In this document: in pieces, positions 1-51,099 of the stretch
Layout of the letters: every line of letters starts with the position of its first letter
Numbering within the stretch: the first letter of the stretch is position 1
Origin: Fidelibacterota bacterium
GTDB taxonomy: Bacteria > Fidelibacterota > Marinisomatia > Marinisomatales > TCS55
Assembly (NCBI GenBank): GCA_002730315.1
Contig: PBZW01000020.1
Coordinates: forward strand, 1 to 51,099
Direction: 5' to 3'
Length of the DNA stretch: 51,099 bases
Notes under the pieces: generated by a model
Seen by the model: the letters and a program-made list of their open reading frames with translations, nothing else
Database searches by the model: none
Told to the model about the DNA's origin: nothing
Made by a program: the position numbers and the translations under genes

Positions 1-1
1 A

Positions 2-1084
2 TTCCTCGAATTCGTGGAAGGTATGCAGTTTGATCGTGGATATCTTTCACCTTATTTCGTGACCAATTCTGAATCCATGGAAGCGGAAATGGATGATGCC
101 TATATCCTGATCTATGATAAAAAGCTCAGTAACATGAAAGACTTGCTACCGTTATTGGAAAAAGTCGTCCAGACCGGTAAGCAGATCATGATCATCGCTG
201 AAGATGTGGAAGGTGAAGCATTGGCTACACTCGTGGTGAATAAATTGCGTGGTACGTTTAAAGTATTGGCAGTGAAAGCACCGGGATTTGGTGATCGTCG
301 TAAAGCGATGCTTGAAGATATCGCCGTTTTAACTGGCGGAACAGTTGTTTCTGAAGATGCCGGTTATAAACTGGAAAATGCGACACTTGAATATCTAGGA
401 ACTGCTAAACGCGTTGTGTCTGATAAAGATGATACAACTATCGTTGATGGTGGTGGTACGAAAGATGCCATTGTGGCCCGTATAAACGAGATCAAAGTTC
501 AGATTGATAAAACAACTTCTGATTACGATCGTGAAAAGCTACAGGAACGCTTAGCCAAACTTTCCGGCGGTGTTGCTGTTGTCAATGTGGGTGCTGCCAC
601 GGAAGTGGAAATGAAAGAAAAGAAAGCCCGTGTGGAAGATGCTTTGCACGCAACCCGTGCTGCTGTGGAAGAAGGTATTATTCCCGGTGGTGGTGTGGCG
701 TTATTAAGAGCGCAATCTGCTTTAGATAAATTGAAAGTTGATGGTGGTCAATCCGTAGGTGTTGCTATACTGCGTCGTGCTCTCGAAGAGCCCATCCGCC
801 AGATTTGCAGCAATGCAGGTGCTGAAGCGTCCATCGTTGTACAAAATGTACGTGAAGGAAAAAGTGCGCATGGTTTTGACGCCCGTGATGAAAGTTACGT
901 GGATATGTTCAAAGCCGGTATCATTGATCCCACTAAAGTAGCCCGCGTGGCTGTAGAAAATGCCTGCTCCATTGCCGGTATGGTTCTGACCACTGAAGCT
1001 GCTGTAACAGAGATTCCTGAAAAGGAATCGCCAATGCCTCCAATGGGTGATCCTGGAATGGGCGGCATGGGCGGAATGATGTAA
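2..1084 (+). CDS. groL: Chaperonin GroEL, C-terminal part (5' end outside window)
   Basis: This is the last 360 residues of the 60 kDa chaperonin, which forms a double ring and folds proteins in an ATP-driven cycle with GroES. The frame is open at the left edge, so roughly the first 185 residues of the usual ~545 are missing. The fragment opens in the apical domain with [15 protein letters not shown]. It continues through [15 protein letters not shown] and [13 protein letters not shown], then the intermediate-domain stretch [18 protein letters not shown], which holds the catalytic Asp (D398 in E. coli). It ends with the flexible GGMGGMM tail. No change is seen in key residues. A strong terminator follows 16 bases after the stop, so groEL is the last gene of its operon. 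Identification is close to certain. Confidence 0.98.
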
Positions 1085-1100
1085 TTCCAATCATAATGCT

Positions 1101-1135
1101 AAAAAGCCTTCCCGGTTTATCGGGAAGGCTTTTTT
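1101..1135 (+). terminator. Rho-independent terminator after groEL
   Basis: The arms AAAAAGCCTTCCCG and CGGGAAGGCTTTTT are exact inverse complements around a short loop, and the second arm runs into a T tract. This is a strong intrinsic terminator, possibly working in both directions because the first arm starts with an A run. Confidence 0.92.
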
Positions 1136-1146
1136 ATTTCTACTCG

Positions 1147-1176
1147 TTGACTGGAGAACAAAACGGGGAGTAACTT
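1147..1176 (+). promoter_or_regulatory. Candidate promoter for folB operon
   Basis: TTGACT at 1147-1152 and TAACTT at 1171-1176 are separated by 18 bases. They lie between the groEL terminator and the folB start at 1187. TAACTTTATT also partly resembles the -7 element of Bacteroidetes-type promoters. The call rests on sequence match and position only. Confidence 0.35.
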
Positions 1177-1186
1177 TATTTTTCTC

Positions 1187-1555
1187 ATGGGGATCATTCG
1201 TTTAAAGAACATGCAGTTTTACGGCTACCACGGTGTCAGTGAATCGGAAAAACACCTGGGCGGTAAATTTGAAGTGGACGTGGAAATGAGTATGGATCTA
1301 AAAGAAGCCTGCGCGGCTGACAACTTGGATGCAACCGTTGATTATGAAGCGGTTTATAATATTGTGGATGGATGTGTTAAGAATGATAAATTTTATTTAA
1401 TTGAAGCTTTGGCTGATTCAATTGCCCGGGAAACGTTTACCCATTTTGCTATAGCTGAAATAACAGTACGCGTCCGCAAACCACATGCGCCCATTAACGG
1501 CATGCTGGATACAGTCGAAGTTGAAATTTCCCGTAATAGGGAAGATTATGCCTGA
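1187..1555 (+). CDS. folB: Dihydroneopterin aldolase FolB
   Basis: A 122-residue protein of the normal size for FolB, the cytoplasmic aldolase that cleaves 7,8-dihydroneopterin to 6-hydroxymethyl-dihydropterin and glycolaldehyde in folate synthesis. Visible family marks are the N-terminal MQFYGYHGVSESEK segment, with the Glu that binds the pterin, the central TVDYEAVYNIV strand-helix, and the C-terminal VRVRKPHAPI motif, which carries the catalytic Lys. The gene follows the groEL terminator and a candidate promoter. Its last bases overlap the start of folK, the next enzyme in the pathway, which supports both calls. Confidence 0.95.
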   Translation: MGIIRLKNMQFYGYHGVSESEKHLGGKFEVDVEMSMDLKEACAADNLDATVDYEAVYNIVDGCVKNDKFYLIEALADSIARETFTHFAIAEITVRVRKPHAPINGMLDTVEVEISRNREDYA

Positions 1556-2054
1556 ACGTGGTTTTTTATCATTGGGCTCAAATCTTGGTGACCGTGAAGC
1601 GAATCTTGCCGGCGCCATTACAGCATTGTCTACCTACCACGAAATAAATGAAATAAAAAGCGCATCTTTTTATAGCAGTCCGCCCCTGTATAATGCAGAC
1701 CAGCCGGATTTTTTGAATACGGTTGTATCCTATGCAACGGATTTTTCCGCTTTTGATTTATTCGATGCCTGCCAAAATGTAGAAAAATTGCTGGGCCGTC
1801 CGGATACACGAGAAAAAAATGAACCGCGCACCATTGATATTGATATCATGATCTACGGCAGTTCATTCCTGGAAACAGATCAATTAAGCATTCCCCATCC
1901 TGACCTTGCGAATCGTAAGTTTGTATTGGTCCCCTGGGCTGAACTTGCACCTGATTTCAAAATTCCTGTTATCAATATTACCGTAACTGAATTATTGAGC
2001 CTTTGCCCGGACCCATCCCATGTGAGCAAACACGTGATGGAAAAAAACGCATGA
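1548..2054 (+). CDS. folK: HPPK, 6-hydroxymethyl-dihydropterin pyrophosphokinase FolK
   Basis: A 168-residue enzyme that transfers pyrophosphate from ATP to the FolB product, ahead of dihydropteroate synthase. The open frame begins further upstream (1485), but the ATG at 1548 gives the standard N-terminus MPERGFLSLGSNLGDR and overlaps the folB stop by 8 bases, so it is preferred. HPPK motifs follow in order: SSPPLYNADQPDFLN, the catalytic metal-binding RTIDIDIMIYG, then IPHPDLANRKFVLVPWAELA. The stop overlaps the next ATG as ATGA, so translational coupling with the kinase gene is likely. Confidence 0.95.
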   Translation: MPERGFLSLGSNLGDREANLAGAITALSTYHEINEIKSASFYSSPPLYNADQPDFLNTVVSYATDFSAFDLFDACQNVEKLLGRPDTREKNEPRTIDIDIMIYGSSFLETDQLSIPHPDLANRKFVLVPWAELAPDFKIPVINITVTELLSLCPDPSHVSKHVMEKNA

Positions 2055-2689
2055 GAAATTTGTATTACGTTGCCATCGAAGGGCCTATCGGCGTGGGCAA
2101 GACCAGCCTGGCGAATTTATTATCGGAACGCTTGGGGGCACGTCTGATCCTTGAAGGGTTTGATGAAAATCCGTTCCTGGCAGATTTTTACGAAGAACCG
2201 GAAAGATATGCTTTCCAGACACAGCTTTTCTTTTTGCTCCAGCGCTACCAGCAGCAGCAGGAATTACGCCAGGTGGATATGTTCCATAACCTGCTTATCG
2301 CTGATTATATGTTTGTAAAGGATCGGCTGTTCGCATCGCTGAATTTGGATGAAAAGGAAATGACGCTCTATGATACAGTGGCTAACCTATTGGAAAAAAA
2401 TGTGATCAATCCAGACCTGGTTATCTATTTGCAGGCGGACACCAATACACTTATGCGCAACATTGCGCGCCGGGGCCGGGAAATGGAAAAAAATATTTCA
2501 GAAGAGTATATCGATGCCCTGAACCAATTGTACACGGAATATTTTTTCCGCTACCAGGATACACCGCTGGTGATAATAAATACCAACAATATTGATTTTG
2601 TCCATAACCAAGGAGACCTGGATGAAGTGATCAATTATATCCGCCAGCCGGTGACCGGCACAAAGTTTTTCAATCCCGTTGCCCAATAG
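2051..2689 (+). CDS. Deoxynucleoside kinase (dAK/dGK family)
   Basis: A 212-residue P-loop kinase that phosphorylates deoxynucleosides for nucleotide salvage. The start at 2051 (ATGA overlap with folK) gives MRNLYYVAIEGPIGVGKTSL, with the Walker A loop at about residues 11-18. A segment near residues 90-105 (IADYMFVKDRLFASLNL) is typical of bacterial deoxyadenosine/deoxyguanosine kinases. An Arg-rich LID (RRGREMEKNI) lies near residue 138. Coupling of this kinase to folK is, from general knowledge, common in bacteria. Exact substrate preference cannot be told from sequence. The upstream start at 2003 would run deep into folK and is not used. Confidence 0.88.
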   Translation: MRNLYYVAIEGPIGVGKTSLANLLSERLGARLILEGFDENPFLADFYEEPERYAFQTQLFFLLQRYQQQQELRQVDMFHNLLIADYMFVKDRLFASLNLDEKEMTLYDTVANLLEKNVINPDLVIYLQADTNTLMRNIARRGREMEKNISEEYIDALNQLYTEYFFRYQDTPLVIINTNNIDFVHNQGDLDEVINYIRQPVTGTKFFNPVAQ

Positions 2690-2692
2690 ACC

Positions 2693-2851
2693 ATGTTAAA
2701 AACCTTTTTAATCCTAGTATTGATATTTGCCGGTTACAGGTTATTGAAAAATGTCCGCATGCTGCAAAAGACTTCCCGGAAAAAAGATAAGACTGATTAC
2801 GGGAAAATGGATATCCAGGACGCTGATTATAAAGAGATAAATGATGAATAA
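2693..2851 (+). CDS. Small single-pass membrane protein, 52 aa, unknown function
   Basis: A short frame opens at the ATG 3 bases after the kinase stop and ends inside the start of the DoxX gene. It encodes 52 residues: a hydrophobic helix at about residues 4-18 (FLILVLIFAGY), a basic stretch rich in Lys and Arg, and an acidic end, IQDADYKEINDE. The hydrophobic-basic-acidic layout and tight gene packing suggest a real gene. It resembles small uncharacterised membrane proteins of FCB bacteria that end in an Asp-Ala-Asp/Tyr-Glu-Ile-like tail, but I cannot name the family with confidence. Confidence 0.6.
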   Translation: MLKTFLILVLIFAGYRLLKNVRMLQKTSRKKDKTDYGKMDIQDADYKEINDE

Positions 2852-3284
2852 ATATGTATCAGCTCTATTTAGTGATTGCAGTAAATGCACCAATTACGGC
2901 TTGCTGGTTTTGAGAATCGGTATCGCCTGGTTGATGATTACCAATCACGGCTGGGGTATGATCATCGGTGGGCCTGAACGCTGGGCGGGAGTTGGTAAAT
3001 TTGGTATGCAGCATTTAGGGATAAATTTTTTGTATACATTCTGGGGATTCATGGCGGCATTTTCTGAATCCATTGGTGCATTGCTGATTGGTGTGGGTTT
3101 TTGTACGCGGATCGCAGCAGGATTACTCATGATCACCATGCTGGTGAGTACGAACATGCATATCACAACTGGAAAAGGCAGTCCCGAAATGGCCTTGGCA
3201 TATGCGTTTATTTGTGCCGCGTTAGTTGTAAGCGGCGCTGGTGACTTGAGTTTAGATAAAAAATGGTTTGCAGCTAAAAAATGA
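2841..3284 (+). CDS. DoxX family membrane protein
   Basis: A 147-residue inner-membrane protein with about four hydrophobic helices. The DoxX-type start is visible: GLLVLRIGIAWLMITNHGW, a helix with an Arg followed by a loop, then a helix near residue 70 containing SESIGALLIGVGFCTRIAAG. Members of this family are small quinone-linked or redox-linked membrane proteins, mostly of unclear role. The start is ATG at 2841 or 2844, inside the end of the small upstream gene. The stop overlaps the next start as ATGA, so it is probably co-translated with the oxidoreductase that follows. Confidence 0.85.
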   Translation: MMNKYVSALFSDCSKCTNYGLLVLRIGIAWLMITNHGWGMIIGGPERWAGVGKFGMQHLGINFLYTFWGFMAAFSESIGALLIGVGFCTRIAAGLLMITMLVSTNMHITTGKGSPEMALAYAFICAALVVSGAGDLSLDKKWFAAKK

Positions 3285-4297
3285 AAGCTGTCCGCATTCA
3301 TGAACATGGCGGTGTCGATGTCCTGCAAGTTGACGATATTCCTAAACCCGAACCGGGCCCTGGCCAGGTACTAATCCATTTAAAAACCTCTGCGCTTAAT
3401 CATCTGGATATCTGGGTGCGAAATGGGTTTCCCGGTATATCTCTGCCCATGATTTTAGGCAGTGACGGTGCCGGGCAAATTTGCACAGTTGGCGAGAGTG
3501 TTACACGGTTTAAAGCGGATGATGAAGTGCTTATCCAACCCTTAGTCTACTGCGGTGCATGCCGCAACTGCCAGGCTGGGAATGAGAATATGTGCGCAAC
3601 GATGGGTATCCTGGGTGAATCCACTAACGGCACCAACTGTGAATTCATTGTCCTTGATGAAAAATTTGTGGAGCCAAAACCAGACAATATTTCCTTTACC
3701 GAAGCGGCAGCATTTCCCCTTGTGGGCCAAACGGCATACCAGATGCTTGTCAAGCGAGCGCAAGTTCAGCCTGGAGAAAATGTGCTGGTGTGGGGCGCCG
3801 GTTCTGGAGTAGGACACATGGCAGTCCAGATTGCAAAAATAGCTGGTTGTAACGTAATTGCCACGGCCGGTACCGATGAAAAGTGCAGTTTTGCCAGGGA
3901 CTTGGGTGCTGATTTGGTCGTGCATCATTATAACGATAATGTTGCCGGGGTAATAAAATCATTTTGCGGTAAAGTGGATGTTGTCTTTGAACATGTAGGT
4001 AAGGCGACGTGGGATGTATCTATGAAAGTGCTAAAAAATGGCGGACGGGTGGTCACCTGCGGAGCGACAACAGGACCGAATGTTGCCATTGACCTGCGGT
4101 ATTTATTTTTCAAGCAGCAGTCAGTATTGGGCTCAACTATGGGTGATGCGGATTCATTTACACAGGTCATCAAGCTCGTGGAAGAAGGACAATTGAAACC
4201 CCGAATTGATAAAACTTTTTCCTTGGATGATATAGCTTCAGCGCATGAATATCTGGAAAACAGCGAACAGTTTGGAAAAGTAGTTATAACCATATGA
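3281..4297 (+). CDS. MDR-family zinc-type alcohol dehydrogenase / quinone oxidoreductase
   Basis: A 338-residue medium-chain dehydrogenase/reductase, normal in length. An N-terminal GroES-like domain is followed by a Rossmann domain with VLVWGAGSGVGHMAVQIAK (about residues 164-182), the NAD(P) loop. Four Cys at about 91, 94, 97 and 105 form the structural zinc site. The usual catalytic zinc ligands look lost: the N-terminal Cys position reads SALNHLD, and the GHE motif reads GSD (60-62). This fits the quinone-reductase-like branch, which reduces carbonyls or quinones with NADPH and no catalytic zinc. The substrate is unknown. The gene overlaps both neighbours by 4 bases. Confidence 0.88.
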   Translation: MKAVRIHEHGGVDVLQVDDIPKPEPGPGQVLIHLKTSALNHLDIWVRNGFPGISLPMILGSDGAGQICTVGESVTRFKADDEVLIQPLVYCGACRNCQAGNENMCATMGILGESTNGTNCEFIVLDEKFVEPKPDNISFTEAAAFPLVGQTAYQMLVKRAQVQPGENVLVWGAGSGVGHMAVQIAKIAGCNVIATAGTDEKCSFARDLGADLVVHHYNDNVAGVIKSFCGKVDVVFEHVGKATWDVSMKVLKNGGRVVTCGATTGPNVAIDLRYLFFKQQSVLGSTMGDADSFTQVIKLVEEGQLKPRIDKTFSLDDIASAHEYLENSEQFGKVVITI

Positions 4298-4866
4298 AAA
4301 AATTAATTCTTATAATATCTATAATTAGTACTTTGCATGCAGTTGATGGTTACAAGGGCTTCGGCCTGCAGGTTGGCGAGCAGGGAACAGGAATATTTTA
4401 TCACCAAGTTTGGTATTCCAACAATACACTGCAATGGCTTTTTCACAGTCGATTCTTCGATGTAAAGGGTGAAGATTTTATGATGGTGTACGATCCTTAT
4501 ACAAATCAATATCGTTCATCAGGTGATAAGTACGTTCTGATTGTCCCCATGTTTGGCGGTGTAAAATATTTCCCCTTTGCTGACAAGATTGCCAATAATT
4601 TTGCACCCTTTCTTGGAGTCCAGGCAGGGCCTGTCTTGACCATTGATGGTGCTGATAGTGATAAATTCATGGAGCGCTGGAAAAGGTCCAGGGGTTTTTG
4701 GACATTTGGAGCAAACGTGGGTGTCGGTGCCGATTTCCTGATGATGAATAATATGATTGTATCTGTTGGCGCCGGGATAGATTTTCTACCCATGGATGGT
4801 GAAGTGGATGGCGAAAAAAATTACAGCGGAGCCATAATACATGTGGGTTTCAACTGGCGGCGCTGA
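4294..4866 (+). CDS. Exported beta-barrel-like protein, unknown function
   Basis: A 190-residue protein with a clear signal peptide (MKKLILIISIISTLHAVDG, cleavage near residue 17-20). The rest alternates short beta-like strands and ends in an aromatic/basic strand, IIHVGFNWRR, as expected for a small outer-membrane barrel. Repeated Gly-rich strands (FGANVGVGADFLM, VSVGAGIDFLPM) support this. I do not recognise a named family. It starts by ATGA overlap with the dehydrogenase and its stop shares one base with rsmE, so it sits inside a housekeeping operon. Confidence 0.7.
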   Translation: MKKLILIISIISTLHAVDGYKGFGLQVGEQGTGIFYHQVWYSNNTLQWLFHSRFFDVKGEDFMMVYDPYTNQYRSSGDKYVLIVPMFGGVKYFPFADKIANNFAPFLGVQAGPVLTIDGADSDKFMERWKRSRGFWTFGANVGVGADFLMMNNMIVSVGAGIDFLPMDGEVDGEKNYSGAIIHVGFNWRR

Positions 4867-5570
4867 TGGCCGGCGAGCACTTTTTTTATATATCCCCTAA
4901 TCAAATTACCGGAAATCGCTTTACCCTTGATACTGGAGAAGGGCATCATGCTGTAAATGTTTTGCGCCTGCAGGTGGATGATGAGATTTGGCTGGTGGAT
5001 GGCGTGGGGACTGCGTATAAGGGGATCATTACAGAAAACGGCAGGTCTGTTACCGGTGATATTTTAGAAAGGATCCCGAATCATGCTGAAGCAAGAATAA
5101 CCATGCATTTGGCGGTGGGCTTGATCAAACGGGACCGTTTTGAGTGGCTGTTGGAAAAAGCAGTTGAATGCGGCGCTGCTTCCATCACTCCTTTAATTTT
5201 GGACAAGTGTGTAAAAAAATCATTGAATATGGAACGCTCACAAAAAATTGTACAGGCAGCTGCCAAACAATGCGGACGAAGTCTATTTCCTGGATTGCAT
5301 GAACCCACTACTCTGGATAATTATTTGCGTGACAGGCCAGGCGTAACGATTTGCCTGCAAAACACAGGAGACATAGGGCTTGCAAATTGGCAGATGGAAC
5401 AATCATTACGTGAGGTAAGCGTAATGATTGGGCCGGAAGGAGATTTTTCGGAAAATGAAATGGATGTTATTAGAAATAACTATATAGATATAGTAACCTT
5501 GGGCAGCAGGCGCCTGCGGACAGAGACTGCGGCTATAACAGCATTGAACATTATTGAATATGGAGGTTAG
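4866..5570 (+). CDS. rsmE: 16S rRNA m3U1498 methyltransferase RsmE
   Basis: A 234-residue SPOUT methyltransferase that methylates N3 of U1498 in 16S rRNA using S-adenosylmethionine. An N-terminal PUA-like region (HFFYISPNQITGNRFTL, then GEGHHAVNVLRLQVDDEIWLVDG) is followed by LAVGLIKRDRFEWLLEKAVE and the trefoil-knot motifs VMIGPEGDFSENEMD and LGSRRLRTETAAITAL, which bind the cofactor. The common GPEGGF reads GPEGDF here, a mild change. The start codon shares a base with the stop of the upstream gene. Confidence 0.95.
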   Translation: MAGEHFFYISPNQITGNRFTLDTGEGHHAVNVLRLQVDDEIWLVDGVGTAYKGIITENGRSVTGDILERIPNHAEARITMHLAVGLIKRDRFEWLLEKAVECGAASITPLILDKCVKKSLNMERSQKIVQAAAKQCGRSLFPGLHEPTTLDNYLRDRPGVTICLQNTGDIGLANWQMEQSLREVSVMIGPEGDFSENEMDVIRNNYIDIVTLGSRRLRTETAAITALNIIEYGG

Positions 5571-5572
5571 GT

Positions 5573-5917
5573 ATGGATAATTGCCTTTTCTGTAAAATAG
5601 TTGCCGGTGATATACCGACTGATACCGTTTATGAGAATGATCAAGTTTTAGCCTTCCGGGATATTGACCCCAAAGCACCTACACATATTCTCATAATACC
5701 CAAAGAACATATTTCCACAACGAATGATTTGGCTGAAGCTCATAAGACACTCATGGGTGAAATGTTGCTGGCCGCAAAAGAAATTGCAGGGCAGGAGGGT
5801 ATTGCCGATTCAGGTTACCGGACGGTTTTTAATTGCAACAGTGATGGGGGACAGACGGTTTACCACATTCACCTGCATTTGCTTGGCGGTCGGCAGATGA
5901 AATGGCCACCGGGGTAA
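5573..5917 (+). CDS. HIT family nucleotide hydrolase (HinT-like)
   Basis: A 114-residue histidine-triad protein, the usual HinT size. It starts with CLFCKIVAGDIPTD, has the FRDIDPKAPTHILIIPKEH core, and ends with the triad HIHLHLLGGRQM at about residues 98-109, where the middle His is the nucleophile. HinT enzymes hydrolyse nucleoside phosphoramidates such as AMP-lysine. The ATG lies just after the rsmE stop. In-operon placement after rsmE fits a housekeeping role. Confidence 0.95.
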   Translation: MDNCLFCKIVAGDIPTDTVYENDQVLAFRDIDPKAPTHILIIPKEHISTTNDLAEAHKTLMGEMLLAAKEIAGQEGIADSGYRTVFNCNSDGGQTVYHIHLHLLGGRQMKWPPG

Positions 5918-5982
5918 AATGTAGCATTCTCCTCTAAAAATACATAAATTCCACTACCACAGATCATCCAAACCAGTACTAA

Positions 5983-8900
5983 GTGTATATATCAGATCTA
6001 AACATCCACGGGTTTAAATCCTTCGCCAAGAAGGATATCCTAAAATTTGGAGAAGGCATCACCGCCATCGTCGGCCCCAACGGCTGCGGAAAAACCAATA
6101 TCGTAGACGCCATCCGCTGGGTCCTGGGCGAGCAGAAATACAGCGTCCTCCGCAGCGGTAAGATGGAAGATGTTATTTTCAGCGGTGCTGATTCCACCAA
6201 ACCATTAAACGTTTGCGAAGTATCCCTCACTGTCCACAATAATAAAGGAAAACTGCCTCTGGAGTATAACGATGTGGAGATTGGCCGCCGTGTGTTCCGC
6301 AACGGAGATAGTGAATATTATATCAACAGGGCCCCCTGCAGATTAAAAGATATCCAGGACCTGTTCATTGATACGGGCATGGGAGCTGATGCCTATTCGG
6401 TCATCGAGCTGAAAATGATTGAGCAGATCCTGTCCGAGACCACCGAAGACCGTAAGCGCATGTTCGAGGAAGCCGCTGGTATTAATAAATACAAGCACCA
6501 GCGAAAATTAACTTTAAGAAAATTTGAAGCAGTCCGAACAGACCTGGAACGGATAAATGATATTATTACTGAAGTGGAATCCAAGGTCAAGGCACTGGCA
6601 TTGCAGCTAAAGCGCTTCGAGCGTCATGAAAAATTATCTACTGAACTCTGCCAGCGTGAGATCGCCCTGGCATTTGTCAAGATCAAAGAATACGAAGAGG
6701 TCGCCGCACCACTTAAAAAGAAGATCCAGGACTTCAAGCACCTGCGAGAATCCACCGCCACCGAAACGTCGATCCATGAAAAAGAACTGGATCAGCTGAA
6801 ATCAGTTTATCAAAACCAACAACAGGAATTGGACGACCTGCGCAGTGCTATCGCAAAAGAAGAGGAAGTACGTGATAAAGCCCAACGGGATGTATTGGTA
6901 GCTTCTGAAAAACGGAGCAGCGCTGAAGCGGCCGTTGAACGCTTAAACCGTGAAAAATCCACAAATAAAAATCGCATTACCCAGTTGAAAGAACATGTTG
7001 ATGATTATGAAATGGAGAACCGGGAGCTCCTTCCGCAGATCGATGACCAATTGGGAATCTATAAAAAAGAAAAAACAGCGTTTGAATCCCTGGATAAAAA
7101 ATATAAACAAGCCCAACAAGATGTAGATACATTGCAAAACAAGCGTTGGGATGAGCAACGAAAGTTAGTTGACGGGGAATCCTTATACAAGCGCACTGAA
7201 GATATGCTCGGTGAAAAAGAAAACCGCTTACAAACTCTGCAAGAAAGAGAATCAAAACTAAAGCAGGACCATAATGATTTCGAAAAGAATCAGAAAACGA
7301 ATGAAAAAAGTATAGCTGAATTACAAAAAAAACGTGAACATCAAAGTTTAACTCTGGAAAAGATCTCTTCAACAGTCAAAACACTGGAATTGGATGAGCA
7401 GGAAGCCATTCGCCATGAACATAGCTTGAAAACAAGATATGAAGGATTGCTCAACCAAATACAGTTCTATGAACATTTATTGGAATCAAAGGAAGGATAT
7501 CCTAGTGGAGTTAAATATATGCTGGATCATCCCCAGGATTTCACAGGCGTGCATGGTGTATGTGCAGAATTACTGGATGTGGATAAAAAATATCAAAGTG
7601 TTATTGAGAGCATTTTGGGCTCAACTGCAGGTTGTTTGGTGGCTGATAATAGGCGGACTGCATTAAACATACTGCAAACTCTTAAGGAACAAAAACAGGG
7701 CAGCGCCTCCATTCTGCCTTTAAAAGAAATTTCAGCATTAGGGAATAAACAGGGTAAAATACCCAATAACAAATTAGTGGTGGCGTGTGCAACAGATGTT
7801 GTCAAAGCTGATAAGAAATATAATGTTTTAGTAAACGCTTTACTGGGTAGAGTGCTGATAGTAAATGACATTGCTCAGGCTCTTAAGGATAAATCATTGT
7901 CCGGTTGGGATTTTATAGACATGGACGGCACTTTCGCCGGGACGAATATGATCATTAAACGGACCAATAAAAGCAAAGGATTGGTGGGCAGAAAAGAGAC
8001 CTTGAAGTCGCTGCAAGCCCAATTGGACCAGAATAAAAAAGATCAATTGCTCCTCGAGACGACATTATCCAAGGTACTGGCTGACCTGGAAAAAGGAAGG
8101 GAAGAAAAGAGCAGACAATCCTCTATTATTGAAGGCTTGAACATTGAACTCCACACCCTTGAACAACAGGCAATGCAGCACACCATTCGTGTGGAACAGC
8201 TGGAGGAACAAAAAGCGGCCATTGTCAGTGAGATTGGGGAAACGAATGCGGCTATTGCATCATTAAAAGTATCCCTGAAAAAATTATCACCTTCAGCAGA
8301 AAAAGGAGAAAGGGTTCTTTCTAAACTGGCCGAGGATCTTACCAAGGCTAATGATGCACTCTTGGAAATTCGCAATAAACGAGATGAATTTCATAAACAG
8401 GTCCAGGACCTGCGCATTGAAGTATTAAACTTGGAGAATCAGCGGGATAATCTCCTATTTCAGAAACGTACAGCTGAAGAATCAGCAGCTGAATTGACCA
8501 AACGGCAGAATGAAATTGATCAAGAGATCAAGGAACTTGAACAGTTGCAAAAGAGCCTGAAAAAACAAGTTGCTGCTGATAATCAGGCTTTACAAAAGGC
8601 TGGCGCAATCGTTACTAAAAGACGCTCCATACTGGATCTGAAAAAGGAAACAGTTCAAGAAACGTTCAATGAAATTGAGGGCATACAAACAAAGATTCGT
8701 GAAGAACAACACAGCCGTGAAAGTTTGCTGGAAGATCTGAAATCCGCAGAACTGGAGATATCAGAGATCGAACAACGAATCAAGATCATTGCCGAACGGA
8801 TCAGGGACCGCTATGATAAAAAAATTCCCAAGGAAATGAAAATAGAAGAATCTATTTTTGAGTTGGAAGAGCGGATCGAAAAGATCAACCGCAGTATCGA

Positions 8901-9501
8901 GAATATAGGCCCCATTAATATGGCTGTGAAGGATGAACATGATGCCGAGACTGAACGGTTGGAGTTATTGGAAGAACAGAAAGCCGACCTTATTGAATCT
9001 GAAGAAAACTTGTGGGAGACCATTCAAACGATTGATAGTGAAGCACGTAAACTGTTTATAGAAACATTTGACCAGATCAAGGTCAATTTTGAAAAACTAT
9101 TTTCCATGTTCTTTGAAGGCGGAAAAGGGTCCTTGACCCTGGTAGGCGATCCCGATCCGCTGGAAGCAGATATTGCCATTCACGCGCAGCCTCCCGGGAA
9201 AAAGAACAATTCTTTACGAATGCTTTCGGCCGGTGAAAAGTCTCTCACTGCTATTGCACTGCTTTTTGCTATCTATCAGTATAAACCAAGTCCTTACTGT
9301 ATTCTGGATGAGGTTGACGCACCATTGGACGATGTTAATATTCGCAAGTTCACAAAGGTCCTGGAGGCATTTGCAGATGAAACTCAATTCATCGTTGTTA
9401 CACACAACAAGCTGACCATGGAAGCTGCCAATTACCTCTTCGGTGTGACCATGGAACAAAAAGGGGTGTCCAAGCTCGTTTCTGTCAAGTTTGACGCTTG
9501 A
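5983..9501 (+). CDS. smc: Chromosome segregation ATPase SMC
   Basis: A 1172-residue SMC protein, full length. The GTG start gives [14 protein letters not shown], the standard SMC opening. Walker A ([20 protein letters not shown]) lies near residues 31-50. A long coiled coil follows, then a globular hinge at about 500-670 with the sequence [16 protein letters not shown] at its start, a second coiled coil, and the C-terminal head. The head carries the signature [19 protein letters not shown] (about 1077-1095) and Walker B [13 protein letters not shown] (about 1105). With ScpA/ScpB partners, not seen here, it compacts and separates daughter chromosomes. No clear Shine-Dalgarno is seen, so a nearby alternative start is possible. 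Confidence 0.97.
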   Translation: [1172 protein letters not shown]

Positions 9502-9520
9502 TATTTTTCATTCTATTTTA

Positions 9521-9549
9521 TTGAATCCCTAAAGAGAAATACTTAATTT
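9521..9549 (+). promoter_or_regulatory. Candidate promoter for the ffh-rpsP-trmD operon
   Basis: TTGAAT at 9521-9526 and TAATTT at 9544-9549 are spaced by 17 bases in the 75-base gap between smc and ffh. This gap is the natural place for the promoter of the ffh-rplS operon, but the match is weak and unproven. Confidence 0.33.
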
Positions 9550-9576
9550 TACAGGCTTTAATCGAGCCGAAATTCT

Positions 9577-10905
9577 ATGTTTGAACAAATTACAGATCGT
9601 TTTGATGATATTTTCCGCCGTCTCCGGGGACTGGGGAAGATCACTGACAGCAATATCCAGGAAACAGCGCGGGAGATCCGTCGAGTGCTACTGGAAGCAG
9701 ATGTGAACCTGAAGGTCGCCCGTGAATTCATTACCCACGTCCAGGAGAAAGCTGAAGGAACGAAGGTTCTTAAATCCATCAAGCCCGGGGAACAATTCAT
9801 CAAGATCATCCATGAGGAACTGGTCCATGTTTTAGGTGATGAAACGTCCGAATTGGATCTGAAGGGAAAACCAGCTGTCATCCTCATGGCTGGACTCCAG
9901 GGATCAGGAAAAACGACCACTTGTGCAAAATTGGCTAAAATGCTAAAATCGAATAGTAAAAAAGTTTTACTGGCTGCCGCTGATGTATATCGTCCTGCGG
10001 CTATTGAACAATTGCAGTCATTGGGCCAGCAAATTGATGTACCAGTATATGATGAAGGCCTTGTTGATCCAGTTGCTATTTGCAAGAATGCCTTGGATAA
10101 GGCCAAAAAAGATAAAATGGATGTGGTGATCCTGGATACAGCCGGACGACTCCATATTGATGGTGAAATGATGGAAGAGATCCAGCAGATCGCCGATGAA
10201 ACATCTCCAAATGAGGTTTTATTCGTAGCAGACAGTATGACCGGGCAAGATGCCGTTACATCAGCCAAAGCATTTTCTGAAGCATTGCCATTAACCGGTA
10301 CGATACTGACAAAATTGGATGGTGATGCCCGGGGAGGTGCAGCAGTATCGATCCGACACGTAACAGGCACTCCCATCAAATTTGCCGGTGTATCAGAAAA
10401 AATAGCAGGCCTTGAGCCATTTAATCCAAAACAAATGGCGGACAGAATCCTTGGGTTCGGAGATGTCATCAGCCTTGTTCAGAAAGCTGAAGAGATAGCC
10501 GATGAAAAAACGGTCAAAAAGCTCGAAAAGAAGATGCTCAAAAATGAATTTGATCTAGAAGATTTTCAGCTGCAGTTAAAACAGCTTAAAAAAATGGGGT
10601 CGCTCCAGCAATTAGTGGGGATGATGCCGGGAATGAATCGTAAACTGTTAAAAGGCATGAACATGGATGACAGCCAATTGTCATGGACAGAAGCTATTAT
10701 CAATTCCATGACTGTTGAAGAACGTAAGCACCCCAGTTTGATCGATGGCAGTCGCCGCAAACGAATCGCTAAAGGTTCAGGCCGGTCATTGCAAGAAGTC
10801 AACCAATTATTAAAGCAGTTTACGCAAATGAAAAAAATGATGAAACAATTTGGAAAAATGAAGCCCGGCAAAATGCCGCTGGGCAACTTCGCAGGAATAA
10901 GCTAA
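9577..10905 (+). CDS. ffh: Signal recognition particle protein Ffh (SRP54)
   Basis: A 442-residue GTPase that binds signal sequences on ribosomes and, with 4.5S RNA and FtsY, delivers them to the Sec translocon. In order: N domain (1-90), G domain with GLQGSGKTTTCAKLA (106-120), VILDTAGRLHIDGEM and TKLDGDARGGAAVS, then a Met-rich M domain (about 300-442). The M domain contains GMMPGMNRKLLKGMNMDDSQ and a final MKKMMKQFGKMKPGK tail. Length and motifs are normal. It leads the operon ffh-rpsP-khpA-rimM-trmD-rplS, a classic bacterial order. Confidence 0.98.
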   Translation: MFEQITDRFDDIFRRLRGLGKITDSNIQETAREIRRVLLEADVNLKVAREFITHVQEKAEGTKVLKSIKPGEQFIKIIHEELVHVLGDETSELDLKGKPAVILMAGLQGSGKTTTCAKLAKMLKSNSKKVLLAAADVYRPAAIEQLQSLGQQIDVPVYDEGLVDPVAICKNALDKAKKDKMDVVILDTAGRLHIDGEMMEEIQQIADETSPNEVLFVADSMTGQDAVTSAKAFSEALPLTGTILTKLDGDARGGAAVSIRHVTGTPIKFAGVSEKIAGLEPFNPKQMADRILGFGDVISLVQKAEEIADEKTVKKLEKKMLKNEFDLEDFQLQLKQLKKMGSLQQLVGMMPGMNRKLLKGMNMDDSQLSWTEAIINSMTVEERKHPSLIDGSRRKRIAKGSGRSLQEVNQLLKQFTQMKKMMKQFGKMKPGKMPLGNFAGIS

Positions 10906-10917
10906 AAGGAGAACGAA

Positions 10918-12219
10918 TTGGCTACTAAAATAAGACTGAAACGCATAGGACGCAGAAACAGACCGTTTTACCGCATTGTGGTTATGGATGAAAGGGCTCG
11001 CCGTGACGGTGCTGCCATTGAGGAATTGGGCTGGTTCAACCCATTGGAAATAGATGATGAAAAGAATTTATCTCTTAAAGAAGACAGGATTTTACATTGG
11101 CTGGGAGAAGGTGCCCAAACCACAGAAACAGCTCATAATATTTTAAAACGAACAGGCCTGGCCCACCGTTGGCATTTGATCAGCAAGGGACTAGACGATG
11201 CTGCTGTTGAAAAAGAAATGAAAAAATGGGCATTGGAGCGTGAAGAAGTGGTAAAAAGCAGGGCAGAAAATGTGGCTAAAAAAGCGGAAGAAAAACAGCA
11301 AGCCGCAGAGCAAGAAGCTGAAGCCGCTGCTGCAGCCGAAGCAGTAGAAGAAACTCCTGTTGAAGCAACAGAAACTAAAGAAGCAGAAGCAGTTGCAGAA
11401 ACACAAGAAGATGATACAACCGAAGAAGATCAAACTGATGAAGCAACAGCTGAACCCGTAACAGAGGATGCACCTGCAGAGGAATCCGCAGATGAGTCGA
11501 TGGAAGAAGCTACAGAAGAACCAGTAGCAGAAGAGACATCAGAAGAAAAAACAGATGAAAAACCTCAAGCTGAGGAAGGCGAAACTGCAGAAGCAGTTGC
11601 AGAAACACCTGAAGTAGCAGAGGAAGTTGCAGAGGACTCCAGTGACGAAACGGCTGAAGAAGAACCGGCAGAAGAGGCGACAAAAGAAACCAGTGCTGAG
11701 GAACCGGTAGCTGAAGAAGGTGAAGCAGAAGAATCAGCTGAAGCAACGCCGACGGAGGAAGAAAAAGCCGAAGATAGTTCTGAAGAAGAAAGTACTGATG
11801 AAGAAGCTAAAGAGGAGCCAGCTGAGGACAATGGTGCTGATGAAGAGGAAGTTGAAGAAGGAAAAACAGAAGACGAAGCTCCTGTAGAAGAAGCAGTTGA
11901 AGAAACCGAAACAGCAGCTGATGAGCCACAAGAAGAAGATGAATCGGAAGCAGAAGAAGAAGCCTCTGACGCTGAAGGAGAAACCCCAGCCAAAGAGGAT
12001 GCGGCTGAAGAGAAAGCAAGTGAGGAAACGGAAGAAGCAGAAGCTACTGAAGAAGAGTCGACCGAGGAAGAAGCTGAAGAAGCAGCGGAGGAAGAAGTAC
12101 CAGTAGAAGAATCATCTGAAGAAGATGAAACTCCTGAAGAAGAAAATTCCACAGAAAAAGACACCGAACCAGAAGAAGAGGAAGAAGAATCTTCAAAGGA
12201 AGATAAAGAGGAAAAATAG
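10918..12219 (+). CDS. rpsP: Ribosomal protein S16 with very long acidic C-terminal extension
   Basis: The first ~80 residues are a normal S16 (MATKIRLKRIGRRNRPFYRI, ARRDGAAIEELGWFNP, LHWLGEGAQTTETAHNILKR), a 30S assembly protein. A helical linker (about 85-130) follows. Residues ~130-433 are a low-complexity tail of Glu, Ala, Thr, Ser, Val, Pro and Asp with almost no basic residues, such as EEATEEPVAEETSEE. Typical S16 has about 80-90 residues. FCB members often have extensions of about 100, so 433 is extreme. The TTG start is fixed by AAGGAG at 10906-10911 and by the conserved N-terminus. No frameshift is apparent, and one 22-base in-frame repeat suggests growth by duplication. The tail's function is unknown. 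Confidence 0.93.
   Translation: MATKIRLKRIGRRNRPFYRIVVMDERARRDGAAIEELGWFNPLEIDDEKNLSLKEDRILHWLGEGAQTTETAHNILKRTGLAHRWHLISKGLDDAAVEKEMKKWALEREEVVKSRAENVAKKAEEKQQAAEQEAEAAAAAEAVEETPVEATETKEAEAVAETQEDDTTEEDQTDEATAEPVTEDAPAEESADESMEEATEEPVAEETSEEKTDEKPQAEEGETAEAVAETPEVAEEVAEDSSDETAEEEPAEEATKETSAEEPVAEEGEAEESAEATPTEEEKAEDSSEEESTDEEAKEEPAEDNGADEEEVEEGKTEDEAPVEEAVEETETAADEPQEEDESEAEEEASDAEGETPAKEDAAEEKASEETEEAEATEEESTEEEAEEAAEEEVPVEESSEEDETPEEENSTEKDTEPEEEEEESSKEDKEEK
11383..11608 (+). repeat. 22-base direct repeat inside the rpsP tail
   Basis: The same 22 bases occur at 11383-11404 and 11587-11608. Both copies are in the same frame, 204 bases (68 codons) apart, and encode AEAVAET. The copies suggest past duplication within the acidic tail. 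Confidence 0.85.
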
Positions 12220-12246
12220 CGACGATTTAGTTGCAAGGAGACTGAC

Positions 12247-12480
12247 ATGAAGGATATGATCGAAGTTGTAGTGAAACAGTTAGTTGATAAACCGGACGAA
12301 GTCCAAGTAAATACCGTGGAAACAGAACAGCGTATTATCTACGAATTGACAGTTGGTGAAGGCGATTATGGTAAAGTGATTGGCAAGAAGGGCCGGAATA
12401 TTTCCGCATTAAGAACTCTCGTATTCGCCATCAATGCTAAAGAAGGGGGCAAGCGCGCCCGGTTGGATGTCATTGACTGA
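12247..12480 (+). CDS. khpA: KH-domain RNA-binding protein KhpA
   Basis: A 77-residue single KH-domain protein of the YlqC/KhpA family. The GxxG loop appears in GKVIGKKGRNISALRTLV at about residues 40-57. In other bacteria KhpA pairs with KhpB (Jag) and binds many RNAs. AAGGAG at 12235-12240 lies 6 bases before the ATG. Position between rpsP and rimM is the common bacterial order, which supports the call. Confidence 0.95.
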   Translation: MKDMIEVVVKQLVDKPDEVQVNTVETEQRIIYELTVGEGDYGKVIGKKGRNISALRTLVFAINAKEGGKRARLDVID

Positions 12481-12481
12481 T

Positions 12482-12985
12482 ATGTCGAAGAAAAAAGTAC
12501 ACCCAATCGCAACCATTTCTCGCGTGAGCGGTCGCCACGGTGAAGTTCGCCTGCAGCCTCTCTCACGGTATTTCGATGAATATATCGAAACACGCGATTT
12601 GCGTATTGGTTTTGATATGGACATGGTAAGAGAGATCAAATTATCAAAAGCCATAGGCCAGGGGAAAAAACGTCGTTTTAAATTTGAGGGCATACTTTCC
12701 CGTGATGAAGCAGAGACTTTGATCGGTCAAACGCTGTATGCTGAAGGCCGTGAAGGGGATAATGCAGAATTGATCTCCAAAGATCTGCTGGGATACAGTG
12801 TAATCACTGAATCGGGTGAACTGGTAGGGAACCTGGCAGATATTCTCTGGCTGCCGTCCAATGATGTTTATGTGATCCAAGATGGAGAAAATGAAAAATT
12901 GATCCCGGTGATCAAAGAAATTATTATTGGTGTGGACCATTTATTACGGGTGATCATGATCGCGCCCATGGAAGGACTATTGTGA
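12482..12985 (+). CDS. rimM: 16S rRNA processing protein RimM
   Basis: A 167-residue ribosome maturation factor for the 30S head that binds S19 and helps process 16S rRNA. The N-terminal RimM domain is seen in IATISRVSGRHGEVRLQPLS and the C-terminal PRC-barrel in LGYSVITESGELVGNLADILWLPSNDVY. The open frame begins at 12434 inside khpA, but the ATG at 12482, one base after the khpA stop, gives a normal N-terminus. An alternative ATG at 12467 cannot be ruled out. GTGA couples its stop to trmD. Confidence 0.92.
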   Translation: MSKKKVHPIATISRVSGRHGEVRLQPLSRYFDEYIETRDLRIGFDMDMVREIKLSKAIGQGKKRRFKFEGILSRDEAETLIGQTLYAEGREGDNAELISKDLLGYSVITESGELVGNLADILWLPSNDVYVIQDGENEKLIPVIKEIIIGVDHLLRVIMIAPMEGLL

Positions 12986-13695
12986 AAAAGATTGCCATCA
13001 TTACACCCGTCCCGGAGATGGTCAATGCCATCATCGAACAAAGTATGCTGCGCAAAGGGGCTGAGGAGAAAGTGGTGGAATATAATGTCGTGGATCTCCG
13101 GGAATTCGGTAAGGGTAATTACAGGCAGATCGATGATACCCCTTTCGGCGGCGGTAGCGGCATGGTCATGATGGCGGAACCGTTGATGTCTGCCGTAGAG
13201 TCTTCATTGGAATGGATCAATGATGAAAATGTTCGAGTTGTCTTTCCGTCACCTCAGGGTCAAACGTGGAACCACAATGCTGCTGAATCATTCAGCGAAC
13301 ATGACCACACAATTTTTATTTGCGGACATTACAAGGGAATCGATCAGCGTGTCATCGAAAAATACGTGACCAACGAATTTTCAATCGGTGATTTTGTGGT
13401 CACCAGCGGGGAGATCCCGGCCATGATCATGATCGATTCCATGGTGCGGTTGATGCCGGGAGTGTTGAATTCCAGGGAATCAGCAGAAACGGATTCATTC
13501 TATAATGACCTGCTGGACAATCCCCATTTTACCAAACCCCGGGAAGTGGATGGCATGAAGGTGCCGGATGTATTATTGAACGGTCACCATCAGGAGATCC
13601 ATGACTGGAGGCAGTCACAAAAAGAAAAAATTACAGAGGAAAAACGCCCGGACCTGTGGTGTTCATATTTAGAAAAAAGCGCAATATCGGAGTAA
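12982..13695 (+). CDS. trmD: tRNA (guanine-N1)-methyltransferase TrmD
   Basis: A 237-residue SPOUT enzyme that methylates G37 next to the anticodon, which prevents frameshifting. GTG start at 12982, overlapping the rimM stop by 4 bases. Diagnostic stretches: DDTPFGGGSGMVMMAEPL, then the knot FICGHYKGIDQRVIEKYV and EFSIGDFVVTSGEIPAM, and the substrate-side HFTKPREVDGMKVPDVLLNGHH. Length is typical. The stop directly abuts the rplS ATG. Confidence 0.97.
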   Translation: MKKIAIITPVPEMVNAIIEQSMLRKGAEEKVVEYNVVDLREFGKGNYRQIDDTPFGGGSGMVMMAEPLMSAVESSLEWINDENVRVVFPSPQGQTWNHNAAESFSEHDHTIFICGHYKGIDQRVIEKYVTNEFSIGDFVVTSGEIPAMIMIDSMVRLMPGVLNSRESAETDSFYNDLLDNPHFTKPREVDGMKVPDVLLNGHHQEIHDWRQSQKEKITEEKRPDLWCSYLEKSAISE

Positions 13696-14040
13696 ATGAT
13701 GAATAAATTACAAGAAGTTGTTCAAGACCAGTTAAAAACAGATATTCCTGAATTCAATGCAGGAGATACTATAGAACTGGATATGCGCGTCGTTGAAGGC
13801 GGCAAAGAACGGATCCAGAAATATCGCGGTGTCGTAATCGCCAGGAAAGGCGGCGGAATCGAAGAAACCATTACTGTTCGTAAGATCTCAAATGGTGTCG
13901 GAGTGGAGCGTATTTTCCCGTTACACTCACCCATGATCGCCAATTTGAACGTGGTCCGTCGCGGTAAGGTCCGCAGGGCCAAATTGCATTATCTACGCGG
14001 TAGATCGGGTAAAGCAACCCGTATCACTGAAAAGAGATAA
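13696..14040 (+). CDS. rplS: Ribosomal protein L19
   Basis: A 114-residue 50S protein at the subunit interface. Recognised by [33 protein letters not shown] (read in parts), [23 protein letters not shown] and [22 protein letters not shown]. The start is ATG at 13696, directly after the trmD stop, or the next ATG at 13699. It is the last gene of the operon, with a terminator 24 bases after its stop. Confidence 0.97.
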
Positions 14041-14063
14041 TGTAGAGACTATTTTACTTGCAG

Positions 14064-14099
14064 AACCCTCATTGGTTTTTGACCGGTGAGGGTTTTTTT
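14064..14099 (+). terminator. Rho-independent terminator after rplS
   Basis: AACCCTCATTGG pairs with CCGGTGAGGGTT around a short T-rich loop, and a run of seven T follows. One mismatch or wobble lies within the stem. It is a strong terminator that closes the ffh-rplS operon. Confidence 0.88.
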
Positions 14100-14118
14100 G
14101 TTATGACTCTGTTTAAAC

Positions 14119-14199
14119 GGTAACTGGTATAGTAGTAACTGGTAGTTGTGTAAATTGTGTAGAATATATTTGATTGATACATACCAATAACCAGTTACC
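14119..14199. repeat. Inverted and direct repeats of TAACTGGT before the MFS gene
   Basis: GGTAACTGGT (14119-14128) and ACCAGTTACC (14190-14199) are exact 10-base inverse complements with 61 bases between them. TAACTGGTA occurs twice directly (14121-14129 and 14137-14145). These sites lie in the 177-base gap between rplS and the MFS gene and flank a promoter-like site. They could be binding sites for a regulator or the arms of a hairpin. Confidence 0.6.
14146..14172 (+). promoter_or_regulatory. Candidate promoter (FCB type) for the MFS gene
   Basis: TATATTTG at 14165-14172 matches the TAnnTTTG -7 element described for Bacteroidetes promoters, with TTG at 14146-14148 upstream. It sits between the two arms of the TAACTGGT inverted repeat and 46 bases before the ATG. 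Only a sequence match. Confidence 0.35.
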
Positions 14200-14217
14200 A
14201 ATCACAATTAACCAATA

Positions 14218-15378
14218 ATGAATAGATTTGAAAAAATAGTCCTGGGTATTACCGGTGGCAGCCATTTATCCGTCCATGCGTTGATGCTGGCGCTGCCGAG
14301 CCTCATCCCCATTCTGCGGGATGAATTCAACACCGGTCTGGATACGCTCGGTCTTGTGGTCACTGTAAGTGCTTTTATGTTTGGAGTGGGTGCCATTCCC
14401 GCCGGCTGGGCTGAACGCAAGCTGGGCGGACGGACACTTTTATTTTTGTATCTATTTGGATCAGGTCTATCTGCTGTTCTTGTATCATTATCAGATACGT
14501 TTACCATGTTGATTGTTAGCCTCGGACTCATGGGCTTTTTCTGCAGTATTTATCATCCTGCCGGCCTGACGCTCATTTCTCATCGTGTAAATGCTCTGAC
14601 CAAGGGTATGGCAACACATGGAATCTTCGGTACCATAGGGTCAGCAGCTGGCCCAATCATGGCCACAGCGTTAGCTTCACTTATTTCCTGGCGTGCATCT
14701 TATGCTTTTCTTGGCGTGTTCAATGTGTTGCTTGGACTTCTCACAATTATTACCATTCCGAAACAAAGGCATAGTAGTGCAGAGCATAATACTGAAAACC
14801 GTGTTGAAAAAACTAATCGTCCGGCACTGATTTTCTTCTATATAACTAATATGTTCATGGGCATGGCATATTACGGTTTTACTACATTTATGCCCACCCA
14901 TTTTGCCGAGAATACGAACCATTTTCTGCCTTTCATTTCCAACACCATGAAAGCAGGCATTTTCCCTACAATGGTATTCCTTGCCGGAATTGTTGGTCAA
15001 CTTATTGGCGGTCGGCTGGGTAGCCGATACAATCGGCCCAAAATGCTCATGATAATGGTGGCTGTGAATATCCCGTTTTTATTGCTTATGGGCTATACTT
15101 CAGATTTGATGCTGGTTGTGTCCGGTTTATTCATGGGTATGGCTTTCTTTTCTAATCAGCCCATAAGCAATACACTCATTGCAGAATTCACCCACAGTGC
15201 CAACAGGGGGCTGGGCTATGGTGTTAGCTTTTTTATAAGCTTTGGGATTGGTTCATTGGCTGCCGGTTTTGGCGGATATATTGCTGAAAACATGGGCGTT
15301 GCTTCCGTTTTTCCTGTGATGGGCTTGTTATTAATCCCGGGGCTCTTTACCAGTTACATGATCATAAAGAAATCATGA
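14218..15378 (+). CDS. MFS transporter
   Basis: A 386-residue inner-membrane transporter with about 12 hydrophobic helices split by a polar central loop near residues 182-200. The major-facilitator signature between helices 2 and 3 is seen in GVGAIPAGWAERKLGGRTLL (about residues 55-75), and a related basic turn near the second half reads IGGRLGSRYNRPKMLM. It is possibly a drug or small-metabolite exporter, but the substrate cannot be told. The gene has its own promoter region after the rplS terminator and is followed 43 bases later by selA. Any role in selenium handling would be speculation. Confidence 0.9.
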   Translation: MNRFEKIVLGITGGSHLSVHALMLALPSLIPILRDEFNTGLDTLGLVVTVSAFMFGVGAIPAGWAERKLGGRTLLFLYLFGSGLSAVLVSLSDTFTMLIVSLGLMGFFCSIYHPAGLTLISHRVNALTKGMATHGIFGTIGSAAGPIMATALASLISWRASYAFLGVFNVLLGLLTIITIPKQRHSSAEHNTENRVEKTNRPALIFFYITNMFMGMAYYGFTTFMPTHFAENTNHFLPFISNTMKAGIFPTMVFLAGIVGQLIGGRLGSRYNRPKMLMIMVAVNIPFLLLMGYTSDLMLVVSGLFMGMAFFSNQPISNTLIAEFTHSANRGLGYGVSFFISFGIGSLAAGFGGYIAENMGVASVFPVMGLLLIPGLFTSYMIIKKS

Positions 15379-15421
15379 TGGTTATTTTATCTTCAAATGT
15401 TCATCAATTTCCTATATAATA

Positions 15422-16792
15422 ATGAGCAAAAACCAACTCCAGCAACTGCCATCTGTATCTGAAGTATTACTTGAAGTATCGTTAGATAACAGACATCATA
15501 ATAATTATATAACAAAAATTATTAATTCAGAAATTTTTAGATATAGAGTTGAAGCTAAAGCAGGAAAATTAAAACTTAAACGCAGTCAGATTGTTGATGC
15601 AATTAAAAATGAAATTAGTCGATTGGCTGAACCTTCCATGAAAAATATCATTAACGGTACTGGTGTAGTGCTGCATACTGGTTTTGGCCGGGCGCCGCTG
15701 TCAAAGAAGATCATTGCCAATGCTGCCAAACGTTTGGAGGGATACGTAAATCTTGAATTCAACCTAGATTCCGGTAAGCGGGGTGAGCGGTTGGACCATA
15801 TCAATGAGTTGCTGTCTGCCATCTGTGGTTCGGAAGCTAGTTTAATGGTCAATAATAATGCTGCGGCTGTTCTCATTGCTTTGAATACATTCGCCGAAGG
15901 GAAGGGTGTCATCGTTTCCCGAGGACAGGAAGTGGAGATCGGCGGATCATTCCGTATTCCCGACGTGGTGCGGAAAAGCTACTGTAATCTCGTGGAAGTG
16001 GGTACTACCAACCGCACCCATCTGAAGGATTACGAAAAAGCCATCACCAAGAACACCGGCGCCATCCTCTGGGCCCACACCAGCAATTACGTGGTCCGGG
16101 GCTTCACCAAGGAAGTGTCCCTCACAGAATTGGCATCATTGGCGAAAAAGAAACGGATCTCCTTGGTAGCCGATCTTGGTTCCGGCGCCTTGGTGGATAT
16201 GGTAAAAATGGGCCTCCCCTCGGAAAAATTGGTGGCGGATGTGGTGAAGGCCGGCGCCGATGTGATCACATTCTCCGGTGATAAACTACTGGGTGGACCT
16301 CAATCCGGGCTCATCGTGGGTAAGAAAAAATACGTGAATACCATCCACAACAATCCCCTTTACCGCACGTACCGCTGTGATAAGTGGACCATTGCCCTCA
16401 TGGAAGAAACACTGCGGACCTATCGTTCAGATCAGAAGGTCAGTGGTGATAATCTGTCCCTGAAACTACTGACCACATCCCGAAAGACCTTGATGAAACG
16501 GGGAGCAACGATCTTGAAAGGATTATCCAAAAAGATGATCAACGACCTGGGAGTTTCATTGGTGGAATCTGTAGTGGAAGCCGGAAGCGGTTCCCTGCCG
16601 GTGGAGACCATCCCCAGTGCAGCGTTACAATTCAAGCCAAAATCCATGTCAGTGTCTAAACTGGCCAAGGCATTTCGCACGGGAAACATCCCAGTAGTGG
16701 GTTTTACCAAAGGGAATACATTCACCATTGATCTGAAAGCGGTACTGCCGAATCAAATAAAAAAACTTATACAAGCTATCCAGGAGGTCTAA
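15422..16792 (+). CDS. selA: L-seryl-tRNA(Sec) selenium transferase SelA
   Basis: A 456-residue PLP enzyme that converts Ser-tRNA(Sec) to Sec-tRNA(Sec) using selenophosphate. Family marks: PSMKNIINGTGVVLHTGFGRAPL near residue 71 (in parts), VNNNAAAVLIALN, GTTNRTHLKDYE, LVADLGSGALVD and FSGDKLLGGPQSGLIVG. In the last, K288 is the expected PLP lysine. Size is close to the E. coli enzyme. The first ~150 codons are notably AT-rich compared with the rest. The stop overlaps the selB ATG by one base. The call is firm because SelB follows. Confidence 0.97.
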   Translation: MSKNQLQQLPSVSEVLLEVSLDNRHHNNYITKIINSEIFRYRVEAKAGKLKLKRSQIVDAIKNEISRLAEPSMKNIINGTGVVLHTGFGRAPLSKKIIANAAKRLEGYVNLEFNLDSGKRGERLDHINELLSAICGSEASLMVNNNAAAVLIALNTFAEGKGVIVSRGQEVEIGGSFRIPDVVRKSYCNLVEVGTTNRTHLKDYEKAITKNTGAILWAHTSNYVVRGFTKEVSLTELASLAKKKRISLVADLGSGALVDMVKMGLPSEKLVADVVKAGADVITFSGDKLLGGPQSGLIVGKKKYVNTIHNNPLYRTYRCDKWTIALMEETLRTYRSDQKVSGDNLSLKLLTTSRKTLMKRGATILKGLSKKMINDLGVSLVESVVEAGSGSLPVETIPSAALQFKPKSMSVSKLAKAFRTGNIPVVGFTKGNTFTIDLKAVLPNQIKKLIQAIQEV

Positions 16793-16794
16793 TG
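16781..16794 (+). promoter_or_regulatory. Strong ribosome-binding site and start of selB
   Basis: AGGAGG followed by TCTA and the ATG gives a near-perfect Shine-Dalgarno inside the end of selA. It fixes the selB start and marks selB as efficiently translated. Confidence 0.8.
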
Positions 16795-18654
16795 ACCCAA
16801 GTTGTCATCGGCACTGCCGGGCATATTGACCACGGCAAGACAGCCTTGGTAATGGCACTTACCGGTACGGACACCGACTGTTTGGCGGAGGAAAAAGCTC
16901 GGGGCATGACCATAGACCTGGGATTTGCTTTCTTAAATGAATACGTGACCATTATTGACGTTCCAGGTCACGAGAAATTCATCCGCAATATGGTGGCAGG
17001 TGTGTCCACCATCAATATTGCCCTGCTGGTGGTGGCCGCCGATGACGGCATCATGCCCCAGACGCGGGAGCATGTACATATTCTGAAACTTTTAAAAATT
17101 CCTCAATGTGTTATAGCCCTGACAAAAGTAGATCTTGTGAAAGATAGTGAATGGCTGGACCTGGTTGAATTGGAGGTCCGGGAATTGACGGAAGGCATTT
17201 TTGACAGCGTGGATGTGATCCGGACTTCTGTCCAGACCAACGAGGGGATCGATGAATTAAAACAGGTATTGGAATCAAAGGCAGCTGCAGTTCAGCAGTC
17301 AGAAAAAGAGGGCTTTTTTCGGCTCCAGGCAGACCGTGTCTTTTCCATGACAGGCTTCGGCACTGTGGTGACAGGGACCGTCATTTCCGGTGGATTGAAA
17401 AAAGGGGAAACTTTGGATGTCCTTCCCGGGAATATTTCATCCAAGGTCCGAGGGATCCAGTCCCATGGGGCAGATGTTGAGTCTGTACATCGGGGTGATC
17501 GGACAGCGGTGAATCTTTCGGGCGTGGAAGCGGATAAAATCTTCCGCGGGTCAGAACTGGCGACTCCCGGAAAACTGCACGCGGTAAAGAAATTCACAGC
17601 TCACATCCAGCTCACAGTGGACATGAAAAAGGATGTGAAGCACAGACAGCGGGTGAGAGTCCATTTGGGTACAAACGAGGTTATGGCACGTGTGTATTTA
17701 ACATCGAGCAAGAAAATGTCCGCCGGCAGTTCGGGAAATGTTATACTTGCTCTGGAAAAACCAACCGTGGCTGCTGTGGAAGATCGTTTTGTCATGCGTT
17801 CATATTCTCCCATGCACACCATTGGAGGGGGGACGGTGTTGACCACATTGATCCCCAAGAATGTGAAGATCGGGAAATGGGTGTCTGAATTGGATTTGAA
17901 CTTGGAAAAAAGGTTTGGTCAATTAGTTGCAACATTTAACCTTTCCCCAAAAACGGTTCATGACTGGGGACTTGTACTGCACATGACGGAAAAACGCGTC
18001 AGGGAATTGGTGAAAAAAACAGGACTGAAAACATCCCGACAGAATTTTATTTATACGGATGAAAATTTGCAGGATTGTATTGAATGGGTCATAGGATGCC
18101 TTGAAAAGTACCATGAGAACAATCCCCTCCGGAAAGCCATGTCTGTGGATGTGCTGAAACAGGAAACAGGATTGAGTGAAAAATGGCTGGCGGAAGTGCT
18201 GGAGATCATGGAAAACGATGGCTTCATTCGTTCAGCCGGAACGGGAGTGGCATTGGCCAGTCATGCAGTGGAACTGGAAGGCGGAACGGCAGACGTATCC
18301 CGGAAATTGGAAGAACAAATGATAAAAAATGGATTCACTCCTCTGACAACTGAAGAATTATCCGGCTCATTGAAAAGGGGGCATAAGGACATCCTGGAGA
18401 TCCTCCACGTCTTAAAGAGCGAAGAAACAGTGGTAGAGATCGAAAATGGTGTCTGGATGCACAGCCAAAACATGGCTAAACTGCGCCAGGAGATGAGTAA
18501 CCATTTTCACACCCAAACCGAAATGAATGTGGCAGACTTCAAACACATAACCGGTTTAACGCGGAAATTCGCCATTCCTGTCCTGGAATACTGTGACAGG
18601 CAAGGTTGGACGGATCGAGATGGAAATGTGCGTTTGAAGAGGGATAATCTGTGA
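16792..18654 (+). CDS. selB: Selenocysteine-specific elongation factor SelB
   Basis: A 620-residue GTPase that carries Sec-tRNA(Sec) to UGA codons that have a SECIS hairpin. The G domain has GHIDHGKTAL (residues 10-19), DVPGHEKFIRNM and ALTKVDLV. Two EF-Tu-like beta barrels follow, and a C-terminal set of winged-helix domains (about 380-620) is expected to bind SECIS RNA. VMRSYSPMHTIGGGTVL near residue 336 is typical SelB. Normal length. GTGA overlap joins its end to mutS. Presence of selA and selB implies that this organism makes selenoproteins. No selC or selD is visible in the window. Confidence 0.97.
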   Translation: MTQVVIGTAGHIDHGKTALVMALTGTDTDCLAEEKARGMTIDLGFAFLNEYVTIIDVPGHEKFIRNMVAGVSTINIALLVVAADDGIMPQTREHVHILKLLKIPQCVIALTKVDLVKDSEWLDLVELEVRELTEGIFDSVDVIRTSVQTNEGIDELKQVLESKAAAVQQSEKEGFFRLQADRVFSMTGFGTVVTGTVISGGLKKGETLDVLPGNISSKVRGIQSHGADVESVHRGDRTAVNLSGVEADKIFRGSELATPGKLHAVKKFTAHIQLTVDMKKDVKHRQRVRVHLGTNEVMARVYLTSSKKMSAGSSGNVILALEKPTVAAVEDRFVMRSYSPMHTIGGGTVLTTLIPKNVKIGKWVSELDLNLEKRFGQLVATFNLSPKTVHDWGLVLHMTEKRVRELVKKTGLKTSRQNFIYTDENLQDCIEWVIGCLEKYHENNPLRKAMSVDVLKQETGLSEKWLAEVLEIMENDGFIRSAGTGVALASHAVELEGGTADVSRKLEEQMIKNGFTPLTTEELSGSLKRGHKDILEILHVLKSEETVVEIENGVWMHSQNMAKLRQEMSNHFHTQTEMNVADFKHITGLTRKFAIPVLEYCDRQGWTDRDGNVRLKRDNL

Positions 18655-21248
18655 GTAATAAATCTCAAGCCCAAGGTACGCCCCTCATGCGCCAGTACGA
18701 GGAGGTGAAGCGGCAATACAGCGATGCCATTGTCCTTTTTCGCATGGGGGATTTCTACGAAACATTCAGCGATGATGCCGTCACCACGGCGAAGGTCCTA
18801 GGGATCGTCCTGACCAAGCGTTCCAACGGCGCTGCCGCCGATGTGCCCCTGGCCGGATTTCCCTATCACGCCATCGATAATTATTTGCACAAACTGGTGA
18901 ATGCCGGCCACCGGGTGGCCATCTGCGAACAGGTGGAAGACCCAAAGCTGGCTAAAGGTATAGTGAAGCGGGAAGTGGTGGAAGTGGTGACACCCGGGAC
19001 CATCACCAGCGAGGCAGCCCTGAATGAGAAAGCGAATCAGTTTTTGGCCTGTGTACACATTCATCGCGACCAAGCCGGCTATGCTGTATTGGATCAATCC
19101 ACGGGAGAATTGTTCATCGGTGAATGTGAGGTAAACGATTTAACGGAAGCATTGCGGAAATTCGCTCCCCGGGAAGTACTGTTGGCAGAGAATAGTGTGT
19201 ATTCAACGTCAGCATGGTACCGGGAACTGAAGCCCTTTGTATCCACCGTGGAAGATTGGGTCATGTCTTATGATCAAGGGGAGAGAACACTGACTGACCA
19301 TTTTAAAGTGAGGAATTTGAAAGGGTTTGGTTGCAGCCAAATGGAATTGGGCATTACCGCTGCAGGAGCCATCTTCTATCATGTGAAAAATGCCTTGAAC
19401 GGTTCCGTGGCACATGTAACGTCTATCCATCCTGTTTCTGAAGACGGGATCATGGGTTTGGACGGCTTTACCATCCGCAACCTGGAAGTATTTAAGTCCT
19501 TGGCCACACAAGGGACCCATGGAACGCTAGTGGACCTTCTTGATGAGACAGTCACCAACGGAGGGGGACGGCTGCTGAAACAATGGCTGACTCAACCGCT
19601 GACCGATCTGGATCGCCTGAATGCTCGTTTAATCCTCGTGGAAGGATTTGTAAAAAATAAACGACTGTTGAAGAAAGTTCGTGGGCTCTTGGATGAAGTT
19701 TTGGATATTGAACGGATATTGGGCAAAATAAACCAGAATAAAGCCAATCCCAGGGATTTAATTGGTTTAAAGGAAAGCTTAAAGTGTATCCCGAAGATCA
19801 AAGAATTATTGAATTCAGCTGATAATGGAATCTGGAAAATGTTGTACGATTCATTCAAAGATACGGATAAAGTGGTTGAGCTGATCACCAGCCAGTTGAA
19901 TGATGAAGTTCCGGCCCAATTGCAAAACGGAAATGTATTCCGGGAAGGGATCCATAAGGAATTAGACGAATTGCGGACTCTGGCCAGCAGCGGTAAACAA
20001 TGGATCGCCGATATGCAGGAGCAGGAGCGGGAAAAGACCGGCATCAGTAAGCTGAAAGTGGGTTTTAACAAAGTGTTCGGTTATTACCTGGAGGTTTCCA
20101 AGATCCACCAGGATAAAGTGCCGGAGACCTATATTCGCAAACAGACGCTGGTGAACGCCGAGCGCTACATCACTGAAGAACTGAAGGAATACGAGGAAAA
20201 GATCCTCTCCGCTGAAGAAGATATTATTGCCATAGAAATGGAATTATTCGATGAATTGTGCCGGAAGATCCTCGATAAAGCTGACCTGATCCAAACCAAT
20301 GCCAAACTATTGAATCGTTTGGATGTGCTGTCTACATTTTCTCATTTGGCAATCCAAAAGAAATACTGCAAACCTACCCTTGTGGAGGATGCTGTTCTTG
20401 AGATGAAGGATAGCCGTCATCCAGTGGTGGAGAATCTACTACCAGCGTCCGACCGATTTGTAGGCAATGATCTGCAGATGGATGTCAATAAAAGCCAGAT
20501 CCACCTAATCACCGGGCCTAACATGGCCGGGAAATCCACCTATTTGCGTCAAATTGGATTAAATGTGCTTTTGGCTCAGGTTGGAAGTTATGTTGCGGCG
20601 AAAAAGGCAACCATCGGCATTGTGGATCGTTTATTTACCCGTGTGGGTGCCAGTGATAACTTGGCCGGCGGTGAAAGTACATTTTTGGTGGAAATGATCG
20701 AAGCCGCCAATATTTTGAATAATGCCACCCCTCAAAGTTTGATTCTCTTGGATGAAATAGGACGTGGTACCGCCACGTTCGATGGCCTGTCACTGGCCTG
20801 GTCCATCACGGAATATCTCCACAATCATAGCGAAGTAGCTGCCCGAACCTTATTCGCTACACACTACCATGAATTGACAGAATTGGACCATTCACTGGAC
20901 CGATTGGAAAATCATCATGCAGCCGTGAAGGAATTTGGCGATGAGATCGTCTTTTTAAAGAAGATCATGAAAGGGCCGGGGGATAAGAGTTATGGAATTC
21001 ATGTGGCACAAATGGCTGGTCTGCCGACCAGTGTCATTTCACGAGCAAAAGATATTTTAAATCATCACCTGGAATCATCCGATCAGTCGGGAACATCTGC
21101 ACCATCCCCTGCGTCAAAACAGATATCCATGTTCGAAAAACAGGAAGCAGAATTCAAAACAGATCTGGATGAAATGGATGTGAACTCCATGACGCCTATC
21201 CAGGCTTTGCAAAAACTGGATGAGCTCAAAAAGAAACATGGATTATGA
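18651..21248 (+). CDS. mutS: DNA mismatch repair protein MutS
   Basis: An 865-residue MutS1. The mismatch-reading Phe-x-Glu motif is in FRMGDFYETF (F35 and E37). Connector, lever and clamp domains follow. The ATPase has Walker A GPNMAGKSTYLRQI (about 620-633), ILLDEIGRGTATFDGLSLAW (about 698-717) and the ATHYHELTEL motif. A C-terminal helix-turn-helix end (MTPIQALQKLDELKKKHG) gives the dimer/tetramer contact. GTG start at 18651 overlaps the selB stop. Recognises base mismatches and recruits MutL, which is not in this window. Confidence 0.98.
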   Translation: MSNKSQAQGTPLMRQYEEVKRQYSDAIVLFRMGDFYETFSDDAVTTAKVLGIVLTKRSNGAAADVPLAGFPYHAIDNYLHKLVNAGHRVAICEQVEDPKLAKGIVKREVVEVVTPGTITSEAALNEKANQFLACVHIHRDQAGYAVLDQSTGELFIGECEVNDLTEALRKFAPREVLLAENSVYSTSAWYRELKPFVSTVEDWVMSYDQGERTLTDHFKVRNLKGFGCSQMELGITAAGAIFYHVKNALNGSVAHVTSIHPVSEDGIMGLDGFTIRNLEVFKSLATQGTHGTLVDLLDETVTNGGGRLLKQWLTQPLTDLDRLNARLILVEGFVKNKRLLKKVRGLLDEVLDIERILGKINQNKANPRDLIGLKESLKCIPKIKELLNSADNGIWKMLYDSFKDTDKVVELITSQLNDEVPAQLQNGNVFREGIHKELDELRTLASSGKQWIADMQEQEREKTGISKLKVGFNKVFGYYLEVSKIHQDKVPETYIRKQTLVNAERYITEELKEYEEKILSAEEDIIAIEMELFDELCRKILDKADLIQTNAKLLNRLDVLSTFSHLAIQKKYCKPTLVEDAVLEMKDSRHPVVENLLPASDRFVGNDLQMDVNKSQIHLITGPNMAGKSTYLRQIGLNVLLAQVGSYVAAKKATIGIVDRLFTRVGASDNLAGGESTFLVEMIEAANILNNATPQSLILLDEIGRGTATFDGLSLAWSITEYLHNHSEVAARTLFATHYHELTELDHSLDRLENHHAAVKEFGDEIVFLKKIMKGPGDKSYGIHVAQMAGLPTSVISRAKDILNHHLESSDQSGTSAPSPASKQISMFEKQEAEFKTDLDEMDVNSMTPIQALQKLDELKKKHGL

Positions 21249-21296
21249 TATCCTCAAAAAACTCCAAGATGTAAAAAGGAATTAAGCAACATTTAA

Positions 21297-21374
21297 CACC
21301 ACCCCGCGAGACTCATCCTCGAGGATGGAAAATTAGATTCGTTGTATAACTGATTTACATTGATAGGGGTGGTG
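21297..21374. repeat. Inverted repeat around a palindrome, upstream of an outer-membrane protein gene
   Basis: CACCACCCC (21297-21305) pairs exactly with GGGGTGGTG (21366-21374). Between them lies the 14-base palindrome CATCCTCGAGGATG (21314-21327). The second arm overlaps the probable ribosome-binding region of the gene starting at 21387, so pairing could control translation or end mutS transcription. No T run follows, so it is not a typical terminator. Confidence 0.5.
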
Positions 21375-21386
21375 GGAAATCAAAAA

Positions 21387-22454
21387 ATGAATTTGAATAA
21401 ACATTTACTAAAGCTTCTTGCATCGATAGTTTTTCTTTTTTCTGCTTTGACTGCTGAATCGTATTGGGTACGATATGGCTGGCAGGCTTTCAAGAACGCC
21501 GGTGATGCTCAATCGTTATCATTGGGTCAATCCCAAACTGCGTCATATCATGGTGCAGCATCCGTCCTGCAGAACCCGGCACACGCCCATCGTATTTATG
21601 ATAGATATTTATATGCCCATCAAAACCGTTTTGCCGGGTTGGTGAACAGTGACCTTGTTGCCTTCCCCACATTGAAACGGTTTCGAAATCCCGTAAAGAC
21701 GGTTCTTTTTCATGAAGGCGTTAGCCATATCCCAGACACACGGAATGTTCTTTTGGACTGGGGGCACGATGGGATTCCCGGTACTGGAGATGCCGGGGAG
21801 GACAATGGACAGTTAGATGAAGGGGAGCGACTGGATGCGGATAAGGTCAGTTATTTTCGGCAATCCCAGTGGGGAGTCCATTTCAGTTCTTCGTGGATGT
21901 GGAAACAATGGTCACTTGGGATCGGATTAAAAGGTTTCTTTCATTCATTGGCTGAACATTATGCTTCTGGCATCGGATTGGATATTGGTGCAACCAGATC
22001 ATTTTGGGAAGGGAATTCCGTTGGACTTGTTATCACTGATGCCACCACATCGTTATTGGTATGGGACAATGGGACCGTGGAACGATTCACCCCAGAGATC
22101 TTCGCCGGCATTGCCCAGACCTATGAATTTGAAAAATTACCGATCCGGATCAAGTTTATGGCAGACGTTGCCATTAATCCCTTTGGAAAAAGCCCCGATG
22201 ATGATCTGCAGATGGGCGAAATAGGTGGGCGATATCGCGGAGGATTGGAGTTAAAATATGACCGTTTGGCTGTTCGATTTGGCCGGGGACTCAACGCCTT
22301 GACTAGCGCCGGTCTGGGAATGGATTGGGGTCAATCGGCCATCCACTATGCTTTCATAACGGCATCGCGTTCATCATTTTTAGGAGACTCGCACTTGATC
22401 TCTTTCAGCCTGGATCCCAAGTGGTTAGTAAGGCAACTGGGAAATCTGTTGTAA
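21387..22454 (+). CDS. Outer-membrane protein, PorV/UPF0164-like, unknown function
   Basis: A 355-residue exported protein. The ATG at 21387 gives a clean signal peptide (MNLNKHLLKLLASIVFLFSA, cut after about TAES). After it comes GDAQSLSLGQSQTASYHGAA and VLQNPA, a pattern of the PorV/PorQ/UPF0164 barrel family (small residues, then an Asn-Pro-Ala). An Asp/Gly-rich insert at about residues 124-147 (DWGHDGIPGTGDAGEDNG) looks like a calcium-binding loop. The rest alternates aromatic strands. The frame is open upstream to 21360 with TTG/GTG alternatives, but these would precede the signal peptide. Function is not assigned. Confidence 0.7.
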   Translation: MNLNKHLLKLLASIVFLFSALTAESYWVRYGWQAFKNAGDAQSLSLGQSQTASYHGAASVLQNPAHAHRIYDRYLYAHQNRFAGLVNSDLVAFPTLKRFRNPVKTVLFHEGVSHIPDTRNVLLDWGHDGIPGTGDAGEDNGQLDEGERLDADKVSYFRQSQWGVHFSSSWMWKQWSLGIGLKGFFHSLAEHYASGIGLDIGATRSFWEGNSVGLVITDATTSLLVWDNGTVERFTPEIFAGIAQTYEFEKLPIRIKFMADVAINPFGKSPDDDLQMGEIGGRYRGGLELKYDRLAVRFGRGLNALTSAGLGMDWGQSAIHYAFITASRSSFLGDSHLISFSLDPKWLVRQLGNLL

Positions 22455-22466
22455 AATGATTTTTGG

Positions 22467-23870
22467 TTAACGTGTTCCTTTGGGGTCTTTACTTATAAAG
22501 TCACTAAAGGGGTAAGTATTGGGCGTTACAACAGTGCCGCTGGTGAAAGTGAATGGGATCTCATCGTCAGGATTAAATGTAATTTCTAATAATCCTGCTT
22601 TGTAACCATTTTCCGGTTGAGTGATTTGTACTGCATAGCGGCCGACGTCTGATCTTGGCAGTGTTGTTGCAATCCAACTGCGCCCAATTGCATCCACACG
22701 AAAATCCCGGGTTTCATCATTGACCGCTTCCCATTGTTTGATTGTATAATCTGAATTCATTGAATGATCAACATGCATATAAATAGAATCGTTGCTGACC
22801 GACCAGTTAAATGAAGGCCGTTGGGAATCAGAGATCACTGCCTTATAAAATGCGGTAAGACTTTTCATATTGTATTCACCATCATTATTTTTCAAACTGT
22901 GGTTGGTGTTGGGAATGTATTGCAGGTATTTTTCCCCTTTGAGATCATCCCAGTAAAATTGCCAGGAATCAGTGATAAAAAATTCATCTCCCGTGGCATT
23001 GATAAGGAATTTAGGCAGGTCGAGTTGATCTTTGAATGAATACGGTTCAACAATATCCATAATACGTCCAAATTCCCAGGAACCCATCCAGTCCATAATG
23101 CCTTCATGGACATAGTCTCCTATAGCGGTTGACCAGGCACCATAGCATTTCCAGTGATGGTTAAACGATGGCACAACATTCAGCATATCAATGACAATAG
23201 GAATGATAGCCATAATGCGGTCATCGGCAATGGCTGTGCACCAGGTGGTCCATCCGCGTTTGGAACCACCCGTAGTGACAAAACGGTCAACCGGTTTCTT
23301 TTCTTTGGTTGAAATTTCCTGGATTACATCCATTCCCCGGGCTACAGCTTTTGTCATGGGAATATGTGCCAGCCAATGGGCATCTTTATCATTTGCTCCG
23401 CCTTCGAGAAATTTCCGCCAGCCGAAGGCAATCAATTCATCTTCAGACCGCAATCCATAATCATCATTTTTATACTTTAATGGTTGGAAGGGAATATTCG
23501 ATATATCAGCCACAACTGATTTTGTAGCCAGGGCAATCTGCACAAGTGCCGGTTCTGCAGATTCAGGCATCTTGTTACCATGATTCCCCCCACCAATGAT
23601 CATGAGCGCTTCTGTTTCTTCAACCTCATCAGGTATAACTATTGTCAGCCAGTGCCACCATTCAGTCTGGTTTACATCTTGAGCTGTTAACCATTTCTGT
23701 GATACCATTTTAATCATATATTCCTTCCATGAATGACCTTCTACAACATTTTTTATTTCATAGCGAAAAGCATTATCTTGTTCTTGGACATAGTCTTTTA
23801 AAAATGAATCTTGCTTTGCATACGAAAAAAGGATAAATGTGGATATGAATAATATGAATGGGCGTTTCAT
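22467..23870 (-). CDS. PhoPQ-activated pathogenicity-related (PqaA-type) alpha/beta-hydrolase-like protein
   Basis: A 467-residue protein and the only minus-strand gene in the window. A signal peptide (MKRPFILFISTFILFSYA) predicts export. The family pattern is clear: WWHWLTIVIPDEV, IIGGGNHGNKMPE, RFVTTGGSKRGWTTWC with the nucleophile-type Ser, INATGDEFFITDSWQFYW with an Asp, and YIPNTNHSLKNN with a His, forming a plausible hydrolase triad. The family (PF10142) includes Salmonella PqaA, whose substrate is unknown. It faces away from the GGQ gene across 108 AT-rich bases and ends 12 bases from the outer-membrane protein gene, convergent. Possibly acquired or rearranged separately. Confidence 0.9.
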   Translation of the reverse strand: MKRPFILFISTFILFSYAKQDSFLKDYVQEQDNAFRYEIKNVVEGHSWKEYMIKMVSQKWLTAQDVNQTEWWHWLTIVIPDEVEETEALMIIGGGNHGNKMPESAEPALVQIALATKSVVADISNIPFQPLKYKNDDYGLRSEDELIAFGWRKFLEGGANDKDAHWLAHIPMTKAVARGMDVIQEISTKEKKPVDRFVTTGGSKRGWTTWCTAIADDRIMAIIPIVIDMLNVVPSFNHHWKCYGAWSTAIGDYVHEGIMDWMGSWEFGRIMDIVEPYSFKDQLDLPKFLINATGDEFFITDSWQFYWDDLKGEKYLQYIPNTNHSLKNNDGEYNMKSLTAFYKAVISDSQRPSFNWSVSNDSIYMHVDHSMNSDYTIKQWEAVNDETRDFRVDAIGRSWIATTLPRSDVGRYAVQITQPENGYKAGLLEITFNPDDEIPFTFTSGTVVTPNTYPFSDFISKDPKGTR

Positions 23871-23978
23871 AATTTAATAGGTCCTTGCTTTTGTTAAATA
23901 AAAAATAAACTAATGGGTACAAGAATATAATGCTATCAAGGTGTATTGAGTTTAAGAAAAACATAAATTAATTCAGAA
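23871..23978. promoter_or_regulatory. Divergent intergenic region with a TATAAT box
   Basis: The AT-rich 108 bases separate the divergent PqaA-type and GGQ genes and must hold promoters for both. A perfect TATAAT lies at 23926-23931 on the + strand, about 48 bases before the GGQ gene start, with no convincing -35 at the usual distance. I see no clear operator. Confidence 0.4.
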
Positions 23979-24326
23979 ATGATCGACATTCCTGAACATA
24001 ATAATGAATTGCTGAAAGAATGCCGAGTAGATACTTACCGATCCAGTGGGAAAGGCGGTCAGCACGTTAATAAAACAGAGAGTGCTGTGCGCATAACACA
24101 TATCCCTACGGGAACAGTAGTAACCTGCCAGGATGAACGCAGCCAGCACCGGAATAAAGAGATCGCTTTAGAAAGATTACGTAAAAAACTGGCAGACTTG
24201 AATAAAAGACAAAAAAAGCGGATCAAGACGAAAACTCCCAAGTCTGCCCATGATAAACGGATCAAAGCAAAAAAACTGAAATCTGAAAAAAAGGTTTTGA
24301 GGCAGAAACCAAAGAGAGATAATTAA
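23979..24326 (+). CDS. GGQ-motif release-factor-like protein (RF-1 domain, short form)
   Basis: A 115-residue protein with only the RF-1 peptidyl-hydrolase domain: [20 protein letters not shown], with GGQ at about residues 26-28, then [20 protein letters not shown] and a strongly basic tail of Lys and Arg. The GGQ loop triggers ester hydrolysis of peptidyl-tRNA. The lack of a codon-recognition domain and the basic tail resemble ArfB/YaeJ and the mitochondrial C12orf65 group, which free stalled ribosomes. The sequence after GGQ is closer to the C12orf65/RF-1-like subgroup than to E. coli ArfB. Ribosome rescue is inferred. Confidence 0.88.
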
Positions 24327-24401
24327 GTATATTCCATGTTTGGGGTGGATGAATAAATTCTCGTAAATTCCTTGACTTTTTCAGAATAAAAAAAGCACAA
24401 T

Positions 24402-25262
24402 ATGTTAACAAGTATGACAGGATTTGGGAGAGGTGCAGCCGGTAAGGGTGACCAGGCGGTGCAGGTCATCATCCGTACCTACAATGCACGTTTCCTGGAA
24501 ACAAAGATCCGCGGTTTTGCGCTCTTCCCGGAAATAGAAGCAGCTGTTCGTGAGCAAATTACTGCATCATTGGTTCGCGGTACAGTACATGTGACCATTG
24601 AAAAGAATCATGACTTGAAGCAGGAAAACCTTTCTTTTAACCGCCAGCGCTTCGAGGCAGTAGAGAATGTTCTACACGCCATCCAAAAGGAATACGGAAG
24701 GTCATTGGATATGAGCAGTTTGCTTACATCAGAAGATCTTTTTTTAAATGGCGATGAAAAAGAGCTCCAGGAAAAAACAATCATACAAGCGTTGAAAAAT
24801 GCCCTGGATCAAGTTCAGACCATGCGCAATAATGAAGGACAGACTATTCATGATGATATATTGCGGCGCTTACATTTGTTGTCAGGACAAATAGATTCGA
24901 TCTCTGACCACGCAAGAACCATGGTCCATGATCAAAAAGAAAAAATGGAAAAACGTGTCTCTGAACTGTTGAATAATGTAACAATGGATGAACAGCGTTT
25001 GGCACAGGAGGTTGCTATGCTTGCTGACCGCAGTGATATTTCTGAAGAATTGGTGCGCATACGCAGCCATTTGGATCAATTTAATAATCTTTTGGAAATG
25101 GATGAACCAACAGGAAAACGCTTATCTTTTTTACTCCAGGAACTAGGCAGAGAGATAAATACAGTCGGTTCCAAAAGCGGTACAGGTGCCGTCATCAATA
25201 TTGTAGTTGATTTCAAGAATCAGCTGGAAAAAATCCGGGAACAGGTGCAAAACGTTTTATGA
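24402..25262 (+). CDS. YicC family endoribonuclease
   Basis: A 286-residue protein. The opening MLTSMTGFGRGAA is diagnostic of the YicC family, as are FPEIEAAVREQI and the C-terminal GKRLSFLLQELGREINTVGSKS. In E. coli YicC is an endoribonuclease linked to sRNA decay. The ATG at 24402 starts just after the sequence TTGACTTTTTCAGAATAAAA, which is promoter-like. The stop overlaps gmk as TATGA. The yicC-gmk-rpoZ order is shared by many bacteria, which supports all three calls. Confidence 0.95.
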   Translation: MLTSMTGFGRGAAGKGDQAVQVIIRTYNARFLETKIRGFALFPEIEAAVREQITASLVRGTVHVTIEKNHDLKQENLSFNRQRFEAVENVLHAIQKEYGRSLDMSSLLTSEDLFLNGDEKELQEKTIIQALKNALDQVQTMRNNEGQTIHDDILRRLHLLSGQIDSISDHARTMVHDQKEKMEKRVSELLNNVTMDEQRLAQEVAMLADRSDISEELVRIRSHLDQFNNLLEMDEPTGKRLSFLLQELGREINTVGSKSGTGAVINIVVDFKNQLEKIREQVQNVL

Positions 25263-25831
25263 GGAATTTGATCACGATTTCCGCCCCATCAGGAGCAGGG
25301 AAAACAACATTATGCCGCGCTTTGCAGGAACAGTCAGACATGAAATTTTCGGTATCCTGCACGACTCGTGACCAGCGGAATTATGAAGAAGATGGAGTAG
25401 ATTATCATTTCATAACTAATGATGAATTTCAACAACGCGCGAAAAACAGTGAATTTGTAGAAACAGAAAATGTCCACGGCTGTATGTATGGCACCCTCAA
25501 AACAACCATAGATCGCGCCATTGCCACAGGGGAAGTATTGTTGTTTGAGGTAGATGTTAAAGGCGCAATGTCCATAAAAAAATTATATCCGGATAAAACG
25601 GTTACTATTTTTGTATTACCGCCCAGCATGGATGATTTACGTGCCCGCCTGCAAAAACGTGGGACTGATTCTGATGAAAGAATTAATAAAAGATTGAAGC
25701 GCCTGAAAATTGAAATTGGGTATAAGGAAAAATTTAATTTTACAGTCATTAACGATGATGTTCAACGGGCTACCGCTGAAATCATTGCAATTATTAACAA
25801 ACAAAATGAAGGAGTATTGCATGGCAGTTGA
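25259..25831 (+). CDS. gmk: Guanylate kinase
   Basis: A 190-residue nucleotide kinase that makes GDP from GMP and ATP. The P-loop APSGAGKTTL lies at residues 9-18. The GMP-binding stretch SCTTRDQRNYEEDGVDYHF follows at about 33-51, and LLFEVDVKGAMSIKKLYPDK carries the DVKG motif. The lid is RLQKRGTDSDERINKRL. Normal length. The last 11 bases overlap rpoZ. It also supplies the GDP/GTP pool used by the RelA/SpoT enzyme further down the same operon-like run. Confidence 0.96.
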   Translation: MRNLITISAPSGAGKTTLCRALQEQSDMKFSVSCTTRDQRNYEEDGVDYHFITNDEFQQRAKNSEFVETENVHGCMYGTLKTTIDRAIATGEVLLFEVDVKGAMSIKKLYPDKTVTIFVLPPSMDDLRARLQKRGTDSDERINKRLKRLKIEIGYKEKFNFTVINDDVQRATAEIIAIINKQNEGVLHGS

Positions 25832-26102
25832 ACCAATTTCCATCCGCGAAATGGAAAAACAAACAGATGATATATACGAATCCGTTGTCGTTATGTCCAA
25901 ACGGGCTCGGCAGATCAATTCAAACCGCTTTATGGAGCAGGCCATCAAAGATGCTGAAGAGTTTGAAATGGGTGTTCTAGATGAAGTTCCGGAAGAGACC
26001 AGCGAAAACTATGAAGAAGAAACCAAGTCTACCACCCAGGCAATGGAAGAATTTTTGAAAGGCGATTTAAAGTGGCGGGAAATATCAGAAGAAGATGATT
26101 AA
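25821..26102 (+). CDS. rpoZ: RNA polymerase omega subunit
   Basis: A 93-residue omega-type subunit. The frame is open from 25710, but AAGGAG at 25808-25813 and the ATG at 25821 give MAVEPISIREMEKQTDDIYE and the core IYESVVVMSKRARQINSNRF. This Arg-Gln-Ile segment is the omega beta-prime-binding region. The C-terminus is acidic (EEDD). Omega helps fold beta-prime and, in E. coli, forms a ppGpp binding site, which fits the RelA/SpoT gene nearby. It is a little longer than the typical ~70-90 residues. Confidence 0.88.
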   Translation: MAVEPISIREMEKQTDDIYESVVVMSKRARQINSNRFMEQAIKDAEEFEMGVLDEVPEETSENYEEETKSTTQAMEEFLKGDLKWREISEEDD

Positions 26103-26104
26103 CC

Positions 26105-26776
26105 ATGGTTCCCCATTCCGAAGATGTACGTCGCTACCTCATGCAAACACAGGAATTATTCGGGGAAGAACTATACTTAAACCTCCAAATTCAACATCCA
26201 GATTCTTCTGGAGAATTTGGTGCAGATTTTAATTCATTTGAACAAGAGATCTGTAATTGCAAAAACTGCCCACTCAGCCGCTCACGTACAAAATTCGTTT
26301 TTGGAGTGGGTGATCCCAATGCCAGCCTGCTGCTGGTAGGCGAAGCTCCCGGTGCTGAAGAAGACCGGCTTGGGGAACCTTTCGTCGGTAGAGCTGGTAA
26401 ACTCCTGGATAAGATTCTTACTGCTATCGGCCGAAATCGTCAAAAAGATGTATATATTTGTAATGTATTAAAATGCCGGCCGCCTAATAATCGTGATCCG
26501 CTAAGGGCTGAAGTAGAAGAGTGCGAACCGTATTTATTGCATCAAATTCGTTTGATAAAACCAAAGCTCATTGTAGCTTTGGGTCGGGTCGCCGGACAGA
26601 CACTTTTGAATGTGGATAAATCGTTGAAAAGTCTGCGCAATACATTTCATGATTATCATGGTACACCATTAATGGTAACATATCATCCGGCGGCATTGCT
26701 GCGTAACCAGGATTTGAAACGGCCTACATGGGAAGATTTCAAAACCATAAAAGAATTTTTAGAGCAGAGTAGATAA
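26105..26776 (+). CDS. Family 4 (Fe-S) uracil-DNA glycosylase
   Basis: A 223-residue enzyme that removes uracil from DNA. The iron-sulfur ligands are seen as a CxxC at residues 52-55 and a C-x15-C pair, from KCRPPNN to VEEC. The active-site strip is LLVGEAPGAEEDRLGEPFVG, and the C-terminal YHPAALLRN has the conserved His. The N-terminal ~45 residues are less conserved and acidic. The gene starts 2 bases after rpoZ. The GEAPG form marks the family 4 group, as opposed to UDG family 1. It adds base-excision repair to the mutS and ruv repair genes in the window. Confidence 0.93.
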   Translation: MVPHSEDVRRYLMQTQELFGEELYLNLQIQHPDSSGEFGADFNSFEQEICNCKNCPLSRSRTKFVFGVGDPNASLLLVGEAPGAEEDRLGEPFVGRAGKLLDKILTAIGRNRQKDVYICNVLKCRPPNNRDPLRAEVEECEPYLLHQIRLIKPKLIVALGRVAGQTLLNVDKSLKSLRNTFHDYHGTPLMVTYHPAALLRNQDLKRPTWEDFKTIKEFLEQSR

Positions 26777-28144
26777 ATGGCTGAAGATTTACAGCAACCA
26801 CTGAACGTTCAACCACAATCCAATGATGCTGAACAAGCAGTATTAGGTGCAATGCTCGCCAGCAAGGAAGCTGTCAGTAAAGCGCTTCAGTGGCTTACAG
26901 CAGATCAATTCTATAAGGAAGCTCACAGCAAGATTTTCAGCAGTATGGCACAGTTGTTTAATGAAGGCCAGGAAATCGATACTGTGTCTATCGTAAACCA
27001 ACTCAAGAAGAATAAGCAGTTGGAGAGTGTTGGCGGCGCTTATTACATCACAGGTCTAGTTGAAGCTGTTCCTTCAGTAGCCAATGTAGAAAACTACGCT
27101 AAGATCGTTTTGGAGAAAGCGATGCTTAGACAGTTGATCATGATTTCTCATGGTTTATCCAAGGATGCGTTCGAAGATTCCCAAAATGTTGATGAGCTAT
27201 TAGACCAGGCTGAACAGAATATATTTTCAATTTCACAGCGCCGTCTGAGGGGCGGGTTCCAGCATATTGACCCCATTCTCCATGAAGCATTTGAAAAACT
27301 GGACCAGATCCATTCCCGATCCGGCGATGTAACAGGTATTCCTTCTGGCCTCTTGGACTTAGATGAATTGACTTCCGGATTCCAGAATGGTGAATTGATC
27401 ATTATTGCCGGCCGGCCGGCCATGGGTAAAACAGCCTTGGCTCTGACCATGGCCCGGAATGCTGCAGTGGATCATGATCATGCTGTAGGCATTTTCAGTT
27501 TGGAAATGGCCAATCACCAGTTGGCTTTGCGTTTACTTTGCGCTGAAGCAAAAGTGGACAGTCATTTGGTGCGCACGGGGAAATTACCCAAGAAACAATG
27601 GCAAAATTTAAGCCTGGCTGTAGGAATACTGGCTGAAGCACCGATCCATTTAGATGATACTCCGGCCATCAGTGTATTGGAATTACGTGCGAAAGCCCGC
27701 CGTCTAAAAGCAGAACATAATATTGATTTACTTTTTGTGGATTACCTGCAGCTCATGCAGGGACCAAGAGGTGTTGAGAACAGGCAGCAGGAGATCTCTA
27801 CGATTTCCCGATCTCTGAAAGCATTGGCGAAAGAATTGGATATTCCGGTAATTGCTCTTTCCCAATTATCCCGTGCTGTCGAACAGCGAACTGAACACCG
27901 ACCGTTATTATCAGACCTGCGGGAAAGCGGTGCCATTGAACAAGATGCGGACCTGGTGATTTTCCTCTATCGTAAATGGATATATACCCAGGAAGATGAA
28001 GACAGGGGTAAAGCCCAGATCATAGTAGCCAAACACCGCAATGGACCTACAGGCACATTGGATGCGGCTTTTATCGATCGTTTTGCCCGATTCGAAAATT
28101 ATGCACTCGTAAGCGATGAGATTGGAGCAGAGGTGCCATTCTGA
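26777..28144 (+). CDS. dnaB: Replicative DNA helicase DnaB
   Basis: A 455-residue hexameric helicase that unwinds the replication fork. The N-terminal domain opens QSNDAEQAVLGAMLASKEAV. The RecA-like domain has Walker A GRPAMGKTALALTMARN (about 212-228), EMANHQLALRLLCAEAKVD, Walker B LLFVDYLQLMQGP and the arginine-finger region VIALSQLSRAVEQRTEHRP. The end VAKHRNGPTGTLDAAF is typical. Length is normal and no intein is seen. ATG directly follows the udg stop, and its last base overlaps the RelA/SpoT start. Confidence 0.97.
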   Translation: MAEDLQQPLNVQPQSNDAEQAVLGAMLASKEAVSKALQWLTADQFYKEAHSKIFSSMAQLFNEGQEIDTVSIVNQLKKNKQLESVGGAYYITGLVEAVPSVANVENYAKIVLEKAMLRQLIMISHGLSKDAFEDSQNVDELLDQAEQNIFSISQRRLRGGFQHIDPILHEAFEKLDQIHSRSGDVTGIPSGLLDLDELTSGFQNGELIIIAGRPAMGKTALALTMARNAAVDHDHAVGIFSLEMANHQLALRLLCAEAKVDSHLVRTGKLPKKQWQNLSLAVGILAEAPIHLDDTPAISVLELRAKARRLKAEHNIDLLFVDYLQLMQGPRGVENRQQEISTISRSLKALAKELDIPVIALSQLSRAVEQRTEHRPLLSDLRESGAIEQDADLVIFLYRKWIYTQEDEDRGKAQIIVAKHRNGPTGTLDAAFIDRFARFENYALVSDEIGAEVPF

Positions 28145-30345
28145 TGCAAAATCCATTATCACGGTTTATTCCCCAACTTGTGGGTGAATATCCCAAGCAA
28201 TTCCTTGAACTTTTTGAGCGGGTAAATATCGCTGCTGAAGATGAAACAGATGAAATTAAGCGCCTCCTTTGGGAGGCGTATGATTTTGGAACATCTCACC
28301 ATGAAGGGCAAAAACGCAAATCCGGTGAGCCTTACTTCAATCATTGTGTGGAAGTTGCCAAATTGCTGGCTGGTTGGAAAATGGATCACATCACGGTTAT
28401 CGGTGGTTTACTCCATGATGCTGTTGAAGATACCGGCGCTTCCCTGGCTGATATTAGGGAAAAATTTGGTGAGGATATTACCAATTTGGTGGATGGTGTA
28501 ACAAAACTGGGGGGTATCAGGTTTACCAGCAGGGAAGAACAACAGGCCGGTAATTTCATGAAGATGCTTTTATCAGTGGCCAAGGATTTGCGGGTGATCA
28601 TTATTAAGTTTGCCGACAGGCTGCATAATATGCAAACTATAGAACATTTACCACGCATTAAACAGCATCGCATTGCTGTTGAAACACGGGATGTGTTTGT
28701 ACCCTTATCCCACAGGCTCGGTATGGCCAATGTTAAATTTCATTTAGAAGACTTGGTGTTTAAAACACTTAAGCCCAAAGAATTCAAAGACCTGGATGCC
28801 AAGATTAAGTCTAGCCGTAAGGAACGGGAAAAATACATCAAATTATTATCCGATCCACTACGGAAAGAATTACATAAATTAGGTATCACTCCACGCATTT
28901 ATGGCCGTGTTAAATCCCATGCATCCATTTATGGAAAGATGACCAACCGCGATAAAAAATTTGAGGAAATTTATGATCATCTGGCCATCAGAATTATTGT
29001 GGAAAAAATTGAAGGCTGCTATTTGTCCCTAGGAATCATCCATAACCAATTCACTCCCGTCCAGGAACGATTCAAAGATTTTATAGCTTCTCCAAAGTCA
29101 AACGCTTATCAATCTATCCATACGACCGTTGTTGGTCCTGATGGCAAGTTGATGGAAATCCAGATACGAACGGTTGAAATGGAAGAAACTGCAGAAATTG
29201 GCATTGCGGCACACTGGCAATACAAGGAAGGACATTCCAAACTGAAAGATATGGACTCCCATGTAAAATGGCTGCGGGAATTGGTGGATATTCTACAGTC
29301 AGAATCTTCAGATCCCAGGGAGTTTATGAACCTGTTGAAAATTGATCTGTTCAGTGATGAAATTTTTGTATTTACACCCAATGGAGATTTGCAGCAATTG
29401 CCGGTGGACGCCACACCTATCGATTTTGCTTTCCAAGTCCATACAGAAGTAGGATTGCATTGTCTTGGCGCGAAAGTGAACCACAATATCGTACCCTTGA
29501 ACACCAAACTGCAAAACGGCGATGTGATTGAAATCATTACCAGCAAAACGCAAAAACCCAGTTACGGTTGGTTGAACTTTGTGGTGACGACTAAAGCCAG
29601 GACACACATTAAAAAGGTACTTGTTAAACAGCAATTTGAAGAAAGTATTGCATTGGGAGAAGAAATTTTGATGAAGACACTGCGGCGCATGAAAATGAAG
29701 AATTTATACAATGAAATAGAAGGGTCTTATCAACGTTTCGGCTTCAAAAGAAAAGAACAATTACTGGAAGTCATTGGCAAGGGTGATTTAACTATTCGTG
29801 ATATACTGCACAAGATCAATCCCGAAAAAGAAGAAGCGCTGGATACAGAAACAACTGATACTGATTCAAGCTTTTTTGATTTCGCCCGTTCGAAAACGAA
29901 GGGAATTAAATTGCAGGGTATTTCCAACCTCATGGTTTCGTTTGGCAAATGCTGTAACCCGATCCCCGGTGATGAAATGGTTGGTTTTGTAACCAGGGGC
30001 AGGGGCGTTACTGTGCACCGTTCAGACTGCAAAAGTTTACCCCTGTTGAACAAGGAATCGGACAGGTTGGTACCGGTGGAGTGGGATGTGGATAAAAAAG
30101 ACCTGTTCAATGTACGCTTAAAAGTTGTAGGGGAGGACCGTAAGGGAATGATCAGTGATCTGACAGATGTGATCAAAAAATCTGATCTGAATATTATCAG
30201 TTTGGATTCGAAAGTGAAAGATGCCATTGCGACAACATTTTTTATTCTTCAAATCAATAACTTGCGTCAATTGGAGCGTGTTATAAGAAAAATGACTAAA
30301 GTAACCGGTGTTGACTTTATCGAGCGTACCGGCCAGTCATATTAA
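28144..30345 (+). CDS. relA: Bifunctional (p)ppGpp synthetase/hydrolase (RelA/SpoT)
   Basis: A 733-residue long RSH protein. The hydrolase HD domain is intact: KRKSGEPYFNHCVEVAKLL and GGLLHDAVEDTGASLAD, followed by RLHNMQTIEHL. The synthetase region (about 230-360) has RIYGRVKSHASIYGKM and NAYQSIHTTVVGPDGKLMEIQ. A TGS domain (IFVFTPNGDLQQLPVDATPIDF, about 401-421), a Cys-rich region (KCCNPIPGDEMVGFVTRGRG) and a C-terminal ACT domain follow. Intact HD residues argue for both making and degrading the alarmone. It is probably the sole long RSH, as in most non-gammaproteobacteria. The synthetase motif is slightly divergent (GRVKSHASIY). Confidence 0.95.
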   Translation: MQNPLSRFIPQLVGEYPKQFLELFERVNIAAEDETDEIKRLLWEAYDFGTSHHEGQKRKSGEPYFNHCVEVAKLLAGWKMDHITVIGGLLHDAVEDTGASLADIREKFGEDITNLVDGVTKLGGIRFTSREEQQAGNFMKMLLSVAKDLRVIIIKFADRLHNMQTIEHLPRIKQHRIAVETRDVFVPLSHRLGMANVKFHLEDLVFKTLKPKEFKDLDAKIKSSRKEREKYIKLLSDPLRKELHKLGITPRIYGRVKSHASIYGKMTNRDKKFEEIYDHLAIRIIVEKIEGCYLSLGIIHNQFTPVQERFKDFIASPKSNAYQSIHTTVVGPDGKLMEIQIRTVEMEETAEIGIAAHWQYKEGHSKLKDMDSHVKWLRELVDILQSESSDPREFMNLLKIDLFSDEIFVFTPNGDLQQLPVDATPIDFAFQVHTEVGLHCLGAKVNHNIVPLNTKLQNGDVIEIITSKTQKPSYGWLNFVVTTKARTHIKKVLVKQQFEESIALGEEILMKTLRRMKMKNLYNEIEGSYQRFGFKRKEQLLEVIGKGDLTIRDILHKINPEKEEALDTETTDTDSSFFDFARSKTKGIKLQGISNLMVSFGKCCNPIPGDEMVGFVTRGRGVTVHRSDCKSLPLLNKESDRLVPVEWDVDKKDLFNVRLKVVGEDRKGMISDLTDVIKKSDLNIISLDSKVKDAIATTFFILQINNLRQLERVIRKMTKVTGVDFIERTGQSY

Positions 30346-30365
30346 ATTAAATATTTTATTAATTT

Positions 30366-30773
30366 ATGCAGCGCATTCTCGGTATTGATTATGGAGAAAA
30401 ACGTGTGGGTCTGGCACTTTCGGATCCACTGCAAATGTTTGCTTCTCCCTATAAAACAATTCCAAATAATCCTGGCTTGATTACAGCAATTCAAACTATT
30501 ATGAATGAAAATGATGTTGCGTGTGTTGCTGTAGGATTGCCAAAAGGAATGAAAGGCCAGGAAACAGCACAGACGCAAAATGTGTATCGTTTTGTTGAAT
30601 GCCTAAATGATCAAGATATAACTGTTAATTTAATCGACGAACGCCTGACGTCTGTAAGCGCTAAAAAAGCATTGGTGGAACAGGGGATTAAAACAGGACA
30701 CAATAAAGGCCTTATTGATCAAACTGCAGCAGCGATTATTCTACAGCAATTTTTAGACAGCCAAAAGGGATGA
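30366..30773 (+). CDS. ruvX: Holliday-junction-resolvase-like RuvX (YqgF)
   Basis: A 135-residue RNase H-fold protein. Conserved acidic sites: ILGIDYGEKRVGLALSDPL (first Asp near residue 6), VGLPKGMKGQETAQT, NLIDERLTSVSAKKALVE (Glu) and GLIDQTAAAIILQQFL (last Asp). YqgF/RuvX is linked to 16S rRNA 5'-end processing and proposed as a resolvase. It starts about 20 AT-rich bases after the RelA/SpoT gene and overlaps lnt by 4 bases (GATGA). Confidence 0.93.
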   Translation: MQRILGIDYGEKRVGLALSDPLQMFASPYKTIPNNPGLITAIQTIMNENDVACVAVGLPKGMKGQETAQTQNVYRFVECLNDQDITVNLIDERLTSVSAKKALVEQGIKTGHNKGLIDQTAAAIILQQFLDSQKG

Positions 30774-32257
30774 AGCTAAACAAATACCCTGATTGGGCAC
30801 TGGCTATTGCTTCAGGAATTTTGGTGGGTATGGCATATTTACCCATTTATACCGGCGTGTTAATTTATATTGGACTGGTACCGCTTTTATATATCTTGCT
30901 GAATAGAAACGTTAAAAGAAGCGCGGCCATGTCATATTTATCAGCCATCACCGGGCATACAATTGCTTTTTACTGGATGGGTCTGAATCAGGGTACGACT
31001 GGAACGATTGCATTTATATCCTTGGCAGGAGCCGTTTTTTACCTGGGAATATTTTGGGTGTTAGCCGGTATTGCTGTTTCATTTTTACAAAAGCAATTCA
31101 AGATGGGATTAATGATGTTTCCCTTTGTTTGGATCGCTATGGAATATGCGCGGAGCTTTGGATCCATGGGTTTTCCCTGGGGGGATTTAGCGCTGACCCA
31201 AGTGTATATCCTGCCCATGATCCAAACAGCAGATATTACGGGATCAGCCGGTATTGCGTTTTTGATCTGCCTTCTGAACGGTTTGGTATACTTGGCTTTA
31301 ACGACTGCTAAAACAAAGCAATACATTGTTGGGGCAGTTTTGTTGTGGGTTATGGTTTTTGCTATTGGTTATTGGCGACTGCATGCAGTAGAGAAAAAAT
31401 CAACAACTGCTGATTATTCAGTTGCCGTTTTACAACCCAATGTCGATCCAGTACAAAAGTGGGACCGCTCTTTCCGCGCTGAACTTATTGCATTGATGGA
31501 TTCATTAACGGTAGCAGCGATGGCCCTGCAGCCGGACTTTGTCTTATGGCCAGAATCAGCCCTGCCAGTATATTTGCGTACATCCCCGGTACGCAAACAA
31601 ATCCAGGCCCTTGTTGAAAAAAATAATATACCATTATTATCGGGGACTGTAGACGTGGCGAGGGATGAAGGTGGTAAACTTTATTATAATGGTTCAATTC
31701 TGTTGACTGCGGATGGTGCTCATAAAATGTATCATAAGATCCACCTGGTACCTTTTGCGGAGTATATTCCATTTTCTTATAAATACCCCAAATTGAAGAA
31801 ATTGAATTTTGGCTGGGGGAACTTTGAACACGGCAGGGAATACACCATATTTAATGTACACGAAAAGCGATTAGGCAATATGATTTGTTACGAGTCCAGT
31901 TTTCCCCGGATTGCCAGAAAATTTGTAGATGCCGGGGCAGATTTTCTCAGCATTCAGACGAATGATGCCTGGTGCGGGGATTCACCCGGAGCTTATCAGC
32001 ATTTTGCCATCGCCCAATTAAGGGCGGTGGAAAACAGGGTGCCTCTCGTGCGCAGTGCTAATACTGGCATATCCGGTATTATTGCACCATCGGGAAGAGC
32101 GGAGCAAAAACTGGCCTTTTATGATCAGGGTATCATTTTCGGTTCATTAACATTTATTGCCCAAGACTGGTATACTGCCAGTGGCGATGTATTTGCGCTT
32201 ATGTGTATTTTTATTGGTTTAGGATTGGTCATCTGGGAATGGGTACGAAAAAGATAA
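30770..32257 (+). CDS. lnt: Apolipoprotein N-acyltransferase Lnt
   Basis: A 495-residue inner-membrane enzyme that adds the third acyl chain to lipoproteins, using phospholipid as donor. Several N-terminal helices (up to about residue 200) precede a nitrilase-like domain. The triad is visible: E262 in FVLWPESALPVYL, K323 in YHKIHLVPFAEYIPF and C373 in GNMICYESSFPRIARKF. A last helix near 475-490 ends the protein. Normal length. Lnt implies a diderm envelope with an outer membrane and triacylated lipoproteins, matching the LolA-like gene at the right edge. Confidence 0.96.
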   Translation: MKLNKYPDWALAIASGILVGMAYLPIYTGVLIYIGLVPLLYILLNRNVKRSAAMSYLSAITGHTIAFYWMGLNQGTTGTIAFISLAGAVFYLGIFWVLAGIAVSFLQKQFKMGLMMFPFVWIAMEYARSFGSMGFPWGDLALTQVYILPMIQTADITGSAGIAFLICLLNGLVYLALTTAKTKQYIVGAVLLWVMVFAIGYWRLHAVEKKSTTADYSVAVLQPNVDPVQKWDRSFRAELIALMDSLTVAAMALQPDFVLWPESALPVYLRTSPVRKQIQALVEKNNIPLLSGTVDVARDEGGKLYYNGSILLTADGAHKMYHKIHLVPFAEYIPFSYKYPKLKKLNFGWGNFEHGREYTIFNVHEKRLGNMICYESSFPRIARKFVDAGADFLSIQTNDAWCGDSPGAYQHFAIAQLRAVENRVPLVRSANTGISGIIAPSGRAEQKLAFYDQGIIFGSLTFIAQDWYTASGDVFALMCIFIGLGLVIWEWVRKR

Positions 32258-32856
32258 TCATCTTTTCACTTTTATCTGCCTTGGCAGCAGGTCAGGATAA
32301 CGGCGGTTTAAGCCCGGTAGTCAAATCTTTTTTGTTTCCCGGCTGGGGGGAGTATGCACTTGAAAAACAGGACCGCGGGCGAAAGTTCATATTTACGGAA
32401 ACAGCGTTATGGACAACTTTCGCTGGTGCATTAATTGTAAGCAATAAATATACAGACCTTTTTCAAGCTTACGCTGCCGAACATGCCGGTGTAGAAACTG
32501 GCGGTAAAGACAGACTATTCTGGGTGGATGTTGGTAATTATAATTCCATGATCGAACACAATAATGAACATTTGCGGTTTCGGGAATACGATGCGCTGTA
32601 TCCACTGGATGGTGATTGGGATTGGACTTGGTCATCAACTGCAAAGCGGAAACAATACCGTGACTACAGGGTGGCCAGTGATACATGGTTGCTGGGAGCC
32701 ACGTTCATTGCCGGGGGAATAGTGATCAATCATATTGTTTCAGCCATCGATGCATTATATTTGCAGCGTATTGCCCAGGTTGAAGATGTATCAGTGAGTC
32801 CGGTGTTCAATCCAGCAAGCGGCCTTGCAGTGTTGGTATTAACTCTGGAGTTTTAA
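32239..32856 (+). CDS. Exported or membrane protein with DUF5683-like start, unknown function
   Basis: A 205-residue protein. The ATG at 32239 overlaps the lnt end by 19 bases and gives a signal peptide (MGTKKIIIFSLLSALAAGQD). Then comes SPVVKSFLFPGWGEYALEKQDRG, resembling the Pro-Gly-Trp/Ala-Gly-x-Tyr hairpin of DUF5683-type proteins, plus two helices: FIFTETALWTTFAGALIVSN and a later WLLGATFIAGGIVINHIVSAIDAL. The last strand, GLAVLVLTLEF, may be a membrane or barrel end. Function is unknown. The open frame starts at 32203, but that lies inside lnt and has no signal-peptide logic. Confidence 0.62.
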   Translation: MGTKKIIIFSLLSALAAGQDNGGLSPVVKSFLFPGWGEYALEKQDRGRKFIFTETALWTTFAGALIVSNKYTDLFQAYAAEHAGVETGGKDRLFWVDVGNYNSMIEHNNEHLRFREYDALYPLDGDWDWTWSSTAKRKQYRDYRVASDTWLLGATFIAGGIVINHIVSAIDALYLQRIAQVEDVSVSPVFNPASGLAVLVLTLEF

Positions 32857-32858
32857 AC

Positions 32859-33590
32859 ATGACATTTATGAATCAACCGCTTGTCCGGCTTTGGCTGTTT
32901 TTATCTTTTTCCACTGCTGTATTATTCAGCCCTACAGTGTATCACTGGTTGGTGTATGGAGGTTTATTTATTGTTATTGCTTGGATCGAAAAAGTGTCGA
33001 TTAAACGAATTTTAAGATCGTTACGGTCATTCATCTTATTCCTGCCGGTGATGGTTGGATTTTATTTTTTGATTTCCGTTATTATGAGCCAGTCAACGCT
33101 TGGGCAGATATTCATTGAGATCAGCACAGCAATGATGAAATTCTTATTGGTGATAGCTATTATGAATTTGTACACAATTGGCTCTGGATCCAGTTCTGTT
33201 TTCCAGGCGTTGCGCAGTATTTGGATGCAATTCAATAAACCCTGGCGGAAGGTTGAGGATTGGTTTTTATTTATGGAAATGACATTGCGGTTTTACCCAG
33301 CCTTGCAGAGGGAATGGTCACGGTGGCAGGGAATCCACAAAGCGTTGGGATTGAATGTTCAGCATGGTAAGATCAGACGCTGGAAAGAAACAGCTCGACA
33401 GTTGCCTGGGATGATCATGATCCACTTGCAAAAGGCAGATGATATTGCCCACGCTATGACTATGCGTGGTTATGGTCGGCAAATTCCCAGAGGTGTTGCC
33501 CAGCCCATTCCGTTTACATTATTACATGTTTCAGCACTGGTCATTATTACGTATTTATTCCTCACACTCCACAACCTTGCCCAGATTTAA
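32859..33590 (+). CDS. EcfT-like transmembrane protein (CbiQ family)
   Basis: A 243-residue membrane protein with about five hydrophobic helices. The cytoplasmic region holds a helix-rich stretch (MEMTLRFYPALQREWSRWQG) and ends in DDIAHAMTMRGYGRQ, matching the Ala-x-x-x-Arg-Gly ATPase-coupling motif of ECF transporter T subunits. EcfT joins the ATPases EcfA/A' to substrate-binding S subunits for vitamin and metal uptake. No ATPase or S component lies near here. In Firmicutes ecfT is next to truA, as it is here. Assignment is moderate because only the C-terminal motif and topology are used. Confidence 0.72.
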   Translation: MTFMNQPLVRLWLFLSFSTAVLFSPTVYHWLVYGGLFIVIAWIEKVSIKRILRSLRSFILFLPVMVGFYFLISVIMSQSTLGQIFIEISTAMMKFLLVIAIMNLYTIGSGSSSVFQALRSIWMQFNKPWRKVEDWFLFMEMTLRFYPALQREWSRWQGIHKALGLNVQHGKIRRWKETARQLPGMIMIHLQKADDIAHAMTMRGYGRQIPRGVAQPIPFTLLHVSALVIITYLFLTLHNLAQI

Positions 33591-34323
33591 AATAGACATC
33601 CAATACGACGGTTCTGCTTACCACGGCTGGCAGGTACAAAAATCTGACCGGTCAATCCAGGGTGAATTAGAAGGTGCTTTATCCATTTTAAGCAAAGGTG
33701 AAAAAATCAATGTTATCGGTTCTGGCCGGACTGATAGAGGTGTACATGCGCTCCAACAAATAGCTCATTTTGATTGGAATACGGATATGGCCACGTGTGA
33801 TATTACGCCTGCTCTGAATGGCAATTTACCTGAAGATATTCGGGTAATGGATTGTGCGGTGGTCCCGGGTGATTTTCATGTCCGTTTTTCAGCAGTCAAA
33901 CGGCAGTATGTGTATCAATGCAGGACCGATAATTTTATTATGGACCGACATATAGTATGGAAGACAGGAAAACTTGACGTTGAGAAATTGAATGAATTGG
34001 CATTATTGATCATGGGTGAGCATGATTTCACCTCTTTCTCGAAATTCAATCCCGAGGTTGAAAATAGGGTGTGTACAATCACATTATCTGAATGGTCAAA
34101 TGAAGGTGAAATCGTAAATTACAGGATTGCTGCGAACCGTTTTTTACACCATATGGTGCGTTACCTTGTTGGCTCCATGGTGGAAGTAACCCGCAAAAAA
34201 ATGACAAAATCAGAATTTGAAAAACTGCTCAATGAACCGAGAGAAAATGTGAAGATATTTAGAGCCCCGGCCCAGGGATTGTTTTTAGAAAAAGTAGAAT
34301 ACAATGGCGCGGATCAATTCTAG
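33577..34323 (+). CDS. truA: tRNA pseudouridine synthase TruA
   Basis: A 248-residue synthase that makes pseudouridine at tRNA positions 38-40. The open frame runs back into the EcfT gene, but the TTG at 33577 gives MPRFKIDIQYDGSAYHGWQVQ, the normal TruA start, and overlaps that gene by 14 bases. The catalytic Asp lies in GSGRTDRGVHALQQIAHFDW. Later marks are SAVKRQYVYQCRT, GEHDFTSFSKFNPE and ANRFLHHMVRYLVGSMVEV. Length is normal. Gene order EcfT-truA recalls that in Firmicutes. Confidence 0.95.
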   Translation: MPRFKIDIQYDGSAYHGWQVQKSDRSIQGELEGALSILSKGEKINVIGSGRTDRGVHALQQIAHFDWNTDMATCDITPALNGNLPEDIRVMDCAVVPGDFHVRFSAVKRQYVYQCRTDNFIMDRHIVWKTGKLDVEKLNELALLIMGEHDFTSFSKFNPEVENRVCTITLSEWSNEGEIVNYRIAANRFLHHMVRYLVGSMVEVTRKKMTKSEFEKLLNEPRENVKIFRAPAQGLFLEKVEYNGADQF

Positions 34324-35383
34324 TATACTTTTTTTCCTGGCATTTTTGAATGGCCAATGGGGAATTGATGAATCACGCCAAACTGCCATTACAAGAGCCA
34401 TTGAAGCGGTGGAGCCTTCTGTAGCTTCCATCAGTGTGGTACAGATGCGGGATGTGTACAGCCCCTTCAGCCGGGACCCATTTTTTGACTTTTTCTTTCC
34501 CGAACGCCGCCGTAAGCGAGAAGTACATAGTTCTGGTTCCGGAGTGGTCATCAGCCCCGATGGGTATGTGCTAACCAATTTTCATGTTATCGAAAATGCC
34601 ACAGAAGTAATGGTAACCCTTCCCGGAGGAGATGAGTTTAAAGCTGATATTATGGGCACAGATTACATTACGGACTTGGCCTTACTCAAATTGAACGGCA
34701 GCAATTTTCCATACGCTGAAATGGGTGATTCTGATAACCTTATTATTGGCGAATGGGTCATTGCTTTGGGTAATCCTTTCGGTCTGTTTGACATCAGTAA
34801 GCAGCCTACTGCAACAGCAGGAATTGTCAGCGCAGTGGATATGGACTTTGGATCACAGCAGGGTAGGGTTTACAAAGATATGATCCAGACAGACGCCGCC
34901 ATCAATCACGGCAACAGCGGAGGGCCATTGGTTAACAGTCTCGGGGAAGTAATCGGAATCAATACATTTATATATACCGCTTCTCAATTTTCTGAAGGGA
35001 GCATTGGTATTGGTTTTGCCATTCCAATCAATTTAGCCAAAGATATAGCTGAAGAATTAAAAGTGAGCGGTAAAATCGACCGCAGTTTTTCCACAGGTCT
35101 TGCCGTGGAACGCCTGACACCGGAAGTGGCAGAATACCTGGATGTTCCCTTTACCCGCGGTGTTATTGTAGTGGAGGTGGAAACAGGGAGTAATGCCGAA
35201 AAAGCGGGCGTTGAAGTTGGGGATATTATATCAGCTGTCAATGGTCAAAAGATCAGCAGTTCACGGGAGATATTGAAAATTATCAAGGAAAGCGACCTCC
35301 GCTCCGGTAATAAGATCAAATTAAAGATCTATCGCGATGGTAGAACCATAACCAAAAACCTCACTTTAGCCCGGGTACAATAA
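34304..35383 (+). CDS. HtrA/DegP-type periplasmic serine protease with one PDZ
   Basis: A 359-residue exported protease. A signal peptide or signal anchor (MARINSSILFFLAFLNGQWG) is followed by a trypsin-like domain with the triad H94 (GYVLTNFHVIENA), D124 (YITDLALLKL) and S205 (NHGNSGGPLVNSLGEVIGIN). One PDZ domain follows at about 265-350, around VIVVEVETGSNAEKAGVEVGDIISAVNG (read in parts). A single PDZ resembles DegS more than DegP, but the whole looks like a protease of its own, with quality control of envelope proteins inferred. It overlaps the end of truA. Confidence 0.94.
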   Translation: MARINSSILFFLAFLNGQWGIDESRQTAITRAIEAVEPSVASISVVQMRDVYSPFSRDPFFDFFFPERRRKREVHSSGSGVVISPDGYVLTNFHVIENATEVMVTLPGGDEFKADIMGTDYITDLALLKLNGSNFPYAEMGDSDNLIIGEWVIALGNPFGLFDISKQPTATAGIVSAVDMDFGSQQGRVYKDMIQTDAAINHGNSGGPLVNSLGEVIGINTFIYTASQFSEGSIGIGFAIPINLAKDIAEELKVSGKIDRSFSTGLAVERLTPEVAEYLDVPFTRGVIVVEVETGSNAEKAGVEVGDIISAVNGQKISSSREILKIIKESDLRSGNKIKLKIYRDGRTITKNLTLARVQ

Positions 35384-36030
35384 TGATAGCTCCTGAGGGC
35401 AGAAAAATATTAATTGCACTAATGGTGAGCACATTGCTGTGTGGCCTTACCGGTTATGTTTATGAGCAAGGATTATTGAAAATATTTTTTTATATATTTG
35501 GAGTACTATTTGTTTTCAGCCTCAATTTTTTTCGTGATCCCACCCGCGTCGCTCCCCAGGGAGAAGGTTTATTGGTAGCGCCGGCTGACGGCAAAGTGGT
35601 ATTGATCGATGACGTGGAAGATGAAACTGTGGGCAGGGCTAAACAGATCTCAATATTTTTGAATGTATTCAACGTTCATTCCAATAAGATTCCTGTGGGT
35701 GGGGTAGTGGAAAGCGTGGACTATAAAAAAGGTGAATTCAAAGCAGCCTTTGACCATGCTGCCAGCGATGTGAATGAGCAGGCAGTGATTGTTTTGTCAC
35801 GGGATAGAATGAAGGTGAAAGTGAAACAGATTGCGGGGCTCATCGCCCGGCGCATTCATTGTTACGCAGAAGTGGGTGCAACTGTAAAGACTGGTGAACG
35901 GTTTGGTTTCATTATGTTTGGTTCACGTACTGATCTCATTGTACCTTTCAATTCTGTGGTCAACGTGAAGGTTGGTGACAAGGTAACAGGCGGCAAGACC
36001 GTTATCGGTCAGCTCAAAGCAAGAATATGA
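35383..36030 (+). CDS. psd: Phosphatidylserine decarboxylase
   Basis: A 215-residue decarboxylase that makes phosphatidylethanolamine from phosphatidylserine. N-terminal membrane helices (about 10-50) precede the enzyme body with FFRDPTRVAPQ, VAPADGKVV and FLNVFNVHSNKIPVGG. The self-cleavage site is IMFGSRTD, with G180-S181; the new Ser N-terminus becomes the pyruvoyl group. The shorter form without the LGST motif is the archaeal/short-Psd type. The ATG shares a base with the protease stop. The synthase for its substrate, PssA, is the next gene. Confidence 0.94.
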   Translation: MIAPEGRKILIALMVSTLLCGLTGYVYEQGLLKIFFYIFGVLFVFSLNFFRDPTRVAPQGEGLLVAPADGKVVLIDDVEDETVGRAKQISIFLNVFNVHSNKIPVGGVVESVDYKKGEFKAAFDHAASDVNEQAVIVLSRDRMKVKVKQIAGLIARRIHCYAEVGATVKTGERFGFIMFGSRTDLIVPFNSVVNVKVGDKVTGGKTVIGQLKARI

Positions 36031-36761
36031 AAACAAAAGGCAAAAAGCACAGATTCATTCCCAATCTCATTACGGTGGTGAACATGTTCCTGGGTTTTAT
36101 GGGTATCGTCATGATGATTAAGGGCGATCCCATCCGCGGGGGCTGGCTGATCCTTTTTGCCGGGCTCTGTGATGTGGCCGACGGTAAACTGGCCCGCTTG
36201 CTGGGGATCCCCTCCAAGTTTGGCGTGGAATTTGATTCCTTTGCGGACACGGTCTCTTTCTGCGCCGCGCCGTCCCTGTTGATCTACACGGTCTATGTAG
36301 ATGGACTTCCGCCCCTGCTGGGCGGATTGATCGCCTTTACTCCATTATTATTCGGCACCATCCGCCTGGCCCGTTTTAATATTCTCCAGGATGACGACCC
36401 GAAATCATTTTTTATTGGTTTAACAACTCCGGTGAATGCCATCATGATTGTGAGTTTTATGCTTTTCAACCACCAGGTGTGGGGTGAAATGGGCGATCCG
36501 CGCATTGCCTTGCCAATGTTCGTAGCCTTGGGCTTTATGATGGTCAGTCCCATCCGGTTTTCTAAATTTCCATTATTGTCCTTTAAAAAAGGTAAGTCCA
36601 ATACGTTGCAGCTTATTGGCGTTGTTATACTTATTGCCAGCGCCATTTTATGGCGGGGAATCATCTTGTTTCCCCTCATGGCCTTTTATATACTCTGGAG
36701 TACCATCAAGTGGATGCTGTACCACGACCGCTTTGAAGAAGAAGTAACTATTCCCAAATAA
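36027..36761 (+). CDS. pssA: CDP-diacylglycerol-serine O-phosphatidyltransferase PssA
   Basis: A 244-residue inner-membrane enzyme that makes phosphatidylserine from CDP-diacylglycerol and serine. The CDP-alcohol phosphotransferase motif D-x2-D-G-x2-A-R-x8-G-x3-D-x3-D is complete from CDVADGKLARL to FDSFAD. About six to seven hydrophobic helices surround it. It overlaps psd by 4 bases (ATGA), pairing the two steps from phosphatidylserine to phosphatidylethanolamine. The last base of the stop is the first base of the next ATG. Confidence 0.95.
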   Translation: MKTKGKKHRFIPNLITVVNMFLGFMGIVMMIKGDPIRGGWLILFAGLCDVADGKLARLLGIPSKFGVEFDSFADTVSFCAAPSLLIYTVYVDGLPPLLGGLIAFTPLLFGTIRLARFNILQDDDPKSFFIGLTTPVNAIMIVSFMLFNHQVWGEMGDPRIALPMFVALGFMMVSPIRFSKFPLLSFKKGKSNTLQLIGVVILIASAILWRGIILFPLMAFYILWSTIKWMLYHDRFEEEVTIPK

Positions 36762-37048
36762 TGGTAAAACGTTCCATAGCGCTTATCACTCTTACTTTAT
36801 TTGTCGGCGCCATGGCCGGGACGTTGGTAGGAGAATTACTGGGCTGGATCCTACCCGCAGGCGTGGTGAAGGACTTTTTTCTGACCAGCGTTTCCTTCGA
36901 CCTGGCGGGGTTGGTGGGGAATGAAAGCGGTGTCATTGTTTTAGACCTCATCATGTTTACATTAAAATTTGGATTATCTCTGAAGATCAATTTCACCAGT
37001 ATCATTGGTTTGGCGGGAGCGTACTACTTCCTGCGATATTTCCGATGA
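36761..37048 (+). CDS. DUF4321 family membrane protein
   Basis: A 95-residue protein with two hydrophobic stretches: one at about residues 6-32 (GAMAGTLVGELLGWILPAGV) and one near 66-93. Between them, DLAGLVGNESGVIVLDLIMF is a distinctive segment. The Gly-rich first helix and FGLSLKINFTSIIGLAGAYYFLR end match the uncharacterised DUF4321 family. Function is unknown. It is coupled to pssA by TAATG and lies upstream of tatA, a usual kind of place for envelope genes. Confidence 0.78.
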   Translation: MVKRSIALITLTLFVGAMAGTLVGELLGWILPAGVVKDFFLTSVSFDLAGLVGNESGVIVLDLIMFTLKFGLSLKINFTSIIGLAGAYYFLRYFR

Positions 37049-37094
37049 GCGTTGTAACTTTCATGTACACAATTTATTAATAGCGGAGAATTTT

Positions 37095-37304
37095 ATGGAA
37101 TACACATTAGTAGAAGCGGCCTTTGGGTATTGGGAATTATTACTTATCCTGTTGGTGGTGCTGCTCCTTTTCGGTGCCAAGAAGCTACCGGAACTGGCTC
37201 GATCATTGGGGAAAGCCTCCAAAGAATTCAAGGCCGGCGCCGATGAAGTGAAGCGGGAGATAGAGGATGCCGCTTCAGCCGTGGAAGACGAAGACCAGGG
37301 TTAA
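37095..37304 (+). CDS. tatA: Twin-arginine translocase subunit TatA
   Basis: A 69-residue TatA/TatB-type protein. The ATG at 37095 follows CGGAGAA (GGAG at 37085-37088). One N-terminal helix (about 10-28, WELLLILLVVLLLFGAKKLPE) is followed by the hinge FGAKKLPELARSLGKASKEF and a charged amphipathic/acidic tail. TatA forms the pore that exports folded proteins. TatB and TatC are not nearby, so they must be elsewhere. The upstream open part of the frame from 37005 lies within the DUF4321 gene and is not used. Confidence 0.92.
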   Translation: MEYTLVEAAFGYWELLLILLVVLLLFGAKKLPELARSLGKASKEFKAGADEVKREIEDAASAVEDEDQG

Positions 37305-37319
37305 TCTTTAATTCAATTC

Positions 37320-37381
37320 GCGGGCATCCCGCCTGAACAACATTTTCGAAACATTTTTCGCCGTATTGCGTAATGCAATAC
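37320..37381. repeat. Three consecutive inverted repeats upstream of batA
   Basis: Three perfect hairpins lie in 62 bases: GCGGG-CAT-CCCGC at 37320-37332; CGAAA-CATT-TTTCG at 37347-37360; GTATTGC-GTAAT-GCAATAC at 37363-37381. They fill the tatA-batA gap (37305-37405). The first may be a weak terminator (no T run follows it). The third is a 19-base palindrome-like element suited to a dimeric regulator or to an mRNA structure 24 bases before the batA ATG. Confidence 0.65.
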
Positions 37382-37405
37382 ACATGGAACGCGTAACAAG
37401 GAACA

Positions 37406-38377
37406 ATGATCACTTTTGAACATCCGTGGGTCCTGTTGGGACTCCTGCTCATCCCTGCATATTTTTTGTGGAAACAGCGTATTGGCCACAGAAAAGAAGG
37501 CACCATGCGCGTGTCTGCACTCCAGCTTATTCCAGATACATTTCGAAAGCGGGGACAGGTCAAGATACGCTTGATCAGTATTCTTAAGTTAATTACAGTA
37601 TCACTAATAATAACTGCACTTGCACGTCCACGTATAGTGGAAAACATGCAGGAAAAAAATGTCCAGGTGGTGGACATGATCATGGTGCTGGATATTTCCA
37701 GTTCCATGCTGGCGGAGGACTTTAACCCCAACCGTTTGGAAGCGGTGAAGCGCACCGCAAAGACCTTCATCCAAAACAGGGAAGAAGATCGCATCGGGCT
37801 CTTGGTCTTTGCCGGGGAATCTTTTATTCAATGTCCCTTAACGGTGGACAAAAATGTTTTAAAGAATTTGCTGAAAGAAGTTCGCATTGCCGATAGGGAA
37901 GTAGATGGAACCGCAATCGGCATGGCCATCGCCAATGCTACGAATCGTCTTCGATTTAGTGAGGCCGAGAGTAAAGTTATGATCCTCCTTTCTGACGGTA
38001 GCAATAATGCCGGAGAATTGGATCCTCTCACAGCAGCGGATCTGGCCAGCCAGTTTGATATCCGTATCTATACCATCGGTGCCGGAACGAACCAGTCCGT
38101 GTCGTTCATTCCCAACCGAGGTTATATCCGGAATGAGATCGACGAAAAGACTCTTCGAGAGATCGCCATGAGAACGGGGGGAAAATATTTCCGTGCGTCT
38201 GATGAAAATATGCTGGTGAATATTTATGCAGAAATTGATGAATTGGAGAAGACAGAAATCCAAGTGAAGGAATACACCCAATACAAGGAACTCTTCGGTT
38301 GGCTGCTCATTCCCGCCATGATGCTGGGATTGTGCTATGAAACGCTGGACCGATCAGTTTTTCGGAGGCGGACGTGA
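37406..38377 (+). CDS. batA: BatA, von Willebrand factor A membrane protein
   Basis: A 323-residue protein. Two N-terminal helices (about 8-25 and 55-72) frame a cytoplasmic segment, then a VWA domain begins with MVLDISSSMLAEDFNPNRLE, whose D-x-S-x-S is the metal-ion (MIDAS) motif. LLSDGSNNAGELDP follows. A final helix lies near 296-313. The Bat proteins in Bacteroides fragilis and Leptospira relate to oxygen or stress tolerance, though mechanism is unsettled. Adjacent batB-E confirms the set. It starts after the hairpin cluster with GGAACA before ATG, a weak ribosome site. Confidence 0.94.
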   Translation: MITFEHPWVLLGLLLIPAYFLWKQRIGHRKEGTMRVSALQLIPDTFRKRGQVKIRLISILKLITVSLIITALARPRIVENMQEKNVQVVDMIMVLDISSSMLAEDFNPNRLEAVKRTAKTFIQNREEDRIGLLVFAGESFIQCPLTVDKNVLKNLLKEVRIADREVDGTAIGMAIANATNRLRFSEAESKVMILLSDGSNNAGELDPLTAADLASQFDIRIYTIGAGTNQSVSFIPNRGYIRNEIDEKTLREIAMRTGGKYFRASDENMLVNIYAEIDELEKTEIQVKEYTQYKELFGWLLIPAMMLGLCYETLDRSVFRRRT

Positions 38378-39399
38378 TCCATTTTCGTTTTCCATTGGTT
38401 TTATTGCTTTATGTACCACTTTTGTTCATGTGGCTCACGTGGACGGTCCGAGCCCGAAAAAATAAGTCAGTGTTCACTCGAAGCGACGGCGCTCTCGAAG
38501 AAAATCTGTTTCAGCGTGTGGATTTTAGCCGGATCCGCTGGCAAAAGCGTTTAGGCGTGGTTGGGCTCATTCTATTGGTCTTTGCAGCATCCGGACCCCA
38601 GATCGGCACCCGTTTAGCCCCTGTGGAGCGGAAAGGGGTGGACCTGGTTTTCGCCATTGATGTATCCCAGAGTATGGATGCGGAAGATGTAAAGCCAAAC
38701 AGACTGGAAAAAGCCAAGATCGAGATCAGTCAGATGATCCGTAAACTGAAGGGAGACCAAGTGGCATTGGTAGTCTTTGCCGGCTCTAGCCATCTCTATT
38801 TGCCCCTCACCACCGATTATGAAGCGGCCCAATTATTTTTGGACGGCATCGACACAAAATTGATCCCCACCCAAGGAACGGATTTGAGCACGGCTATTCA
38901 AACGGGATTATCGGCTTTCACTGAAGAGAGTGAACATTATAAAGTATGTGTATTGGTAACGGATGGCGAGGACCACGAAGGTGCCGCCATCGACCTTGCA
39001 GAAACGGCTAGTGACCAGGGTATGATCATCCATACCGTGGGCGTGGGCACGGAGACCGGTTCCTTGATCCCCCTCATCCAAAAGGATGGTTCACGTGATT
39101 ATAAGCGGGACCGTCAAGGCATTCTCGTTACATCTGTGCTTAACGAAGGATTGCTCCAGGATATTGCCCGTGCCGGTGATGGTATATTTGTCCGTTTTGA
39201 TAATCGCGCCGCCAGCCATCGGGAGATCATGACTGCCATCGATACCATGGAAAAACGTACCATCCAGTCTCATGTCTATGCCGAATTCGAGGACCGCTAC
39301 CAAACATTTGCATTTCTATCATTTCTTTTCCTGGGTGTCAGCATGGTCTTACCCACGCGGAAAAAAGAAGGGTCAACGTGGAGGGGACGGATTGTATAA
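38374..39399 (+). CDS. batB: BatB, von Willebrand factor A membrane protein
   Basis: A 341-residue paralogue of BatA. GTG start at 38374 overlaps the batA stop by 4 bases. The MIDAS motif is DLVFAIDVSQSMDAEDVKPN, with VLVTDGEDHEGAAIDLAE following and HTVGVGTETGSLIPL further on. A membrane helix at about 64-80 and one near residue 310-328 anchor it. BatA and BatB are expected to act together at the inner membrane with BatC and BatE, which carry TPRs. The end overlaps batC by 8 bases. Confidence 0.94.
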   Translation: MIHFRFPLVLLLYVPLLFMWLTWTVRARKNKSVFTRSDGALEENLFQRVDFSRIRWQKRLGVVGLILLVFAASGPQIGTRLAPVERKGVDLVFAIDVSQSMDAEDVKPNRLEKAKIEISQMIRKLKGDQVALVVFAGSSHLYLPLTTDYEAAQLFLDGIDTKLIPTQGTDLSTAIQTGLSAFTEESEHYKVCVLVTDGEDHEGAAIDLAETASDQGMIIHTVGVGTETGSLIPLIQKDGSRDYKRDRQGILVTSVLNEGLLQDIARAGDGIFVRFDNRAASHREIMTAIDTMEKRTIQSHVYAEFEDRYQTFAFLSFLFLGVSMVLPTRKKEGSTWRGRIV

Positions 39400-40090
39400 A
39401 ATAATTATTTTACTGATGTCTTCAACCCTATTGGCTCAAGACGAAGGACTGAAGGCTTATCAAAGTGGCGATTACGACAACGCCCGAAAGTATTATGAAT
39501 CCATTTTGAGCGAAAAGGACGAAGACGCCGCCGCACAATTTGGATTGGGAACCACCGCCTTCCAGCAGCAGGATCTCCAGGGAGCATTGGATGCCTTTCA
39601 AAGGGCATTGGAAACCGACAATGCAGAATTACAGTCCAAGGCCTATTACAATATTGCAAATGCTCTGGCATCCCAGCAAAAAAATGAAGAAGCGCTGGCC
39701 TTTTACCGGAAGTCGTTGGAATTAGATCCATCAGACAAAGATGCGAAACATAATTATGAAATGATCCGTTATCAGCAACAACAGCAGGAACAACAGCAGG
39801 AACAACAGGATCAAAATCAGGATCAGGAAAAACAAGAACAACAAGAGCAGCAAAAGCAAGATCAACAGGATCAAGAACAACAAGATCAGAACCAGCAAAA
39901 TGAGCAGGATCAGCAGGAACAGCGATCACAGGAGGAGCAACAGCAGCAACTGGCCCAGGAAGATGAAGAAAAACAGCAGGATCTTCAGCATGCTCAAGCT
40001 ATTTTAGATGCCTTGAAAAAGGATGAAAAAGTGAACCAAAAGCGGCAAATGGCTAAAGCCCGTTCCAAAAAATTGGAGAAGGACTGGTAA
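39392..40090 (+). CDS. batC: BatC, TPR protein with Gln-rich C-terminal region
   Basis: A 232-residue exported protein. The TTG at 39392 is the only start that gives a signal peptide (MYKIIILLMSSTLLAQDEG) and overlaps batB by 8 bases. The open frame begins at 39272, but that lies inside batB. TPR-type helices run from about residue 20 to 125 (GLKAYQSGDYDNARKYYE, AAAQFGLGTTAFQQQDLQGAL, KAYYNIANALASQQKNEEAL). The C-terminal ~105 residues are very rich in Gln, Glu and Asp, then end in a basic patch (KARSKKLEKDW). Such Gln-rich BatC tails are known. Lipidation is not evident. Confidence 0.88.
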   Translation: MYKIIILLMSSTLLAQDEGLKAYQSGDYDNARKYYESILSEKDEDAAAQFGLGTTAFQQQDLQGALDAFQRALETDNAELQSKAYYNIANALASQQKNEEALAFYRKSLELDPSDKDAKHNYEMIRYQQQQQEQQQEQQDQNQDQEKQEQQEQQKQDQQDQEQQDQNQQNEQDQQEQRSQEEQQQQLAQEDEEKQQDLQHAQAILDALKKDEKVNQKRQMAKARSKKLEKDW

Positions 40091-41790
40091 TGCGAATATT
40101 GGCACCGATCCTGATTTTGCTTCAAATGGCTGTAGGACAGACTATTACAGCGTCTGTGGATGTGAATCAATTGGCAGTGAACGAAACCTTTACCTTCAAG
40201 ATTGAGGCCAAAGATGCTGACAATTTGCCTCAAGTGAATTTATTCCCTCTGGAAAAAGATTTTACGGTCATCAGCGGACCGGCCCAGCAGACCAGTTATC
40301 AATTCATCAATGGTGAGGCCACCTCCAGTAAATCATTGACGTGGACGTTGGTTCCCAACAAAAAAGGAAAGCTGGTCATCCCGTCCCTGACGGTTGTATT
40401 GGATGGGAAGAGACTGAAAACAAAACCCATTCCCATGAATGTGAAGTCCAGCGGTAGTGTAACTCAAAAAGACGAACTTTTTCTATTGGCGGAGATCGAT
40501 AAGGATGAAGCATTTGTAGGCGAGCAGATCACTGTGACCTATAAACTCTATACGCGTGTTCAAATGAGCCTGGAAGATATCAAATATCCCGAGAGTGTGG
40601 GGTTCTGGTCCGAAGAATTATCCGTCCCCCGTCCACCACGATTCAACCAGACCACCATCAGCGGTGTACAATACAACGTGGCGACACTCTATAAAGTGGC
40701 ATTGTTCCCCACAAAGACCGGCGAATTGGAACTCACGCCAATGACGGCCAGATGCAATGTCCAAGTCAAGACCCGACGGCGCCAGCGGGGAATATTTGAT
40801 GATCCATTCTTCAATAATTTTTTCAATGAGACTGTGCAAAAAGTACTCCGGACCGAACCAAGAAAGATCCGAGTAAAACCTTATCCTGTTGGGCAACCGG
40901 CGAATTTCACCGGAGCAGTTGGACAATTCAAGCTAAAAGCCGCTGTCGATACAGATAAGGTAAAGGCCAACGAAGCAGTGACCTATTATGTGGAATTGGA
41001 AGGAACAGGAAATCTGAATATGTTCAGCCTGCCGAAGCTGAATTTTCCAGATAATATGGAAGTATTTCCGCCCACATCCTCATTTGAGCAGGAACAGCTA
41101 TGGGATCAATTCACCGGCAAAATGAAATGGGAATACATTCTCATTCCCCGTCAGGCTGGGAAGGTATTTCTACCTCGGATCGAGTTAGCTTATTTTGACC
41201 CGAATGACAAACAGTTTCATACCATCAGTTCCCGGTCTGTGGAGCTCAATATTTCGCCTGCCAAAGATAACCTGGCCAGTACATCTTCCGGTTTTACTAA
41301 AGAAGAGATCGCTCTGTTGGGTCAGGACATTCATTACAACTTCACCACTCCACCAGCATGGATCGAACGGGGCCAGCGGGGAATTCCAATATGGGTCTGG
41401 ACCAGCTATATTTTAGCCGCCGGGCTTTTTCTGGCGCCTGTGACCTTGTCGCGATACCAACAGCAGCGGATCACCACTGCCGGTCAGCGCATGTCTCATC
41501 GTGCCTTGAAAAGGGCGTTGCAAACTTTAAAAGCCCATCCAAACGTGGATGACGTTTCCACGGCGATCTATACGTATTTACAGGAACGCTGGCAGTTGAG
41601 AACAGATAATTTGGATCCATTGTCCGTTGAATCAGAATTAAGAGGCATTATACCACCAGAACTTTTGGACGAGCTTATCCAACTATTAAAGGATTGCGAT
41701 GCAGAACGGTACGCTCCCGGAGCCACAGGTAGTGGTAATATTGCCAATAGGGCCATGACCATTTTGAAAAAAGTGGACGGACACGCATGA
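40090..41790 (+). CDS. batD: BatD, large periplasmic/membrane Bat protein
   Basis: A 566-residue protein. A signal peptide (MRILAPILILLQMAVGQT) is followed by the BatD domain of repeated Ig-like beta modules, with SVDVNQLAVNETFTFKIE at the start, EDIKYPESVGFWSEELSVPRPP (read in parts) and further beta strands to about 410. A C-terminal membrane helix lies at about 433-452 (WVWTSYILAAGLFLAPVTL), then a cytoplasmic helical tail. The stop/start overlap with batC is TAATG. BatD is the big protein in the cluster, possibly linking the VWA proteins to the TPR ones. Confidence 0.92.
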   Translation: MRILAPILILLQMAVGQTITASVDVNQLAVNETFTFKIEAKDADNLPQVNLFPLEKDFTVISGPAQQTSYQFINGEATSSKSLTWTLVPNKKGKLVIPSLTVVLDGKRLKTKPIPMNVKSSGSVTQKDELFLLAEIDKDEAFVGEQITVTYKLYTRVQMSLEDIKYPESVGFWSEELSVPRPPRFNQTTISGVQYNVATLYKVALFPTKTGELELTPMTARCNVQVKTRRRQRGIFDDPFFNNFFNETVQKVLRTEPRKIRVKPYPVGQPANFTGAVGQFKLKAAVDTDKVKANEAVTYYVELEGTGNLNMFSLPKLNFPDNMEVFPPTSSFEQEQLWDQFTGKMKWEYILIPRQAGKVFLPRIELAYFDPNDKQFHTISSRSVELNISPAKDNLASTSSGFTKEEIALLGQDIHYNFTTPPAWIERGQRGIPIWVWTSYILAAGLFLAPVTLSRYQQQRITTAGQRMSHRALKRALQTLKAHPNVDDVSTAIYTYLQERWQLRTDNLDPLSVESELRGIIPPELLDELIQLLKDCDAERYAPGATGSGNIANRAMTILKKVDGHA

Positions 41791-42527
41791 GAATGTTTTC
41801 CCTATTTCTTTTAACTGTCAATCTGTTCGCCGTCAACGCGGACAGTATGTTTGTCCAGGGAAATTGGTATTTTGAGGATGAAAAATTCATCCAGGCCGCC
41901 CGGACATATGAACGGCTTTTAGGATCTGCAGAACACGCGGACCTGTATTATAACCTGGGGAATGCTTATTACAGAATGGGCGAAGTGGGTCATGCAGTCT
42001 GGGCCTACGAAAAAGGACTCCAGTTCGAACCGCGGAATGATGACATAAAGCATAATTTGGAGTTAGTGAATACCCGTGTTCAGGACAGGATCACCATGCC
42101 CGATGGATTTGCACTTCTGTATTGGTACAGGGCGTTCAAGAATTCGCAAACGGTCAACGACCTCTTAATCTGGGGGAGTACATTTCTTCTGTTAGTGGGG
42201 TTGATCTATGCATTGGGACAGTTTCGATTTTTAGGAGAAAAAGCTGTTTCCAGGCTACAGGCCATTTTTGTTATTCTCACTCTCGTTTTTCATGGCATTT
42301 GTCTGGACAAATATTGGGATGTATCTGGAACGAAAGAGGGTGTTATTATATCTACCAAAGAGAATGTGTATTCCGTGCCAGCGGTTCGGGATGAGATGAT
42401 CGTGTTCAAGGTCCATGAAGGGCTCAAAGCCGAGATCACTCAAGTGCAGGATAATTGGGTGGAGATCATTCTTTTAGACGGGAAGAAAGGGTGGGTCCCA
42501 GTGAATACGATCCGACCTTTATCATGA
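41787..42527 (+). CDS. batE: BatE, TPR membrane protein with SH3-like end
   Basis: A 246-residue protein. A signal peptide (MRMFSLFLLTVNLFAVNADS) precedes TPR-type helices (DLYYNLGNAYYRMGEVGHAVWAYEKGL, read in parts, at about 50-78). Two hydrophobic helices follow (STFLLLVGLIYALGQ near 130 and IFVILTLVFHGICL near 160), then a SH3-like beta domain at the end (VYSVPAVRDEMIVFKVHEGL, WVEIILLDGKKGWVP). TPR plus SH3 is the usual BatE layout. Overlap of 4 bases with batD and again with the SPOR gene. Confidence 0.88.
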   Translation: MRMFSLFLLTVNLFAVNADSMFVQGNWYFEDEKFIQAARTYERLLGSAEHADLYYNLGNAYYRMGEVGHAVWAYEKGLQFEPRNDDIKHNLELVNTRVQDRITMPDGFALLYWYRAFKNSQTVNDLLIWGSTFLLLVGLIYALGQFRFLGEKAVSRLQAIFVILTLVFHGICLDKYWDVSGTKEGVIISTKENVYSVPAVRDEMIVFKVHEGLKAEITQVQDNWVEIILLDGKKGWVPVNTIRPLS

Positions 42528-43012
42528 TTTGTAGTCACAGAGTGCACAAAGGACTTTTCTACGCACTTATTTTTTTTGGATTAGTGGCAGTAGGTTTGGG
42601 TCAAGAATCAGATGTAAAAAAAATATTTGATCCCAACGAACACCGTGATGTTCAGCCAAAGTGGCCGGTGATCATCAATAATGTTCTGGAAGGAGAAAAT
42701 CCCATCGATTCCATATTAACAGCGGATACGGTCCATTGGGTGACAGAAGGTTTCCGCGTCCAGGTCATTGCATCCAAATCCATGACCAAATCTGATTCAT
42801 TGAGCTCGATCCTTAATGCAACCTTGACAGATTCAGCTTACGTCATTTATGAAACACCCAATTACAAAGTGCGTGTTGGCGATTATGTGGCCCGGGAAGA
42901 CGCTGATAAAATGCGGGAATCTCTCAATAAAATGGGCTATCGATCGGCATGGGTCATCCGTACACGGATCACTCCCCAGCAGACGGGGATGATCATAAGG
43001 ACCCAAAAGTAA
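42524..43012 (+). CDS. SPOR-domain protein
   Basis: A 162-residue protein. The ATG at 42524 overlaps batE's stop (ATGA). An N-terminal hydrophobic helix (about 11-24, LFYALIFFGLVAVGLG) is followed by a polar stretch, then a SPOR fold at about 85-155: GFRVQVIASKSMTKSDSL, YVIYETPNYKVRVGDYV and MRESLNKMGYRSAWVI. SPOR domains bind peptidoglycan lacking stem peptides at division sites. Being coupled to the bat operon suggests the Bat complex and cell-wall remodelling may be linked in this organism, which is inference only. The start further upstream (42455) lies within batE. Confidence 0.85.
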   Translation: MICSHRVHKGLFYALIFFGLVAVGLGQESDVKKIFDPNEHRDVQPKWPVIINNVLEGENPIDSILTADTVHWVTEGFRVQVIASKSMTKSDSLSSILNATLTDSAYVIYETPNYKVRVGDYVAREDADKMRESLNKMGYRSAWVIRTRITPQQTGMIIRTQK

Positions 43013-43022
43013 GTAGTTTGCT

Positions 43023-43040
43023 GTTTCCCATATAGGAAAC
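43023..43040 (+). other. Small hairpin GTTTCC/GGAAAC after the SPOR gene
   Basis: GTTTCC and GGAAAC pair as a perfect 6-base stem with a 6-base loop, 11 bases after the stop. No T run follows, so it is at best a weak terminator or a 3'-end stabiliser for the bat mRNA. Confidence 0.4.
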
Positions 43041-43096
43041 ATTCATCCAAATAACGTAATTTTTCTTTCTATATTTATCACAATAATTGAGGAATT

Positions 43097-43822
43097 ATGT
43101 CCGGTCATAGTAAGTGGGCCACCATCAAACGCAAGAAAGCCGCCACCGATGCCAAGCGGGGTAAGATCTTTACCACCATCATCAAGGAGATCACCATTGC
43201 AGCGCGAGACGGTGGAGGCGATATAGATAGTAATCCACGCCTGCGCCAGGCTGTGGCCAATGCCAAGTCGGCTAATATGCCGTCGAACAATATCCAGCGG
43301 GCTATCAAGAAAGGCACAGGTGAACTTCCGGGCGTGACCTATGAAGAAGCCACTTTCGAAGGGTATGGACCGGCAGGTGTGGCCATCATGGTGGAGTGCC
43401 TCACCGATAACCGCAAGCGGACCGTTGCAGAGATCCGCCACCTCATAATCAAATACGGCGGCAATTTGGGGGAAAAAGGTTCCGTAAACTGGATGTTCGA
43501 TAAAAAAGGGCAGATCACCGTGAAGGCCAACGGTCATGAAGAAGACACGGTTTTTGAAGCTGCATTGGAAGCCGGAGCAGAGGATTTTGAAATCGATGGC
43601 GATGCGTTTATAGTATCAACCGATCCGTCTGATATCATGTCAGTTCGTGATAATTTGGAAAATAGCGGTTATGAGATCGAATCGGCCAATGTTGATCTCG
43701 TACCAAAAAATCTCCAAAATGTGGATAGTGATAAGGAAAATTCAGTGATCACATTATTAGAAGCGTTGGAAGACCATGATGATATCAAGGCTGTGTACAC
43801 CAATTTTGATTCCGAGGACTGA
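43097..43822 (+). CDS. yebC: YebC/PmpR family DNA-binding protein
   Basis: A 241-residue YebC. The opening MSGHSKWATIKRKKAATDAK is diagnostic, with GKIFTTIIKEITIAARDGG and SANMPSNNIQRAIKKGTG. Early papers called it a regulator; more recent ones link YebC to translation of proline-rich stretches. GAGG at 43089-43092 precedes the ATG. Its stop touches ruvC, forming yebC-ruvC-ruvA, a very common bacterial cluster, though ruvB is not next here. Confidence 0.96.
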   Translation: MSGHSKWATIKRKKAATDAKRGKIFTTIIKEITIAARDGGGDIDSNPRLRQAVANAKSANMPSNNIQRAIKKGTGELPGVTYEEATFEGYGPAGVAIMVECLTDNRKRTVAEIRHLIIKYGGNLGEKGSVNWMFDKKGQITVKANGHEEDTVFEAALEAGAEDFEIDGDAFIVSTDPSDIMSVRDNLENSGYEIESANVDLVPKNLQNVDSDKENSVITLLEALEDHDDIKAVYTNFDSED

Positions 43823-44301
43823 TGCGGGTCATTGGGTTTGATCCGGGCATCAATGTAACAGGATTTGGCATCTTGGACTATTCCAAGCGGAATGCCAAAG
43901 CCCATGGGTACGGCGTGATCCGTCCACCTCAAAATAAACCCCTTCAAGATCGTTTGCATTACCTCCATGAAGAAACCATGAAATTATTAACGGAATTTCA
44001 GCCGAATGTAGTGGCCGTGGAAGATACGTTCTACCATAAGAATTTTAAATCAGCGCTCATGCTTGGCCAGGCCAGGGGCATGGTGCTATTAGCTGCTGCT
44101 CGAAATGAGATCACTTGTACGGAATTTGCACCAAAGAAAGTAAAGCAGTCTGTAGTGGGCAATGGCAATGCCACCAAAGAACAGGTCCAGTATATGGTCC
44201 AGAATATTTTAAAACTGAAAGACACTCCCACTCCATTTGATTCATCCGATGCCTTGGCAGTGGGCTTGTGTTACATTAATCAGCAGCAATTCGTCCAATG
44301 A
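43822..44301 (+). CDS. ruvC: Holliday junction resolvase RuvC
   Basis: A 159-residue endonuclease that cuts Holliday junctions. Acidic catalytic sites: first Asp in VIGFDPGINVTGFG, Glu in VVAVEDTFYHKNFKSALMLG, and the closing Asp pair in FDSSDALAVGLCY. It is slightly shorter than E. coli RuvC (173). The ATG shares a base with the yebC stop and its own end overlaps ruvA by 4 bases. It works with the RuvAB motor. RuvX at 30366 is a separate protein. Confidence 0.95.
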   Translation: MRVIGFDPGINVTGFGILDYSKRNAKAHGYGVIRPPQNKPLQDRLHYLHEETMKLLTEFQPNVVAVEDTFYHKNFKSALMLGQARGMVLLAAARNEITCTEFAPKKVKQSVVGNGNATKEQVQYMVQNILKLKDTPTPFDSSDALAVGLCYINQQQFVQ

Positions 44302-44888
44302 TCGATTCTATCAAAGGTACTCTTTTCCATAAAGATCCCAGCCATGTAGTACTGGATATGAACGGTATTCGATTGAAATTATCCATTACTGTCGCCACGT
44401 ATAACGGTCTCCCTGAAAAAGGGAATGATGCAGAATTACTTACGTATCTGAATGTCCGTGAGGACCTCATGGAACTGTATGGATTTGGAAATGCGGAAGA
44501 ACGAAATATGTTCACTATGTTAAATACGATCAGCGGCATCGGTCCCCGGTCAGCCATGAATATTCTCTCTGGTTCCAACCCCATTGAATTCAAAAAGAAT
44601 ATTATTGCTGGTGACGTGAAATCGTTGACCATTATCCCCGGGATTGGAACCAAGACCGCCAAGCGCATCATTGTAGAATTAAAGGAAAAATATGTAGATG
44701 AAGATGATGATAATTTGGATTTCATGACAAGTGCAGATGATGGTGTTGCAGGAGATGCGGTGATCGCGCTCATATCGTTAGGTTATAAGCGGGGCCAGGT
44801 CAATCAAGCTATTCGGGCGTTGGAGGCTGAAGGTGAACTGGATGGCAGTATTGAAACCATTATCAAAAAAGCGTTATCTAAACTTTAA
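44298..44888 (+). CDS. ruvA: Holliday junction branch-migration protein RuvA
   Basis: A 196-residue protein that tetramerises on four-way junctions and loads the RuvB motor. An OB-fold start (MIDSIKGTLFHKDPSHVVLD) is followed by two helix-hairpin-helix motifs, NTISGIGPRSAMNILSG and LTIIPGIGTKTAKRIIVELK, a variable acidic linker (YVDEDDDNLDF) and a C-terminal helix bundle. Normal length. RuvB is absent from the window. Confidence 0.96.
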   Translation: MIDSIKGTLFHKDPSHVVLDMNGIRLKLSITVATYNGLPEKGNDAELLTYLNVREDLMELYGFGNAEERNMFTMLNTISGIGPRSAMNILSGSNPIEFKKNIIAGDVKSLTIIPGIGTKTAKRIIVELKEKYVDEDDDNLDFMTSADDGVAGDAVIALISLGYKRGQVNQAIRALEAEGELDGSIETIIKKALSKL

Positions 44889-44894
44889 TAATCA

Positions 44895-46094
44895 ATGAGA
44901 ATCGCCACACGGATCAGCCGTTTGGGAACTGAAACGGCATTCGCTGTTTCTGCCCAGGCGCGGGAATGGGTAGCCAAAGGAAATAAAGTGTATCCATTCC
45001 ACTTGGGTGACATCAATTTATCCACTCCACAAAATATCATTGAAGCTGCCAATCGATATATCGTTGATGGTAAAAATGGATATTGTCCGTCTGAAGGTAT
45101 CCTGTCTTTACGAGAAGCGCTGGCTCATGATGTTGGTAGTAAACGGGGTGTGTCTTATGGTCCGGAGAATATATCGGTTCAGCCCGGCGGCAAACCCACC
45201 ATTGGAAAATTCATCCAGGCGATTATGAATCCCGGTGATGAAGTGCTGTATCCCAACCCAGGTTATCCCATCTACGAGAGCCAGATCGAATACCATGGCG
45301 GAAGTGCAGTCCCATATAGATACGATGAGACCGATAAAGGCTTTGAGATCGATATCGAAAAACTCCGTTCATCCGTCACCGATAAGACTGTGGCGCTGAT
45401 CTACAATAATTATAACAATCCTATTTCAGCGGAATCTTCCCGTGAAGAAATGGAAACCTTGGCGCAATTAGCTATCGAAAATGACCTGTGTGTCTTGAGT
45501 GATGACGCCTATTATGAAATGCTGTATGATACGGATCCGTTATCCATCGTGAATATTCCCGGCATGCAGGAACGAACGGTGATACTCTACACATTCTCCA
45601 AGAAATTCGCCATGACCGGCTGGCGGATCGGTGCGTCCATAGGTCCGGAAAATGTGATCAAGGTGATCAACAAACTGAATGTGAATGATGAATCCTGTAC
45701 CAACCATTTTCACCAATGGGCTATGGTGGAAGCGATCAATGGAGATCAATCTGGGTCAAAGGCTATACTAGATGAATTGCGTAAAAGGAGAGACGTGTCT
45801 TTGGAAGGATTGAATGCGATAGAGGGGATCGATATTGCTACTCCTGAATGCACATTTTATCTTTTTCCCAATGTAACTCGAATCATGGAGCGAAAAAGGC
45901 TCACATCTGTTGCTGATCTTCAAGTCGGAGCTTTACACAATTCAGGTGTTTCATTTTGTACACGTGATCATTTTGGACGTCCTCAAGAAGGAGAAACTGA
46001 TTTTTATATCCGCTTTGCTTATTCAGGGATAACGATGGAAGATATCAAAGAAGGCATGGTTAAGCTGAAAGACTACTTCGAATCCAGCGACTGA
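44895..46094 (+). CDS. PLP-dependent aminotransferase (class I/II)
   Basis: A 399-residue fold-type I enzyme, full length. Motifs include FHLGDINLSTPQNIIEAA, an N-terminal substrate region, GYCPSEGILSLREAL, YPNPGYPIYESQIEY and the PLP lysine K236 in YTFSKKFAMTGWRIG. The usual NPTG loop reads NNPIS, a notable change. Substrate cannot be assigned; it could be an aspartate or branched-type aminotransferase. It is followed 1 base later by gcvT. A link to glycine or amino-acid supply would be inference. Confidence 0.9.
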   Translation: MRIATRISRLGTETAFAVSAQAREWVAKGNKVYPFHLGDINLSTPQNIIEAANRYIVDGKNGYCPSEGILSLREALAHDVGSKRGVSYGPENISVQPGGKPTIGKFIQAIMNPGDEVLYPNPGYPIYESQIEYHGGSAVPYRYDETDKGFEIDIEKLRSSVTDKTVALIYNNYNNPISAESSREEMETLAQLAIENDLCVLSDDAYYEMLYDTDPLSIVNIPGMQERTVILYTFSKKFAMTGWRIGASIGPENVIKVINKLNVNDESCTNHFHQWAMVEAINGDQSGSKAILDELRKRRDVSLEGLNAIEGIDIATPECTFYLFPNVTRIMERKRLTSVADLQVGALHNSGVSFCTRDHFGRPQEGETDFYIRFAYSGITMEDIKEGMVKLKDYFESSD

Positions 46095-46101
46095 ATTGAC
46101 C

Positions 46102-47166
46102 ATGGAAACTCCACTATACCAAAGACATATTGATCTTAACGCAAAGATGGTAGATTTTGCCGGCTACCAAATGCCTATCCAATACTCCGGGATCATTCAG
46201 GAACATAATGCTGTGCGAAATGGCTGTGGAATATTTGACGTGAGTCATATGGGAGAATTCATTGTCAGCGGTGATGGTACGGAAAATTTTTTGAATTATA
46301 TGACGGTGAATGAAGCATCCTCTATGAAGGTTGGCGATACTCAATATTCTGCCATGTGTTACGATCATGGCGGAATTGTGGATGATCTGTTGATCTATAG
46401 ATACGAAGACCGGTTCATGCTGGTGGTGAATGCATCCAACTTGGAGAAGGATCTAAAATGGTTGATGGACCATAAACCAGATACGGTTACAATCGATAAT
46501 AAAAGTGTTGAGATCGGACTCATAGCCCTTCAAGGACCCAGATCAAGGGATATTTTACAAGATGTCATTAATGAAGATCTGAATGACGTATCATTTTATA
46601 CATTTATAGAGCATAATGGAATGACCATAGCCAGAACAGGGTATACTGGCGAATTGGGGTTTGAGATTTATGGTGATCATAATTTTATAAATGAAGTATG
46701 GGATGCTATTATGGACACCGGTCAAGTAGAGCCATGTGGGCTTGGATGTAGAGATACTTTGCGGATGGAAATGAAATATTGTCTCTATGGGAATGACATT
46801 GATGAGACTACTAATCCCATCGAAGCAGGGTTGGGATGGATCACCAAATTAGGTGGTGATAATTTTATTGGAAAAGAAATGGCCATCCAGGCAAAACAGG
46901 AGAAAATACGTCATCTGGCTGCATTTGAAATGGTGGACAGGGCCGTGCCCAGGAAAGGGTATTTGATCTATGCTGATGGTAAAGAAGTAGGTGAGGTGAC
47001 CAGTGGGACACAATCTCCATCCTTGCAGAAAGGTATAGGGTTGGGCTATGTTCAGTTTGGGAAACATAAACCCGGCATGGACATTGAAATTGACATTCGC
47101 GGGAAAATGAAAAAGGCTGTTATTATCAAACCACCATTTTACAAACAGGGGAGCGCCCAGTCATGA
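46102..47166 (+). CDS. gcvT: Aminomethyltransferase GcvT (glycine cleavage T protein)
   Basis: A protein of 354 residues from the ATG at 46102, or 356 if the TTG at 46096 is used. It transfers the methylene group of glycine from the H protein to tetrahydrofolate. It starts METPLYQRHIDLNAKMVDFAG, then PIQYSGIIQEHNAVRNGCGIFDVSHMGEF, ALQGPRSRDILQDV, RTGYTGELGFEIY and GCRDTLRMEMKYCLYGNDI. Motifs for folate binding are intact. It supplies one-carbon folate, matching folB/folK at the other end. The H, P and L partners are not in this window. Confidence 0.96.
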   Translation: METPLYQRHIDLNAKMVDFAGYQMPIQYSGIIQEHNAVRNGCGIFDVSHMGEFIVSGDGTENFLNYMTVNEASSMKVGDTQYSAMCYDHGGIVDDLLIYRYEDRFMLVVNASNLEKDLKWLMDHKPDTVTIDNKSVEIGLIALQGPRSRDILQDVINEDLNDVSFYTFIEHNGMTIARTGYTGELGFEIYGDHNFINEVWDAIMDTGQVEPCGLGCRDTLRMEMKYCLYGNDIDETTNPIEAGLGWITKLGGDNFIGKEMAIQAKQEKIRHLAAFEMVDRAVPRKGYLIYADGKEVGEVTSGTQSPSLQKGIGLGYVQFGKHKPGMDIEIDIRGKMKKAVIIKPPFYKQGSAQS

Positions 47167-48134
47167 GCACTATTCTTGTGACCGGTGGATGCGGATTCAT
47201 TGGCTCCCATCTCATTGATAAGCTGTTAAGTCAACGTAAACAGGTTGTATGTATCGACAATCTGAATGACTTTTACCATCCAGAAATCAAACTATTGAAT
47301 CAAAAGAGACATTTAGATTATAAACGGTATTCCTTTCATAAAGGGGATATACGCGATCATGTGTTCATCAGGGAAATATTCAATACGTATACATTCGATA
47401 CAGTGATCCATTTGGCTGCCATGGCCGGAGTCCGTCCGTCCCTGGAAGATCCGGTCTTATACACAAAAGTGAATATCAATGGAACACAGGTTCTTTTAGA
47501 AGAAATGAAAGACAAGGAAATCAAAAAATTTATATTTGCGTCGTCATCTTCCGTATATGGAAATAATGATAAGATACCTTTTTCTGAAACGGACATGGTA
47601 GACCAGCAGATCTCGCCCTATGGTGCCACAAAGAAAATGGGGGAAGAGCTTTGTTTTACATATGCACATCTTTACCAGATCCCCACAGTTTGCCTGCGCT
47701 TCTTTACTGTCTATGGCCCCAGGCAGCGACCGGAAATGGCCATTCATAAATTTGTCCGCCATATTTTAAGCGGACAGCCTCTTCCTTTTTTTGGAGATGG
47801 AAGTACAGCGCGAGATTATACTTACATTGATGACATCATTAGTGGTATAATTGCGGCACTGGAATCAAACGAAGATTTCATGATTTACAACCTCGGAAAC
47901 TCTGAACCAGTTAAATTGGCCGATCTGGTTTCCACAATCAGTGACGTCACTGGAGAAAAGGCTTTTCTTGATGAACAAGCTCTTCCCTCCGGCGATGTGC
48001 AGCGTACATACGCCGATATCTCTCGTGCAGAATCACGACTGGATTACTCTCCAACAACCCATTTTTACGATGGTGTCGTAAAATTTGTTGACTGGTTCAA
48101 GTCCGTGAAAACGGAACATCCCCAGCTGTTTTGA
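47163..48134 (+). CDS. NAD-dependent nucleotide-sugar epimerase/dehydratase (GalE/UDP-glucuronate-epimerase-like)
   Basis: A 323-residue short-chain reductase. Its NAD loop GGCGFIG lies at residues 8-14, the D/N position reads CIDNLNDFYHPEIK, and the catalytic Y153-x3-K157 lies in SPYGATKKMGEELC. RFFTVYGPRQRPEMAIHKFV is very like UDP-glucuronate 4-epimerases. The end is normal. The substrate is likely a UDP-sugar for surface polysaccharide, but several activities share this motif set. The start overlaps gcvT by 4 bases and the end overlaps ftsK. Confidence 0.9.
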   Translation: MSTILVTGGCGFIGSHLIDKLLSQRKQVVCIDNLNDFYHPEIKLLNQKRHLDYKRYSFHKGDIRDHVFIREIFNTYTFDTVIHLAAMAGVRPSLEDPVLYTKVNINGTQVLLEEMKDKEIKKFIFASSSSVYGNNDKIPFSETDMVDQQISPYGATKKMGEELCFTYAHLYQIPTVCLRFFTVYGPRQRPEMAIHKFVRHILSGQPLPFFGDGSTARDYTYIDDIISGIIAALESNEDFMIYNLGNSEPVKLADLVSTISDVTGEKAFLDEQALPSGDVQRTYADISRAESRLDYSPTTHFYDGVVKFVDWFKSVKTEHPQLF

Positions 48135-50542
48135 AAGACCGCCGACTCGAAATATTAGGCATTTTGACCATGGCCACTTCATTGCTGGTTTTCATAAGCC
48201 TGGTTGGATACAGTCCCAGCGAAGACCCGGGAATTTCACCCAATGTGCAAGTGGAAAATCCGCTGGGAATCCTGGGTGTTTACCTTTCATACTTTTTCAT
48301 CAAGTTTTTATTTGGTTATCCCATGTTCGTATTACCCGTTTTGGGTATCATATGGGGGTGGCTCTGCTTTAGTCAAAAGGAACTAAAAGCATTTAATCGA
48401 ATTGCTGGCTATGTTGTTGGTGCCGTGGTTATGCTTTCAGTGACTATTGGTCTGGTAGAGATTGGGATGAATGAGCGGTCAGGGTTGGATTTCACTGCCA
48501 GTGGTCTCATCGGAGGGAATTTGGCCAATTTTCTTTACAGCTTTTTGGGATTGATTGGAACATCCATTTTACTATTTGCACTCTGGCTGGTGTTGATTCG
48601 TGGTTATTTTGAATTCAGTTTTTATGGACCTCTGGAAAAACTGGGTATCAAGATCAACAAAAAGCGCGACGAGCAAAAGCTGAAAAAAGAAATGGCTACG
48701 ACAGAAGAAGCCAAGCGTAAACATACCCAGGAATTATTGAAAAAGATAGATGCTCAACGGGAAGAAGAAACTATTCCAGAACCGGTCCAAGAAGCAGAAA
48801 AAGATGCAACTGAAGAAATTGATGAAGAGGAACCTGTTCATCAAACGGCAGCTACTACAACGGTTCCCACCACATCATTACCTGAATTGGCTGAAGAAGA
48901 ATTTATCAGGGATGAAAAAGATGAGATAGTTGGTGAAGAATCAGATTTAGAAGATGAGCTAGCCCATCCACCTCCTGCCGAAGATATAGCTGAAATGGTA
49001 GATGAAAACATTGAAGTGGGAGAAATGGTGGAAGAAGAGGAAGTAAACCTCGATGAAGTAGAAGAACGCCAGCAACCTAGGCGAGAATACCAGTTACCGT
49101 CTTCAGACATTTTGGCGACACCCGTAAATATAACAGATACTATGAGTCGAAATGATCTTGTTGATCGTGCCAATTTTTTAACGCAATCCTTGTTGACCTT
49201 TGGTGTAAAAGGGAAGGTAGTCAATGTAAGCCCGGGACCGGTGATTACCCTCTTCGAAGTTGAACCTGATGAAGGTGTTCGTGTGAATAAATTCGTCCAG
49301 CTTGCTGATGACCTGGCCAGGGTTATGGAAGCCAGCCGTGTTCGTGTCATTGCACCGATCCCAGGAAAATCATCTGTAGGGATCGAGATCCCCAACCGCA
49401 ATCCGGCGACAGTCTACTTCAAATCGGTCATCAATTCTGAAAAATTTGCCATATCCGAAACCAAATTAAATTTAGCGATCGGAAAAAATACTTCCGGAGA
49501 AATCGCCACGCTGGACTTAGCAGCTATGCCGCACTTACTCATTGCCGGAACAACAGGATCAGGCAAATCTGTTTGTTTGAATTCAATCATTTGCAGTCTA
49601 TTGTACAGTTGCACACCAGATGAATTAAAATTTGTAATTATCGATCCAAAGAAAGTGGAAATGTCATTATACAGAGCGTTGGATGGATACCATTTGCTTT
49701 CAATGGAAGATATTGATGAACCCATCGTCACCACAGGTGAAAATGCTGTTTATGCACTGCGGGCCGTGGAAAGAGAAATGGGCCGTCGTTATGATGTATT
49801 GGCTGACGCAGTTGTACGCAACATCGATGAATACAATAAAAAGATGACAAAGAACGGTGAAACGATCATGCCCTATATTGTAGTAGTAGTTGATGAATTG
49901 GCTGACCTTATGATGCTCAACGCCCGAGAGGTAGAAGCTCCCATAGCTCGATTAGCGCAATTGGCTCGTGCAGTGGGCATACACTTGGTCATCGCGACAC
50001 AACGCCCATCCGTGGATGTGATCACCGGTTTGATCAAGGCCAATTTTCCGTCCAGGATAGCTTTCCAGGTCGCCAGTAAAATTGATTCCCGAACCATTAT
50101 AGATATGACCGGAGCTGAAAAACTCATTGGCAGGGGAGATATGCTTTATTTAGGATCAGGTTCATCAGATCCAGTCCGGTTGCACAATGCATTTCTATCC
50201 CTGGATGAAATCGAAGCATTGATGACGCATATTCATGAACAGCCAAAAGCATCAGAATTGATTTTGCCTAGTATTCGCGAAGGCCAAATAGCTGGTGGTG
50301 TTACTGTTGATAGCAGCGGAGGTGATGAGCAGGACGAATTATTAAATGAGGCTATACGGTTGGTTATCACACATCAGCAAGGGTCTATATCGCTCATTCA
50401 GCGGCGCTTGAAAGTTGGCTATTCTCGAGCTGCACGTCTAATCGATCAAATGGAGCAGATTGCAGTTGTTGGTCCATTCACCGGGAGTAAAGCGCGCGAA
50501 GTGCTTGTGGATGAGACCTATTTACTCCATTTAGAAAATTAA
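48131..50542 (+). CDS. ftsK: DNA translocase FtsK/SpoIIIE
   Basis: An 803-residue DNA pump at the division septum. TTG start at 48131 overlaps the epimerase stop. Four membrane helices lie in residues ~8-165. An acidic linker rich in Glu (about 190-320) joins to the motor. The motor has Walker A GTTGSGKSVCLNSI (about 472-485), Walker B IVVVVDELADLMML (about 578-591), IATQRPSVDVITGLIKANFP and the C-terminal gamma winged helix with SISLIQRRLKVGYSRAARLID. The gamma domain reads KOPS-type polar sites. Length is typical for a short FtsK. It resolves chromosome dimers with XerCD. Confidence 0.96.
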   Translation: MKDRRLEILGILTMATSLLVFISLVGYSPSEDPGISPNVQVENPLGILGVYLSYFFIKFLFGYPMFVLPVLGIIWGWLCFSQKELKAFNRIAGYVVGAVVMLSVTIGLVEIGMNERSGLDFTASGLIGGNLANFLYSFLGLIGTSILLFALWLVLIRGYFEFSFYGPLEKLGIKINKKRDEQKLKKEMATTEEAKRKHTQELLKKIDAQREEETIPEPVQEAEKDATEEIDEEEPVHQTAATTTVPTTSLPELAEEEFIRDEKDEIVGEESDLEDELAHPPPAEDIAEMVDENIEVGEMVEEEEVNLDEVEERQQPRREYQLPSSDILATPVNITDTMSRNDLVDRANFLTQSLLTFGVKGKVVNVSPGPVITLFEVEPDEGVRVNKFVQLADDLARVMEASRVRVIAPIPGKSSVGIEIPNRNPATVYFKSVINSEKFAISETKLNLAIGKNTSGEIATLDLAAMPHLLIAGTTGSGKSVCLNSIICSLLYSCTPDELKFVIIDPKKVEMSLYRALDGYHLLSMEDIDEPIVTTGENAVYALRAVEREMGRRYDVLADAVVRNIDEYNKKMTKNGETIMPYIVVVVDELADLMMLNAREVEAPIARLAQLARAVGIHLVIATQRPSVDVITGLIKANFPSRIAFQVASKIDSRTIIDMTGAEKLIGRGDMLYLGSGSSDPVRLHNAFLSLDEIEALMTHIHEQPKASELILPSIREGQIAGGVTVDSSGGDEQDELLNEAIRLVITHQQGSISLIQRRLKVGYSRAARLIDQMEQIAVVGPFTGSKAREVLVDETYLLHLEN

Positions 50543-50546
50543 GGAA

Positions 50547-51099
50547 ATGGGTGTCCGTCTGCCCATCTCGGGGCTTTTATTTTTTTCACTTTTACAAGGA
50601 AGTACTCCATCAGATCTAGATTCACTAAAGACTGGGTTGCAATTTTTTAAGTGGAAAAAAGTCGAAGTAGAATTAAACCAAATTCAATACGATCAAAAGT
50701 ATAATTCTATTCTGTCGGTCTCCTTTATTGATTCAGCAGCCTATTTGATTGCATCCACTGAACAGGATATTTTTATTTCCGGTAATGATGTCAAAACATT
50801 TAATCAAAATACTAAACAGCTCATTATAGATGAACGCCTGCCTGGAGATAAAGATGTGTTGTCAATTATGGCAGGTGATTTGTCAGGAATAATATTGACG
50901 GATAAACGGAACGAAAATGGATTAATCACGTTTGCATTCGAAATGAAAGACTTTGGCATGAGTGGAATTATTGCAGTTAAAAATGATAGCTGGCACTTTG
51001 ATAATCTGCACGTTGATTTTGACCAGGACAATTGGATTGGTTTAAAGGTTCTTAGTTGGCAAATGTTAAGGGGCAGTTATTCTTTTTCAGAATTTGGCA
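50547..51099 (+). CDS. LolA-like outer-membrane lipoprotein carrier (3' end outside window)
   Basis: An ATG 4 bases after the ftsK stop opens a frame that stays open to the right edge (184 codons seen). It starts with MGVRLPISGLLFFSLLQGST, a signal peptide. Then come a helix (DSLKTGLQFFKWKKVEVELN) and beta strands: SILSVSFIDSAAYLIASTEQ, DIFISGNDVKTFNQNTKQLI and IDERLPGDKDVLSIMAGDLS. The last two recall the LolA strand with Asp-Gly-x-x-x-x-x-Tyr-Asn and its following loop. LolA ferries lipoproteins across the periplasm after Lnt acts. The ftsK-lolA order is common, which supports this partial call. Confidence 0.68.
   Translation, partial: MGVRLPISGLLFFSLLQGSTPSDLDSLKTGLQFFKWKKVEVELNQIQYDQKYNSILSVSFIDSAAYLIASTEQDIFISGNDVKTFNQNTKQLIIDERLPGDKDVLSIMAGDLSGIILTDKRNENGLITFAFEMKDFGMSGIIAVKNDSWHFDNLHVDFDQDNWIGLKVLSWQMLRGSYSFSEFG

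Follow-up and report, generated by a model that had tools for sequence, protein, structure and literature searches.

Positions 10918–12219 on the forward strand of the window (the whole stretch of DNA analysed, 51,099 nt) were confirmed to hold a single intact rpsP gene whose product, a ribosomal protein bS16 of 433 aa, has a genuine long tail, about three times as large as S16 itself. The source organism is a MAG of Neomarinimicrobiota (SAR406), a marine lineage. Most ribosomal proteins are small and basic; this one is very probably built in three parts (an S16 domain, a conserved proximal extension and a disordered polyanionic tail), with selection acting on the tail. In size it is extreme among the bacteria sampled and ordinary for its own clade. 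Disordered bS16 extensions are already known from several phyla (Bacteroidota, Actinobacteria), and the present protein is an extreme version of them. For its length, its charge and the phylum-wide presence of the extension, as for S16 acidic tails or Marinimicrobia ribosomal extensions in general, no published description was found in a literature search that left most subscription journals outside.

Gene and operon structure

An AAGGAG site lies immediately 3' of the ffh stop codon, with the TTG start of rpsP 6 nt further on; the stop codon of rpsP is at 12217–12219. The features of the locus are:

9577..10905, forward strand: ffh (SRP54), upstream of rpsP; Pfam SRP54, 254 bits
10906..10911, forward strand: AAGGAG ribosome-binding site of rpsP; from the sequence
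10918..12219, forward strand: rpsP, ribosomal protein bS16, 433 aa, TTG start; open reading frame and PF00886, sole S16 of the assembly
12247..12480, forward strand: khpA (KH-domain RNA-binding protein); PF13083, 74.7 bits
12482..12985, forward strand: rimM; PF01782 and PF24986
12982..13695, forward strand: trmD; PF01746, 185 bits
13699..14040, forward strand: rplS (bL19); PF01245, 160 bits

The order ffh-rpsP-khpA-rimM-trmD-rplS is that of a classical trmD-type rpsP operon with khpA inserted. The 48 kDa product was matched by PF00886 over residues 9–69 (87 bits; Pfam cut-off 27) and by TIGR00002 over residues 4–81 (98.9 bits; cut-off 45.3), and a search of the whole assembly returned one S16 match, i.e. 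a single-copy gene. The nearest named records, from Candidatus Neomarinimicrobiota, were 81–88% identical to it over residues 1–110. The original prediction of a single intact gene was supported, the open reading frame lying at the coordinates it gave.

Alternate-frame and antisense open frames over the tail (e.g. 11565–12248, minus strand) were discarded, on composition, as a Ser-rich shadow of the GAA codons. Genes resembling selA and selB were noted by eye at 15422–18654 of the window, downstream of the rpsP operon, and suggest selenocysteine use; no tRNA genes were found within the window.

Anatomy of the protein

The protein was divided as follows:

10918..11163, forward strand: S16 domain, residues 1–82; PF00886, TIGR00002, AlphaFold2 pLDDT 88–98, Foldseek matches to ribosomal bS16
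11164..11253, forward strand: conserved proximal extension, residues 83–112 (W85-H86-L87, G91, W104, R108); conservation in 107 Neomarinimicrobiota S16
11197..11346, forward strand: predicted long helix, residues 94–143; AlphaFold2
11350..12216, forward strand: predicted disordered polyanionic tail, residues 145–433; AlphaFold2 pLDDT mostly <50, and composition

Conservation among the 107 phylum S16 compared continued past the S16 domain to about residue 108. The AlphaFold2 model (45-member alignment) had high confidence to about residue 143, covering the S16 fold and helix 94–143, a stretch rich in Ala, Glu and Lys for which the confidence may be overstated. When the model was used with Foldseek, bS16 of many ribosomes was retrieved, the closest extended one being that of Porphyromonas gingivalis. 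The net charge is +3 for residues 1–82, +1 for residues 83–130 and −133 for residues 131–433, and −129 for the whole protein (pI 4.05). Residues 131–433 consist of 41% Glu, 17% Ala, 10% Thr and 7% Asp, with no aromatics, no Cys and a single residue from F/W/Y/I/L/M; they contain 13 Lys and no Arg, in agreement with the predicted near absence of basic residues after about residue 130.

A check of disorder in the distal tail, proposed at the outset, gave AlphaFold2 pLDDT values of about 39–49 from about residue 150 to the C-terminus, and below 50 beyond about residue 160. About 80% of the bS16 is extension, and most of the extension is predicted to be a disordered polyanion. The acidic tail had been put at 330–350 residues; it is indeed very long, acidic and by prediction disordered, but the acidic disordered part amounts to about 290–300 residues, because the first 45–60 residues of the extension are conserved, of mixed charge and predicted to be helical.

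When S16 was compared with the proteins encoded in the S10-spc-alpha cluster, it alone carried a long acidic tail. With the tail as query no protein other than S16 was matched, and D/E runs of at least 6 residues are rare in the genome (other open reading frames with such runs, by eye, were cytochrome oxidase subunit II, a haem-protein-like one, GyrB and a membrane protein); a proteome-wide habit of acidic tails was ruled out on these two grounds. No basic extension was seen on uS3, uS4 or uS8, which weakens the idea of a basic partner for the tail. In two genomes of the same genus, uL5 has, by eye, a Lys/Ala-rich N-terminal extension of about 45 residues and a net charge of +20 for the whole protein (L231:4166–4882 and L232:11094–11807). 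The place of uL5 is the central protuberance of the 50S subunit, at a great distance from S16.

Occurrence and length of the extension

The phylum sample comprised 103 Neomarinimicrobiota loci with rpsP, 81 of them with a complete S16 gene. All 81 have an extension, the proteins being 138–461 aa long (median 251) and none shorter than 138 aa; 24 S16 in the phylum sample reach at least 300 aa. Complete genes of the same family encode 216–461 aa and those of the same genus 337, 359 and 461 aa, with a further S16 of 317 aa containing ambiguous bases; in a genome-reduced group (f15/g22, 0.4–1.0 Mb) the range is 165–266 aa. Comparison of S16 across the relatives, a check proposed at the outset, showed that they carry the tail, contrary to the idea that they might lack it.

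For comparison, genomes of Pseudomonadota (146), Planctomycetota (89) and Actinomycetota (100), phyla as given by the record titles of L112, L101 and L146, were searched, and the longest S16 among the 335 genes, with length bounded by the stop-to-stop open frame, was 253 aa (G370), one apparent fusion of 562 aa aside. In this Planctomycetota locus (L253, G517:C36) S16 is apparently fused to a domain resembling Maf at the end of the 562-aa open frame, as judged by eye. Apparent S16 open frames of 337–936 aa in other phyla proved on checking to be mostly upstream open frame. The expectation that the protein lies far outside the known S16 range stood against these three phyla and against Bacteroidota, which were represented by solved structures; it did not stand within the genus and family, where the size is ordinary.

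The Bacteroidota bS16 offer the nearest likeness. That of P. gingivalis (9i5v/9i5x, 192 aa) has a homologous proximal extension, alignable to about residue 117–127 and including the W104 position. Like the window protein, Bacteroidota bS16 have an Ala/Glu-rich distal tail, which is largely unmodelled (97–118 of 192 residues modelled in P. gingivalis, with 118/192 in 9i5v; 85/188 in the 188-aa protein of Flavobacterium johnsoniae, 7jil). S16 tails that are not resolved on real ribosomes thus have a precedent. The window protein differs in its 433 aa, in a tail about 4 times longer and in being far more acidic, and it scored 108.7 bits with NF011094 (PRK14521; Bacteroidota-type long S16), below the cut-off of 209 bits. 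Alphaproteobacterial bS16 (e.g. Aurantimonas, Jiella; 129–173 aa) share Ala/Glu/Pro-rich acidic C-terminal tails, but these are alanine-rich and short, ending 16–60 residues beyond the same cut.

Selection on the tail

Pairwise dN/dS was mostly 0.2–0.6 for the tail and 0–0.16 for the core, with tail dS similar to core dS; values from length-variable (gapped) tail alignments are biased downward, and pairs of the same length gave 0.18–0.47, except for L059/L068 (about 1). In neutral simulations of the window tail, 0.1 substitutions per site already introduced about 3.6 stops, which puts the open tail far outside what chance would give; 0.4 substitutions per site introduced about 10 stops and weakened the net charge per residue (−0.44 at the start, −0.16 at the end). 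By comparison, 20 observed long tails have a net charge per residue of −0.30 to −0.47 and an open frame. Since real tails keep their charge and open frame where simulated drift loses both, frame and composition are under selection. On these alignments, selection evidently keeps the tail open, nearly free of hydrophobic residues and, in most lineages, acidic, and keeps no particular sequence. Tail length shifts by in-frame tandem duplication and indels: tails grow by tandem duplication, as the three exact copies of a 53-aa unit in L072 show, and then diverge under a constraint on composition.

Composition nevertheless differs between lineages: over all 81 tails the net charge per residue ranges from −0.42 to +0.05 and is below −0.1 in 70. 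The phylum as a whole does not require a strongly negative tail, because four complete tails (L064, L062, L065, L168) have a net charge close to zero or just above it. Acidity increases with tail length (Spearman −0.42, p = 1e-4, n = 81, uncorrected for phylogeny).

Proposed function

The explanation preferred here joins the bS16 anatomy and the selection on the tail to a polyanionic brush, and as a whole it is held tentatively, at a little under an even chance; the brush function on the 30S surface, taken by itself, is placed at that level or slightly lower. The S16 domain would bind the 16S 5' domain, the conserved and probably helical extension (about residues 83–143) would lie on or project from the 30S body, and about 290 residues of disordered, polyanionic tail would follow. 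On the ribosome this tail may form a flexible, negatively charged brush, making ribosomes more soluble and restricting undesired contacts of ribosomes with one another or with nucleic acids. About 55 residues beyond the domain would be the required minimum, with the extra length tuned or tolerated; the spread of 337–461 aa within one genus suggests a weak constraint on length beyond such a minimum.

A more ambitious form of the proposal, in which Neomarinimicrobiota bS16 provides a dedicated brush that gives each 30S as many as about 130 negative charges, its length and charge tuned by selection for crowding, phase behaviour or nucleoid separation, seems improbable. If true, it would make bS16 a regulator of ribosome-surface charge, of which no bacterial description was found. 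Retained across an uncultured marine phylum, the tail is a natural experiment that bears on the importance of charge at the ribosome surface and of disordered tails.

Alternative explanations

Expansion of the tail could instead be nearly neutral: slippage or duplication in GAA/GCA-rich DNA would lengthen it beyond a short functional stub, and selection would only purge hydrophobic, basic or frameshifted products. This is unlikely, though it accounts for several observations. A tail from the same genus (L072) contains a 53-aa unit in three exact tandem copies, S16 tails of the genome-reduced group contain APAEE-type or (AP)(A/V)EE minisatellites, length varies widely inside one genus, and frame changes occur in the tails of four loci (L096, L102, L017 and L018). 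Against near-neutral expansion stand the lower bound of 138 aa among the 81 complete genes and the state of the window tail, in which Tandem Repeats Finder (TRF) detected weak residual repeats only and no exact repeat of at least 24 nt was found, so that it is old and diverged, yet still acidic. The tail uses Glu codons much as the neighbouring genes do (GAA 81% vs 75%, p = 0.21), so no RNA-level signal is needed, and such ordinary synonymous codon use also speaks against this explanation. About 300 extra residues per ribosome would, moreover, presumably be costly.

Little credence is given to an assembly aid in cis, in which the acidic tail, as an RNA mimic or chaperone, would shield the basic surface of newly made S16 until its placement on the 16S 5' domain. 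bS16 plays a key part in assembling the 5' domain, which it joins after uS4, uS17 and bS20 (PMC5591316); this is consistent with such an aid, as is the escort of eukaryotic eS26 by Tsr2, described in a paper that uses the term acidic tail (PMC6131548). However, the S16 domain has a net charge of just +3, a far shorter tail would suffice for shielding, and some relatives have neutral tails.

It is very unlikely that the extension is of the actinobacterial type, contacting uS4 and linking the body to the shoulder close to the mRNA entrance, with the tail acting on mRNA entry. Actinobacterial bS16 (Cutibacterium acnes 8crx, Mycobacterium 5o5j and 5v93) likewise have a C-terminal extension, the end of which is not resolved in C. 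acnes, but it measures 65–74 residues and binds uS4. It reaches uS4 both in C. acnes, where the rationale given is a short 16S h17 (PMC10085706), and in M. smegmatis (PMC6133939), and the strong conservation of the proximal extension would fit a similar contact here. The uS4 of the source genome is, however, of ordinary size, and V3/h17 is long in Neomarinimicrobiota: the 341F–515F spacing was 174–176 nt in 11 16S loci (one a duplicate record) vs 174 in Escherichia coli, and a search made without a positive control found short h17 spacing in 0/199 genomes. Compensation for a short h17, as in C. acnes, was rejected because h17 is long here; contact with uS4 by the extension itself is possible.

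The chance that the long tail stems from a frameshift or chimaera introduced in sequencing or assembly is negligible: its DNA is of low complexity and some relatives have contig ends or gaps within rpsP, but acidic-tailed S16 occur in independent assemblies of other projects, including a strain record (SCKN01000001, L076), frame and composition are conserved in relatives, and misassembly or frameshift of rpsP was ruled out, the tail being common to relatives from independent assemblies.

Contig ends, frame changes and a 16S rRNA contig

Contigs stop within rpsP at 18 of the 103 Neomarinimicrobiota loci (among L001–L071, L152–L171 and L233–L244), and gaps occur in several more. Assemblies seem to break at the repetitive tail, a possible reason for the absence of rpsP from about 20–28% of Neomarinimicrobiota genomes. 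Marker-gene completeness and phylogenies of the phylum are probably affected, because of these contig ends.

In two related genomes of one genus (L017 and L018, g10) the frame changes at about residue 275 of the S16 tail, close to GTT AAA AAG AGA, and beyond this point the acidic reading goes on, shifted to the −1 frame, until a stop is reached. The site has no canonical slippery heptamer; either a frameshift that has become fixed or ribosomal frameshifting could account for the change. On large contigs of the genome-reduced group (L096, L102) the acidic reading switches frame once or several times within the tail, which suggests either indels from assembly or real frameshifts that are frequent in the repeats.

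The 16S rRNA binned with the source genome (G000:C40:2275–3846, L183) is only 72–76% identical to Neomarinimicrobiota 16S. Contig C40 is probably a contaminant, as judged from this value, since the 16S of a congener (L176) is about 78–88% identical to other Neomarinimicrobiota 16S.
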